Assembly: GCF_037392515.1 (NCBI RefSeq)
Contig: NC_090283.1
Span: 25,250,249 to 25,314,248, forward strand
Source of the DNA: Haliotis asinina
Taxonomy: Eukaryota; Mollusca; Gastropoda; Lepetellida; Haliotidae
Length of the DNA: 64,000 bases
Reading direction: 5' to 3'
This document shows positions 1-64,000 of this stretch, one piece after another. Each line of letters opens with the position of its first letter. Position 1 is the stretch's first letter. Both the position numbers and the translations under genes were made by a program. A model generated the notes under the pieces. It searched no databases and was not told the DNA's origin. It saw only the letters and a program-made list of their open reading frames with translations.

Positions 1-28
1 ACCAAATCTTCCTCGCCTCGCCATGCAG

Positions 29-3000
29 ATTCCGGAAGCTGGTCTTTATGCCATGTCAAAGGCGGCCCTGGACACATTTACAAGATACCTTGCTCACGGT
101 TAGTTTTTAAACCTTTTCCCTAAAGGCCTACCCCTGTAGGCTGCTGCAGTTTTTCTGTGGAGCATTTTGTCGAAGGAGAATCCAATGTTCTGAATTCAAC
201 ACTGTGAGTGACTGAGTGAGTGAGTGAGTGAGTGAGTTAATATTGAACGTCACATCGGCAATATTTCAGCCATATCGTGACGAGAACATTTAACACTGAA
301 ATGGATGATATATATTTTATAAAAAGTCCTGTCAGCTAAGGACAGTAAAACAACTAGAACATCACAGTTACCATTTAAAACTAGTGTGGAAAGTTAAATC
401 TAATATCACTATTTGGACAACACAATATAGTATTCCCAGAAATTATTGAGAATCATGTTGCGTCATGTAACTCATTACGTTTATTAACTTCTGGCGTTTT
501 ACTTACATAAACATGTTAAAACATCATCCTTTTACAGTCTCAGTCTTGTTTTAGTACTTTGTTAGACCTCCTCACTCAGCAACGCATGCCTGAATACGCC
601 TAGGCACACTACCCATCAAAGTTTGTAGGTAATCGTGTGACAGGGTATCCCAATATTGGACCACCTCGGCCTTCATATCTTCAATATTTCTCAGTCCCTT
701 TTGGTTTATTCTGTCCTTCATGACTCCCCACACATTCTCAATTGGGTTTAGGTCTGGGCTGTAACTGGGCCAGTCTAAAACTTGAACATTTTCGCCCGAC
801 AGCCACTGTTTTGTGTAGCGCGCAGTGTGTTTTGGGTCATTATCATGCTGGAAAATCCAATCATCTTCATAAAATGTTTGTGCTGTCGGAAGAAGGTGAC
901 CATTTAGAATGTCAACGTATCTTTCTTTTGTCAAGTTTCCCGTGAAAACACACAATGGCGTCACTCCGCGAGCCGATATGCCACCCCACATGTGAAACTT
1001 CGGGCTATGTTTGGGTCGCTGGTAGATAGGTTTGACAGTATCTTTGGTCCAAATTTTCACACAATTAGGGAAAAGCCAAACAGAACTTTCATCCGAAAAG
1101 AAAACATTATCCCAATCTTGATTTTCATGAGCCCGACACCAGTTTAAACGTTTTTCCTTTTGTGCATCTTTCATCAACGGCGAGGGAATTCCACGTTTTT
1201 TCACCCAATTAAGTCTCTGTAATTCCTGCCTAACTGTTTCATTGCATACCTGAGGACTTCCTCTGCTAACCATTTCATTTCTGATGTTCTCAACACTTTA
1301 CAATTTGCCCCTACTCACAATCTGCCCAAGTCTTCGGCGATCCACAACACTGAATTTCCTAGGCCGACCTGCCCCTGCTTTGTGCTCTATCCCGGTTCCT
1401 GTTTGAATATTCTTCAAAGTTCTGTAAACTGTAGACAGAGGAATACCATGTCTACAAGCTAACACTTTAGCATCAGCCTCACCCCTTTCAAAATCATCTA
1501 GAATGAGCTTTCTTTTCTCTCTTGTTGTAAATTCTGCCATGGCAACACAGGAAGCCGTCTGCTCAGACAAGGGAGATAACTCTTGACGTAATGAGCTGCC
1601 TTCTAAGCCTTCAAGAGTTGTCTCCCTTATTCAGTATGCTTAGTGCATAGTGAAAGCCCTTTTTCCAATCTTAGCATCATTAGAAAAAAAAACAAAGATT
1701 TTCTCAATAATTTCTGGGAACACTGTATAAAACACGGGCTATATATCACCAACGACAGAAGGTAGATCACCATACTAGGGGCCATGGGGACTTACAGTAC
1801 ATTTGCTTCCTGCATGAACCCTAGCTGGATTTACATAATCCCTTCAGCCGTTAGCAATTCAGGAAATCTAGCCATACATTAAAAAGACAGGTATTCTACG
1901 ATTAGAAACAATGGAAAGTTTTGATGTACTTTAAATGTTTTGGGACTTACGTACCCTCTCAGGAGGACAATAATTTTACAGTGCTTTAACCCCCCTCGAG
2001 AATATAGCCACTAACACTCTAAGTTACTAATTGAAACGTCCAAGAATAAAATAGTTATCTATTTACAATTCATTTAGCAAATCTAAGTCTTTTACAAATG
2101 CAATAATTAAATGAGAGGTAACATTATTAAAAAGATCCTTCAAAGTTCGTGAGTTAGAAAATGTATCCCTTGTGATTGAATATTCAGTACAGTCAAGCAG
2201 CACATGCTTGACTGTGATTCTTTCATCACAAGGGATACAAACGGAGGATCTTCACCTTTTAATAGATACTCGTGAGTATACCTCGTATGGCCAATGCGAC
2301 ATCGTCGCATAATGACCTCCTCAAATCTGGACTGACAACCTAAGTAAGTATAACAGATATAAGGTTTTTTGCGTGTAATTTATTGATACCTACCTGGGTA
2401 TCCCACTTCTTCTGCATCAGATCACGGATATCACAGATTTGTTGAGTGCTGCCTTGGCAGCAAGAAATGCCTACGTGGCTGGGTAACCAACAAAGGACGA
2501 TGTCGCACTGGCCAGTAGCAAGATTATTATACAATTCAATAATTTCAATTAAAAGTGGATGTTTACAAGAAATATTTTTGATAGCCTGAAGGCAAGAAAG
2601 AGAGTCGGAATAGATTATATACTGTTTTTGTTTAGGCTGTCTTTCAGTATATTTAAGAGCCGTTAGTATGGCGTTTGCTTCAGCTGTAAAAATAGAGCTG
2701 CTATCGGGCGTTCTAGTAGATATCGTCCTGGATCCAATGACAGTGGCACAAGCCACTGCCTCCCTGACCATGGACCCATCTGTAAATAAGGGTTTGTAAT
2801 TGCTATATTTATTTTTTGGTTCATAATATTCCTGTTTGTATTGTAAGTCATTTGTTTCCGATTTTTAAATGCAGTTAATGCTAGGTCCGCTTGGGGTCTA
2901 ACCATTTGCCAAGGAGGAGAAGAAAGAAGACGGGATGTTTTCCAGCTTAATACCAGTTGAAGAAAAAAACGGTTTAATTCTGTGCCCTAGGGGTGGGACC

Positions 3001-6000
3001 AGAGAAGATTTCTTGTTGTATAAATCTTCATAAAAGGGATTGAAGACACAATTAAAGGCAGCGTTAGCTTCATTAGAATATAATTTGGTATTGTATTGTA
3101 AAGACAACTTTATACGTCGTTGTTCAAGTGGCGGTTCATCGGCCTCAATGTAGAGACTGTCAACAGGTGAAGTACTGAAAGATCAAGACAAAGTCATAGA
3201 CCTTGGTGATGGATAGAATCCAATAGTTTAAGGTTAGTTTTGCAGGCTCCACCATAAACGATGGAGCCATAATCAAGTTTTGAACGGGCCAGCGAGCGAT
3301 ATGGGTGTAGGAGGGTAGCTTGATTCCCTCCCCACTTTGAGTTGGAAACAACTTTCAACAAATCGAGTGCTTTCAGACATTTGACTTTAAGGGACTTGAC
3401 ATGCGGCAAGAAAGTTAAATGGGAATCGAAAATTAAGCCCAAGAACTTGGCCTCCTTTACAACTTTGATAGGAGTGCCATTTAAAGATAGTTCTGGGTCC
3501 TTATGGGGCTTATATTTTTTACAGAAGTGTATGTAATTCGTTTCGGATTTAGAAAATTTAAAGCCGTTTTCAAGACACCATTTATTTATTTTGTTTAAAC
3601 ATAACTGCAGTTGCCGTTCAATAGTATGCATAATTTTCCCACGACAAGAAATATTAAAATCATCCACAAATAATGATCCATCAATTGAATCATTTAAAAC
3701 CTTGGATAAACTATTGATCTTAATGCTGAACAATGTGACAGATAAAATACTACCCTTGGGGACACCCTGATCCTGATTGTAATGATCAGACAGGGTAGAC
3801 CCCACACGCACTTGAAATCTTCTGTCTTCCTTTAAAATACCATGCTTCCAGGTCGTATCATAGGCTTTTTCGAGATCAAAGAAAACGTGAGATACAACAT
3901 GTTGTTTATTAACTATGGCATATGTGACAAAGGATTCTAAACGTACCACATTGAATGTTTGCTTTTTAGGTTATTGGTTTCAAGATACCAGATCAATCTA
4001 TTATTCACCATGCGTTCCATGGTTTTGCAGACACAGCTAGTTAGAGATATCGGTCTGTATGTAATTCGACGGATCTGTATGATCCCGGCCAGGTTTTGGT
4101 ATCGGGACTACAATGGCAGAACGCCAAGAAGGTGGAAATTCCCCAGACGTCCATATTTGGTCAAATATATCCAAAAGTGTCATCATGCATGGTTCAGGTA
4201 AGTGTTTCAGAAGCTGGTAATGGATATTATCATCACCGGTAGCAGTGTCATGAGCTTGCTCAAGGTCAGTTTGTAGCTCATGTAATGAAAACACTTCATT
4301 GTAATCTTCACCATTATTTGAGTCGAAATTAAGTTTTGTTTTTTCCTGCTGTTTCTGATATTTCTGAAACTCGGGGACATAATTTGCCGATGATGAATTT
4401 TTTGCAAGAGTTTCGCCGATTTTATTTGCAATTTTAGGTTTATCAGTTATTAAATTCTCACCATCTTTAAGATGATGCACAGCAGATTTTGAACCTTTGC
4501 ATTCAATTCTTTGAATCATGTTCCATACCTTGGACATTGGTTTACGTGAATTAATTTTGGAGACATAGTTCTTCCAAGATTGTCGTTTGTTTTGTTTAAA
4601 GGTGCGACGTGCCTTTGCATTCAATATTTTGAATTTATTTAAGTTGCATTTTGTGGACAGTTGGGTGACGGCGGAAATAAGTTTCTGCCTTTCCCCTCGC
4701 TTTTCTGGTCTGCCTACAATCGGAATTGAACCATGGTTTTCGTATATGTGGAGCAGTAGTGGACCTTGGTATACACTCATCAGCAATTAAAAACATCAAT
4801 CATTTAAAACATCAGAAAAACACTGAATAGGATCAGTTATATCGTTGAAAGTGGATAAAGTTTGAAACAAGGACCAGTCTGCCTTAGAAAAGTTCCATCT
4901 TGTATATGATGGAGAGTCAGATGGATTAATTTCTGATAAGATGGCTGGAAAGTGGTCACTACCACAAAGGTCACTGTGGACTAACCAATCAAATTCATTA
5001 AGTAGATTAGCGTCTGCAAGCGACAATTCGAGAGAAGAGTAGGTGCCAGTTCCTGGATGCAGATAAGTGCTGGAATCATAATTATATATACACAAGTCAT
5101 TATTGGATATAAAATCTTCCAATATTTTACCTTTAGTGTTAGTGTTTGCACCACCCCAAATCGGCTTATGGCCACTGAGATCACCCATTATGATACAGGG
5201 TTTAGGGAGCTGGTCATAGAGAGCTTAAAGATCAGACAGCTGGAGTGTCGAAGAAGGCGGAATATACAAAGAGCTCAGTGTAAAGGTAACGTGAAGAGTT
5301 AGTCTCACAGCAACAGCTTGGAGATTAGTTGTGAGTATTACGGGGCTAGGGATAACGTTCTGCTTTACAAGGATTGTAGACCCTCCAGTGGCCCTGTCAC
5401 CCGAAGGTGAAAAAGAATTATAAGCAACAAACTGACGTAAATTAAAAGTATCTGTCTGCTTCAGATAGGTTTCCTGCAGGCAGAAAGCTGATGGAGCATA
5501 CTCTTGGACTAATAACTGTAACTCATTAATGTTGGTCCGTAATCCTCTACAGTTCCACTGTATTATATGTTTGGAATGGACTATCTTTTAGGCGGGATAA
5601 TTGGGGATCTACCCCACCCCTTTTTAGAGTGTGACAAGCTATGTGCACTGGAATGGGAGTGTTCGGACTCGTCCATATCCGCAAGTGAACCATATTTATT
5701 ATATAGCTGAACTTGATTTTCTGATCACTTTGATACTCTGCTACTTTGATTTTGTTTGTGTTGAATCTGACCTTGGTTTCGGTTTGCTTTTAATGGCCTG
5801 TTGAACACTTGTTGTTGATTGAGATGGTGATTTGTCCTGTGGTTTGAATGTTTCACATTGAGACTCAGATTGTATTTGGGATGAAGTAATAACTGTTGTT
5901 TGAGTGGATTGTTCTGGGGAAAACCTCCCGGGAGAATTAGTTTTCACCCATGTCAAATCTGTTTGACAGGTTATTGACGTAGTTAGGACTTTGGCCTGTT

Positions 6001-9000
6001 TTGGGGTTGGTTGTATCAGATAGTGTTCTGGAGACTGATGCGTACGTTTCGGTCTGTCCTGGGGTTTGTAGGAGTCTTTTAGTCTTTTAGCTTCTGCAAA
6101 ACTGCTCTTTTTACTGCATTTAATCTTATTAATCTCCATATGCTGTTTCCACACAGGGCAGTCCTTAGAGGAAGATGAGTGTGTTCCAAAGCAGTTGGCG
6201 CACTTATTAAAATTGCTGTCGGCACCCGTGAACGGCCACCTCCTCGTGGTGGGTGCTGGGTAACGCCAAGAGCCGTTCAAACCGCCGTGTGGGTCCGGGT
6301 CAACTAGGTCCATAGCACCCCATTGCTGATTGCAAGGAGCAACCGAATTGGGCAACCTGCTTGCCGTGGGTTGCGTCCCGTGTCGGTGGAGGACGGTAGT
6401 CTGGTGGTTGAGGGCAGTAGGAGCCTGAACCGTGTTCCTGTTGCTCAACACACCACTTTGGCCCTTACTTCACCGAGACGGGTGGTAGAATCGGCCCGAT
6501 TCTATCAATCGGCTGGTCACGCCAAGCCCTGTGTATGGACTTGTACGTCACTGCACAAATTTAATTTGAAAATGTTTTACATTTGGACTTGGTACATTTA
6601 TTCATATCAAATGTCAATGATTTGCAATATGATGTTTTGCTCTTTGCCTAGAGTCTTATGCCAGAAGGCGGTGGCTCATGGGCCAATCTGGTGGATTAGC
6701 TATTTATAACTCTTCTGCTGGAGTATATTATCCGCGTATCCTTGGTGCTGCAAGGTGGAGACCCACTTGTTTTTAGCATTGTCCTTGTGATACTCCGTGG
6801 TGCGTGGGGAGCTCGGATGAAGAACCTTAAAACACTATGGCTTACAAAACTCCCATCACCAAGAAAAAACGTCCTCTTGACACTGATCCTGATGTTAATG
6901 AACAAAGACCGTATACATCTATTGACTCTTGGCCACGTTTTATAGTACTTGAGACTGTTGACAAGACTCCTTTGAAGCTGAACCCTTTGCTGTTCCAAAA
7001 GGCGTCCAAGGCATAGCAGGAGATGTTAAAAATGTTAGACGTTTGCGTACAGGTTCACGTCTTATTGAATGTAATAAGAGACAACAGGCAAATAACCTCC
7101 TGTCAACTAAATGTTTGGTCGGCATTCCCGTATCAGTCTCTGCCCACCGAACGCTTAACACCATCAAAGGCATAGTGCGAGACTGAGACTGCCTTTTTGC
7201 TGATATGCTGGAAATTGATATTGCCTCAGAGATGAAGGAACAAAGTGTGTTGTATGTAAAACGTTTCACTACCCGTAAACACAATGCGATCCAACAAACA
7301 AACACCTATTTGTTTACTCTACTCCGACTGCTCCTAAATCGATAAAGGCTGGTTACTGTCATATCAAAATGGAAATCCACTAAAATGTTTCCAGTGCCAG
7401 AAGTATGGGCATGGCGTCAATACTTGCACATTGTCTGTTGTGCTCACATTGTCTGTTGTGCTCACTGTGGTGAGAAGACACACACAACAGAAGATTGTGA
7501 CAGTAGTTATAAGAAATGCACTAACTGTTCAGGAGACCATTCCTCTTTTTCAAAAGAGTGTCCAATATGGAAGCAGCAGATGGAGATAAACAAACTGAAA
7601 TTTACCCAAAATATTAGTTTTTCAGAGGCAAAACAGCTTGTTCAGAGATCTGAATTAACAGAAAACTCAAAAACTAAGACATCATCTGAGGCGACGAATA
7701 AAGCAACCAGATCAACTTCGGGTTGCCAAACAGATTTGACGTGGTGAACACTGATTCCCCACAGACATTTGCACCTGCAATATCTACACAAACTGCTGAG
7801 CCACTTCCTGGCTCGTCTCAAAGTCAACCAGAGCCAGATTGTGATCAAAATGTGTCATCTCAGTCTACCACAAGGTCTGAATTGTTGTGTAACGTGCAAC
7901 AAACTGCTACAGGCAAAAGTAAACATAAGCCGGATTCTTCCCAAAAACAAAGTGGCACAGCCCCAAAAGGGTCCGAAAATAAGATTAAACTTTTCAACAA
8001 ATATGGATCACTTGAGGACATGGACGTGTCCGAAAATGTCCATTTTAGGGCACACAGCTTGTCGCCCACCAAAAAGGTACGTGGTAGATCCCCAATAAAC
8101 CCTCCAAAACATAGTTTACTCCCACAATATTGTACAGTGGAATTGCAGAGGACTAAGGCATAATTATAATGAGTTACAGATATTGGTCCAGGATTGTACG
8201 CTGTCAGCAGTCTGTCTGCAGGAGACCTACTTAAAGCAGACAGATCTCTTTGAGCTACGTCATTTCAATGCTTATAATTGTTTCTCACCTCCGGGTGACA
8301 GAGCCACTGGAGGATCTTCAATCCTAGTCAAACAGTTATCCATAGCCCCATTACACTCACTGCTAATCTTCAAGCAGTTGCCCTCCGACTCACTTTACAT
8401 GTTACCCTTACATTATGTTCTTTGTATGTCTCACTGTGTACAGCTCTTCAGAAGACCGACCTTCAAACCCTTTACGATCAACTTCCCAAACCGTGTATTA
8501 TCATGGGAGATTTGAATGGCCATAACCCACTCTGGGGCGGTACAACTACGAATACTAAAGGTAAACTATTAGAAGAGTTCTGTTCAGATAACGATTTATG
8601 CTTATATAATGACGGTTCTAACACATATTTACACCCTGGTACAGGGACCTTTTCTGCTCGACTTGTCACTCACAAATTCAGATATACTAAATGAATTTGA
8701 ATGGTCAGTCCACGATGACCTCTGTGGAAGTGACCATTTTCCTACTATACTAAATTCTGTAACTCCGTCTGATGTTCCTCCATCATCAAGGTGGAATGTT
8801 GAAAAGGCTAACTGGGCTTTATATGAAACACTGTGTGCTGAAAAACGTAAACGCAAACGTTTATTGACGCTCCTGATGCTATTAAATGCTTTTCTGATGA
8901 ATTGAACTCTATAGCTGATGAATGTTTACCAAAGTCCTCTGCACTTCCACATATTCTAAAACCATGGTTCAACGATGACTGCAAACAAGCTAGGAAGGCA

Positions 9001-12000
9001 AGGAAAAAAGCAGAACATTATTTCCGTCGCCATCCTATGGTGCATAATTCAAATAAATTAAAAATTTTAAATGCTAAAGCGCGGCGTACTTTTAAACAGA
9101 ACAAAACGCTAATCTTGGCAAAATTATATAACTAAAATAAATTCTCGGACACCCATGTCCAAGATATGGAACATGGTCCAGAAAATTAAAGGTAAAGGTA
9201 CTAAATCTACTGTCCATCATCTTAAACATGGAGATCAATTGCTTACTGATAAATCAGATATCGCAAATAAACTGGGCGAAACCCTTGCTAAACACTCTTC
9301 CTCTTCTAATTATGTACCTAAATTCCAGCAGTATCAAAAACAAGAAGAAAAGAAAACTATTAATTTCAACTCAGACAATGGGGAAGATTATAATGAAACT
9401 TTTTCTAATGATGAACTCCATACTGCTCTTGATCAAGCTCATGATACTGCTACAGGAGCTGATCACATACATTATCAACTCCTGAAGCATTTACCAGAAT
9501 CCTGCCTAGAAACTCTTCTCAATATTTTGGATGATATTTCGACATCGGGTAGCTTTCCTCCCTCATGGCGTGACGCAATAGTAGTACCAATACCTAAACC
9601 TGGATGTGATCATACGGATCCGTCCAACTATCGACCTATTTCACTAACTAGCTGTGTTTGCAAAACCATGGGACGCATGATAAATAATCGACTTGTTTGG
9701 TACTTGGAAACAAACAATCTTATCACAGATATACAATGCGATTTCCGTCAGTACAGTCGATCACTTAGTGCGTTTAGAATCATTTGTGAAAAATGCGCTG
9801 ATTAATAAACAACATGCTGTGTCTATCTTTTTTGATCTTGAGAAAGCATATGACACAACCTGGAAATATGGTATTTTAAGAGAATTTACATGACTTCGGT
9901 TTGCGAGGTCGTTTGCCTGAATTCATAGCCAACTTTTTAAATAACAGGCAATTTCAAGTCCGTGTGGGTTCTACCCTGTCTGATCATTAATAGGTGGATC
10001 TCTATTTGTGGATGATTTTAATATTTCTTGCCGTGGTAAAAATATGCATACTATTGAACGGCAACTACAGCTGTGTTTAAACAGAATAGATAAATGGTTT
10101 CTTGAAAACGGCTTCAAATTTTTTAAATCAAAAACCAGTTGTATACACTTCTGTCGTAAATACAAACCCCGAAAAGACCCAGAACTATTTCTCAGTGGTA
10201 CCCCAATCAAAGTGGTCAAGGAGGCTAAATTCTTGGGACTTATTTTCGACTCACATTTGACCTTTTTGCCGCATATTAAGTCCCTTAAAGCCAAATGCCT
10301 GAAGGCACTCGATTTATTAAAGGTTGTTTCAAATTCAAAATGGGGAGGTGATCAAACTACCCTCCTTCACTTATATAGATCACTGATCCGAACTAAACTT
10401 GATTACGTTTCCATCGTATATGGTGGAGCATATCAAAGCAACCTAAAACTACTTGATCCTGTGCACCACCAAGGCCTAAGACTTTGTCTCGGTTCTTTTA
10501 GAACCTCTCCTATTGACAGTCTACACGTCGAAGCTGATGAGCCTTCTCTCAACTTACGTCGTATCAAACTATCTTTACAATACATTACAAAATTAGCTTC
10601 TAATGAGTCTAATCCCGCATTTAATTGTGTCTTTCATCCTCTCTATGAGGATTTGTATAACAAAAAGTCTTCCCTTGTTCCGCCTCTTGGGCTCAGAATT
10701 AAGCCATTTCTTGCAGCTTTTAGCATTGAGCTGGAAAACGTAGCTCCCTACCGTCTCTTCTCCTCCTTGGCAGTTGGTTAGGCCCCAAGTGGACCTAACA
10801 TTAACCACATTTAAAAAATCAGAAACCAATGAATTACAGTATAAACAAGATTATAATCAATTGAAACATAAATATAGCAATTATAAATCCTTATTTACAG
10901 ATGGGTCCAAGGACGGTGGCGCAGTTGCTTGTGTCACTGTCATTGGATCCAGAACAATATCTTCTAGATTACCCGATAATAGTTCTATTTTTATAGCTGA
11001 AGCTAACGCCATATTAACAGCTCTTAAGTATATCCAAAGACACCCTAAACATAAACAATATGTAATCTATTCCGTTCTCTTTCTTTCCTTCAGGCTATTA
11101 AAATATTTCTTGCAAACATGCACTTTTAATAGAAATTAAAAGTCTTATATCCGTGATCTGATGCAAAAGAAGTGGGACACCCAAGTGGGTATCAATAAAT
11201 TACATGAGATAAAACCTTACATTGGTTATACCCACTTGGGTTGTCAGTCCAGATTTGAAGAGGTTATTTTACGACGATATCGTATTGGCCACACTAGATG
11301 CACTCATGCGTACCTGTTAAAAGGTGAGGATCCTCCATTTTGTATCCCTTGTGATGAGAGAGTTACAGTCAAGCATATTCTGCTTGACTGTGTTGAATTC
11401 TCCATCACAAGGGATAAGTATTTTACAGTTAAAACAATTAAGGATCTTTTTATCAGCGTTAATTCTCATCTAATTATAGATGTTTTGAAAGAAATTGATT
11501 TTTGGTTGAATTTTGAATAGTATGTTTCTGTAAATAGATGTATTTTAATGATTGGTAGTTTGAATTAGTAACTTGAATTGTTGGTGGCTGTAGTCTCAAA
11601 GGTGGTTGAAGTATTGTAAAAGTATTGTCCTCCTGAGAGGTTATGTAAGTCCACAAACATTCACAGTAAATTTAAGTCTACCAGGTTTTTAATCGTAGTA
11701 TTCATGTTATTTTAATTTTGGCTAGTTTTTCGTAGGATCGCCAGCAGCTGAAGGGATGGTGTAAATGCAACTAGGGTCCCTGTAGGTAGCAAAGGTACAT
11801 TAAGCCCCCATGGTCCCTAGTGAGGTGATCTAACTTCTGTTGTTGGTGATCTATAGTCTGCTTTTATATTGTATTGTCTAAATAGTGATATTAGTTTTAA
11901 CTTTCCATGCTAGTTTTAATTGAAAATGTGATATTCTAGTTATTTTACTGCCCTTCGGTGACAGATTTTACCACATGCATATGTTTCATTTAAATGTTCT

Positions 12001-13916
12001 CGTCACGATATGGCTGAGACATTGCCGATGTGACGTAAAATATTAACTCTCCACTCACTAAAATTGCTGTCACAATCTTCCGTTACATGTGTCTTCTCAC
12101 TGCAGTGAGCGCATGCAACAGACGATGTGCAGGTGTTCATACCGTGGCCAAACTTCTGACATTTGAAACATCTGAGAGGGTTGGGAATGTATGTATCAAC
12201 CCTGATATTGCAGTATCCCGCCTTTACTGACTGAGGTGCAGTTGGCGAGGAAAACGAAAACAGATGTGTTTGTCTGATGGATTTCTGAGTTTTTACGGGT
12301 GACAAACCGTTTTACAAAGGTAATTCCTTGAACTTTCGGTGACTATATCCAGTTCTGTCATGTCAGCGAACAATCGATCCCGATCTCGTACAATACCTTT
12401 GCTAGTGTTAAGAGTTCGGTGCGCAGAAACTGAAACGGGTACACCTACAAATGATTCAAGGGAAAGGAGGTTGGATGCTTGCTGCCGTTTGCTACATTCG
12501 ACTAACAAAGCACCGGAACGTAAGCGTCTAATGTTTTTCACGTCTCCTGCAATGCCTTGAATACATTTAGAAACCGCAAATGGATTTAATTTCAGAGCCA
12601 TTTTATCAATAGTCTCAATCACTATAAACCGTGGGCAGTAATCGATAGACTGTGAAGGTCGCTATTCATCATCATTATCGAGTGGACGTTTATTTTTTTT
12701 TAGGGAGTTTCGTAAGCCATATTGAATTTGTATTGTTTCATCATCCGAGCTCCCCACCCACCACGGAGTATCTCAAGGACAATGCTAAAAACAAGCGGAT
12801 CTCCAGCTTGCAGCACCAAGGATACCCGGATGATATACTCCAGTAGAAAAATTAACAGATTAATGATTCCACCAGATTGGCCCATGAGCCACCGCCTTCT
12901 GGCTTACAACTCTAGGCAAAAACAGACATTATCAGACAGACATATCAAATGATATTTTTTAAAATTTGGTGCAACAGTATATTGATGTAGCACAGGGCTT
13001 GACGTGACCAGCCGATTGATTGAATTGGGCCTATTCAGCCACCCGTCTGGGTGAAGTTAGGGCCAAAGTGGTGTGTTGGGTAACAGGAGCACATCATTAA
13101 TGTTTTGAACACTTTACTGAGCTTTGTAAAACATTTTCATCGACAGAACTGGAGTCCCATGGGGTACGTGTCAATGCAATCAGGTAAGTACACCCGAATA
13201 AAAGACTTTTGTGCCTAGGATATTCTATATTTAATGTTGATTCTTTTTGTATCAATTGTATTTTGTATTTGTGTGACTACGGTAACATGAACCCGAGTAA
13301 TAGGCACCCCCAGAATTGGTTTTCATTTGGGGCTGTTATTGATTGAATTGGCTCCTTGCTATCATTTCATTCTCTCTTGCCGTTTTTATAAATTGTGACA
13401 ATGGTATTCAGTCTTGTATTTGCTGTAATGGTGCGGTCATTTTGATATCTGTATCCGTTGTTGTTTCATTGTTTTAGCCCCGGATATGTACCCAGTCAAT
13501 TAGTTTCAGAAGTGATGACTGATGAGGTAGGTGATTTTAATCCACCAAGTCTCGTGTGGAAACCTGTGATTGATAGCATGAGTGACGTTGCTATAAATCA
13601 ACACTCTACCTCGCTTACTACAAGAGGAACTAAGTTCCATTATTTAAGTCCCAGACTTTCCAAGTGGGATGGGGTAACGACTGGTGACCATATAGTACGC
13701 TCTGATTGCAGTATATGTACTACATTATTGCTCTCATTCATTCATATTCAGTTACATCGAGGCCTTGTAAATGCGACGCCAATTGGTCGAGCGGCTACCC
13801 CTGAAGAAATTGGTCACCTTGTGGTCTTTCTAGCCTCGGATAAAGCAGCCTTTGTAACTGGAGAGTGTTTCAAAGCCGATGGTGGGTTCTCAATGACCAC
13901 CCCAGCCCTTGCCTGA
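29..13916 (+). CDS. Short-chain dehydrogenase/reductase, copy 1 (last four exons only)
   Basis: Partial gene; the 5-prime exons lie left of the window. Exons follow splice signals and phase: 29-98, 13147-13183, 13478-13526 and 13752-13916 (stop TGA 13914-13916). They read in one frame through GLYAMSKAALDTFTRYLAHE, then the RVNAI-SPGYVPSQL loop, then a C-terminus with GRAATPEE, VVFLASDKAAFVTG and KADGGFSMTTPALA. YAMSK is the SDR catalytic Tyr-x3-Lys, and the C-terminal pattern is the usual substrate-loop and last-strand region of classical SDRs (FabG-like NAD(P)H oxidoreductases). Exon lengths 70, 37, 49 and 165 equal those of copy 2, so this is a tandem duplicate. The first visible intron is 13 kb because a LINE with nested insertions fills it. 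The substrate cannot be told from sequence. Confidence 0.88.
428..1725 (-). mobile_element. Tc1/mariner transposon inserted in the 3-prime UTR of LINE A
   Basis: The ends are inverted repeats that share TTCCCAGAAATTATTGAGAA (right end read on the minus strand), and both are flanked by TA (426-427 and 1726-1727), the Tc1/mariner target duplication. LINE 3-prime UTR sequence resumes without loss on both sides, so this is a simple insertion. The 1298-bp element carries one minus-strand transposase. Confidence 0.9.
572..1570 (-). pseudogene. Tc1-like DD34E transposase with one in-frame stop
   Basis: On the minus strand the frame is open from 1570 to 572 except for a single TAA at 1298-1300; the pieces before and after it are in the same frame. 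The N-terminal part, probably starting at MAEFTTREKRK, has a helix-turn-helix region (VLACRHGIPLSTVYRTLKNI) and a GRPRK AT-hook-like link. The catalytic part shows FFSDES, HDNDPKHTA and SPDLNPIENVW; 34 residues separate the second Asp from the Glu, giving DD34E. The triad is present, so loss of function rests on the one nonsense codon. About 330 codons is normal for the family. Confidence 0.88.
2062..5585 (-). pseudogene. LINE A ORF2 (endonuclease, reverse transcriptase, RNase H), decayed
   Basis: Reading from 5585 down, fragments match intact ORF2 of LINE J in order: endonuclease (GDLSGHKPIWGG, GSDHFP near 5190-4900), linker, reverse transcriptase (FFDLEKAYDTTWKHG, GVPKGSILSVTLF, SLFVDDFNISC at about 3900-3640) and RNase H (YSDSLSCLQAI near 2600). 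Several frameshifts, stops and short deletions separate them; the stretch after LPSHVGIS near 2440 is deleted. The residue at the ATG position of ORF2 is ATA, overlapping the ORF1 stop as ATAG (5582-5585 on the minus strand). Confidence 0.85.
6221..6278 (+). ncRNA. HDV-like self-cleaving ribozyme at the 5-prime end of LINE B
   Basis: The fold is nested double-pseudoknot: P1 6221-6227 GGCACCC with 6251-6257 GGGTGCT (first pair a G-U wobble); P2 6230-6236 GAACGGC with 6272-6278 GCCGTTC; P3 ACC/GGT closing loop TCCTCGT; then GGGTAAC and a CCAAG segment that would hold the catalytic C. P4 is essentially absent. The cleavage position, 5-prime of the first G, is exactly the junction with the target duplication. 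HDV-like ribozymes at LINE 5-prime ends are known for R2, L1Tc and other clades. Confidence 0.85.
6837..8110 (+). pseudogene. LINE B ORF1 (gag-like), frameshifted
   Basis: Starts MAYKTPITKKKRP at 6837 and continues WPRFIVLETVDKTPLKLNPFA and GVQGIAGDVKNVRRLRTG. A TGA interrupts near 7187 and a frameshift follows near 7330. The region after 7385 has the knuckle-type cysteines (CAHCGEKTHTTEDC and CTNCSGDHSSFSKEC), and a duplicated stretch near 7425-7460 (repeated LHIVCCAHIVCCAH). It ends near RGRSPINPPK at 8100, where a one-base loss removes the usual stop. Confidence 0.82.
8113..11520 (+). pseudogene. LINE B ORF2, several frame breaks
   Basis: Begins IVYSHNIVQWNCRG without an ATG and ends at TAG 11518-11520. 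Endonuclease motifs QETYLKQTD and GDLNGHNPLWGG (8503-8538) and GSDHFPTIL (8734) are visible. RT motifs include FFDLEKAYDTTW (9828) and VDDFNISC (10011); the GVPQGS block is deleted near 9990. RNase H begins FTDGSKDGGA (10900), but the DSLSCLQ to HVGIS part is lost near 11080-11140. The C-terminal CIPCDERVTVKHILLDC knuckle is kept. Confidence 0.85.
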
Positions 13917-14705
13917 ACAAGGTTTAGGTTGAGGCCTATGCGGATCCACCATTAGTAGACTGCATACAAAACATTTAGATGTGGAGCAAGCACATTCACC
14001 CAAGAGACAAATGATGGTGGAATTTGACAAATGACTTCTACCTTTTATAATTGTTTAAAATAATCGGAAATACTTATCTGAGTGCAATACCGTTTGACAC
14101 ATTTGAACACAGTCTGGAAGCTATTGTCAAATTTAGGGTTAGGTAAATAAACATATATGCACTCCGAAAATCGTGTATCTATTCTTTTTTCGGGTTATGC
14201 AATAGAGCAGAGGTGGATGCAGGGGAGAGCTACAATTGCCGTAATCCCTTACGTTGTTGATTATCAGCATTTCATAAAAGTGATTTCTGTTTACTATGGG
14301 TCGTAAAATGTTAGTTACTAACTCCATGAAGGCAGTCTGAGTGAGGTGCATCCAGTGATAAATAGATAAATCACTGTTAAACATGTTTCTTTGCTACACA
14401 GATGCTTGCGATGTGTGTGTATGTAGTCTATGCCTAACAAACAAGTGAGAAAATTAATGTCATTCTCAAACCGAAACATGAGTCACATTAATCTATTCAG
14501 TTCAGACAATGAGCTACCTTCCACCCGATTCGAATTTTCTCGTGTGAAAGTAAAAACAAACATCACAAAGAACTCTGCTTACAGTGAATTCCGTTTTCTT
14601 GTTTCATAAGAAAGTGGCATTTACAAGTGACTTATAATTGTAAACTTTTATAACATCGTATTTTCATATTTTGTGGCGACGTGTAAGGCATCATCATGAG
14701 GTTGT
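13917..14705 (+). repeat. Duplicated 3-prime flank of SDR copy 1, with poly(A) signal
   Basis: Sequence after the stop is closely similar to that after the copy 2 stop (59547-60590), so the tandem duplication extends beyond the coding exons. An AATAAA at 14146-14151 corresponds to one at 59770-59775 and probably ends the mRNA about 230 nt after the stop. Short open frames within it are not supported as genes. Confidence 0.7.
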
Positions 14706-15089
14706 AAAGTGATTCACAATAATTCATCTGGCTCACTGGCTACAGCTGTTATGTGTCTTTGTGCTCTTTCAGTGTATTTCTGTGACACACAATGAGATTG
14801 ATATAACATCAGTTCTGTACCACACCGCCAAACGTTTCTAGCGGCAGTGCCTCGTTTTGAGATTTCCAGGCTTCCGTTTGACAGAACACTCTGTACGACG
14901 CGTTTGCCAGGATTAGAAGCAGCGTAGTGTTGCAATATACAAGTGCTTAGATTTATCAGATCATACTGATTAATATTTATGTATCCACTTTAATAAATTC
15001 TATAAATTCTGGACTGGTTATTGCAAGTTCCCAAATAGGCTGGAAACGAGACTATTGTGTAGTCAATGTCTTGACCTTGCAACAAGGGT
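14706..15089. other. Unassigned stretch; possible minus-strand coding remnant at 14714-14935
   Basis: No recognised gene. A minus-strand 73-codon open frame (14935-14714) reads MQHYAASNPGKRVVQSVLSN and continues without low complexity, but I do not recognise a family and see no supporting splice context. It could be a captured exon or chance. Confidence 0.2.
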
Positions 15090-15245
15090 GAGTGAGTGAA
15101 TTTGGTTTTTACCGCCGTTTTTAGCAATGTTCCAGCAATATCACTAGAAATGGATTTTATACACTGTACCCATGCATCGAATCAAACACGGGTTTCCGGC
15201 TTGTCGAGCGAACGCTCTAACCACTAGACTTCCTGATCCTCGCAG
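15090..15245 (-). mobile_element. tRNA-derived SINE (family 1)
   Basis: On the minus strand the head reads GTCTAGTGGTTAGAGCG, like a tRNA A box, followed about 30 nt later by a TTTGATTC B-box-like block. The body then runs to TTGCTGGAACATTGC, GGCGGTAAAAACC and an ACTCACTCAC tail. This is the layout of a Pol III SINE with a LINE-like 3-prime end. Confidence 0.75.
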
Positions 15246-15520
15246 GAGAAAGATGGATGGAGATTTATCATGAACAACAGAAAGTCAAGTGGAGATATGC
15301 AATGTATAAGAGACGATAGGATGAAAGTATGCCAATGAAAATCGAAAGCAACACATATACTACAGAGGACAGCACGTCAGGTGCAGATATAAAATGTAGG
15401 ATGTTGAAAAAGATTCGTAAACCGCCCCCTTTATGTTTGTGTGAAGTCTAACGCCGGATTCAAGAATATGTATAACGCACATTCATATGTGATCTAAGCA
15501 ACTGGGATACGATGACATAT

Positions 15521-15790
15521 GTCAATCAAGTCAGCAAGCCTGACCGCTCGATCCCGCTAGTCGTCTGTTACCACATATCTGGGTTGCTGAAGATCAATTC
15601 AAACTCAGATCTTTACGGGTCGTGAATGGTTGGTGCGAGCTTATTATTGGTGTTAGTCAACCACGTCAGCGAGTCTGACCACTCTATCCCGCTAGTCGTC
15701 TGTTACCACATATCTGGGTTGCTGAAGATTAATTCAAACTCAGATCTTCACGGGTCGTGAATGATTGGTGCGAGCTTATTATTGGTGTGA
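15521..15790. repeat. Two tandem 135-bp units of SINE-2-like sequence
   Basis: Unit 1 (15521-15655) and unit 2 (15656-15790) are nearly identical from GTCAATCAAGTCAGC / GTCAACCACGTCAGC through CATATCTGGGTTGCTGAAGA to TTATTATTGGTGT. The blocks resemble the CGATCCCGTTAGTCG...GGGTTGCTGAAG part of SINE family 2 in diverged form. Confidence 0.75.
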
Positions 15791-16052
15791 ATGAGTGAGT
15801 GAGTTGATATTTACAATCACATCGGCAATATTGCAGCCATATCGTGACGAGAGTACTTCATTTAAAATAATGAAAATGTCTGGAAGACTAAAACCTGTCG
15901 ACAATGGACAGTAAAAATACTAGACATCACAGACATGAACGTAAAACTAGCACGCAAAACTAAAACACTGCAATCAGAGAAGACAACACAATATAAAACA
16001 GGGGCAAAAGGTCACCAACAACTGAAGGTAGATCACCATACTAGGGACCATG
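15789..16052 (-). mobile_element. LINE 3-prime tail, 5-prime-truncated copy
   Basis: Only the last 264 bp of the LINE are present: GAGTGAGTGAGTT, the TCGGCAATATTGCAGCCATATCG stem-loop block and the CTGAAGGTAGATCACCATAC block. Direct repeats TATTGGTGT flank it (15780-15788 and 16053-16061), so it is a separate target-primed insertion. Confidence 0.88.
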
Positions 16053-16505
16053 TATTGGTGTTAGATATCAGTAACCTATTTATAAATGACCAGACAATTA
16101 TGATCACTACCATCACTCTAATACACGTTATAATTTCCTCAATTTTAAATATCCGATCGTAACTTTACAAAATAGGCGAAATTTGTTTATTTTACTCATT
16201 AACACTAAAGGGTCTGTTATGAAGTACTGTCGGGAACAGAAAACAAATAACTGCTTTTGTACATCTATAATAATGTGCCGCTTTCATATTTTTGCAATGG
16301 AGGCCACACATCCTCAAATAGTGGACTACTTATTTCATCTGCGACACACCAGAGGACTGACCAGAATTTGAAGTCGTGTTGGGGTCATCTCCCGATGACA
16401 GAATATGACTGTTGACTGTTCGATAAAATATGAAAATATAACGTTTACTGTTGTCATTTCTTTATTTTCTAGTGGATGTTGGTTTTAAAAGATGAGCTAA
16501 AGAAG

Positions 16506-16980
16506 AGTGAGTGTGTTATATATGTAACGTCACATCGGCAATATTGCAGCCACATAGTGACGAGAAATGTTGTAGATACACAATAAATATAAATAATTAA
16601 AGAACCGACTGTCCTCGACGGACTGAAAAATAACTACAGTATCACAAAAAGAGTTAAAACTATCTAGAATGTATTTTTAAAAGCAGAAACATTTTGTTAA
16701 TACCACGTAAAAATGGGCTATTGATCACCAACAGCTTAAGGTAGATCACCACAATAGGGGCTTACAGTGCTTTTGCTACCTGCAAGGACCATTGCTGGAT
16801 TTGCACCACCCCCTCAGCTGTTGGCGAATTTGTGCACGTTTAGCCACAAATTAAAATGGCAGTAATACTATAGCTGAAAGTGTGGAAGATTACTTTTGAC
16901 TTCGAATGTTTTGGGACTTACATACCCTCTCAAGAGGACAATAATTTGACGGTACTTTAAACTCCCTTGAGGTTGAGGTA
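16506..16980 (-). mobile_element. LINE 3-prime tail, 5-prime-truncated copy
   Basis: Minus-oriented LINE 3-prime UTR, diverged: GTGAGTGTGTTATATATGTAACGTCACATCGGCAATATTG through ACAGCTTAAGGTAGATCACC to CCCTCTCAAGAGGACAATAA near 16950. No ORF2 is attached. A clear target duplication was not found. Confidence 0.75.
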
Positions 16981-16985
16981 AATAA

Positions 16986-17222
16986 GAGTGAGTGAGTGAG
17001 TTAATATGGCAGCTTTATGGCAGCGGTCTGTTAATAATCGCGTCTGGACCAGACAATCCAGTGATCAACAACATAAGCATCGATCTGCGCAATGGGAACC
17101 GATGACTTGTATGAACCAAGCCTGTCTGACCGAATCCGAAGCGAGTCTGACGACAAGCATAGTCGCCTTTTATGGTAAGCATGGGTTGCTGAAGTCCTAT
17201 TCTATCCCAAACCTTCGCGGGT
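16986..17222 (-). mobile_element. SINE family 2 copy
   Basis: Begins GAGTGAGTGAGTGAGTTAATATGGCAGC and shares with the 17515 copy GCGTCTGGACCAGACAATCC, CATCGATCTGCGCAA, GGGAACCGATGAC and GGTAAGCATGGGTTGCTGAAG, ending in CCTTCGCGGGT. The ACTC tail is on the minus strand. Open frames inside it are not genes. Confidence 0.75.
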
Positions 17223-17514
17223 TAGCTAAATAAAAGACCAAAAGGGTAATACATTCGTCGCACGGAGTCTTGAAAGAGTTACGGGACTGTAAGACAACTG
17301 TAAATTCGTGTTATCTGAAGCGCAGGCTTTGTTTTGCTGGCATTTGTCTTCTCTATTATGGGTTGTGACCGCGAACAATAAACATATTGTGAAACGAGCC
17401 ACATATCAGCCGATGTCAGCTGCCAAACAATAATTGCCGGTTTTACAAACTGAAAGCAAACAGTAAGCTTCTTCACCCAACAGCGGTGTTTAACACAGAG
17501 GTTGCTGAGTCATG

Positions 17515-17783
17515 TGAGTGAGTGAGCTTTGTCTTACGCCCCACTCAGCAATATTCCAGCTATATGGCGGCGGTCTGCAAATAATCGCGTCTGGACCAGA
17601 CAATTCAGTGATGAATAGCATGAGCATCGATCTGCACAACTGGGAACCGATGACATGTCTCAACCAAGCCAGTGAGCCTGAGCATCCGGTCCCGTTAGTC
17701 GCCTCTTACGACAAGCATAGTTGTCTTTTACTGCAAGCAAGGGTTGCTGAAGGCCTGTTCTACCCCGGGACCTTCACGGGTCT
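17515..17783 (-). mobile_element. SINE family 2 copy, best preserved
   Basis: On the minus strand it starts ACCCGTGAAGGTCCCGGGGT, passes two related blocks (ATGCTTGTCGTAAGAGGCGAC at 17697-17717 and a diverged neighbour), then CGGTTCCCAG, GGTCCAGACGCG, and ends CCATATAGCTGGAATATTGC, GGGGCGTAAGAC and the ACTC repeat. The head resembles the LINE 5-prime UTR and the end resembles the LINE 3-prime end. No clear tRNA A or B box is visible in this family. Confidence 0.8.
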
Positions 17784-17901
17784 GCTTGGTGAAGACCTTA
17801 AACGTTTCATAACCGTCAGAAGCAACAAATCCGTGACGAACAAATCCATGACGAACAAACCCGACAGGATCCGGGTCAGAACCGATCTTCAGTAAGCAGT
17901 A

Positions 17902-18052
17902 CTTGTCGTAAGAGGCGACTGACAGGATCACGTGGTCAGGCTTGCTGACCTGGTTTATATGTCATCGCATCTCAGTTGCATAGATTGATGTTCATGCTGT
18001 CGATCAGCGGATCGTCTTGCCCAGACTCGATTATTTACAGAACGCTACCACT
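17902..18052 (+). mobile_element. SINE family 2 fragment, opposite orientation
   Basis: Plus-oriented fragment starting CTTGTCGTAAGAGGCGACTG (17902) and continuing GGTCAGGCTTGCTGACCTGG, ATGTTCATGCTGTCGATCAG and CCAGACTCGATTATTTACAG before it decays. Both head and tail are missing. Confidence 0.7.
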
Positions 18053-18062
18053 GCTGAGGCGT

Positions 18063-18985
18063 AAAAGTAAACATACACAACACTAAATACATGGGTAACA
18101 TTCTGTTATTCACGTTCAAAAACGTCATATTCAAAAATAATAATCAACAAAAAGTGAAAATATTAACTGATTGGGGTAACTTCAAGTCAGGAACGATTTG
18201 AAAATGTCATCGCTATTATTAAAACGGGTGTGGAATGTACTTGCTTCTGAGAATGGAGTCAGATAAACAAACTAGCATGAAGTGGATTTCATTCGCAACT
18301 GCGGATTTACAGAACGGACACATTCTGTTCGCATCTACGGGCATTCTCAGTAAATCTAACAAATCAAATGTAAATTTGTAAATTTGGAAAAAAATATTTC
18401 TGAAATATATTTAAAAATATATCTATGAAAATATTTTTCAGGCTGATGAAAAATTTGAAATACCCATTATCAATCATATCTTGTGCTGTCGTAAAGGAAA
18501 GCATATAAAACCAACATGCCCATGTAATTTTAGCGATGTTGTCTAAACAAAGGAGACATTAAGTGGGATTTACCAAGGTTGACAAACGTCGGGGTAGCTA
18601 TTCCACCTTTCACAATACAAGACGACTGTTTATTGTTTCAAAGACTTGGACTCGTCCCCCAGACAATGGAGGCTGGGCTTATCATTCATACAAATACAGT
18701 TTAATATTATTATATTTAAGGATATTGTCACAAAATGAGAAGGCGTTGTGCACACATAGTTGGGGATGTGGTTTCTCAGTTGTTCCTCTAAATGGCAATA
18801 AATAAGTCTGAAAAACTCATACACTACAAGATATTCTTTGACTGGCATTCCTGATATATGGCATATGGACATACAATTTCTATATTCTGTATAGGCGACC
18901 TTGTAACATAGATTCCGATGCCGTCAAGCATGTGATACGAGAGAAGTACTTTTGAGAGTATCCCTAATAGAAATCTGGACGAATG
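18063..18985. other. No recognisable gene; AT-rich intergenic DNA
   Basis: A/T-rich DNA with a homopolymer-like AATATTTTT stretch near 18390-18440. An 80-codon open frame at 18563-18805 has no recognisable domain and no splice support. I see no gene here. Confidence 0.5.
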
Positions 18986-18989
18986 ACTT

Positions 18990-19032
18990 GTGACGGCGGA
19001 CGTAAGCGCAAGTGACGTTAAATATTAACTCT
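18990..19032 (+). mobile_element. Short relic of a LINE 3-prime end
   Basis: GTGACGTTAAATATTAACTC followed by TCTCAC (19011-19036) matches the last bases of a plus-oriented LINE copy. It is too short to assign further. Confidence 0.5.
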
Positions 19033-19039
19033 CTCACAG

Positions 19040-19265
19040 TTTAAGTATTATGTGTGCTGTAGTGGTGTGCTCATTGTCATAGATGTATTCACTATCCTGT
19101 CTTCATCGTTTTACGCACTCAAACCATGTCAAAATTGTGGACTAAAGACGAAATTGATCAGGTAAGTTCGTGTAACCCACCAAATCTTGATTGGAAACCT
19201 GTGATTGATACCATCAGTCTACAACAAACACCACACCCCACCATTTAAGCCAGAGCGGGAGGGGT
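19040..19265 (+). pseudogene. Decayed exon-8 region of a third SDR copy
   Basis: The block aligns with the exon 8 neighbourhood of both SDR copies: TGCTGTAGTGGTG upstream, a donor-like CAG-GTAAGT at 19156-19164, and downstream CCCACCAAATCTTGATTGG, AAACCTGTGATTGATA and CCATTTAAG. The exon itself is much changed (TMSKLWTKDEIDQ can be read) and the acceptor is ACG instead of AG. No exon 9 follows. It lies between copy 1 and exon 1 of copy 2, as expected for a tandem array that lost a member. Confidence 0.55.
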
Positions 19266-19953
19266 ATGTAATGAAATGAAACTGAGTGTGGTATTTCATA
19301 TTTTACCCACGTCTTACATGCATTAAATTGACAAAATAGCGTTTTTTGTTACCTTTATATTTTGAAACCGAAACCGGTTTCATAAAGAAGTTACATCCCT
19401 ACACTACATCTCGTCGACCCCAGTTGGTGACTGACATCATGATACATGTCAGTTGACATCTCCTCGTACAGCCTCCTACAGAAAACTATTCCCTAGCACC
19501 CCGTTTCTTGGTTTGCAGATACTTCACTAGGCTAATATAGCTTGTGGAAACATTGCGTTTATGTTTTTTCCGCGGATGTAATGTATCATTTCGACTCACA
19601 ACATAGACACGAAAACCTTCGCCATGTTTATATTGCCACAATACAGATAAGTTGTAGGATGAGTGAACTAACGTGTTTGCTATGAATGAAAAAGCAGTTC
19701 CAAAGTTCACAAAGTGACCTAACTGAGACGCCATCGGTTATCAAATCAAATCGTTAGAGTCTCAGATAAAGTCGTTATGACACAGGTCATCTTGACACAA
19801 CACGCATGTGACGTAGGAGATTACTATGCATCTACCTATACGTTGTTCACGTGTGGAATGAATACAATTACCTCACTCGTCCCCGTGCAAGATATTACAT
19901 AACAAACAGAACATTGTGTCTCAAGACCTGTTGATAACTAACCTGCTGCTGAG
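19266..19953. promoter_or_regulatory. 5-prime region of SDR copy 2
   Basis: Sequence between the SDR relic and the copy 2 start codon. It should hold the promoter and 5-prime UTR, but no TATA box or other element could be assigned. An E-box-like CACGTG occurs at about 19849-19854. Confidence 0.35.
19486..19734 (-). CDS. Hypothetical first exon, divergent to SDR copy 2
   Basis: An 82-codon minus-strand frame starts MASQLGHFVNFGTAFSFIAN at 19734, 220 bp from the SDR start on the other strand. Composition looks protein-like and ATG is followed by G, but no family is recognised and no further minus-strand exon could be linked. It may be a divergent gene, a lineage-specific short ORF, or chance. 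Confidence 0.2.
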   Translation of the reverse strand: MASQLGHFVNFGTAFSFIANTLVHSSYNLSVLWQYKHGEGFRVYVVSRNDTLHPRKKHKRNVSTSYISLVKYLQTKKRGARE

Positions 19954-22900
19954 ATGGCCCTGCGAGGAAAAGTTGCTATCATCACAGGTGAGACTGTTTA
20001 TATACTTAGAGAGGATCTGGGGTTCCTTTCACGAAGCAATCTTTACTAAGGTTATAAATAACCTTAACTCACATTCTGTAACATTCCACGAAGGTTACCT
20101 TAGACTTAGTTAAGATTAACCTTAGTTAAAGTTGTCTTGTGAAAGGAGCCCCTGCTTGTGATGGCTTTGAATCCCTGACCATTGATATGTCAGCAAGTAA
20201 TGCCTGTTGTAAGATGTGAGAAAATGTGGTGGTGAAGATCGAGCATTTGTTGAAGGTCACGAGCAATCAAAACATCAAACATAATTAAAACACAGCTATC
20301 ACTTGTTCATGATATATAGAATGCATTGTCGATTAAGAAAAAAACTAAGAAAAAACAAATAAGCAAAATTATAAACGTATAATCGCAAAATCAAAAGTGC
20401 AATATTTTGTACTTGTGTTTACCCCCTTCTTTGTTTATGGCTTATAAGCCTGATAGGTGTTAATTTCAAATTTCATGTGGTCAGTGATTGAAGTTGTGCA
20501 CTCCATATTGTTATTAGCAGTCAGGCAGGCAGGTATGTAAGTGTCAATAAACCAGACATTGAGGTCTGCTTATAACAATCAACATGTCTATTTTTATCCT
20601 AAGTAACTAGTAGATTATTTACTTCCTTGTGTATACAACCAAGATTAGGTTACTACTGACGACCTCACACTCCGGACAGGCATGCTGTTTCAGGCTCCTC
20701 GAACCTATTCACTGCACATGCGTTATGAGCGAAGCGCGAAGTAACTGTGGAAATCACATTTTCCCCCAGCGCTGGGGAAAAATTAGTGAGTCGTTTGAAC
20801 ATCGATTCCGCAGGCGTTTTTCATCGCGATTTGTTTCAACTTTATAGGTTGAATTGGCATGTTTGATGATTTGTTTCGATAAGTATATACCGAGTGAGTG
20901 AGTGAGTGAGTTAAAATGTAACGTCACATCGGCAATATCTCAGCCATATCGTGACGAGAACATCTAATATCAAAATTAATTATATGTCTACTGTAAAACC
21001 TGTCAACGAAGGACAGTAAAACAACTAGAATATCACAAATGGAATTAAAACTAGCATGGAAAGTTAAAAACAACATCACCATTAGGACAATACACTATAA
21101 AATCAGGCTATAGATCGCCAACAACTGAAGGTAGATCACCAAACTAGGGACCATGGGGACTTACAGTACCTTTGCTACCTGCATGGACCCTAGTTCGATT
21201 TACACCATCCCCTCAGCTGCTGGCGAGTGTACAATATGCTAGCCAAAATTAAAACAACAAGAATACTACGATTAAACGCCTGGTAGATTTAAATTTACAT
21301 CGAATGTTTGTGGACTTACGTACCCTCTCAGGAGGACAATAATTTTACAATACTTCAACCCCCTTTGAGGGTACAGCCACTAACAATTCTAGTTACTAAC
21401 CTAAACTACCAATCATTAAAATACATTTATATACAGAACATATAACTCAAAATTCAACCGAGAAATCAATTTCTTTTAAAAAAGCAATAATTAAATGAGC
21501 GCTGACTGCGTTAAAAAGATCCTTAACAGTTTTTACAGAAAAATACTTATCCCTTATGATGGAGAATTCAACACAGTCAAGCAGGATATGCTTGACCGTG
21601 ACTCTCTCATCACAAGGGATACAAAACGGAGGATCCTCACCTTTTAAAAGGTATGCGTGAGTGTATCTTGTATGGCCAATGCGACATCGTCGCAAAATGA
21701 CTTCTTCAAATCTGGACTGACAACCCAAGTATGTATAACCAATGTAGGGTTTTATTTCATGTAATTTATTTAGACCTACTTGGGTGTCCCACTTCTTCTG
21801 CATCAGATCACGAGTGTAAGCTCTAATGCTAGCTTTGTAGTCAGAATAAGGAATAAGAAGTGGTGTCACAGATTTGTTGAGTGCTGCCTTAGCAGCAAGA
21901 TCGGCCATTGCGTTACCAGAAATGCCAACGTGGCTGGGTAACCAACAGAAGACGATGTCGTACTGGCCAGTAGCAAGATCATTATATAATTCAATAATTT
22001 CAATTAAAAGTGGATGTTTACAAGAAAGATTTTTAATCGCCTGAAGGCAAGAAAGAGAGTCTGAATAGATTATATATTGTTTATGTTTATGGCGTCTTTG
22101 AATATATTTAAGAGCTGTTAATTTGGCGTTAGCCTCAGCGGTAAAAATAGAACTGTTGTCTGGTAATCTAGAAGATATTGTTCTGGATCCAATGACAGTG
22201 GCACAAGCAACTGCGCCACCGTCCTTGGACCCATCTGTAAATAAGGATTTATAACTGCTATATTTATGTTTCAATTGATTATATTCTTGTTTATACTGTA
22301 ATTCATTAGTTTCTGATTTTTTAAATGTGGTCAATGTTAGGTCAACTTGGGGCCTAACCAACTGCCAAGGAGGAGAAGAAAGAAGACGGGAAGGAGCTAT
22401 ATTTTCCAGCTTAATGCCGGCAGCAGCAAGAAATGGTTTAATTCTTAAACCAAGAGGCGGTACAAGCGAAGATTTCATATTGTATAAGTCCTCACACAGA
22501 GGACTGAAAACACAGTTATATGCAGGGTTTGACTTACTGGAATATATTTTTGTTACATACTGTAAAGCTAATTTGATACGTCGCTGCTCAAGAGATGGCT
22601 CATCGGCCTCAACGTACATGCTGTCAACAGGTGAAGTTCGAAAGGAGCCAAGACAAAGTCTTAGACCTTGATGGTGAACAGAATCTAAAAGTTTCAGATT
22701 GCTTTTACAGGCTCCACCGTATACAATGGAGCAATAATCAAGTTTTGACCGGATCAGTGATCAATAAAGTTGCAGGAGGGTAGTTTGGTCCCCTCCCCAT
22801 TTAGAATTTGAAACGACTTTCAACAAGTCAAGTGCCTTCAGGCATTTAGTTTTGAGGGATTTGATATGTGGTAGGAACGTTAAATGCGAGTCAAAAATTA

Positions 22901-25900
22901 ATCCCAAGAACTTGGCCTCCTTTACAACTTTGATGGGAGTGCCATCTAGAGATAGTTCAGGGTCCTTATGTGGCTTATATGTTCTGCAAAAATGTATACA
23001 ATTAGTTTTGGACTTCGAAAATTTGAAGCCGTTTTCAAGACACCATATATTTATTTTGTTTAAACACAACTGCAGTTGTCGTTCAATAATATGCATATTT
23101 TTTATCAAAATCATCCACGAAAAGCGATCCAGCAATTGAATCGTTTAAAACTTTTGATAAACTGTTGATCTTGATGCTAAAAAGAGTGACAGATAAAATA
23201 CTCCCTTGTGGAACACCCTGTTCCTGATTGTAATGATCAGACAGGGTAGAACCCACACGGATCTGGAATTGTCTGTCATTTAAAAAGTTGGCAATAAATT
23301 GAGGCAAACGACCTCGCAAACCAAAGTCATGTAAATGTTTCCAGGTTGTGTCATATGCTTTTTCAAGATCAAAAAAGATAGACACAGCATGTTGTTTATT
23401 AATTAGTGCGTTTTTATCAAATGACTCCAGTCGCACTAAGTGATCGACAGTACTTCTGTTTTTTGTCATGAGCTTGATCAAGTGAGTGAGTGAGTGAGTT
23501 AAAGTTTAACGTCACATCGGCAATATCTCAGCCATATTGTGACGAGAACATTTAATACTAAAATGAAATATATATAATTATCTATTATATAAAACCTGAC
23601 AACGAGGGACAGTAAAACAACTAGAATATCACAGATGAGAATATAAAACTAGTAACTATAACTAAAACAATTTATCTATAAAGGACAATACAAGATAAAA
23701 ATGGGCTATAGATTGCTAACAACTGAGTGTAGATCACCATGCTAAGGTCCATGGGGACTTACTGTACCTTTGCTACCTGCATGGACCCTAGCTGGATTTA
23801 CATCATTCCCTCAGCCATCAGCAATTTGGGAAATCTAGCCATGCAAATAAAAACACACTTATGCTACGATTAAAAACGTGAAAGTTTGAATTTACTTTGA
23901 ATGTTTGTGGACTTACGTACCCTCTCAGGGGGACAATAGTTTTACAGTACTTCAACCCCCTTTGAGGGTACAGCCACTAACAAGCACAGTTACCAATTTA
24001 AACTTCCAATAATAAAATATTTATCTATTTACAATTCTGTCAATAAATCTAATTCTTTTAAAAATGCAATGATTAAATGAGAGCTTGTGTTATTAAAAAG
24101 ATCCTTCAGAGTTCGTGAATGAAAATACTGATCCTTTCTGATGGAATACTCAACACAGTCAAGCAGGATATGCTTGACTGTGATTCTTCCATCACAAGGG
24201 ATACAAAACGGAGGATCCTCACCTTTAAGCAAATATTTATGTGTATATCTTTGAATATATTTAAGAGCTGTTAATATGGCGTTCGCTTCTGCTGTAAAAA
24301 TAGAAGTATTATCTGGTAATCTAGAAGATATTGTTCTGGATCCAATGACAGTAGCACAAGCAACTGCGCCACCGTCCTTGGACCCATCTGTAAATAAGGA
24401 TTTGTAATTGTTATATGTATGTTTCAATTGATTATATTCTTGTTTATACTGTAACTCATTCGTTTCTGATTTTTAAAATTTAGTTAATGTTATGTCAACC
24501 TGTGGCCTAACCAACTGCCAAGGGGGAGAAGAAAGAAGACGGAAGGGAGCTATATTGTCCAGCTCAATACCAGCAGCAGCAATAAACGGCTTTATTCTGA
24601 GCCCAAGAGGTGGAACAAGAGAAGACATTTTGCTATATAAATCCTCATACAGAGGATTGAAGACACAGCTATATGCAGGGTTAGATTCGTTAGAGTTAAG
24701 TTTTGTGATATATTGTAAAGATAGTTTGATACGGCGTTGTGCAAGAGATGGTTCATCGGCCTCAACGTAAAGACTGTCAATAGGTGAAGTTCTGAAGGAC
24801 CCAAGACAAAGTCTTAGACCTTGGTGATGGACAGAATCAAGAAGTTTAAGATTGCTTTTGCAGGCTCCACCATATGGAGCCATAATCAAGTTTAGAACGA
24901 ACGAGTGATCGATATAGGTGTAGAAGGGTAGCTTGTTCCCCTCCCCACTTTGAGTTGGAAACAACTTTCAACAGATCGAGTGCTTTCAGGCATTTGGCTT
25001 TGAGGGATTTAATATGCGGCAAAAAAGTTAAATGGGAGTCGACATAGTTCAGGGTCTTCATGCGGTTTGTATTTACGACAAAAATGTATGCAATTAGTTT
25101 TCGATTTAGAAAATTTAGAGCCGTTTTCAAGACACCATTTATCTATTTTGTTCAAACACAGCTGCAGTTGCCGTTCAATAGTATGCACATTTTTCCCACG
25201 ACAAGAAATATTAAAATCATCCACAAATAACGATCCATCAATTGAATCGTTTAAAACCTTGGATAAACTATTTATCTTTATACTAAAAAGTGTGACAGAC
25301 AAAATACTGCCTTGTGGAACACCCTGATCCTGATTGTAATGATCAGACAGGGTAGAACCCACGCGGACTTGAAATTGTCTGTTGTTTAAAAAGTTGGCTA
25401 TGAATTCAGGCAAACGACCTCGGAAACCGAAATCATGTTGTTTATTAATCAGCGCGTTTTTCACAAATGATTCTAAACGCACTAGGTGATCGACTGTACT
25501 TCTGTTTTAACGGAAACCACATTCTATATCTGTTATGAGATTATTTGTTTCCAAGTACCAAACAAGTCGATTATTTATCATGCGTTCCATGGTCTTGCAA
25601 ACACAGCTAGTTAATGAAATCGGACGATAATTGGAAGCATCTGTATGATCATGTCCAGGTTTAGGTATGGGTACTACTATGTCGTCACGCCATGAGGGAG
25701 GAAAGTTACCCGATGTCCAAATATCATCAAAAATATTGAGAAGCGTTTCTAGGCAGGATTCTGGTAAGTGCTTCAGGAGTTGATAATGGATGTTATCAGC
25801 TCCTGTAGCAGTGTCATGAGCTTGATCAAGAGCAGTATGGAGTTTATGAATAGAAAAAGTTTGGAGGACTTTGGTATACACTCATCAGCTATGGAATTCA

Positions 25901-28900
25901 GTTCCTCAGAAAAAGATTTGATAGCATCAGAAACGTCAATAAAACGTTCGGGTATAAGTTTTTCAGCACACAGTGTTTCATATAAAGCCCAGTTAGCCTT
26001 TTTAAAATTTCGCCTTGATGATGGAGGAACATCAGATGGAGTTACAGCTTTTAATATAGTAGGAAAATGGTCACTTCCACACAGGTCATCGTGGACTGAC
26101 CATTCGAATTCATTTAATAGTTCTGAATTTGTCAATGACAAGTCAAGAGCAGAATAAGTCCCTGTACCAGGGTGTAAATATGTGTTGGAACCATCATTAT
26201 AAATACATAAATCATTGTCAGAACAAAAGTCCTCCAACAATTTCCCTTTAGTGTTTGTAGTTACACTACCCCAAAGTGGGTTGTGCCCATTTAAATCTCC
26301 CATTATAATACAGGGCTTCGGGAGTTGGTCATATAGAGCTTGAAGATCAGTTTTGGCAAACGTCGAAGACGGTGAAATATAAAGAGAGCATAGCGTAAAC
26401 GCTACATGTAAAGTAATTCTCACTGCAACTGCCTGCATATTAGTATTAAGTGGAACAGGGCTCTGAATAACGTTTTGTCTGACTAGAATGGATGATCCGC
26501 CAGAGGCCCTATCACCCGGAGGTGCAAGACAATGATATGCATTAAAATGACGAAGGTCAAATGTATCTCTTTGTTTTAAATATGTCTCTTGGAGACATAT
26601 CGCTGACGGTGTAAAATCTTGGACTAATAGCTGTAATTCATGCAAATTAGTCCTCAATCCTCTGCAGTTCCACTGTACAATATTACTGGAATAAACTATC
26701 TTTTAGGGGGATTTATTGGGGATCTACCCCGCACTCTTTTGGAGGGCGACAAGCTATGTTCCCTAGAATGGACGTTTTCAGAAACGTCCATGTCTTCAAG
26801 AGACCCGTATTTATTGAACACTTGAATTTTGTTCTGTGACCCTTTAGGAGCTCTGCCACTTTGTTGTTTTGAAGCATCAGCCTTTGGCTTCGGTTTACTT
26901 TTCACCGTCTGTTGACTATCAGCTGTAGACTGAGACTTCGAGTGTGACTGAGATGCTGATTTGTGATCGGAAGAAGACTTTGAGGTATTAGGAAGTGATT
27001 CCCCAGTCTGTGATGATATAGCAGTGCACAAATGCTGTGGAGAGTCGCAATTTACCCAAGACAAGGTAGTTTGACAGCCTGTGGTTGATGTTGTTTTAGA
27101 ACTAGACCCCGATGATGTTTTTGCTACTGTAGCATAACGTTCTGTAAGTTCAGATCTCTTTACCAGTTTTTTGGCCTCAGAAAAGGGGATATTTTGTGTA
27201 AATTTTATTTTATTGATCTCCATTTGCTCTTTCCAAATTGGACACTGTTTAGAAAATGAAGAATGGCCGCCTGAGCAATTGGTGCATTTTTTATAATCCC
27301 TGTCACAATCTTCCGTTGTGTGTGTCTTCTCACCACAATGAGCACACACAACAGACAATGTGCACGTATTTACACCGTGTCCATATTTCTGGCATTTAAA
27401 ACACATGAGCGGGTTGGGGATGTAGGTGTCAACTTGTATGTTACAATAGCCTGCCTTCACTGATTTGGGAGCATTTGGGCATGAGAAAGTGAGCAGATAT
27501 GTGTATTTGTTTGGAACGTTTCATTGTTTCTTCGAGTAGAAAAGCGCTTGACATACAGCACACCTTGATCTTTCATTTCCGATCCTATGTCAATTTCGGA
27601 CATATCAGCAAACATTCGATCTCGATCTCTGATGATACCTTTACTAGTGTTTAAGGTCTTGTGAGCAGAGACCGTGACCGGCATGCCCACGAAAGATGTC
27701 ATGTTCATCAAGTTGGTTGCTTGCTGCTTTTTCCCGCGCTCAACTAGCAAAGCACCCGAACGTAAACGTCTTATATTTTTCACATCCCCAGCAATACCTT
27801 GAATACCCTTCGATACTGCAAAGGGGTTCAACTTTAAAGGTGTCTTGTCAGGAGTCTCAATGACAACGAAACGCGGCCAATACTCAATCGATACAGCCGG
27901 TCTATGGTCACCATCAATAGGGTCAATATCAAGTAGACGTTTTGTTTTTTTTTGGTTGGGGTTTCATACACCATAGTTAGTATAATATGGTTCATCATCC
28001 GAGCTCCCCACCCACCACGGAGTATCACAAGGACAACGATAGAGCAAGCGGGCCTCCAGCTTACAGCACCAAGGATACCCGGATGATATACTCCAGTAGA
28101 AGAATTATAAATAATTAATCCACCGGATTGGCCCATGAGCCACCGCCTTCTGGGCATAAGACTCTAGGCAAAATTCAGAACATAAAGATACATTTCAAAA
28201 CCAGGAAAGTCGATGATTAATTTCGCCAAGACCGAAATTAAATTTTGCTTGGCATGACCAGCCGATTGGTTGAATCGGGCCAATTCAACCACCCGTCTAG
28301 GTGAAGTAAGGGCCGAAGTGGTGTGTTGGGCAAATGGAACGCAGCTACAGGTTCTGTAGTCACATTATCCTGCCTCCACAGGTCACCCTGTTTCACTCAA
28401 CTCCTGAAGCATTTATCAGAATCCTGCCTACAAACTCTTCTAAATATTTTGATGACATTTGGACATCGGGTAAATTTCCTACCTCAAGGCGTGACGCTAC
28501 AGTAACAACATCTAAACCTGGACGTGATCATACGGATCCGTCGAATTATCGACCTATTTCACTAACTACCTGCGTTTGCAAAACCATGGAACGCATGATA
28601 AATAATGGACGTGTTTGGTACTTGGAAACAAAAAACCTGTATCTCAATAACAAATATCCAATGTGGTTTACTTAATTCCATAAAAAATAGAAGTAGTGTC
28701 GATCTTCTGGTACGTTTGGAATCATTTGTAAAAACGCTATAATTAATAACATCAGACAGTGTGTATCTTTTTTGACCTTGAAAAGGCATATGACACCACG
28801 TGAAATATGGCATTTTAAGAGATTTACTTGGCTTCGGACTGCAAGGCCGTTTCTCTCAATTTCTAGCCAACTTTTTAACTGACAGACAATTTCAGGTCAT

Positions 28901-31900
28901 TATCAGGGTGTTCCACAAGGCAGTATTTTGTCTGTCACAGTTTATCCAAGGTCTTAAATGATTCATTTGGTGGATCACTTTTTATAGATGACTGTAATAG
29001 TTCTTGTCATGGTAGGACTATGCATACTACTGAACGGCAACTGCAGTTGTCTTTAAATAAAATAAATAAATGGTGTGTCGATAACGGCTTTAAATTTTCT
29101 AAATCAAAAACTAATTGCGTATATTCCTAGCGTAAATATAAACCACGTAGGGACCCAGAACTCTTTTTAAATGGCAATCCCATCAAAGTTGTCAAGGACG
29201 CCAAGCTCTTATGTCTGATTTTCGACTCACATTTTACTTTCCCTCCCCATATCAAATCCTTAAAAACTACGGTAAATGCCTGAAGGCACTTGACTTTTTG
29301 AAAGTCGTGTCTAATTCAAAGTGGTGAGGTGATCAGGCTCCCCTTCTACACCTATATAGATCATCTCTCCGTTCAAAGCTTGATTATGGCTCAGTTGTAT
29401 ATGGTGGATCCTGAAAAAGCAACCTTAAACTATTAGATTCTGTCCATCATCAAGATCTAAGACTTTGTCTTGTCTCCGTTCGAACTTCACCTGTTGAAAG
29501 CCTGTAAATCGAGACTGATGAACAATCTCTTGAGCAGAGCCGTATAAAATTAGCTTTACAATATCTACAACAAAACTATATTCCAATGAATCAAACCCTG
29601 CATTTAACTGTGTCCCAAGTGGACCTCATATTGACAACATTTAAAATATCAGAAACTAATAAACTAGAACATAACCAAGAATTCAGCCAACAACGTACTA
29701 AATAAAATGGATATAAATCCTAATTTACAGATGGATTCAATTATGGTGGCGCTGTAGCTTGTGCCACTGTCATTGGATCAAGAACAATATCTTAACGATT
29801 GCCTGATAACAGCTCTATCTTTTACAGAGGAAGCGAGCGTCATATGAACAGCAATAAAATATATTCAAATACATTCAAAGACACCCTAAACATGAACAAT
29901 GTGTAATCTATTCAGACTCTCTTTCTTGTCTTCAGGCTATTAAAAACTTATCATGTAAACATCCACTTTTAATAGAAATTATTGAATTGCATATTGATCT
30001 TGCTACTGGCCTGTACGACATTGTCTTCTGTTGGTTACCCAGCCACGTAGGCATTTCTGGTAACACAATGGCCGATCTTGCTGCCAAGGCAGCACTCAAC
30101 ACATCTGTGACACCACTTTTTATCCCTTACTCTGATCTAATCAGCATTAGAACTTACATCCGTCATCTGATGCAAAAGAAGTGGGACAATAGGTATTAGT
30201 AGGTATTAATAAATTACATGTTGTGAAAAAATTATATTGGTTACATCTACTTGAGGTGCCAGTCCAGATTTGAAGGGGTCACCATGCGACGATGTCGCAT
30301 TGACCACACAAGATATACATGTGGATGTTCGCGTAAAGGTGAAGATCCTCTTTTTTGTATCCCTCGTGATGAAAGAATCACGGTCAAGCATGTCTTGCTT
30401 AACTGTGTTGAGTATTCCATCACAAGGGATACCTATTTTAAATGATGTAGTATGAATCTTTTTACTAATATAGGATTTGTAAAAGAATTTGACTTGTTAA
30501 ATGAATTGTAAATAGATATTTAGATTCGTAACCGAGTAATTGTTAGTGGCTGTACCCTCAAAGGGGATTGAAGCATTGTAAAATTTAAGTCTACCGAGTT
30601 TTTATGCGTAGTAATCTTGTTATTTTTATTTTGGCTACCATTTCGTACACTCACTGAAGGGATGATGTAAATCCAACTAGGGTTCATGCAGGTAGCAAAG
30701 GTATTGTCATTTAAATCAACATGGTCCCTAGTATGGCGATCTACCTTCAGTTGTTGGCGATCTATAGCCCGTGTTTGATAATGTATTGTCGTCTTTAATT
30801 ACAATATTATAGTTTTCATGCCAGTTTTATGTGGCACCCATGAAGAGCCACCTCCTCGTGGTGGGTGCTGGGTAATGCTAAGTGCTCTTCTCCCGTGTGG
30901 ACCCGGGATAGAATGTGTCCACAGCACCCCATTGCTTGTCGTAAGAGGCGACTAAATTGGGCAACCTGTTGGCCGTGGGCTGTTGGTTACCCAGCCATGT
31001 AGGGATCTCTGGTAACACATTGGCTGACCTTGCTGCTAAGGCAGCACTCAACAAATCTGTGACAGCATTGCTTATTCCTTACAGTCATTACAAAGCGAGC
31101 ATTAGATCTTATATCCGTGATCTGATGCAGAAGAAGTGGGACACCCAAGTGGGTATAAATAAATTACATGAGATAAAACCTTACATTGCTTATACCCACT
31201 TGGGCTGTCAGTCCAGATTTGAAGAGGTTATTTTACGACGATGTCGTATTGGCCACACACGATATACTCATTCATATCTTTTAAAAGGTGAGGATCCTCC
31301 ATTTTGTATCCCTTGTGATGAGAGAGTCACGGTCAAGCATATTCTGCTTGACTGTGTCGAATTCTCCATCACAAGGGATAAATATTTCAATGTCAAAACT
31401 GTAAAGGATCTTTTTACAAACATTAATTCTCATTTAATTATAGGTTTTTTAAAAGAAATTGATTTTTTGATTGAATTTTGAACAACATGTTCTGTAAATA
31501 GATGTAGTTTAATTCTTGGTTGTTTAGATTTGTAACTATACATATGGAAATTAATTAAGCAACACCAAATTCAAAGACACATAAAAACTTAACAAAGTTT
31601 AACGAAGTAATTTTGATGATTGATTATTCAATTTTGATGTATTGACATACAGCATGAGCTTTTCATGGGTTGATATGACGCGCGTGAAGCTTGCACAGCG
31701 CACGTGCATTGCTTTAACCTCAACTTTCGAAAAATGCACTTTTTCCCTGGGGTGTTTACAAGCGCAGGTTGTCGATTGCATTCGGTTTTTCATTCATTTC
31801 AATGTCATGGCACGTAGGAAATTATCAGAGGCCACTCGTTGGCAAATAATCGGCATGAGGAATGCTGGTATGTCTCTAAGACAAATCGGGACTCAAATCG

Positions 31901-34900
31901 GACGACATCATTCCATAATTTCAAAACTTTTGAAAAAATACCGGGCCACTAATGAAGTTAAAGACCTGCCTAGACCAGGAAGACCCAGGAAGACCACAGT
32001 CCGGGAGGACAGAGCTTTACTGAGACTTGTACGGCGCAGGTCCTTCGACTCGAGCTCTCGGTTGAGACAGGAGTGGCTTCCAGGGAGACCCATCTCGAAC
32101 AGGACTGTTCGGAATCGTCTGAAAGCTGCAGGATACCGGGCAAGGAGGCCAATCAAGCGACCCAGACTGTCTCCAGCCCATAAGGCAGCCCGACTGGCCT
32201 GGTGTAATGACCGTTTGCACTGGAACATTGCCTCTTGGAGGAAGGTCCATTTCTCAGATGAGAGCCGGTTCTTGCTGCACATGGTGGACGGTCGTACTCG
32301 GGTCTGGAGGCAGAGGAACACAGCAATGGCTCCACGGAACATCCAGGAGACTGTGGCCTTTGGGGGAGGTTCCGTTATGGTATGGGGGTGCATTTCCATG
32401 AACTGCAAGTTGGATATCATTACCATCCGTGGCAACCTTAACGGTGTTCGTTACCAACAGGAGGTTCTTGACAGGGCTGTGGTACCTCATTTTGAGAACC
32501 ATCCTCTGGCAACGAGACCCATATTTATGGACGACAATGCTAGACCTCACAGGGCGCATGCTGTAAATGATTTTTTGCGGCAAAATGCAATTGACAGAAT
32601 TCCATGGCCTGCCATGAGCCCTGACCTCAACCCCATTGAACATTTGTGGGACTTTATTGGCCGTCGTGTGAGGCAGAGAGACCCACCAGTCCATAATCTC
32701 AACGAATTGACGGCTGCCCTGCATGAGGAGTGGAACAGGATCCCCCAGAATCAGATCCGGAGACTCATCCAAGGAATGAGGAGGCGTCTGGAATCGGTGG
32801 TGCGTGCGCAGGGAGGACACACTAGATATTGATGAAAGTCGGTGTGCAGACTCTCAGATGACTGTTCTTTCTTTCCATGTGACATTTGTGTTAATACACC
32901 TGACAACAACGTCTGTGGATGAATAGTAAATTGTGTCCATTTTTTCTTGAATTTAAGACAGTTTTAAGAATTTGGATTTCGTTGCAATAAAGCAAAGTCT
33001 TGATACTTTTTCCCTTTAAGTTGTTTGTCAGAGATCGTCTGTTGAATAAAAAAGTGTCAAACTATATCAACCCGGCATATTTTGATTGTCAGAACACTTC
33101 AAAGTTGCTCCAATAGAAAAAATTGGGGTGTTGCTTGATTAATTTCCAGGTGTATAGAATTGTTAGTGGCTGTACCCTCAAAGGGGGTTGAAGTATTGTA
33201 AAATTATTGTCCTCCTGAGAGGGTACGTAAGTCCACAAACAGTGAAAGTAAATTCTAAATTTCCAGGTTTTTAATCGTAGAATAAATGTCTTTTTATTGC
33301 ATGGCTAGATTTCACAAATTGCTGACGGCTGAGGGAATGATGTAAATCCAACTAGGGTCCATGCAGGTAGCAAAAGTACTGTAAGTCCCCATGGTCCCTA
33401 GTATGGAGATCTACCTTCAGTTGTTAGCAATCTATAGCCCATTTTTACATTGTATTGTCCTGTATAGATAAATTGTTTTAGGCATAGTTACTAGTTTTAT
33501 ATTATAATCTGTGATATCCTAGTTGTTTTACTGTCCGTCGCTGACAGATTTTATAATAGACATATATTTCATTTTAGTATTGAATGTTCTCGTCACGATA
33601 TGGCTGAGATATTGCCGATGTGACGTTAAATATTAACTCACTCACTCACTCACTCACCCAGTTTTATGTATGTATCTGTGATATTCTAGTATTTTTCTGT
33701 CCATCGTCGACAGGTGTTTATAGTGTACATATATTCCATTGCAGTGTTAAATTTCGTCACAATATGCCTGAATCATTGCCGATGTGACGTTAAATATGAA
33801 CGTACCCAGTCTTAGAGTGTGAGTGAGTGAGTTAAAATTTAACGTCACATCGGCAATATCTCAGCCATAACGTGACGAGAACCTTTAAGTGAAATATAGG
33901 TATGTGGTAAAATCTGTCAACAAAGGACAGTAAAATCACAATTTCAATTAAAACTATCATGAAAAGTTAAAACGAATATCACTATTTGGACAGTACAATA
34001 AAAAAACAGGCCATAGATCGCCAACAACAGAAGGTAGATCACCATACGAGGCACAATGGGGACTTACAGTACCTTGGCTACCTGCATGGTCCCTAGTGAG
34101 TGAGTGAGTGAGTTAATATTTAACGTCACATCGGCAATATCTCAGCCATATCGTGCCGAGAACATTCAACAATGAAAAAGAGCATATATACATTATAAAA
34201 ACCCGTCAACGAAGGACAGTAAAACAACTAGATTATTACAATTTCAATTAAAACTAGCATGGAAAGTTAAAACTAATAGTACTATTTAGACAATACAATA
34301 TAAAAACAGACTATAGATCGCCAACAACAGAAGGTAGATCACCACACTAGGCGCCATGGGGACTTACAGTACCTTAGCTACCTTCATGGTCCCTAGCTGG
34401 ATTTACACCATCCCCTCAGCTGCTGGTGATAGTATGCAAGATTAGCCACAAATTAAAGTGACAGAAATACTACGGCTAAAAAAATGGAAGACTAAATTTG
34501 ACTTCAAATGTTTTGGGACTTACTACCCTCTCAGGAGGACAATAATTTTACAGTGCTTCAACCCCCCTCGAGGATACCGCCACTAACACTCTAAGTTACG
34601 AAGTCAACTTCCAAGTATAAAATATTTATCTATTTACAATTCATTTAGTAAATCTAAGTCTTTTAAAAATGCAATAATTAAATGAGAGCTAACATTATTA
34701 AAAATATCCTTCAAAGTTTGTGAATTAAAATATTTATCCCTTGTGATTGAATATTGGTCATTGTACACTTCAATAATTTCAATTAAAAGTGGATGTTCAC
34801 AAGAAATATTTTGAATAGCCTGAAGGCAAGAAAGAGAGTCGGAATAGATTATGTACTGCATATAAATTCAGGCAAACGACTTCGCAACCCGAAGTCAAGT

Positions 34901-37900
34901 AAATCTCTTAAAGTGCCATATTTCCAGGTTGTGTCATATGCTTTTTCTAGATAAAAAACAGATAGACACAGCGTGTTGTTTATTAATTAGTGCACTAAGT
35001 GATCAACGGTACTCCTGGTTTTACAGAAACCACACTGAATATCTGTAATTAGGTCATTGGTTTCCAAGTACCAAAGAAGTCGATTATTAATCATGCGCTC
35101 AATGGTCTTGCAAACACAGCTCGTTAGCGATATAGCCCGATAGTTCGAAGGATCCGTATGATCACGTCCAGGTTTAGGGATAGGGATAACTATAGCATCA
35201 TGCCATGAAGAAGGAAACTTTCCAGATGTCCAGGTATCATCAAATATATGTAAAAGGGTCTCTAAACATGATTCCGGTAAATGTTTCAGAAGTTGATAAT
35301 GGATGTTATCAGCTCCTGTAGCAGTATCATGGGCCTGGTCAAGAGCTGTATGGAACTCTTGAATCGAAAATACCTCGTTGTAATCTTCCCCGTTATTTGA
35401 AGTAAAATTAATAGCTTTCTTTTCTTGCTGTTTTTGATACTTTTGGAATTGAGGTACATGATTCGAGGAAGAAGAATGTTGCGCCAGTGTTTCTCCAAGT
35501 TTATTGGCTATATCTGCTTTATTAGTTAATAACTGGTTTCCATCTTTGAGATGGTGAACACTAGATCTAGAGCCCTTACCTTTGATTTTCTGGATCATAT
35601 TCCATACCTTAGATATAGGTGTGCGGGAATTGATATTACATACATAGTTTTGCCAAGATTTACGTTTACTTTGCTTGAAAGTACGGCGAGCTGTAGCATT
35701 TTGGATTTTGAATTTGTTCAAATTTTGAACCATAGGGTGATGACCTAAATAATGTTCGGCCTTTTTCAGTGCCTTCCTAGCTTGTTTGCAATCAGAGTTA
35801 AACCATGGTTTCCTTATGTGTGAAATTGTAGAGGACTTTGGGATACACTCATCAGCAATGGTGTTTATTATGTCAGAGACATCTTTTATAGCATCGGGAA
35901 CATTAAGAAAACAGTCAGGCCTAAGTTTGTCAGCACACAGTTGGCCTTTCCAAAATTCCATCGTAATGATGGCGGAACATCAGATGGGTGGACAGGTTTT
36001 AATATTGTTGGGAAGTGGTCACTTCCACAGAGGTCATCATGGACTGACCACTCAATTCACTAAATAGGGTGGAATCAGTCATTGATAAATCGAGTGAGTG
36101 AGTGAGTGAGTTAACATTTAACGTCACATCGGCAATATCTCAGCCATATCGTGACGAGAACATTTAATTTTGAAATGAAATATATGCCTATTATAAAACC
36201 TGTCAACGAAGGACAGTAAAACAACTAGAATATCAAAGTGAGTGAGTGAGTGAGTTAATATTTAACGTCACATCGGCAATATTGCATCCATATCGTGACG
36301 AGAGCATTTAATGAGTAATTAGGATAATACAAATGAATTAATAGCACTTACATTGTAAAACCCTGTCGACGAAGGACAGTAAAACTAACTAGAATATCAC
36401 AGAGTAGAATGTAAAACTAGTGAATAGACCTAAAACAATGCATCTATGGAGGACAGTACAATATAAAAATGAGCTATAGGTTGCCAACAACTGAAGGTAG
36501 ATCACCATACTAGGGACCATGGGGACTTACAGTACATTTGCTTCCTGCATGGACCCTAGTTGGATTTACATCATCCCCTCAGCTGTTAGCAATTGTAGAC
36601 AAATCTAGCCATAAACTAAAAACACACTTATTCTACGATTAAAAAGATGGAAAACTGAAATTTACTTCAAATGTTTTTGGACTTATGTACCCTCTCAGGA
36701 GGACAATTGTTTTACGGTACTTCAACCCCCTTTGAGGGTACAGCCACGAACGATTTGAGTTTCTAATTTAATCTTCCAATTTTAAAATATTTATCTATTT
36801 ACAGTTCAATTAACAAATCTAATTCCTTTAAAAACGCAATTATTAAATGGGGGCTAATATTGCTAAAAAGATCCTTCATAGTTTGTGAATTAAAATACTG
36901 ATCCCTTGTGATGGAATACTCAACACAGTCAAGGAAGATCTGCTTGACTGTGATTCTTTCATCACAAGGGATGCAGAATGGAGGATCCTCACCTTTCAAA
37001 AGGTATTCATGAGTATATCTCGTATGGCCAATACGACATCGCCTCATAATGACCTCCTCAAATCTAGACTGACAACCCAAGTGGGTATAACCAATATAAG
37101 GTTTTATTGCATGTAATTTATTTACACCCATTTGGGTGTCCCACCTCTTTAGCATCAGATCTCGGATATACGATCTAATTGTAGCTTTATAATCAGAGTA
37201 TGGAATAAGAAGTGGTGTCACAGATTTGTTGAGAGCTGCCTTGGCAGCAAGATCAGCCATTGTGTTCCCGGAAATGCCTACGTGGCTGGGTAACCAACAA
37301 AAGACGATGTCGTATTGGCCAGTGGCAAGATCATTATGCAATTCAATAATTTCAATTACAAGTGGATGTTTACATGAGAGGTTTTTAATTGCCTGGAGGC
37401 AAGAAAGAGAATCGGAATAGATAATATACTGTTTATGTGTAGGATGTCTTTCAATATATTTAAAAGCCGTTAATATGGCGTTTGCTTCTGCTGTGAAAAT
37501 AGAACTATTATCTGGTAATCTGAAAGATATTGTTCTGGATCCAATGACAGTGGCACAAGCCACTGCGCCACCATCCTTGGACCCATCTGTAAATAAAGAT
37601 TTGTATGTATTATAGTTACTTTTTAATTGATTATATTCTTGTTTATATTGTAATTCATTTGTTTCTGATTTTTTAAACCTCGTCAGTGTTAGGTCAACTT
37701 CGGGTCTAACTAACTGCCAAGGTGGAGACGAAAGTAGACGGGAAGGAGATATATTTTCTAGCTCAATGCCGCAAGCAGACAGAAAAGGTTTTACTCTAAG
37801 TCCCAGAGGCGGAACAAGAGAAGTCTTTTTATTGTATAAATCCACATAAAGAGGATTAAAAACACAGTTAAACGCAGGGTTGGCCTCATTAGAATACAGT

Positions 37901-40900
37901 TTTGTTATATACTGTAAGGAGAGTTTTATACGTCGTTGAGTAAGAGATGGCTCATCGGCTTCGACGTAAAGACTGTCAATAGGAGAAGTTCTAAATGACC
38001 CAAGACATAGTCTTAGACCTTGATGGTGGATAGAATCAAGTATTTTGAGGTTGCTTTTACAGGCTCCACCATAAACGATGGAGCCGTAATCAAGTTTCGA
38101 ACGGATGAGAGATCTGTATAAGTGGAGTAGGGTAGTTTGGTCTCCTCCCCACTTTGAATTGGAAACAACTTTTAACAGATCAAGTGCCTTCAGGCATTTA
38201 GTTTTAAGGGATTTAATGTGGGGTAGAAAAGTTAGATGTGAGTCGAAAATAAGACCCAAGAACCTGGCCTCCTTTACTACTTTGATGGGGGTGCCATTTA
38301 AAAATAATTCTGGATCTTTATGCGGTTTATACTTTCTGCAGAAATGCAAACAATTAGTTTTTGTTATCGAAAATTTAAACCCGTTTTCAAGAGACCATTT
38401 TTCAATTTTATTGAGACAAATTTGTAATTGCCTTTCTACTGTATGCATATTTCTACCTCTACAAGAAACATTAAAATCATCCACAAATAGTGATCCATCT
38501 ACTGAATCACTTAAAACCTTAGAAAGACTATTGATTTTAATACTAAATAAAGTCACAGATAAAATACTGCCTTGTGGAACACCCTGATCTTGATGAAAGT
38601 AGTCTGAGAGGGTTGTTCCCACACGTACTTGAAACTGTCTGTCATTTAAGAAATTGGATATAAACTGAGGCAAGCGACCTCTCAACCCAAAAGAATGTAA
38701 ATCTTTCAAAATACCATGCTTCCAAGTAGTATCATATGCTTTTTCGAGATCAAAAAAGATTGATACTGCATGTTGTTTTTTAATGAAAGAATTTTTTACA
38801 AATGATTCCAAACGAACCAAGTGGTCAATTGTGCTTCGGTTTTTCCGAAAACCACATTGTATATCAGTAATCAGACTGTTGGTTTCCAAAAACCAAACTA
38901 AGCGATTATTTACCATTCGCTCCATGGTTTTGCAAACACAGCTAGTTAAGGAAATAGGTCGGTAATTTGATGGATCTGTATGATCCCTCCCAGGCTTTGG
39001 AATAGGAACAACTATGGCTTTTCGCCATGAAGGGGGAAAATGTTGTGTTATCCAAATATGGTCAAAAATGCCAAGTAACGTTTCGAGACATGATCCAGGC
39101 AAGTGTTTTAAGAGTTGGTAATGGATATCATCAGGCCCTGTTGCAGTATCGTGAGCCTGTGATAGCGCAGTATGAAGTTCATGTAATGAAAATACCTCAT
39201 TATAATCTTCACCATTATCAGATTTAAAATTTACTGGTTTCTTCTCTTGGTGTATTTGAAAAGTCTGGAATTTTGGATGATAATTTGAGGAGGATGAATG
39301 TTTAGCCAAAGTTTCACCCAACTTGTTTGCAATATCAGATTTTTCAGTTAGTATGTTATTATCATTTTTGAGATGCTGAATACTGCTGGATTTGAAACCC
39401 TTGCCTTTAATTTTTTGGATCATATTCCATACCCTTGACATAGGAGTACGGGAATTTATTTTGGAAACGTAATTTTTCCAAGTATGACGTTTAATGTGTT
39501 TAAACGTTCGTCGAGCTTTAGCGTAACTGATTTTTACATTATTTAAGTTATGAACAGTGGGATGAAGACGAAAATATTTCTCTGCTTTCTTCCTTTTCTT
39601 CCTAGCCTGTTTGCATTCATCATTAAAACATGGTTTACGGATGTGCGGATTTACAGAGGACTTAGGAATAGTTTCATCAGCTATATGTTTTAGTTTGTCA
39701 GAGAACATTTTAATTGGATCAGGGACATCCATGAAAAGGTCTGGTTTAAGTTCCATAAGGCAGGTGGCCTGAAATAATGGCCAATTAGCCTTTGAAAAAT
39801 TCCATCTTGTTACAGGCGGATCATCGGAAGGGTTAATTGCTGTAAGTACTGTAGGAAAATGGTCACTACCACAAAGATCATTATGGACTGACCATTCAAA
39901 CTCATTATAAACGTTTGAATCAGTGAGTGACAGGTCTAAAGACGAATATGTTCCCGTTGCAGGATGCAAATATGTGTCAGAGCCATCATTGAATATACAT
40001 AAATTATTATCAGATATAAATTCTTCAAGAACTTTCCCTTTACTGTTGGTATCAGGACTTCCCCATAATGGGTTATGACCATTGAGATCACCCATTATGA
40101 TACAGGGTTTTGGTAATTGGTCATACAAATCTTGAAGATCATTCTGATGGAGAATGGAAGAAGGGGAGATATAGAAGGAACAAAGAGTAAGAGTTATATG
40201 TAAAGTAAGACGAACAGCAACAGCCTGAAGATTGGTTTTAAGTGGAACAGGGCTATGAATAGTACCATGTCTCACCAATATGGAAGATCCACCAGTGGCT
40301 TTGTCACCAGGGGGTGAAAAAGAATGATAAGAATGGTATTTACGCAATTCGAATTTATCAGTTTGTTTCAAGTATGTTTCTTGAAAACTAAATGCTGATG
40401 GTTTATAATCCTGTGCTAGTAGTTGTACTTCATTAAAATTGGTCCTAAGTCCTCTGCAATTCCATTGGATTAAGGAATTACTGTTCATTTAATAGCAGGT
40501 GGTAGTACTGGGGACCGACTTTTCCCCTTCCGAGGCGAACTGCTTCTATTTCGCGCACGGGGATGAGGAGAGACGTCCATGTCTTCTAAAAGTTGAAACT
40601 TGTTATAGACTTGTACATGATCACGTGATCCCTTTTGTACTCGATCAGATTTTTGTCTATAATCTACTTTATGACAAGGATTTTTCACTGCAGGAGATAT
40701 TGTTTGTGATTCAGTCTGGCAAGCTGATGTTGCATGATTCTTATCACCATCAGAATCTGTTGTGCTTAAAGTTTGTTTGTCAGCTTTGACCCAGGTGATA
40801 TCTGTCTGACATGAAACAGACAGCACAGATTTAACATGAGGGCGAGCAACGACAGCAGAGTATGTTATACTTGATGACTGGGGCGAGGCTGCATTTACTA

Positions 40901-43900
40901 AACGTTTTGCCTCATGATAGGTGACATTCTTTTGAGTTTTGATTTTGATAATTTCATATTCACGTTTCCAGATTTCACATGACTTTGATGAAGACATATG
41001 GTCTCCCAGACAATTAACACATTTTGGAGAAGACAAACAGTCAGAACCTTCATGATCTTCTTTACCACATCTGTAGCATGTTGCACGATTCCTGCAAGAT
41101 TGGGCACCGTGACCAAACTTTTGACACTTGTAACAACGAAGTGGATTTGGAATATATTGCTCCACTTCGATATTACAATATCCAGCTTTGATATACTTTG
41201 GATGTTTCGGTTGTGAAAAAGAAATCAAATAAGTATTTGTATTGAAAGTTTCTCCATTTTTCTTAAAAGTGAATCGTTTGACATGAGTGACTCCTTGATT
41301 TTGTAGCTCAGTGGCGATTTCTGTTTCACTCATGTGGGCAAGCCACCGGTCCCTGCCTCTCAAGATGCCTTTGCTGCTGTTCAAAGACTTATGGGGTGAA
41401 ACAGATACTGCAGTATTAGCAAGCTGTTTTGTACCTATGAGGGTAGCTGATTGTTTCGCTGTTTTACACTCTATGAGGAGAAACCCAGATCTAATTTTTG
41501 TAACACCTTGGGCATCCCCAACAAGTCCATAAATTGCTTTTGATGTGGCAAATGGATTGAGTTTTAGAGGTTCACCGTCAGCAGAAGATACAACCAAAAA
41601 TCTGCTCCATGTATCCGGTAATCTGTTTGTAGCACTGTCCTCGTCCGAGGACAAACACTCATCTAGTGCTCGTTTGTGTTTTTTTGGTTGAGCCATGGTT
41701 AATAATACAAAGTTCACCATCCCAGCTCCCCACCCTCCACCGAGTATAACATGGACAATGCTATATACCAGTGGCTCTCCGACTGGCAGCACCAAGGATA
41801 CTGGAATGGTATACTCCAGCAGAAGACTAATTCAAAATTAATCGATCCACCAGATTGGCCCATGAGCCACCGCCTTCTGGGCATAAGACTCTAAGCAAAG
41901 TTCATAACGTCAGTTTTCAAATCTAAAAGTTATATATGAATGAAAAAGCCAAGGCCAAAATTGAAACAGTACATCAAATCTGTGCAATTACATAAATAAT
42001 CCACGCACAGGGCTTGGCATGACCAGCCGATTGGTCGAACCGGGCCCATTCGACCACCCGTCTAGGCGAAGTCAGGGCCAAAGTGGTGTATTGAGCAACA
42101 GGAACACGATTGCAGGCCCCTATTGCCCTCAACCACCAGGATCCCCTCCTCCGCCGACACAGGGCCGCAACCCACGGCAAACGGGTTGGTGGACCAAATA
42201 TCCCCCCGGGTCCACTACGGGGGTGTCGGCGAGCTCTTGGCGTTACCCAGCACCCACCACGAGGAGGTGGCTCGCCACGGGTGCCTAGAATATCAAAGAG
42301 TAGAATATAAAACTAGTAACTATACCTAAAACAATTTATCTATAGAGGACAATACAAGATAAAAATGGGCTATAGATTGCTAACAACTGAAGGTAGATCA
42401 CCATACTAGGGACCATGGGGACTTACAGTACACTTTACATCATCCCCTCAGCCGTCAGCAACTCGGGAAATCTAGCCATTCAGTAAAAAGACACTTATTC
42501 TACGATTAAAAACATGGAAAGTGTGAAATTACTTTGAATGTTTGTGGACTTACGTACCCTCTCAGGAGGACAATAGTTTTACAGTACTTCAACCCCCTTT
42601 GAGGATACAGCCACTAACAAGCACAGTTACCAATTTAAACTTCCGATAATAAAAGATTATCTATTTACAATTCATTTAATAAATCTAATTCATTTAAAAA
42701 TCCAATAATTAAATGAGAACTGATATTAGTAAAAAGGTCCTTCATACTACGTGATTTAAAATAGGTATCCCTTGTGATGGAATATTTCACGCAGTCAAGC
42801 AAGACATGCTTGACCGTGATTCTTTCATCACAAGGGATGCAAAATGGAGGATCCTCACCTTTCAAAAGGTATTTATGCGTATATCTAGTGTGACCAATAC
42901 GACATCGTCGCATAATGACCTCTTCAAATCCGTACTGACAGCCCAAGTAGGTGTAACCAATATACGGTTTTATTTCATGTAATTTATTTATACCTACTTG
43001 GGTCTCCCACTTCTTTTGCATCAGATCACGTATATCAGTTCTAATGATCGCTTTGTAATCTGAGTATGGAATAAGAAGTGGCGTCACAGATTTGTTGAGT
43101 GCTGCCTAGGCAGCAAAATCGGCCATTGTGTTCCCTGAAATGCCTACATGGCTGGGTAACCAACAGAAGACGATGTCGCACTGGCCAGTAGCAAGATTAT
43201 TATACAATTCAATAATGTCAATTAAAAGTGGATGTTTACATGATAAATCTTTAATCGCCTGAAGACAAGAAAGAGAGTCTGAATAGATTATATATTGTTT
43301 ACGTTTAGGGTGCCTTTGAATATATTTAAGAGCTGTTAATATGGCGTTAGCTTCTGCTGTAAAAATAGAACTGTTATCTGGTAATCTAGAAGATATTGTT
43401 CTGGATCCAATGACAGTAGCACAAGCAACTGCGCCACCGTCCTTGGACCCATCTGTAAATAAGTAAGGATTTATAGTTGTTATATTTATGTTTCAATTGA
43501 TTATATTCTTGTTTATACTGTAACTCATTCGTTTCTGATTTTTTAAATGTAGTCAATGTTAGGTCAACCTGTGGTCGAACCAATTGCCAAGGCGGAGAAG
43601 AAAGAAGACGGGAAGGAGCTATATATTCCAGCTCAATGCCGGCTGAAGAAAGAAATGGTTTAATTCTTAAACCAAGAGGCGGAACAAGAGAAGATTTCTT
43701 TTTGCATACATCCTCATACAGAGAACTGAACACACAGTTATATGCAGGGTTTGACTCACTGGAATATAATTTTGTTACATACTGTAAAGCTAGTTTTACA
43801 CGTCGCTGCTCAAGAGATGGCTCATCAGCCTCAACGTACAGGCTGTCAACAGGTGAAGTTCGAAATGAGCCAAGACAAAGTCTTAGACCTTGGTGGTGAA

Positions 43901-46900
43901 CAGAATCTAAAAGTTTCAGGTTGCTTTTACAGGCTCCACCATATACAATGGAACCATAATCAAGTTTTGACCGGATCAGTGATCGATAGAGCTGCAGGAG
44001 GGTAGCTTGATCCCCTCCCCACTTAGAATTTGAAACGACTTTCAACAAGTCAAGTGCCTTCAGGCATTTAGTTTTGAGGGATTTGATATGTGGTAATGTG
44101 GTAAATGCGAGTCAAAAATTATTCCCAAGAACTTGGCCTCCTTGACAACTTTTATGGGAGATCCATTTAGAAACAGTTGAAGATCTTTATGCGGTTTATA
44201 TTTTCTACAAAAGTGTATACAATTAGTTTTGGATTTAGAAAATTTAAAGCCTTTATTTATTTTATTTAAGCACAGCTGCAGTTGCCGTTCAATAGTATGC
44301 ATATTTTTACCACGACAAGAAATATTAAAATCATCCACAAATAACGATGAATTGAATTGTTTACAAACTATTTATCTTGATACTAAAAAGTGTGACTGAC
44401 AAAATACTGCCTTGTGGAACTGCCTGATCCTGATTGTAATGATCAGACAGGGTAGAACCCACGCGGACTTGAAATTGTCTGTTGTTTAAAATGTTTGCTA
44501 TGAATTCAGGCAAACGACCTCGCAAACCGAAATCATGTAAATCTCTCAAAATGCCATATTTCCAGGTTGTGTCATATGCTTTTTCGAGATCAAAAAAGAT
44601 AGACACAGCATATTGTGTATGAATTAGTGCGTTTTTAACAAATGATTCTAAACGCACTAAGTGATCGACAGTGCTTCTATTTTTACGGAAACCACATTGT
44701 ATATCTGTTATGAGGTTATTAGTTTCCAGGTACCAAACAAGTCGATTATTTATCATGCGTTCCATGGTCTTGCAAACACAGCTAGTTAGTGAAATCGGAC
44801 GATAATTGGACGGATCCGTATGATTAGGTATTCGTACTACTATGGCATCACGCCATGAAGAAGGAAATTTCCCGGAAGTCCAAATATCATCAAAATTTGA
44901 TAAGAGCGTCTCTAAACAGGATTCTGGTAAATGCTTCAGGAGTTGATAATGTATGTTATCAGCTCCTGTAGCAGTGTCATGAGCTTGATCAAGAGCAGTA
45001 TGGAGTTCATGAACAGAAAACGTTTCATTATAGTCTTCCCCATTATCAGAGTTGAAATTAATAGTTTTCTTTTCTTGTTGCTTTTGATACTGCTGAAATT
45101 TAGGTATATAATTAGAAGAGGAAGAATGTTTAGCCAGAGTTTCGCCCAGTTTATTAGCAATATCTGATTTATCAGTAAGTAATTGATCTCCATGTTTAAG
45201 ATGATGGATAGTAGATTTAGTACCTTTACCTTTAATTTTCTGGACCATGTTCCAAACTTTGGACATGGGTGTCCGAGAATTTATTTTATATACATAATTT
45301 TTCCAAGATTGGCATTTGTTCTGTTTAAAAGTACGCCGTGCTTTAGCGTTTAAAATTTAAAATTGATTTAAATTATGCACCATAGGATAGCGACGGAAAT
45401 AATGTTCTGCTTTTTTCCTTGCCTTATTAGCTTGTTTGCATTCATCATTGAACCATGGTTTTCTTATGTGTGGAACTGCAGAAGACTTTGGGATACACTC
45501 GTCAGCAATGTCAATGAGTACATCTGAAAATCATTTAATAGCATCAGGAGCAGTAATAAAACGTTCGGGGTTAAGTTTGCCAGTACAGAGAGATTCATAT
45601 AGAGTCCAGTTGGCCTTTTTGAAATGGTACACCAGATGGGTTCACAGGTTTTAGTACTGTAGGGAAATGTTCAATTAATTTACCTTTGGTGTTCGTAGTA
45701 GTACCACCCCAGAGTGGGTTGTGGCCATTTAAATCGCCCATGGTTATACAGGGCTTAGGAAGTTCATTGTAAAGAGTTTGTAGATCAGTTAACTGGACAG
45801 TGGATGAAGGTGGAATATACAATGAACAAAGCGTAAATGCAACTTGTAATGTAAGTCGCACACCTACAGCTTGGAGATTTGTTTTAAACGCTATTGAACT
45901 ATGTATAACATTTTGCCCTACCAAGATTGATGATCCTTCACGTTTCCTATCACCTGAAGGTGAAAAATAATGGTATGCATTGAAATAATGGAGGTCAAGA
46001 GTATCAGTGTGTTTTAAATATGTTTCCTGTAGACAGATTGCTGACGGTGTAAGATCCTGGATTAAAAGCTGCAATTCATTAGAATTAGGCCTTAGTCCTC
46101 TGCAATTTCACTGAATAATAATATTCTGATAACCTATCTTTTGGGAGGATTTATTGGGGATCTACCCCGCACTTTTTTGGTGGGCGACAGGCTATGTGCC
46201 CTAGAGCTGACGTTTTCAGACACGCCCATGTCTTCGAGTGATCCATATTTGTTGAAAATTTGGATTTTATTCTTTGAAACTTTTGGGGCTCTGCAGCTTA
46301 GCTTCTTCAAAGAATCTGGGTTTTTAGTTTTTGTTTTACTGGGTTGAGACCTTGTTGATGACTGAGAAGATATGTCATGATCAGGGGATGTTGCTGATTG
46401 AATCTGAGATGTACCAGGAAGTGATTCTGCAGTTTCAGTAGATATGGCAGGTAACAAATTTTGAGAGGAATCCGTGTTCACCCAAGTCAAGTTTGTCTGA
46501 CAGCTTGCAGATAATTTGATTATTGTGGATGCTGCTTCTGGGTTTGGTCTGGCAACGGAAGCATAGCTTTCTGTTTGTACTGAGCTCTGGACCATTTTCT
46601 TTACACAAAACATCAGTTTTGCAGATGCAAACTCTGTTGTATTAATGGCCATTTGTTGTTTCTACACAGGACATTCTTTAGAGAAAGATCACCCCTAGGC
46701 AGTTTGTTCACTTTTTAACATGGCTGTTACAATCTTCTGTTGTGTGTGCTTTTTCACTACAATGAGCACACACAACAGACAATTTGCATGTATTTACACC
46801 ATGATCGATTTTTGGGCACTTGAAGCACCTCAGCCGATTCGGAATGTATGTATCAACATTGAGATTACAGTACCCTGCCTTAAGTGACTTTGTAGGCAGT

Positions 46901-49900
46901 AGGCCAAGAGAGGGGAGACAGATATGGTTGGTTTTTATGGTTGTGTTGTTTTTACTGGTTGAGAAGCGTTTGACATATAGTACACCCTGATCTCTCATCT
47001 CGGAAACGATATCTATGTCAGACATATCTGCCAGCAATCGATCACGATCTCGCACTATTCCCTTACTGGTGTTGAGTGTTTTCTGGGCCATGACAGTAAC
47101 TGGAGTACCAACAAAAGTGTCGATATTCAAAAGGTTTGTTGACTGTTGCTTTCTGGTGCACTCAATCAACAGCGCACTAGAACGTAATCTTCTAATGTTC
47201 TTTACTTCGCCAGCAATGCCCTGGATACCCTTAGACACAGCAAACGGGTTCAACTTCAAAGGTGTGTTATCTTTGGTCTCAATGAAAAGGAAACGTGGCC
47301 AGTAATCAATTTGTTTGGACGGTCTGAGGTTGTCAACGGGATCATTTTCGAAAGGACGTTTGGTCTTCTTGGTGTGGGTTTCATAAGCCATGGTTAGTTA
47401 TGTAGATTTCATCATCCGAGCTCCCCACCCACCACGGAGTATCACAAGGACGATGCTAAAGCAAGCGGGCCTCCAGCTTGCAGCACCAAGGATACCCGGA
47501 TGATATACTCCAGTAGAAGAATTATAAATACTTACTCCACCAGATTGGCCCATGAGCCACCGCTTTCTGGGCATAAGACTCTAGGCAAAGTTCAAAACAA
47601 CATAATTCAACATCAAACATGTTTTAGACATTACGGCCAAGACCAAAAGCAATCAAAATCAATTCCAAATCATAAATTTATAATCTATGCACAGGGCTTG
47701 GCATGACCAGCCGATTGGTTGAACCGGGTCCATTTTAGATATGCCGAAAGGCAACATTCCAAAACATAAGGATGGTAAGTGATCAGATCTTCTCAGGCTG
47801 GTACACTGTACGAGCAATTTACAGGCATTAGATCAACATATATTTGAATTATGCTGACACATTAATAGATACAGTCTCACACTCCAGAACGAGCTTCAGC
47901 CTTTAGTGTGCTTAAATTATGTCACGTTAATCTTTGTTTCAGGTGCCAGTTCAGGTATTGGGGCAGGAATTGCCGTAGCGTTTGCAAAGGAAGGAGCCAA
48001 TCTGTCCTTGACTGGTAGGAAACAGAAGAACTTGGAGGAAGTGGTCAAGGATTGCAAGAAGGCGGGATGTCAGGTAGAAATCATTCAAGAATGTCACTAC
48101 CATCATGCACATTAAGGCATTGCCAATTTTCAAAGGCGCCTCTTTTCCTTCAGATTGTGACAGCTATGTCCAGTTTGCGAACCGGGTCCGCAAGTCGATA
48201 CTGGTACAGTTTCTAATCTTCTTTCAAAACTAGTGCCAAAACGGTGTCGTGAACTTTCTTTCCTCACAGCCAAACTGAAGATTATTACATTGTCAGGGGT
48301 TAAAAAATCCCATTGCCCGACGATCGGGACAAGTCAGTTTTCATTTCGGGCCATCAAATATTGTTATCTTACTTGTCCGTGGACTACTGGACAATTTCCA
48401 CTTATGATTTAAAACTGCAAATAAATTGCAATTCTTTTCATATCTGCTCATTATGTAGCTAATATATTTGGATGTAATAGCAATTTAGAGCTTTCGTTAT
48501 TCAAAATGTATCACTCTTCGATAAAATGTCCAGTAACTATTAACGTCAAGCAATGTGTCATGAAATCAATGCAAGCGGAAAATTAGTCAGGACAAGTGTG
48601 TTACTTTCTTGAAGGCACTTGTGCTGTGGCAAGTTGCTTTGCTTTAAAAAAATAACCCTTGACTGTGTCCTAATACTATGTCATCACGGTGATCAGTTTT
48701 CTATTTTAGGATGTTCTCACAAACGTGGGTGACATCACGCAGGATGCCTTCAGAAGGACTCTCGTTGACACAACCAAGAAGAAGTTCGGGAAAATAGATA
48801 TACTGGTGATTATACTTTGGCTTTTGCTGAATCGTTAGAGGACCTAAGACTAAATACCGTCTGTAGAATCACGATAGTTGCTTTTATTGTTTGACAGTGG
48901 AAATCTGCAGGGCCACCTATGTGTAATCGATCCGCAACCAGTCACGTTCGACTTAAGTTATGAATGGATCAAAACACAGCAAAAATAACTTGGTTTCCGT
49001 TCTTGCGGAAACCTGATGGATACTGGGTAATGTAGGTTTCCGCTAGGTTTCAGTTTCAGGAAACGCGCAATGAGAGTTTCCGCATAGTTTCCACAACTGA
49101 AACTAACAAGTCTTAGTTTCCGTCATGTTTCCGTCAAGTGAAACTGTAGTTGGAAGTTTCCATTTAGTTTCAGTTTACTGAAACCTTTATAGCTGGAGTG
49201 AGTAAGTTTCTGGTCTTGCGGAAACCTTGTGGATCTTGGGTAATGTAGGTTTCCGCTAGGTTTCTGTACAAGGATGATGACAATGAGAGTTCGCTTAGTT
49301 TAGAAAGCTGAAATATGTTGTATTATCTTGTTATATTTATTACATATTTATTTGAACAAAAAACAAATGCTGGAAATATTATGATCCAACTGTTTCATTT
49401 CTTAGAAAAGCTCACATTTTAATGCAACAGGGCAGTTGCAGTAGTACACAATTCGCTGTATTAAGAAACTGGGGCGCTCAGAGAAGAGTAACAGAATTCT
49501 CTGCACACAAGCATTGCTCAGGAAGTAGGCACACTGAATGAAGACGAGCTAGCCAGTACACAAAGTGCTTTGTTCTTCTGTAGATGTTTGTTGGTGTATG
49601 CGAGTCCTGGTTTATATCTGGCGAAACATCTGAATCCGAATCAATCAGGCTCTCACATTGTGGTGGTAATAGCTCGCAAACCTTGAATGTGCTGTTAATA
49701 TCTTGGTCACTGTCAGTGTCTGGAAAGGAAAAGGACATTCAGTTTGAATCATCATTTCAACTGAGAGACAATTCAATGAATGAAACACAGCAATATATAT
49801 GATAATGCAGAAAACATGTATTACAAATATTAAATACGTATTACCATTTGCTCACTTTCAGTTATTACAGTTACATGTATGATACATACATTAAATATAT

Positions 49901-52108
49901 TAAACATGGATAGCAAAGTGACAGTGCAAACTCGATTTTTAGTGAAATCTAAAAATTCTTTGATGACTAACCTGATGAAACATTTGTCATTCACCCGAAA
50001 AATCTTTACAAACTAACAAACATCTTGTTACGGAGATGGAGATAACGTGTTTTTCTTGAAACAGACGTCTGGCAGTGAGGACAGAAAAGCCGTATTTCTC
50101 CTGGAATTTAAAATATATTATGCTTGAATCCATGTACAGTTACACTTTGAGTGAGGTCAAAAAGGTTTGTTGTATGTATTAACATAGTGTCAGCTTCATT
50201 ATAAAGCTATATGAATAATATTATTATAAAAGAGATTCCCTTACCGGGCATCATTCTCCGAGTTTGTTGGTCCACAATCCATATCTGTAAAACAAATAAC
50301 TGACACAACGATTCTTTCAGAAATATGAAGCTTGAGGTGTGATGATAATGTCAATGCATTGTAGGGCTAACACATGCAACATGTACTGATGGACAAGGTT
50401 TTAATGGTTATAAACCAAATATCAAACCATGAAACTGATTAACTGGTACAACTGGATACACAGAACTGACACAGAACACAAGATACTAGATAATTTGATG
50501 AACTAATAAATGTATGATGTGACTTGGTTGAAATATTTCTGGAGTACAGATTATATGAATAGATATAACGAAGACATATATGCGGAATATCTCTGGGTAC
50601 CCATGTTAAAACAAATATTGTAGAAACCAACCATATTTCAGAAACGTATTCCTCGTGATTTTAGGCTGTTTTTCTTGACAATTACTTGTCGTAATGTCCA
50701 CAAAGAACTGTGTCCCTGCAGCAGAAAGTGCCACGAATAGTCTACAGAAATTATGCATGTACAAATCATAGCCAAAGGTCAGTGGGATTGTGTTTCATTC
50801 TTCATTCACATTGACAAATGAATTAAGGTTTCAAAGAAATTGTGACACATCACCAAATTATATTAGTAATAGTAGTAAAGTTAACTTAAAGGGTAGATAG
50901 GGATAGTAGATCTGGGTGTATAACTGAAAAGAACAAACAATGTTGTGAGCACAGTGCGTAAATTACTTACATGGTACGTGTGTGTGTGTGTGGGGGGGGG
51001 TCCATCCAGCAGAAATATATCCGGATACTACCTTCTCCTGACAGGATTTTAGAAAATAACTTATTTGCCACAATAAAGTTTCCCATGAGTGCTAAATCAG
51101 TAGGACTCATGACGCTCGGGCATGTTAAAGTAAGGTGAACATGTTTTCACAATTAATCACTGTTAATAATCACAAGGTCTACATATTGATGCCTGACACT
51201 GAGAAAAAGCAATCAGTGACGCTAATGCGATGAAAAGACTGCTAAAACCATAACTGCTCACTGTTGTCACTTTGAGTACTTACATTCAATCCGCTGAATT
51301 CCACTTTTCACACTCCCCTTTGATGTCGGCAATGTAAACAAATAAACGATTGGCGACAGGATCACGTCCACGCGAGACTATCTAACTGTTAACAAAACAA
51401 CTCACAACAGGGTGTACCTTCCTCTTTTGTTGTAGAACGAGGAAATCTACTGTCAAATGGTCACATTAGATTTATTTAGAAAAACACAATGACAAAACTG
51501 TCTATTTCCCGTGAGTGTTAGCGAGACGCCATCTTGTTTGGCGGGTAGGAACAAATTTTTTTTCAAAACTTTAAGCATAAGATGGCTGCGTCGTGTAAAC
51601 TTTGCCATGGCCACCTCACTTTCCCCAAAAGCACTCGACGAAAGAATTCGCGACTTGGAGAAGAAAGCAGAGAACGGATGCGAGCAACTCGGAGTACCTC
51701 GGATGTGTCAGCAGAGACCATCTATTATATGGTCTCTGGTGTCAGGTAAGACCGAGGGTATTTTATTGTAAATAACGTTTAAAGAAATATTGCGTTAATG
51801 ACAGAAATCCGGATAGATTATAAAGTTTATCCCGCGAATGTATATTTTCGCTCGTATTATTTTTAAATGTTATCGTTAAATCTAAGTAAAATAGGCCTGA
51901 CAAATAAGTTTGTTTATATTCCATTTCAATAGATCGACATGGTATAGAATACACCAAGCTTGTATTTGTAAGTAACTATCATAGTACTAACCACAAGTAT
52001 TTATTTAAGTTTAAAGGGGCAGACTTTTGATTTTAGTGCTCCTGTTAATAGTTTGCAAATTTTAGCGTTGCAACTCGGTTAACACTTGTACAAAAGATGT
52101 GTGTGTGT

Positions 52109-52139
<31 letters not shown>

Positions 52140-55100
52140 GATGAATTACGATCTGCATAAAAAAGATCCGCCATATGTAGTGGTTCACTCATGGGTTTAC
52201 TGGGTATTGCAAGATGTATTTCACCAATTCAGATATATTTTAAAGAATGATAAAAATGATGGGCTTTTACAATGGCAACATTTCGGTGTAATTTATTAAA
52301 TGCAATCCTGGATCATTAGTGAAATGAAATTGTTTACCCCCAAATTCGCTCAGAGGGGTCAGATGTGTTTCTGAACTATTTGAGGCAAACACTAAATTCA
52401 TATAAGAAACTGTTAGCTCTGCGTAGGATACATTTAAAATTTCATGTAATTTTTCAATAATTTAATACATATGTGTTGAGCATAATCATATATATATACC
52501 TGTTATATTTAACGTATTTGATTTAATCTTTTAGGCTGTTGTGAGAAAAATCTGGACACGACTGCTCCTGGAGGATCACCCTTGTCTATCGAAGGTATGT
52601 GCTCATGTTACTAGGTAATTTCACTTTGAATATTTCATTAATTCACTTCCCTACGTACGTTTTCTCAAAATGAAAAATACATGAAAGTATCATTTGCAAA
52701 TGGATTTGAATAGCCGGTAAACTAAATCAGTTTAACATTACACCTGTGTGAAATTGCCATCAAACTGACCCCTTGATTTTACAATGCTTAATTGCTGCAA
52801 GGTTATGTCATGTGATATAACTAAACTTCTTTTATCATGATCTTTATGTCAGTTGTTCACTTACCGGTTGCATAACTTTGGCAAACAGGATGTACATAGA
52901 ATTTGCACGAAATAACACAAAGGATGGTTAGCCTTCTTGGAAGTTATTTGAAATCATTTAACTACAAAATGGTAAACTTTCAGAACAATATATGTATTCA
53001 AAGTTATAAATCTGCAGTTTACTTGGTTGTATAATTTTCACTGACGATCGTTAATTTTAATAGACATTGTGTTGAATGCATGATTGAATGAAGTGCAAGA
53101 AAAATGACATTTGTTATTATTTCAGTAAAGCCGATGACGAGGACTCTATGAATATAGTAGTCAAAGAAACAAGTGACTATATCACGACCAAGGATGGTCA
53201 ATAGGATCTTGTGAAGGTAATTTTCACTCACCTGCCTGTCATTATAAATAGTTAATGATTTAAATAATAGTGTAAAGACAGATTTATGGATGTTAACTTC
53301 AGTAACCAAGCCAGCATGGCATATATAAATACCTTTGCCTAACAGATGAACTAAAATGTGTGAAACATGCTGTATAGTACTTTAAACATTTATTTTCAGA
53401 AGCGCTTTGTAGAGTGTGGCGGAACAGGCGTGATGATCTCAGTAGACAAGAAACCGGAAGTGTCACACAGAACAGCAGCAAAAAAAACAAAAAAAACAAA
53501 AAGAATGAAATCCGTAAGTATATCTATTCGAATAATAACATGTAACAATTCTTCTCATTACAATGTGTGACAGATTCTAAGTTCCGGAAATATACATTTA
53601 AAATGTATATGGATTATTGCTTTTTACATTCTTAAGATATGTAACACATGATTCAGATCATAATTTCATAAATCATAACATAAGAATCAAGTCAGTTAAT
53701 GGTGATATATAAACATGTTATTACACTTCAGTGACTTCATGTCACTTCAGAGCAACAGATTGTGTGTCCATAAGAAAATAGGATATGTCATTAAATGTGA
53801 TGAACTGCTTAACTTGTGTTGGGGTGATTAATGAAGTAAATAATTTTTCACGACACTTCCTTTTTAATAATTTGCAATCCATCTTGGCATTATGGTTTAT
53901 CTGTTGATTGATTTTTGTTTAATTTTCAGAAAATTGCACTGCGCATGAAAAGCCTGAAAACTATTGACTGGCCAGATCGACGAAAGGAAAGGGTTTCAAC
54001 TATACTTACCTTGGAAATGACTTCACCAGTTGTGAGTGATGAAGAAGATGCCAATTCATTGCTCTCTTACCCCTTTACCTGGGAATCTAAACTCAAGATG
54101 TCTGCACTGGACTCAGCCACAATTTTCAACGCCACCACCAAACCTAAAGCCAACATGAAGACCAGGATGTGGCATCCAACCACAATGACAGAGATATCCG
54201 CTCAAGGATGCCCAAGTGGGCTAGTAAATAGCTAATCGATCACATGAACGTAATTTTATCTGTGATCAATTAAATTTGAATTATTCTCAATGTAAAACTT
54301 TAATAGTTTTGATATTCTGATTGTATTTCAATTAATACAATTTTATTCAATCTTAATTTTTATCTATTTTCCAAGAGACCTTTATTTACTTTAAATACAT
54401 TTTTTGTACTTTCAATGTAACCTAAGTTCTTTATTGCATTTTATTTCATTGTTGTATTGTATTGCATGGTGTGTGTTATTATATGTTTAGCATTGACTGA
54501 CTGGGGTGTGTTTTTCTGTGTCAGCGTGAGGAGGTGCAGGAGGAGTCAAGGGATGCAACTGTTATAGCATGTTTTTAGAAATATTTTTGTCATAAGTGAC
54601 AAATATTGATCTGTTATCTAGTGCTATATCTTTTTATTATTTATTAGATATATGTTTGATCCATATTTGTCTGAAAATAAAGCAGTGAATCTTATTGTAT
54701 CTTTTGTTTTTCTTTATGTATACGTGATGATTGTACACAAACTCCTTATATTGTCTTTGCCAACCAGGAGTAACAAGAATGTTATATGCAATGACATACA
54801 TTGAATGACTCCTGTGAACCCGAGTAAATGAAATGCTGTGGAAAGTTTTCTGGCAACAGAAACTCTGCGGAAACCTGATGGAGTCTTGGTAACTGAAACT
54901 CTGCGGAAACCTGATGGAGTCTTGGTGACTGAAACCCTGCGGAAACCTGATGGATCTCTAACTTAACTGAAACTCAACGGAAACTTGTTGGAGCATGGGT
55001 AACGGATACCGTGCGGAAACCCTTAGAAAGTGGGTAATTGACAGTTTCCGTCATTGCGGAAACTCAGTGTAAAAGAACGGAAACTCACTGGATTCTTGGT

Positions 55101-58100
55101 GGAAACTTAAGTTTCAGTCCACTTTCCATCAGGTTTCCGCACTGCGGAAACCAGGTCATTTTTGCTGTGAAACTGTTTGCGTCCATAACAAGAAACATAT
55201 AACATCAAACTGTAGATATAGGGTTGAAATGTAATGACTCATATTGCTTGATTAACACCGACATAAACTATGGTTGATTGTTTAAGCAACGATCCATGCT
55301 GTAGGGATACTGTGAGATGCATTTACCCGTTCCATTAAATCGCCTCACTGGACAAACACGGGTCACATGGACTTCACCTTAAACGCCAATATTCATGGGA
55401 TGCTAATGTAGATCTGATGTCAAGAGCATGCCAATGTGTCGAATGAATACAGATACACTGCAATGAGGACCTAATCAACTAAATCACGACAGCTTTAAAT
55501 AAGAATGCATACACTTGTCACATCAAGGTATTTCATCTTCGGTGAGACGGGCAGACGATTCAACCATTAATGGTTCATAAAATGCTTGATGATCAGTGAA
55601 TAATTCATGGATAAGGTGTCATAATACCCTGACGGCTTGCGACGTTGTTCATATTGTCAAACATTGGGTTTTATGGACTCGAATAATAAGGAAACGCACA
55701 TATGTACATAGCACCATGTTATCCAAAACGAAAACAAACAAATAAACTGTCATACATCTGTGTTTAGGTGAACAATGCTGGGATATTACTCATGAATCCG
55801 CTGATATCAGTGACTAAAGAAGAGTACGATACAACGATGGCTGTAAACTTGGAAGGACCATTGTTTCTAACACAGTTAGTTGCACCACATTTGATTGAAA
55901 CTAAAGGTATCTCTCTAAATGAATGTAAATGCGTGATTGTGGTTTATGATTTCTATCCTTTTAAGTAACAGTTTATTTTTGAAAACGAAAGAAAGAAATT
56001 GTACACAGATTTATACCCAAAACCAGTTGTTCCCAAAATCAGTTGGTCTATATGCTGTACCTCCTGGAAAGGCCCTTTCAGCACAAACTGATCATTGTTC
56101 ACAGTTTCGGTGAAAATATAGTGAGTCTTGGGGCTGTGATCAAGCATACTCCGTCTGAAAGAAATGACTTTTTAAAACCTATTCTGACAACCGATTGTCA
56201 AAATGTCTACAGGATCCTAATGTGTAAAACATGATCTTTCCGCTTTCGTCCTGAAGATTTTAAGTTTGTACATTCACATTAGGATTTAGTTTGATCAGAT
56301 GTTTTTGTTTCAGGAAACGTGGTCAATAATTCGAGTTGCATCACGACTATGACTGTGAGTGTAATGCTGACGAATTCATAGTCTGTGAAACTAAAACGTT
56401 TCAAACTACATGTAGTTCGTCATGTTTTCGCATTAAGCTAAGATGATATGTAAGAGCATTAGTGGTGCCTGGTTAAAGCTAAGGAAAGTGAACATTTTAT
56501 ATTTTGTATTTTTGGCAAAGTTGTTCAAGTGAGTAAAACCCTTTTAGGACGAAACGATTCGCCCATACTCTGACTAACCATGTGCCCAAACTCAGCATGT
56601 TGGCTGTTTTGGGGCACTTGAATAGCAAAAAACGGCATCTGGGAGATTTTGCAAAATGCTTGTCGAGAACTGGTATAAAAAGGTAGCGAAGAGGTGGCCA
56701 TTTCAGATGACAGAAAACCACCGACATTATGCCATGGCTAACAGCACAAGGGAGAGAGAGGACCCAAGGTATGAGGCAGCTGGGCACCAACGATAGCTAC
56801 ATTGCAAGGGCCCTGAACTGTACACGTGGTACCATAATCAGGGTGTTCCAGCGTTACAGGCAGATTGACAGCACCTAAAACAGGCCACAATGAGGCAGAC
56901 CATGTGTGACGACTCTACAGAAAGTCATCTGCTCACTCTTCATCTGCGCAACCGGATCATCACTGCAACTGCAATGTAAACGACTCTAGGACGTCAAGAG
57001 TCGACGTACCGTGCTACGACGTCTGGGTGCAGCAGGTGTCAGAACTCGACATCCTCTGCGAAGAGTTGACCCAGAAAGATTGTTGTCGTAGGTTACTGTG
57101 GGCAAGGCCTGGCAGGTATGAAATTGGCAGCGAGTGTTTTTTACAGTCGACACAGACCATGTCCCATAATTATGGCCGGGTGCAAGTATACCGTCTCAAG
57201 GAAGAAAGACTAGCACCGAACTGCGTCCAAGAAGACTTAGTGTTAGGGAGCGTTTTGGTGGGGTGGGGAAGAATTTGTGGGAAGCAGCCTACACGTAAAT
57301 CGTAGAACGTGAACACTCAGAGATAGAGAGATGACATGTTTCAACCCGTGGCAATACCATTTCTTCGCCAGCAACAACAGGGAATACTTCTGCAGTACAA
57401 CTACCAAATCTCCCACACCAGGCGATTTGTCCGGAACTTCTTGAACGCCCAGAATACCCACGTTCTTCCATGGCCAGCACGCTCACCTGACTTATAACTC
57501 ATAGAACACGTGTGGTCATCTGAATCACCATCGAACCGACAAGAATTTGCAGACACTCTCAGGAACGAGTGGAATAGCATTCTGAATGACATCATTCGTT
57601 GGCTGACGACATCAATGAGACGGCGAATCTCGGCTTGTATTGCTGCCAGAGGTGATGACACTCGTTACTAAGGGTGCATCAGGGAGCCTTGAAATAACTG
57701 AGACATTCCATGATTGACCTTGTTGTAACTTCCGTCACATGACAGAGTTGGTGCAATGTCCCAAATGCTGCCTTCACTAAATGTATTATAACATAAGAAG
57801 CATTGTATGTTTCGCTTTGGTTTTTTCGATCATTAATAAGGTTGGTCAATTCCTTTTGCACACTAGTTTAGCAACATCAGATTCATCCTTTTAAAATATA
57901 ATTTGATAATTATGTATTTAATGTAGGTTAACACGCTGCTTCTGTTATTTTCGTGTATTATGCAAATGTCTTCGATCAAGTTTCTAATTTTCCTCGTCTC
58001 GTCTGCAGATACCAAAGGATGGTCTTTACACCATGTCAAAAGCGGCTCTGGACATATTTACAAGATACCTTGCTCATGGTTAGTTTTTTACCTCTTCCAA

Positions 58101-59546
58101 AACTTAGTATGGCCAACTCTTTAGGCTGCTGTAGTTTCTGTTGAGCATTTTGTCGTAGGAGAATCCAGTGAAAGATAACACAGTGAACCGAACTACTCGT
58201 CAATACATATGTTCGTCTGTGAAGCATAATCTTTTATCATTAATGCTTTAAACACTTTACTAAGCTTTGTAAAACATGGACCATGGTCATTTCCTTCGAC
58301 AGAACTGGTGTCCCATGGGGTACGTGTCAATTCAATCAAGTAAGTAAACTCAGGAGATTCTATGTTTAGTGTTAATTCTTTTCTTTTTAGTAGATGTGTT
58401 TGATTTCGGTTGAGTTCGGTAACATTAACCCGAGTAATAGGCACACACACAACTGGTTTTGCTATCACTGCAATGAAGAACACCCTGAAAAGAAAACACA
58501 TCTCCGTACCGATTGTTTCATGTAGATGTATTATAGTTCGGTTGAATAACTTGAGTTACGGCCACAATGTGTTCTATGATATCTTTTTATTTGTTATGCA
58601 CTGCCCGTTTCTGGAGTCAGCAATAGAAAATCATCATACACCAAAGGGTTACAACTGTTCCACGTAAATCATTTCATAAATATACATTGCACATGAAATA
58701 ACTTAGGAAAGATGAAACTGGTGTAAAAGAAGTAGCTTCATTGCACGTAAGCAAATCGGTTGAGCAAATCAATTGATCACGTGTCTTTCTGTAAGTTTCT
58801 TTTTGGAAAATGATCTTTATTCCAAATATGTCAAGGGACAGGACGATGTAGCTGACATTGTGTAAAAGAAAGTGGTTTGAAATGTTGCAAATGAGTATCA
58901 CATCCACAATTGGAAAGATGTATCTTTCTTCATTTGGGTCTGTTATTGATTCGGTTATACTTGGCTTTTTGCTATCACTCCATACTCTCTTTCCTGTCGC
59001 TTTTATTCTGACTCGGTGTGACAGTTGTATTCAGATTAAGTGTTGTATTTGATGTAATGGTGCGTTCATTTTGATATCTGTATCCGCTGTTGTTTCATTG
59101 TTTTAGCCCCGGATATGTACCCAGTCAATTAGGTTCAGAAGTGATGACTGATGAGGTAGGTGCTTTTAACCCACTAAATCTTCTGGTGTGGAAACCTGTG
59201 GTTGACAGCATGAGCCATTGAGTGACGTTGCTGTAAAACATTACACAACCTTGCTTCCCATTATTTAAGTCACAGGCTTCCTAAGTGGGATGGGGTAACG
59301 ACTGGTGACCATATAGTACTCACTGATTGCAGTATAGAAACTACACCATTTCTCTCAATCATTCACGGTCTCTTTTTTCAGCTGCAGCAAAGTCTTATAA
59401 ATGCGACGCCAATTGGTCGAGCAGCCACCCCTGAAGAAGTTGGTCACATTGTGGTCTTTCTAGCCTCGGACAAAGCAGCTTTTGTAACTGGAGAGTGTTT
59501 CAAAGCCGATGGTGGGTTGTCAATGACCACCCCTGCCCTTGCCTGA
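19954..59546 (+). CDS. Short-chain dehydrogenase/reductase, copy 2, complete nine-exon gene
   Basis: Exons: 19954-19987, 47943-48073, 48710-48805, 55768-55906, 56314-56354, 58009-58078, 58303-58339, 59107-59155 and 59382-59546. All have AG/GT borders and compatible phases, and together give 762 nt, or 253 residues. Visible SDR features: TGASSGIG cofactor motif (residues 11-18), GDIT (62-65), NNAG (89-92), and the tetrad Asn114, Ser141, Tyr154 and Lys158 with the usual 13-residue Ser-Tyr spacing. Length and motifs fit a soluble NAD(P)-dependent classical SDR resembling FabG; the substrate is unknown. Intron 1 is 28 kb and full of LINEs; intron 3 holds a CACTA-like transposon; intron 5 holds a Tc1 relic. 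ATG 19954 is chosen because MALRGKVAIITG is the normal SDR N-terminus. Confidence 0.93.
20030..20152. mobile_element. Fold-back MITE-like element in SDR intron 1
   Basis: The ends are imperfect inverted repeats of about 35 bp: GGGGTTCCTTTCACGAAGC at the left and, on the other strand, GGGGCTCCTTTCACAAGAC at the right, both running to CTAAGGTT. The middle has further ACTAAGGTTA/TAACCTTAGT pairs. At 123 bp with no coding capacity it looks like a MITE. It begins 43 bp after the exon 1 donor. No target duplication was certain. Confidence 0.65.
20153..20890. other. SDR copy 2 intron 1, unassigned part
   Basis: No gene, repeat or RNA recognised between the MITE and LINE C. An open frame at 20629-20847 has no supporting feature. 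Confidence 0.5.
20892..23480 (-). mobile_element. LINE C: 5-prime-truncated copy
   Basis: Minus-oriented with GTGAGTGAGTGAGTGAGTTA tail at 20892, 3-prime UTR to 21446, then the C-terminal two-thirds of ORF2. It ends at GTCATGAGCTTGATCAAG, where LINE D begins. Just before that end, sequence jumps from the RT fingers region (TACTTCTGTTTTT) to an upstream ORF2 site, so about 300 bp are missing. Confidence 0.85.
21447..23478 (-). pseudogene. LINE C ORF2 C-terminal two-thirds (RT and RNase H)
   Basis: A 390-codon open stretch (22619-21447) covers the RT thumb/linker, a complete-looking RNase H (FTDGSKDGGA, AEANAKL, YSDSLSCLQ, LPSHVGISGNAMADL) and the C-terminal CIPCDERVTVKHILLDC knuckle. Upstream, 23135-22761 and 23481-23083 carry LFVDDF and FFDLEKAYDTTW, GVPQGSILSV. 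The stretch after FVDDF lacks the ISCRG residues. Confidence 0.85.
24029..26699 (-). pseudogene. LINE D ORF2, internally deleted
   Basis: The endonuclease is well preserved (26657-25865: QETYLKQRDTFDLRHFNAY, GDLNGHNPLWGS, GSDHFPTIL). RT pieces are at 25881-25507 and 25482-25009 (GVPQGSILSV, LFVDDFNISCRGKN). RNase H keeps FTDGSKDGGA and AEANAIL, then jumps straight to YTHKYLLKGEDPPFCIPC, so the DSLS and HVGIS blocks are gone. The ORF2 entry is ATA in an ATAG overlap at 26696-26699. Confidence 0.85.
26696..27974 (-). pseudogene. LINE D ORF1 (zinc-knuckle protein), one frameshift
   Basis: Starts MVYETP at 27974, with NPFAVSKGIQGIAGDVKNIR and SVSAHKTLNTSKGIIRDRD-like blocks, then a frameshift near 27470. 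The remainder (27460-26696) is open: YIPNPLMCFKCQKYGHGVNTC, CAHCGEKTHTTEDC and CTNCSGGHSSFSKQC (three CCHC-type knuckles), a Ser/Gln/Lys-rich tail and PPKR-stop. One frameshift is the main visible lesion. Confidence 0.82.
30833..30890 (+). ncRNA. HDV-like self-cleaving ribozyme at the 5-prime end of LINE F
   Basis: P1 GGCACCC 30833-30839 with GGGTGCT 30863-30869; P2 GAAGAGC 30842-30848 with GCTCTTC 30884-30890; P3 ACC/GGT closing TCCTCGT; then GGGTAAT and GCTAAG with the candidate catalytic C at 30878. P2 differs from LINE B and J on both strands and still pairs fully. The predicted cleavage site coincides with the end of the 12-bp target duplication. Confidence 0.87.
30978..31481 (+). pseudogene. 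LINE F ORF2 remnant: end of RNase H and C-terminal knuckle
   Basis: Open from the deletion joint. It reads CWLPSHVGISGNTLADLAAK, IRDLMQKKWDTQVGINKLHE, RRCRIGHTRYTHSYLLKGED and CIPCDERVTVKHILLDC to the normal end. It lacks endonuclease, RT and the first three RNase H catalytic residues, so it cannot act on its own. Confidence 0.8.
31541..33152 (+). mobile_element. Intact Tc1/mariner transposon inside LINE F
   Basis: Inverted ends share TGGAAATTAAT-AAGCAACACC (one mismatch, T or C, at the dash) and are flanked by TA at 31539-31540 and 33153-33154. LINE 3-prime UTR continues on both sides. The 1612-bp element contains one uninterrupted transposase gene. Both ends and the gene are present, so it may be autonomous. 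Confidence 0.92.
31807..32832 (+). CDS. Tc1-like DD34E transposase, intact
   Basis: A 341-residue protein, usual for Tc1 transposases. The start at 31807 (MARRKLSEATRWQIIGMRNA) is chosen over an in-frame ATG 55 codons upstream because it begins directly at the first helix-turn-helix (AGMSLRQIGTQIGRHHSIISK). A GRPRK AT-hook-like motif and a second HTH (ISNRTVRNRLKAAGYRARRP) follow. The catalytic domain has WRKVHFSDESRF, GGGSVMVWGCIS, MDDNARPHRA and MSPDLNPIEHLWD; 34 residues lie between the second Asp and the Glu. It ends in QGGHTRY. The enzyme would cut at the inverted ends and reinsert the element at TA. No stop or frameshift is seen. Confidence 0.93.
   Translation: MARRKLSEATRWQIIGMRNAGMSLRQIGTQIGRHHSIISKLLKKYRATNEVKDLPRPGRPRKTTVREDRALLRLVRRRSFDSSSRLRQEWLPGRPISNRTVRNRLKAAGYRARRPIKRPRLSPAHKAARLAWCNDRLHWNIASWRKVHFSDESRFLLHMVDGRTRVWRQRNTAMAPRNIQETVAFGGGSVMVWGCISMNCKLDIITIRGNLNGVRYQQEVLDRAVVPHFENHPLATRPIFMDDNARPHRAHAVNDFLRQNAIDRIPWPAMSPDLNPIEHLWDFIGRRVRQRDPPVHNLNELTAALHEEWNRIPQNQIRRLIQGMRRRLESVVRAQGGHTRY
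33819..34093 (-). mobile_element. LINE G: 3-prime tail copy
   Basis: Minus-oriented tail-only copy: GTGAGTGAGTGAGTTAAAAT, the TCGGCAATATCTCAGCC block (with one change in CGTGACG), then ACAGAAGGTAGATCACCATA and CATGGTCCCTAG, where LINE H begins. Confidence 0.8.
34095..36090 (-). mobile_element. LINE H: internally deleted copy
   Basis: Tail at 34095, 3-prime UTR to 34633, then ORF2 in three pieces: the C-terminus fused to a small RNase H piece (34634-34861), a jump near 34861 into RT, and RT plus linker to 35961. It ends in the endonuclease part at about 36090, where the tail of LINE K begins. ORF1 and the 5-prime end are missing. Confidence 0.82.
34634..36090 (-). pseudogene. LINE H ORF2 remnant
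   Basis: The longest open part (35961-34987) spans the endonuclease/RT linker and RT fingers: KPWFNSDCKQARKALKKAEH, SRTPISKVWNMIQKIKGKGS, IPKPGRDHTDPSNYRAISLT. The RT catalytic FVDD and most RNase H are deleted; YSDSLSCLQAI survives near 34850. It is non-functional. Confidence 0.82.
36266..36300 (-). promoter_or_regulatory. LINE 3-prime terminal stem-loop (candidate RT recognition site)
   Basis: On the minus strand CGTCAC and GTGACG pair perfectly around a GATAT...GAT interior. Most copies have GGC-TGAGATATT-GCC as an inner hairpin; LINE J has GGATGCAATATTGCC. It lies just before the (ACTC)n tail and is kept in every short tail-only copy, as expected for the site where RT starts reverse transcription. 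That role is inferred. Confidence 0.55.
36799..40488 (-). CDS. LINE J ORF2: endonuclease / reverse transcriptase / RNase H polyprotein, 1229 aa
   Basis: Uninterrupted. The APE-type endonuclease (about 1-215) has Asn10, Glu37, GDLNGHNPLWG (Asp134, Asn136) and GSDHFP (Asp209, His210). The RT (about 480-760) has FDLEKAYD (Asp580), GVPQGSILSVTLFS and FVDDF (Asp670, Asp671). RNase H (about 960-1095) has Asp968, Glu1001, Asp1026, His1079 and Asp1089, the full active site. The C-terminal Cys-x2-Cys-x7-His-x4-Cys motif (1172-1188) has Gln1183 in place of the His found in other copies. The enzyme would nick target DNA and reverse transcribe the LINE RNA there. Its ATG overlaps the ORF1 stop (ATGA), which suggests coupled reinitiation. 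Confidence 0.95.
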   Translation of the reverse strand: MNSNSLIQWNCRGLRTNFNEVQLLAQDYKPSAFSFQETYLKQTDKFELRKYHSYHSFSPPGDKATGGSSILVRHGTIHSPVPLKTNLQAVAVRLTLHITLTLCSFYISPSSILHQNDLQDLYDQLPKPCIIMGDLNGHNPLWGSPDTNSKGKVLEEFISDNNLCIFNDGSDTYLHPATGTYSSLDLSLTDSNVYNEFEWSVHNDLCGSDHFPTVLTAINPSDDPPVTRWNFSKANWPLFQATCLMELKPDLFMDVPDPIKMFSDKLKHIADETIPKSSVNPHIRKPCFNDECKQARKKRKKAEKYFRLHPTVHNLNNVKISYAKARRTFKHIKRHTWKNYVSKINSRTPMSRVWNMIQKIKGKGFKSSSIQHLKNDNNILTEKSDIANKLGETLAKHSSSSNYHPKFQTFQIHQEKKPVNFKSDNGEDYNEVFSLHELHTALSQAHDTATGPDDIHYQLLKHLPGSCLETLLGIFDHIWITQHFPPSWRKAIVVPIPKPGRDHTDPSNYRPISLTSCVCKTMERMVNNRLVWFLETNSLITDIQCGFRKNRSTIDHLVRLESFVKNSFIKKQHAVSIFFDLEKAYDTTWKHGILKDLHSFGLRGRLPQFISNFLNDRQFQVRVGTTLSDYFHQDQGVPQGSILSVTLFSIKINSLSKVLSDSVDGSLFVDDFNVSCRGRNMHTVERQLQICLNKIEKWSLENGFKFSITKTNCLHFCRKYKPHKDPELFLNGTPIKVVKEARFLGLIFDSHLTFLPHIKSLKTKCLKALDLLKVVSNSKWGGDQTTLLHLYRSLIRSKLDYGSIVYGGACKSNLKILDSIHHQGLRLCLGSFRTSPIDSLYVEADEPSLTQRRIKLSLQYITKLYSNEANPAFNCVFNPLYVDLYNKKTSLVPPLGLRVKPFLSACGIELENISPSRLLSSPPWQLVRPEVDLTLTRFKKSETNELQYKQEYNQLKSNYNTYKSLFTDGSKDGGAVACATVIGSRTISFRLPDNSSIFTAEANAILTAFKYIERHPTHKQYIIYSDSLSCLQAIKNLSCKHPLVIEIIELHNDLATGQYDIVFCWLPSHVGISGNTMADLAAKAALNKSVTPLLIPYSDYKATIRSYIRDLMLKRWDTQMGVNKLHAIKPYIGYTHLGCQSRFEEVIMRRCRIGHTRYTHEYLLKGEDPPFCIPCDERITVKQIFLDCVEYSITRDQYFNSQTMKDLFSNISPHLIIAFLKELDLLIEL
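40485..41696 (-). CDS. LINE J ORF1: gag-like RNA-binding protein with three zinc knuckles, 403 aa
   Basis: The start MAQPKKHKRALDECLSSDED at 41696 is preferred over an in-frame ATG 33 codons upstream because other copies begin at the same place (MAYETHTKKTKRP, MAYKTPITKKKRP). A basic N-terminus is followed by a conserved NPFATSKAIYGLVGDAQGVT domain with GILRGRDRWLAHMS, resembling the RNA-binding region of I-type ORF1 proteins. Three knuckles follow: CYKCQKFGHGAQSC, CYRCGKEDHEGSDC and CVNCLGDHMSSSKSC (the last with changed spacing). The C-terminus is Ser/Gln/Lys-rich. It should coat LINE RNA as a chaperone. No stop or frameshift. Confidence 0.92.
   Translation of the reverse strand: MAQPKKHKRALDECLSSDEDSATNRLPDTWSRFLVVSSADGEPLKLNPFATSKAIYGLVGDAQGVTKIRSGFLLIECKTAKQSATLIGTKQLANTAVSVSPHKSLNSSKGILRGRDRWLAHMSETEIATELQNQGVTHVKRFTFKKNGETFNTNTYLISFSQPKHPKYIKAGYCNIEVEQYIPNPLRCYKCQKFGHGAQSCRNRATCYRCGKEDHEGSDCLSSPKCVNCLGDHMSSSKSCEIWKREYEIIKIKTQKNVTYHEAKRLVNAASPQSSSITYSAVVARPHVKSVLSVSCQTDITWVKADKQTLSTTDSDGDKNHATSACQTESQTISPAVKNPCHKVDYRQKSDRVQKGSRDHVQVYNKFQLLEDMDVSPHPRARNRSSSPRKGKSRSPVLPPAIK
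42228..42285 (-). ncRNA. HDV-like self-cleaving ribozyme at the 5-prime end of LINE J
   Basis: Minus strand. P1 GGCACCC (42285-42279) with GGGTGCT; P2 GGCGAGC (42276-42270) with GCTCGCC (42234-42228); P3 ACC/GGT with loop TCCTCGT; then GGGTAACG and CCAAGA. Same 58-nt length as in LINE B and LINE F, with a third, fully paired version of P2. Cleavage before the first G would free exactly the LINE 5-prime end found at the target duplication. Confidence 0.88.
42665..46137 (-). pseudogene. LINE K ORF2, decayed
   Basis: Pieces: endonuclease 46074-45690 (QETYLKHTDTLDLHYFNAYH, GDLNGHNPLWGG) with the GSDHF region deleted near 45670; RT 45266-44361 (open for 301 codons, SIFFDLEKAYDTTWKYG and QAVPQGSILSV, with G changed to A in the first motif residue); FVDD region 44338-44060; RNase H and C-terminus 44048-42665 with a stop in the AAKA block near 43108 and a small insertion near 43463. 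The start is ATA in an ATAG overlap at 46134-46137. Confidence 0.85.
46134..47391 (-). pseudogene. LINE K ORF1, frameshifted
   Basis: Open for 227 codons from MAYETHTKKTKRPFENDPVD (47391) through NPFAVSKGIQGIAGEVKNIR and GIVRDRDRLLADMSDID to YIPNRLRCFKCPKIDHGVNTC and CAHCSEKAHTTEDC. It is then broken near 46700, and the third knuckle is damaged. The tail (46652-46134) ends GRSPINPPKR-stop. Confidence 0.83.
47736..47942 (+). other. End of SDR intron 1 with acceptor of exon 2
   Basis: Unique intron sequence after the LINE cluster, ending in TTTGTTTCAG before exon 2 at 47943. Nothing else seen. Confidence 0.6.
48806..48974 (+). other. Start of SDR intron 3
   Basis: Donor GTGATT after exon 3 (weaker than consensus but GT), then unique intron sequence up to the AAA target site of the CACTA-like element. 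No feature seen. Confidence 0.5.
49000..49310. repeat. Left subterminal repeat array of the CACTA-like element
   Basis: Repeated TGCGGAAACCTGATGGA, GGTTTCCGCTAGGTTTC and AGTTTCCGC-type units, some direct and some inverted. The matching right array is at about 54835-55150 with three close direct copies of CTGCGGAAACCTGATGGA-type units (54865, 54903 and 54940). These are the likely transposase-binding sites. Confidence 0.75.
49478..50100 (-). pseudogene. N-terminal exons of a CACTA-type transposase (zinc finger plus acidic segment)
   Basis: Minus strand, 50100-50010 after a CAG acceptor: LFCPHCQTSVSRKTRYLHLR, a C-x2-C finger with His as in the N-termini of metazoan EnSpm transposases. Further down, 49738-49478 after a TTTCCTTTCCAG acceptor gives DTDSDQDINSTF and DSDSDVSPDINQDSH, an acidic Ser/Asp segment, then WLARLHSVCLLPEQC. 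The two do not join in frame with the donor I chose, and the tnp2 catalytic core is absent. This supports a truncated transposase gene; the family match is recall. Confidence 0.5.
51582..54235 (+). pseudogene. Spliced gene-like unit inside the CACTA-like element, function unknown
   Basis: Candidate exons with AG/GT borders: 51582-51745 (MAASCKLCHGHLTFPKSTRR, a CxxC start, then a basic stretch), 52535-52594, 53126-53216, 53400-53513 (Lys-rich end) and 53930-54235 (last exon, stop 54233-54235). Exons 4 and 5 join in frame as KRMKS-KIALRMKSLKTIDWP; a Ser/Asp/Glu segment (MTSPVVSDEEDANS), YPFTWESKL and RMWHPTTMTE follow. Exons 1 to 3 do not join in a single frame without a shift, and exon 3 has a TAG in the best frame. 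The last exon recalls an acidic-then-LPW-R family repeated in invertebrate genomes, perhaps a second ORF of such transposons. AAAATAAAG near 54675 may be its poly(A) signal. Confidence 0.45.
52098..52140 (+). repeat. (TG)n-(G)n low-complexity tract
   Basis: About twelve GT units followed by a run of about eighteen G. A shorter similar tract is at 50980-51000. Length may be uncertain in the assembly. Confidence 0.85.
55173..55767 (+). other. End of SDR intron 3 with acceptor of exon 4
   Basis: Unique intron sequence after the CACTA-like element, ending TGTGTTTAG before exon 4. No other feature seen. Confidence 0.5.
56700..57671 (+). mobile_element. Tc1-like transposon relic in SDR intron 5
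   Basis: In shifting plus-strand frames: GMRQLGTNDSYIARALNCTR and GTIIRVFQRYRQ (helix-turn-helix, about 56775-56870), SRRTVLRRLGAAGVRTRHPL (about 56997-57056), and near the end VLPWPARSPDL-stop-LIEHVW with TSMRRRISACIAARGDDTRY to 57671. The second Asp region is damaged, with several stops and frameshifts. This is an old Tc1 copy of a family near the intact one at 31807, which ends MRRRLESVVRAQGGHTRY. Terminal repeats were not identified. Confidence 0.75.
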
Positions 59547-60640
59547 ACAAGGCTGAGGTTGAAGCCAATGCGGATCCACCATTAGTAGACTGTGTACAAA
59601 ACATTTAGATGTGGAACGAGCACATTCACCCAAGATTATAGAGGAACGTGACAAATGACGTCTACTTTTTATAATTGTTTAAAATAATCGGAAATACTTA
59701 TCTGAATGCAGTACCATTTGACACATTTGAACACATTCTGGAAGCTATTGTCAAACCTAGTTTCAGATAAATAAACATATATGCACTCCAAACATCTGTT
59801 ATCTATTCTTGTTTCTAGCTATGCAGTGGAGCGGAGGTGGACGAGGGGAAGCTACAATTGCCCTACCTCCTTCCGTTCTTGTTTATCAGTATTTCATAAA
59901 AGTGACTTCTGTTTACTATGGGTTGTAAAATATGAGTGAGTGAGTGAGTGAGTGAGTGAGTGAGTTAAAATTTAACGTCACATCGGCAATATTTCAGCCA
60001 TATCGTGAAGGGAACGTAACATTAAAATGGCATGTATGAGTAGTATAAAAACCTGTCGACGAAGGACAATAAAACAACTAGAAGATCATAGAAAAGAATG
60101 TAAAACTAGTAGCTATGCCGTAAAATATTAGTAATCAACTCTGTGAAGGCAGTCTGAATTAGGCACATCCAGTAAAGGATATTCAATACTTAATAGATTA
60201 ACAGATAAATCACTGTCAAACAGGAATTTCAAAATGTCTCCTTACTACACAAGTGCTTGCATCCACTTAAAAGATCGGTGCGTGTGTGTGTTGTCAGCTT
60301 AACAAGCAAGTGAGAAAATTAAGGTCATTCTCAAACCGGAACATGAGTTTCCTTAACCTGTTCAGTTCAGACACTGAGCTACTTATCAGCCGAGCACAAT
60401 TTTCTCGTGCGAAAGTGAAAACAGACATCAGAAACAACTCTGGTTACACTGAATTCCAATGTCTTGTTTCATGCGAAATTGGTATTTACAAAAGAATTTT
60501 AAATGTAAACTTATATAACATCGTATATATTTTTATATTTTGTGGTGATGTGTAAGGCATCATGACGTTACACATTCTCCCCGTTTCGTGAGGTTGTAAT
60601 TAACAATGTCTCGATCACTATCAGCGTTTTGAAACACGTT
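59547..60640 (+). repeat. Duplicated 3-prime flank of SDR copy 2, with poly(A) signal
   Basis: It matches 13917-14705 over most of its length; AATAAA at 59770-59775 is conserved. A LINE tail interrupts it at 59934-60119. A frame at 60286-60555 (MCCQLNKQVRKLRSFSNRNM) corresponds to diverged, non-open sequence in copy 1, so I do not call it a gene. Confidence 0.7.
59934..60119 (-). mobile_element. LINE 3-prime tail copy, 186 bp
   Basis: Flanked by GTAAAATAT (59925-59933 and 60120-60128). The duplicated flank of copy 1 at 14293-14330 shows the unoccupied site (TCGTAAAATGTTAGTTACTA), so both the insertion and its target duplication are confirmed within this window. Confidence 0.9.
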
Positions 60641-60881
60641 TTATTTTCCTCAATTTTATATATACAATAGCAATTTTACAAATAGGCGAAATTTCGTTAT
60701 TTTACTCATTAACACTAAAGGTCTGTTATAAAGTATCTACAGTAGGTAGAGGTAGTAGTAGGGGCATAGAAAACGCGAAAAAAGAACTGAGAGATTAGTG
60801 TAGAAATGAGGAATGCCGTGTTTTCAAACCTAAATTGACTATTTGGAAGACACCATAGCTTTGTGCAAATGAATTGAAAAA
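60641..60881. other. Duplicated downstream flank, no gene
   Basis: The first 100 bp match 16125-16225 (AAATAGGCGAAATTT, TTATTTTACTCATTAACACT, AAAGG-TCTGTTAT), so the tandem duplication reached at least this far. In copy 1 about 1.4 kb of repeats separates this block from the gene flank. Confidence 0.6.
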
Positions 60882-63800
60882 GAGTGAGTGAGTGAGTGAG
60901 TTAATATTTAACGTCACATCGGCAATACTTCAGCCATATCGTGACGGGAACAAAACACTGAAAAGGAATATATGTGTGTTATAAAACCTGTCGACAAAGG
61001 ACAGTAAAACAACTACAGTATCACAATTTGAATTAAAACTACCATGGAAAGTTAAAACTAGTATCAATATTTAGACAATACAATATAAAGCCACAGAAGG
61101 TAGATTACCATACTAGGGACCATGGGGACTTACAGTACCTTTGCTACCTGCATGGACCCTAGCTGGATTTACACCATCCCTTCAGCCGCTGGCGAGTGTA
61201 CAATATGCTAGCCAAAATTAAAACAACAGGAAGACTACGATTAAAAGGTCTTGTAGACTTAAATTTACTATGAATGTTTTTGGACTTACGTACCCTCTCA
61301 GGAGGACAATATTTTTACAATACTTCAACCCCCTTTGAGGGTTCAGCCACTAACAATTCTAGTTACGAATCCAAGCTACCAATTATTAAAATACATCTTT
61401 TTACAGAAACATATTGCTCACAATTCAATCAAAAAATCAATTTCTTTAAAACATGCAATAATTAAATGAAAACTAACGCTGGTAAAAAGATCCTTCATTG
61501 TTTTAACTGTAAAATACATATCCCTTGTGATGGAGAATTCAACACAGTCAAGTAGAATATGCTTGACCGTGACTCTCTCATCACAAGGGATACAAAATGG
61601 AGGATCCTCACCTTTTAACAGGTATGAATGGGTATATCTAGTGTGTCCAATACGACATCGTCGTAAAATACCCTCTTCAAATCTGGACTGACAACCTAAG
61701 TTGGTATAACCAATGTAAGGTTTTATCTCATGTAATTTATTTATACCCACTTGGGTGTCCCACTTCTGCATCAGATCACGGATATAAGATCGAATAGCTT
61801 TATAATCAGTGCATGGAATAAGAAGTGGTGTCACAGATTTGTTGAGTGCTGCCTTGGCAGCAAGATCGGCCATTGCATTACCAGAAATGCCTACGTGGCT
61901 GGGTAACCAACAAAAGACGATGTCGTGTTGGCCAGTAGCAAGATTATTATGCAATTCAATGATTTCAATTAAAAGTGGATGTTTGCAAGAAATATTTGAT
62001 GTTAATGTTAGGTCAATTTGTGGCCTAACCAATTGCCAAGGAGGAGAAGAAAGAAGACGGGAAGGCGATATACTTTCTAGCTCAATGCCGGCAGAAGAAA
62101 TAAATGGTTTAATTCTGTGCCCAAGAGGTGGAGCAAGAGAAGACTTTTTGTTATACAAATCCTCATAAAGGGGATTGAACACACAGTTATAGGCAGGGTT
62201 AGATTCGTTAGAATATAATTTAGTAATGTATTGTAAAGACAATTTTATACGACGTTGAGTAAGAGATGGTTCATCGGCCTCAACGTAGAGACTATCAATA
62301 GGTGAAGTTCTGAAAGACCCAAGACAAAGTCTTACACCTTGATGGTGGACAGAATCAAGAAGTTTAAGGTTGCTTTTGCAGGCTCCACCATATACGATGG
62401 ATCCATAATTGAGTTTCGAACGGACCAGTGATCGGTATAGGTGTAAGAGGGTTGCTTGATCCCCTCCCCACTTTGAGTTGGAAACAACTTTCAACAAATC
62501 AAGTGCCTTCAGGCATTTAGCTTTAAGGGATTTAATGTGTGGTGAGAATGTTAAATGAGAATCGAAAATAAATGCCAAGAACTTGGCCTCCTTTACAACT
62601 TTGATGGGAGTGCCATTTGGAGATAGTTCAGGGTCCTTATGTGGCTTATATTTTCTGCAAAAATGAATACAATTAGTTTTGGATTTAGAAAATTTAAAGC
62701 CGTTTTCAAGACACCATTTATTTATTTTGTTTAAACAAAGCTGCAGTTGCCGTTCAATGGTGTGCATATTTTACCCACGACAAGAAATATTAAAATCATC
62801 CACAAAAAGTGATCCATCAATTGAATCGTTTAAAACCTTGGATAAACTATTTATCTTAATACTAAATAATGTGACAGACAATATACTGCCTTGTGGAACA
62901 CCCTGATCCTGAATATAATGGTCTGACAGGGTTGAACCCACTCGGACTTGAAACTGTCTGTCTTTTACAAACTGTGATATAAAATGTGGTAAACGACCTC
63001 TCAACCCAAAATCCTGTAAATCCTTTAAAATGCCATGCTTCCAGATGGTATCATACGCTTTCTCGAGATCAAAGATCGATACAGCATGTTGTTTATTTAC
63101 TATAGCATTTTTGACAAAGGATTCTAAACGTACCAAATGATCAATGGTACTTCTATTCTTCCGAAAACCACACTGAATATTTGTAATGAGGTTATTGGTT
63201 TCCAGATACCAAATTAATCTGTTATTTACCATTCGTTCCATGGTTTTGCAGACACAGATGGTTAAAGAGATCGGTCTCTAATTGGAAGGATCAGTATGAT
63301 CCTTTCCAGGTTTTGGTATAGGGATTACAATGGCATTACGCCAAGAAGGAGGAAAGTTTCCAGATGTAAATATTTTGTCACAGATATCTAAAAGTGTGAC
63401 CAGACATGGTTCAGGCAATTGTTTCAGCAGCTGATAGTGAATATTGTCATCACCCGCTGCTGTGTCATGAGCTTGTTCAAGAGCAGTATATAGCTCATGT
63501 AATGAAAACATTTCATTATAGTCTTCACCGTTATCCGATTCAAAATGAATGCTTCGCTTCTCCTGTTGTTTCTGATATCTCTGAAACTCAGGGACATAAT
63601 TTGCTGATGAAGGATTTTTGGCAAAAGTTTCGCCAATTTTATTTGCAATTTGACATTTGTCAGTAATTAAATTATCATCATCTTTGAGATGGCGTACGGC
63701 AGATTTTGAACCTTTACCTTTAATTCTTTGAACCATGTTCCATACTTTGGACACTAACGTGTGTGAATTAAGTTTGGAGACATAATGTCTCCACGATTGT

Positions 63801-64000
63801 CGTTTGTTTTGTTTAAAGGTACGACGCGCCTTTGCATTCAGTATTTTGAATTTGTCTAGGTTATGGACAGTTGGATGACGGCGAAAATAATGTTCTGCCT
63901 TTTTCCTCGCTTTTCTGGCCTGTCTGCAATCTGCATTGAACCACGGTTTTCGTACATGTGGAGTCGTAGAGGACTTTGATATACACTCATCAGCTATTTT
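60882..64000 (-). mobile_element. LINE L: copy running off the right edge
   Basis: Minus-oriented, tail at 60882, 3-prime UTR to 61417, ORF2 to the window end in the endonuclease/RT linker. Part of the 3-prime UTR is deleted near 61088. Whether it is full length cannot be seen. Confidence 0.85.
61418..64000 (-). pseudogene. LINE L ORF2, partial and broken
   Basis: A 449-codon open stretch (62767-61418) covers the post-catalytic RT region, a shortened RNase H (a deletion near 61998 removes FTDGS to YSDS, leaving LPSHVGISGNAMADL) and CIPCDERVTVKHILLDC. Upstream, 63241-62771 has DLEKAYDTIWKHG, GVPQGSILSV and SLFVDDFNISCRG ending at a stop; 63754-63278 has SKVWNMVQRIKGKGSKS and IPIPKPGKDHTDPSN. 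With half of RNase H gone it cannot be autonomous. Confidence 0.85.

Follow-up and report, generated by a model that had tools for sequence, protein, structure and literature searches.

The first 58 nucleotides of a LINE family in the abalone Haliotis asinina very probably form a self-cleaving ribozyme of the HDV-like type without P4, which would release the RNA of the element at its first base, G1, for retrotransposition. The support for this assignment comes from the pairing potential of the segment, the covariation of its P2 helix, a fixed 5' junction with target duplications, and the copy number. The finding would place a P4-less HDV-like ribozyme at the very first base of an animal LINE that has an APE endonuclease and RNase H and is present in thousands of copies.

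LINE elements in the window

The window, by which we mean the whole stretch of 64,000 nucleotides that was analyzed, contains three elements (B, F, and J) that start with this segment. These elements, the reading frames of J, and the neighboring genes are located as follows.

6221..12058, plus strand: LINE element B
30833..33657, plus strand: element F, internally deleted
36239..42285, minus strand: LINE element J, 6047 nt, with an (ACTC)n end, inside the 3'UTR of K, an older copy on the same strand
40485..41795, minus strand: ORF1 of J, 436 aa, with CCHC motifs
36799..40488, minus strand: ORF2 of J, 1229 aa, with APE endonuclease, reverse transcriptase, and RNase H
31642-32832: Tc1/mariner-like transposase gene inside F
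56626-57670: Tc1/mariner-like transposase gene, named by eye from the translated frames
47.9-59.5 kb: exons of a short-chain dehydrogenase gene

An ORF1 with CCHC motifs followed by an ORF2 with APE, reverse transcriptase, and RNase H domains is what we take to be the architecture of I-group LINEs, and on this basis the placement in that group by an earlier note on this DNA is supported, the CCHC motifs having been read by eye (Pfam zf-CCHC, 17.8 bits, under the cut-off of 20.8). R2 carries a restriction-like endonuclease; an identity as an R2 LINE was rejected, given the APE domain and the mutually unrelated flanks of the insertions. Among the matches listed, the relatives of the LINE protein are mostly unnamed, the top two being 62 and 61% identical, and a protein of the limpet Patella caerulea is 52% identical. 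The host, described in the earlier note as a mollusc, is an abalone: the best 29 of the 120 listed matches of the short-chain dehydrogenase are all Haliotis proteins, and the matches include H. asinina (65%), then H. rubra, H. rufescens, and H. cracherodii.

In element F, about 150 nt of the 5' end are joined to the end of ORF2 and the 3'UTR, so that the ribozyme and the 3' end are retained; the element is also interrupted by one of the transposase genes. The claim that LINEs B, F, and J each start with the 58-nt segment therefore holds for the segment in all three, but F is not a full LINE. Divergent ribozymes in copies K and D and in the fragment at 13092 were considered and rejected; similarity to the family starts or ends there at element position ~179-236, and these copies are for that reason regarded as truncated or diverged.

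An HDV-like fold without P4

The candidate ribozymes and the parts of the one in J have the following positions.

42228..42285, minus strand: predicted HDV-like ribozyme of element J, 58 nt
42285-42279 with 42255-42249: P1 of J
42276-42270 with 42234-42228: P2 of J
42268-42266 with 42258-42256: P3 of J, with L3 at 42265-42259
42248-42246: GGG strand of P1.1 of J
42240: candidate catalytic C of J
6221..6278, plus strand: predicted HDV-like ribozyme of element B, P2 type GAACGGC/GCCGTTC, candidate catalytic C at 6266
30833..30890, plus strand: predicted HDV-like ribozyme of element F, P2 type GAAGAGC/GCTCTTC, candidate catalytic C at 30878

The three segments align without gaps, and each fits the HDV-like double pseudoknot without P4. 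In all of them P1 is GGCACCC/GGGTGCT, a helix of 7 bp with G.U as its first pair, J1/2 consists of two bases, and P3 is ACC/GGT (alternatively CACC/GGTG) with TCCTCGT as L3. The letters needed for P1.1, that is two C in L3 and GG after P1', are present and invariant in the three copies. GC(C/T)AAG is likewise found in J4/2 of all three, its C being the candidate catalytic base, and the P4 helix is missing, with just TAAYG (if P1.1 is GGG) or GTAAYG (if P1.1 is GG) between P1.1 and that C. P2 has 7 bp in each copy and a different sequence in each. The earlier description of these segments, including the wobble that opens P1, the L3 loop, the GGG and C(T/C)AAG stretches, and the near absence of P4, agrees with the letters at every position. 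For the bare 58 nt, the predicted minimum free energy fold is a plain hairpin extending P1 in F and J and a different nested fold in B, by a method that does not score pseudoknots.

Compensated changes in P2

All 17 pairs of the proposed fold form in each of the three window copies, which bears out the earlier statement that the P2 variants pair fully, and four of the P2 pairs are altered on both strands. When the partner strand is slid by 1-3 columns, pairing in these copies falls to 33-52%. B and J differ at 8 of the 58 positions, all of them within P2 and all compensated; this corresponds to 8 of the 14 P2 positions and none of the other 44, with F intermediate. Such natural P2 variants are ready-made compensatory mutants. 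Turnover of P2 between subfamilies far exceeds that of its surroundings, and the adjoining 5'UTR of B and J is 81% identical at ungapped positions (69/85), with many gaps.

When 33 copies are aligned (19 distinct rows), the paired cells make up 97.5%, compared with at most 49.5% in the slid controls, and changes on both sides occupy 12 cells versus a shuffled mean of 2.7. Compensated changes are absent from P1, P3, and P1.1 among the copies seen, so these helices rest on conservation and register.

The strict form of a mechanical double-pseudoknot descriptor excludes P4 and requires seven or more non-wobble pairs in P2. It matches the window at three loci (printed as four matches, because one ribozyme can match in two registers) and has no match in 100 dinucleotide-preserving shuffles. 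Looser descriptors match in 3 of 100 shuffles when P4-less folds alone are allowed and in 18 of 100 with any P4 length, while the 31-nt core is found in none of 100 shuffles with 3 mismatches allowed. One extra match of a looser descriptor, at 56989-57050, lies within a transposase-like reading frame and was taken as chance. An L1Tc-like attenuator, in which a downstream AGCACCC would pair with P1', was also set aside as too weak, being found in B and F and absent from J.

Comparison with Rfam models

The covariance-model check proposed in the earlier note gave a divided answer: of 4,227 Rfam families, RF00094, RF02682, and RF01787 included, none has a window match at or above its gathering score, and HDV-family matches appear below threshold. 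The HDV-F-prausnitzii model (RF02682) is the best or near-best of these sub-threshold matches (22.7-30.7 bits). When the whole 64 kb was searched at E up to 5, this model gave 30.7 bits for F and 28.2 bits for B, against a gathering score of 44. J is unlisted in that search even at E 5 and appears, with 22.7 bits for RF02682 and 24.0 bits for RF00094, only when 201 bases are searched. L3, the GGG, and GC(C/T)AAG align with their counterparts in the HDV and F. prausnitzii ribozyme models, and where RF02682 has a 15-nt stretch the abalone ribozyme has one base. These matches are suggestive, supporting an HDV-like identity without deciding it.

The 5' junction and the target duplications

The target duplications that flank the three elements are listed below.

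6208..6220, plus strand: 5' target duplication of B, TAAAATTGCTGTC, second copy at 12059-12071
30821..30832, plus strand: 5' target duplication of F, CCAGTTTTATGT, second copy at 33658-33669
42286..42298, minus strand: 5' target duplication of J, CTTTGATATTCTA(G), second copy at 36226-36238

The duplications are perfect, with lengths of 13 nt in B, 12 nt in F, and 13 or 14 nt in J, and the other copy stands directly after the 3' tail of each element. In the four insertions examined, which are these three and the genome locus L027 (duplication CTATTCATGAACT), a perfect duplication of 12-14 nt ends at G1 of P1. The predicted cut was said to fall on the junction between element and duplication in B, F, and J, and it does; for J this is exact to within one base, because one G is common to target and element. 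J and F lie at nearly the same point of the 3'UTR in two different older copies, their junctions differing by about 20 nt.

Copies across the genome

The 1.14-Gb assembly contains 3,751 exact matches to the 31-nt core (1,894 + 1,857) and none to its reversed pattern; the former number counts copies and not insertions, since segmental duplication inflates it. J-type cores with both P2 strands are found at 2,935 places (1,467 + 1,468), with 0 for the reversed control. A stretch of 200 kb at one chromosome end contained neither a core, with up to 4 substitutions allowed, nor a 3' tail of this LINE.

Thirty genome copies (L024-L053, C1:0.77-1.98 Mb) were picked by an exact match to columns 16-46, so invariance within those columns, the candidate catalytic C included, is no evidence, as the search pattern fixed them. 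The pattern left free the 5' strand of P1 and the greater part of each P2 strand. In these copies the segment begins at one and the same base, and their 30-nt upstream flanks are unrelated (mean pairwise identity 0.28). GGCACCC is exact at the start of 28 copies, and all seven P1 pairs form in 28. Loss of P2 pairing in most other copies had been named in the earlier note as grounds for doubt; P2 is kept throughout the thirty, with seven pairs in 24 and six in the other 6. By type, 25 of the thirty are J-like, 4 F-like (two with a broken pair), and 1 B-like, so that each P2 type known from the window is found again as a subfamily.

A further 20 copies (L054-L073, C1:5.35-5.99 Mb) show 8 or 9 distinct upstream flanks, and 19 of them begin with GGCACCC. 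One ribozyme-bearing insertion flank was seen 6 times among these 20 copies, which points to recent tandem or segmental duplications in that region.

A scan of genome contigs gave three loci, one of them with a 5' region, and scans of viral contigs gave none. The LINE of locus L002 lies on a scaffold of the Solemya velum gill symbiont, perhaps as a result of host contamination or chimeric assembly of this bacterial scaffold. A part of the 5'UTR that lies 3' of the ribozyme (GTCGTAAGAGGCGACTAAA...GGGCAACCTG) is common to L002:7935-8110 and positions 30890-30990 of the window. A degenerate ribozyme was sought in L002 and rejected, as neither the descriptor nor the three-copy model found one (best 7.6 bits, E 3.6).

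Same-strand nesting

We considered an element to be abutting another when a further copy of the family lies within 30 nt upstream, and examined 33 ribozyme-bearing 5' ends (30 genomic and 3 in the window). Twelve of the 33 adjoin a copy in the same orientation and none a copy in the opposite orientation. In the 1.5 kb upstream of these ends, same-strand family matches add up to 21,425 bp and those in the opposite orientation to 1,362 bp. Among about 8 distinct insertions at C1:5.35-5.99 Mb, 2 more adjoin a same-strand copy and 0 an opposite one, which brings the total to 14 versus 0 among ~41 independent insertions (sign test p = 0.00012), in a sample drawn from two parts of one chromosome and the window. 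F provides one further same-strand case, at 40 nt and so beyond the 30-nt limit. J, F, and L027 each sit inside a host copy that carries their target duplication. Copies of opposite orientation do exist at greater distances upstream, in the cases of B, L046, and a duplicated insertion of which L059 is the representative.

Three 5'-truncated minus-strand copies (36093/36085, 34095/34097, and 23480/23463) start at most ~20 nt from the end of a same-strand, (ACTC)n-tailed upstream copy, forming head-to-tail arrays. The microsatellite tail of existing copies may serve the family as an insertion target.

An ordinary explanation of the same-strand bias would be a loss of inverted pairs, as is described for Alu (PMC3215922). 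More boldly, new copies may insert or survive preferentially where they would be co-transcribed with an old one. Carried to its end, this becomes the rather improbable proposal that the LINE builds its own transcription units, with sense-only nesting, ribozymes that resolve the read-through at each nested 5' end, and a P2 that diversifies between subfamilies under full compensation. If true, self-nesting and ribozymes would replace a strong internal promoter in a LINE family. Co-transcription of nested copies followed by their separation through the ribozyme becomes testable.

Mechanism and alternative explanations

We infer cleavage, a catalytic role for the C of J4/2, and a dependence on transcription from outside, often from a copy of the same family. 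A read-through transcript would enter the element from outside and fold, as RNA, into the double pseudoknot of P1, P2, P3, and P1.1; the ribozyme would then cut immediately before G1, so that the remaining RNA starts at the first base of the element. The released RNA would be translated and then reverse-transcribed by target-primed reverse transcription. With the cut RNA as the template, complete new copies would again begin at G1, whatever their flank. A model of this kind, in which cleavage precedes target-primed reverse transcription, is described for R2 and L1Tc (PMC3774820, PMC4035085).

The absence of P4 could slow cleavage, and one alternative is that the fold was once a ribozyme and is now too slow, transcription starting at G1 from an internal promoter. 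Internal promoters that start at the 5' end have been shown for some other non-LTR elements. P4 appears to stabilize ribozymes of the HDV type, and the R2 ribozyme of the silkmoth, P4-less and with a very long J1/2, had very low activity (PMC3774820); Pr77 of L1Tc acts as both promoter and ribozyme (PMC4035085). Under a pure promoter, however, the compensated changes of P2 would be without reason, P4-less minimal ribozymes from other sources do cleave in vitro (PMC10879173), and the HDV ribozyme is said not to need P4 for its activity (PMC3774820), all of which makes this alternative quite improbable. Strong conservation with P2 covariation is compatible with any structured RNA, and a further 5'UTR segment is shared with L002; the 58 nt might instead be a conserved RNA structure with a non-catalytic role, such as binding of the ORF1 protein or translation. 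An arbitrary structure would not be expected to carry the HDV signature (a G.U first pair, a CC-bearing L3, GGG, GC(C/T)AAG, and a double pseudoknot in register), nor to place the predicted cut on the insertion junction, and we regard this possibility as very remote, well behind the promoter. Least probable of all, and close to negligible, is chance pairing within a conserved DNA promoter: the core is nearly invariant, so that most pairs are not probed by covariation, but the strict motif is absent from the shuffled sequences and each of the four variable P2 pairs is compensated. A P4-less self-cleaving ribozyme is the reading we retain.

Comparison with known systems

HDV-like ribozymes are listed for R2, R4, R6, RTE, SART, Baggins, and L1Tc (PMC11620745). 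A parallel in position is Pr77 of the trypanosomatid L1Tc/ingi elements. This ribozyme of the HDV type likewise occupies the very 5' end of a LINE with APE, reverse transcriptase, and RNase H, and internally deleted derivatives of these elements carry it too (PMC4035085), just as F retains the abalone segment. Pr77 is 77 nt long and has P4, whereas the abalone ribozyme lacks P4 and has an HDV-like L3 and J4/2; the same source describes strong nucleotide differences of Pr77 from R2 and HDV. The internal deletion of F resembles those of the R2 SIDEs (PMC3774820) and of the trypanosomatid NARTc and RIME (PMC4035085). The R2 ribozyme cleaves at the 5' junction in Drosophila, and its P4 is variable or missing in some species (PMC3774820). 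R2 inserts site-specifically into 28S rDNA, while the abalone LINE has an APE endonuclease, dispersed sites, and duplications of 12-14 nt.

In their fold, the minimal P4-less HDV-like and phage theta ribozymes (PMC10879173) are similar, with a double pseudoknot, no P4, and a catalytic C that opens J4/2, where the abalone segment has its candidate C. They are reported from phages, often beside tRNAs, and from metagenomes, whereas the abalone ribozyme stands at the 5' end of an animal LINE; the eukaryotes included in that paper are human, mouse, and protists.

The literature searched, mostly as titles and the beginnings of abstracts, contains no paper that links such a ribozyme from an abalone or another mollusc with a LINE. 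The earlier suggestion that the compact fold may be undescribed finds no support as worded, since P4-less HDV-like ribozymes are known and one is cited from an abalone, namely the Haliotis discus ribozyme of Webb and Luptak (2011), in which five nucleotides replace P4 (cited in PMC3774820). It comes from the same host genus, and, compared by description, its five nucleotides in the place of P4 correspond to five or six here. The window being from an abalone, the present ribozyme most likely belongs to the same family as that of H. discus, and the LINE is probably the genomic source of the latter. If the two are the same, the ribozyme cited from 2011 gains a biological role.
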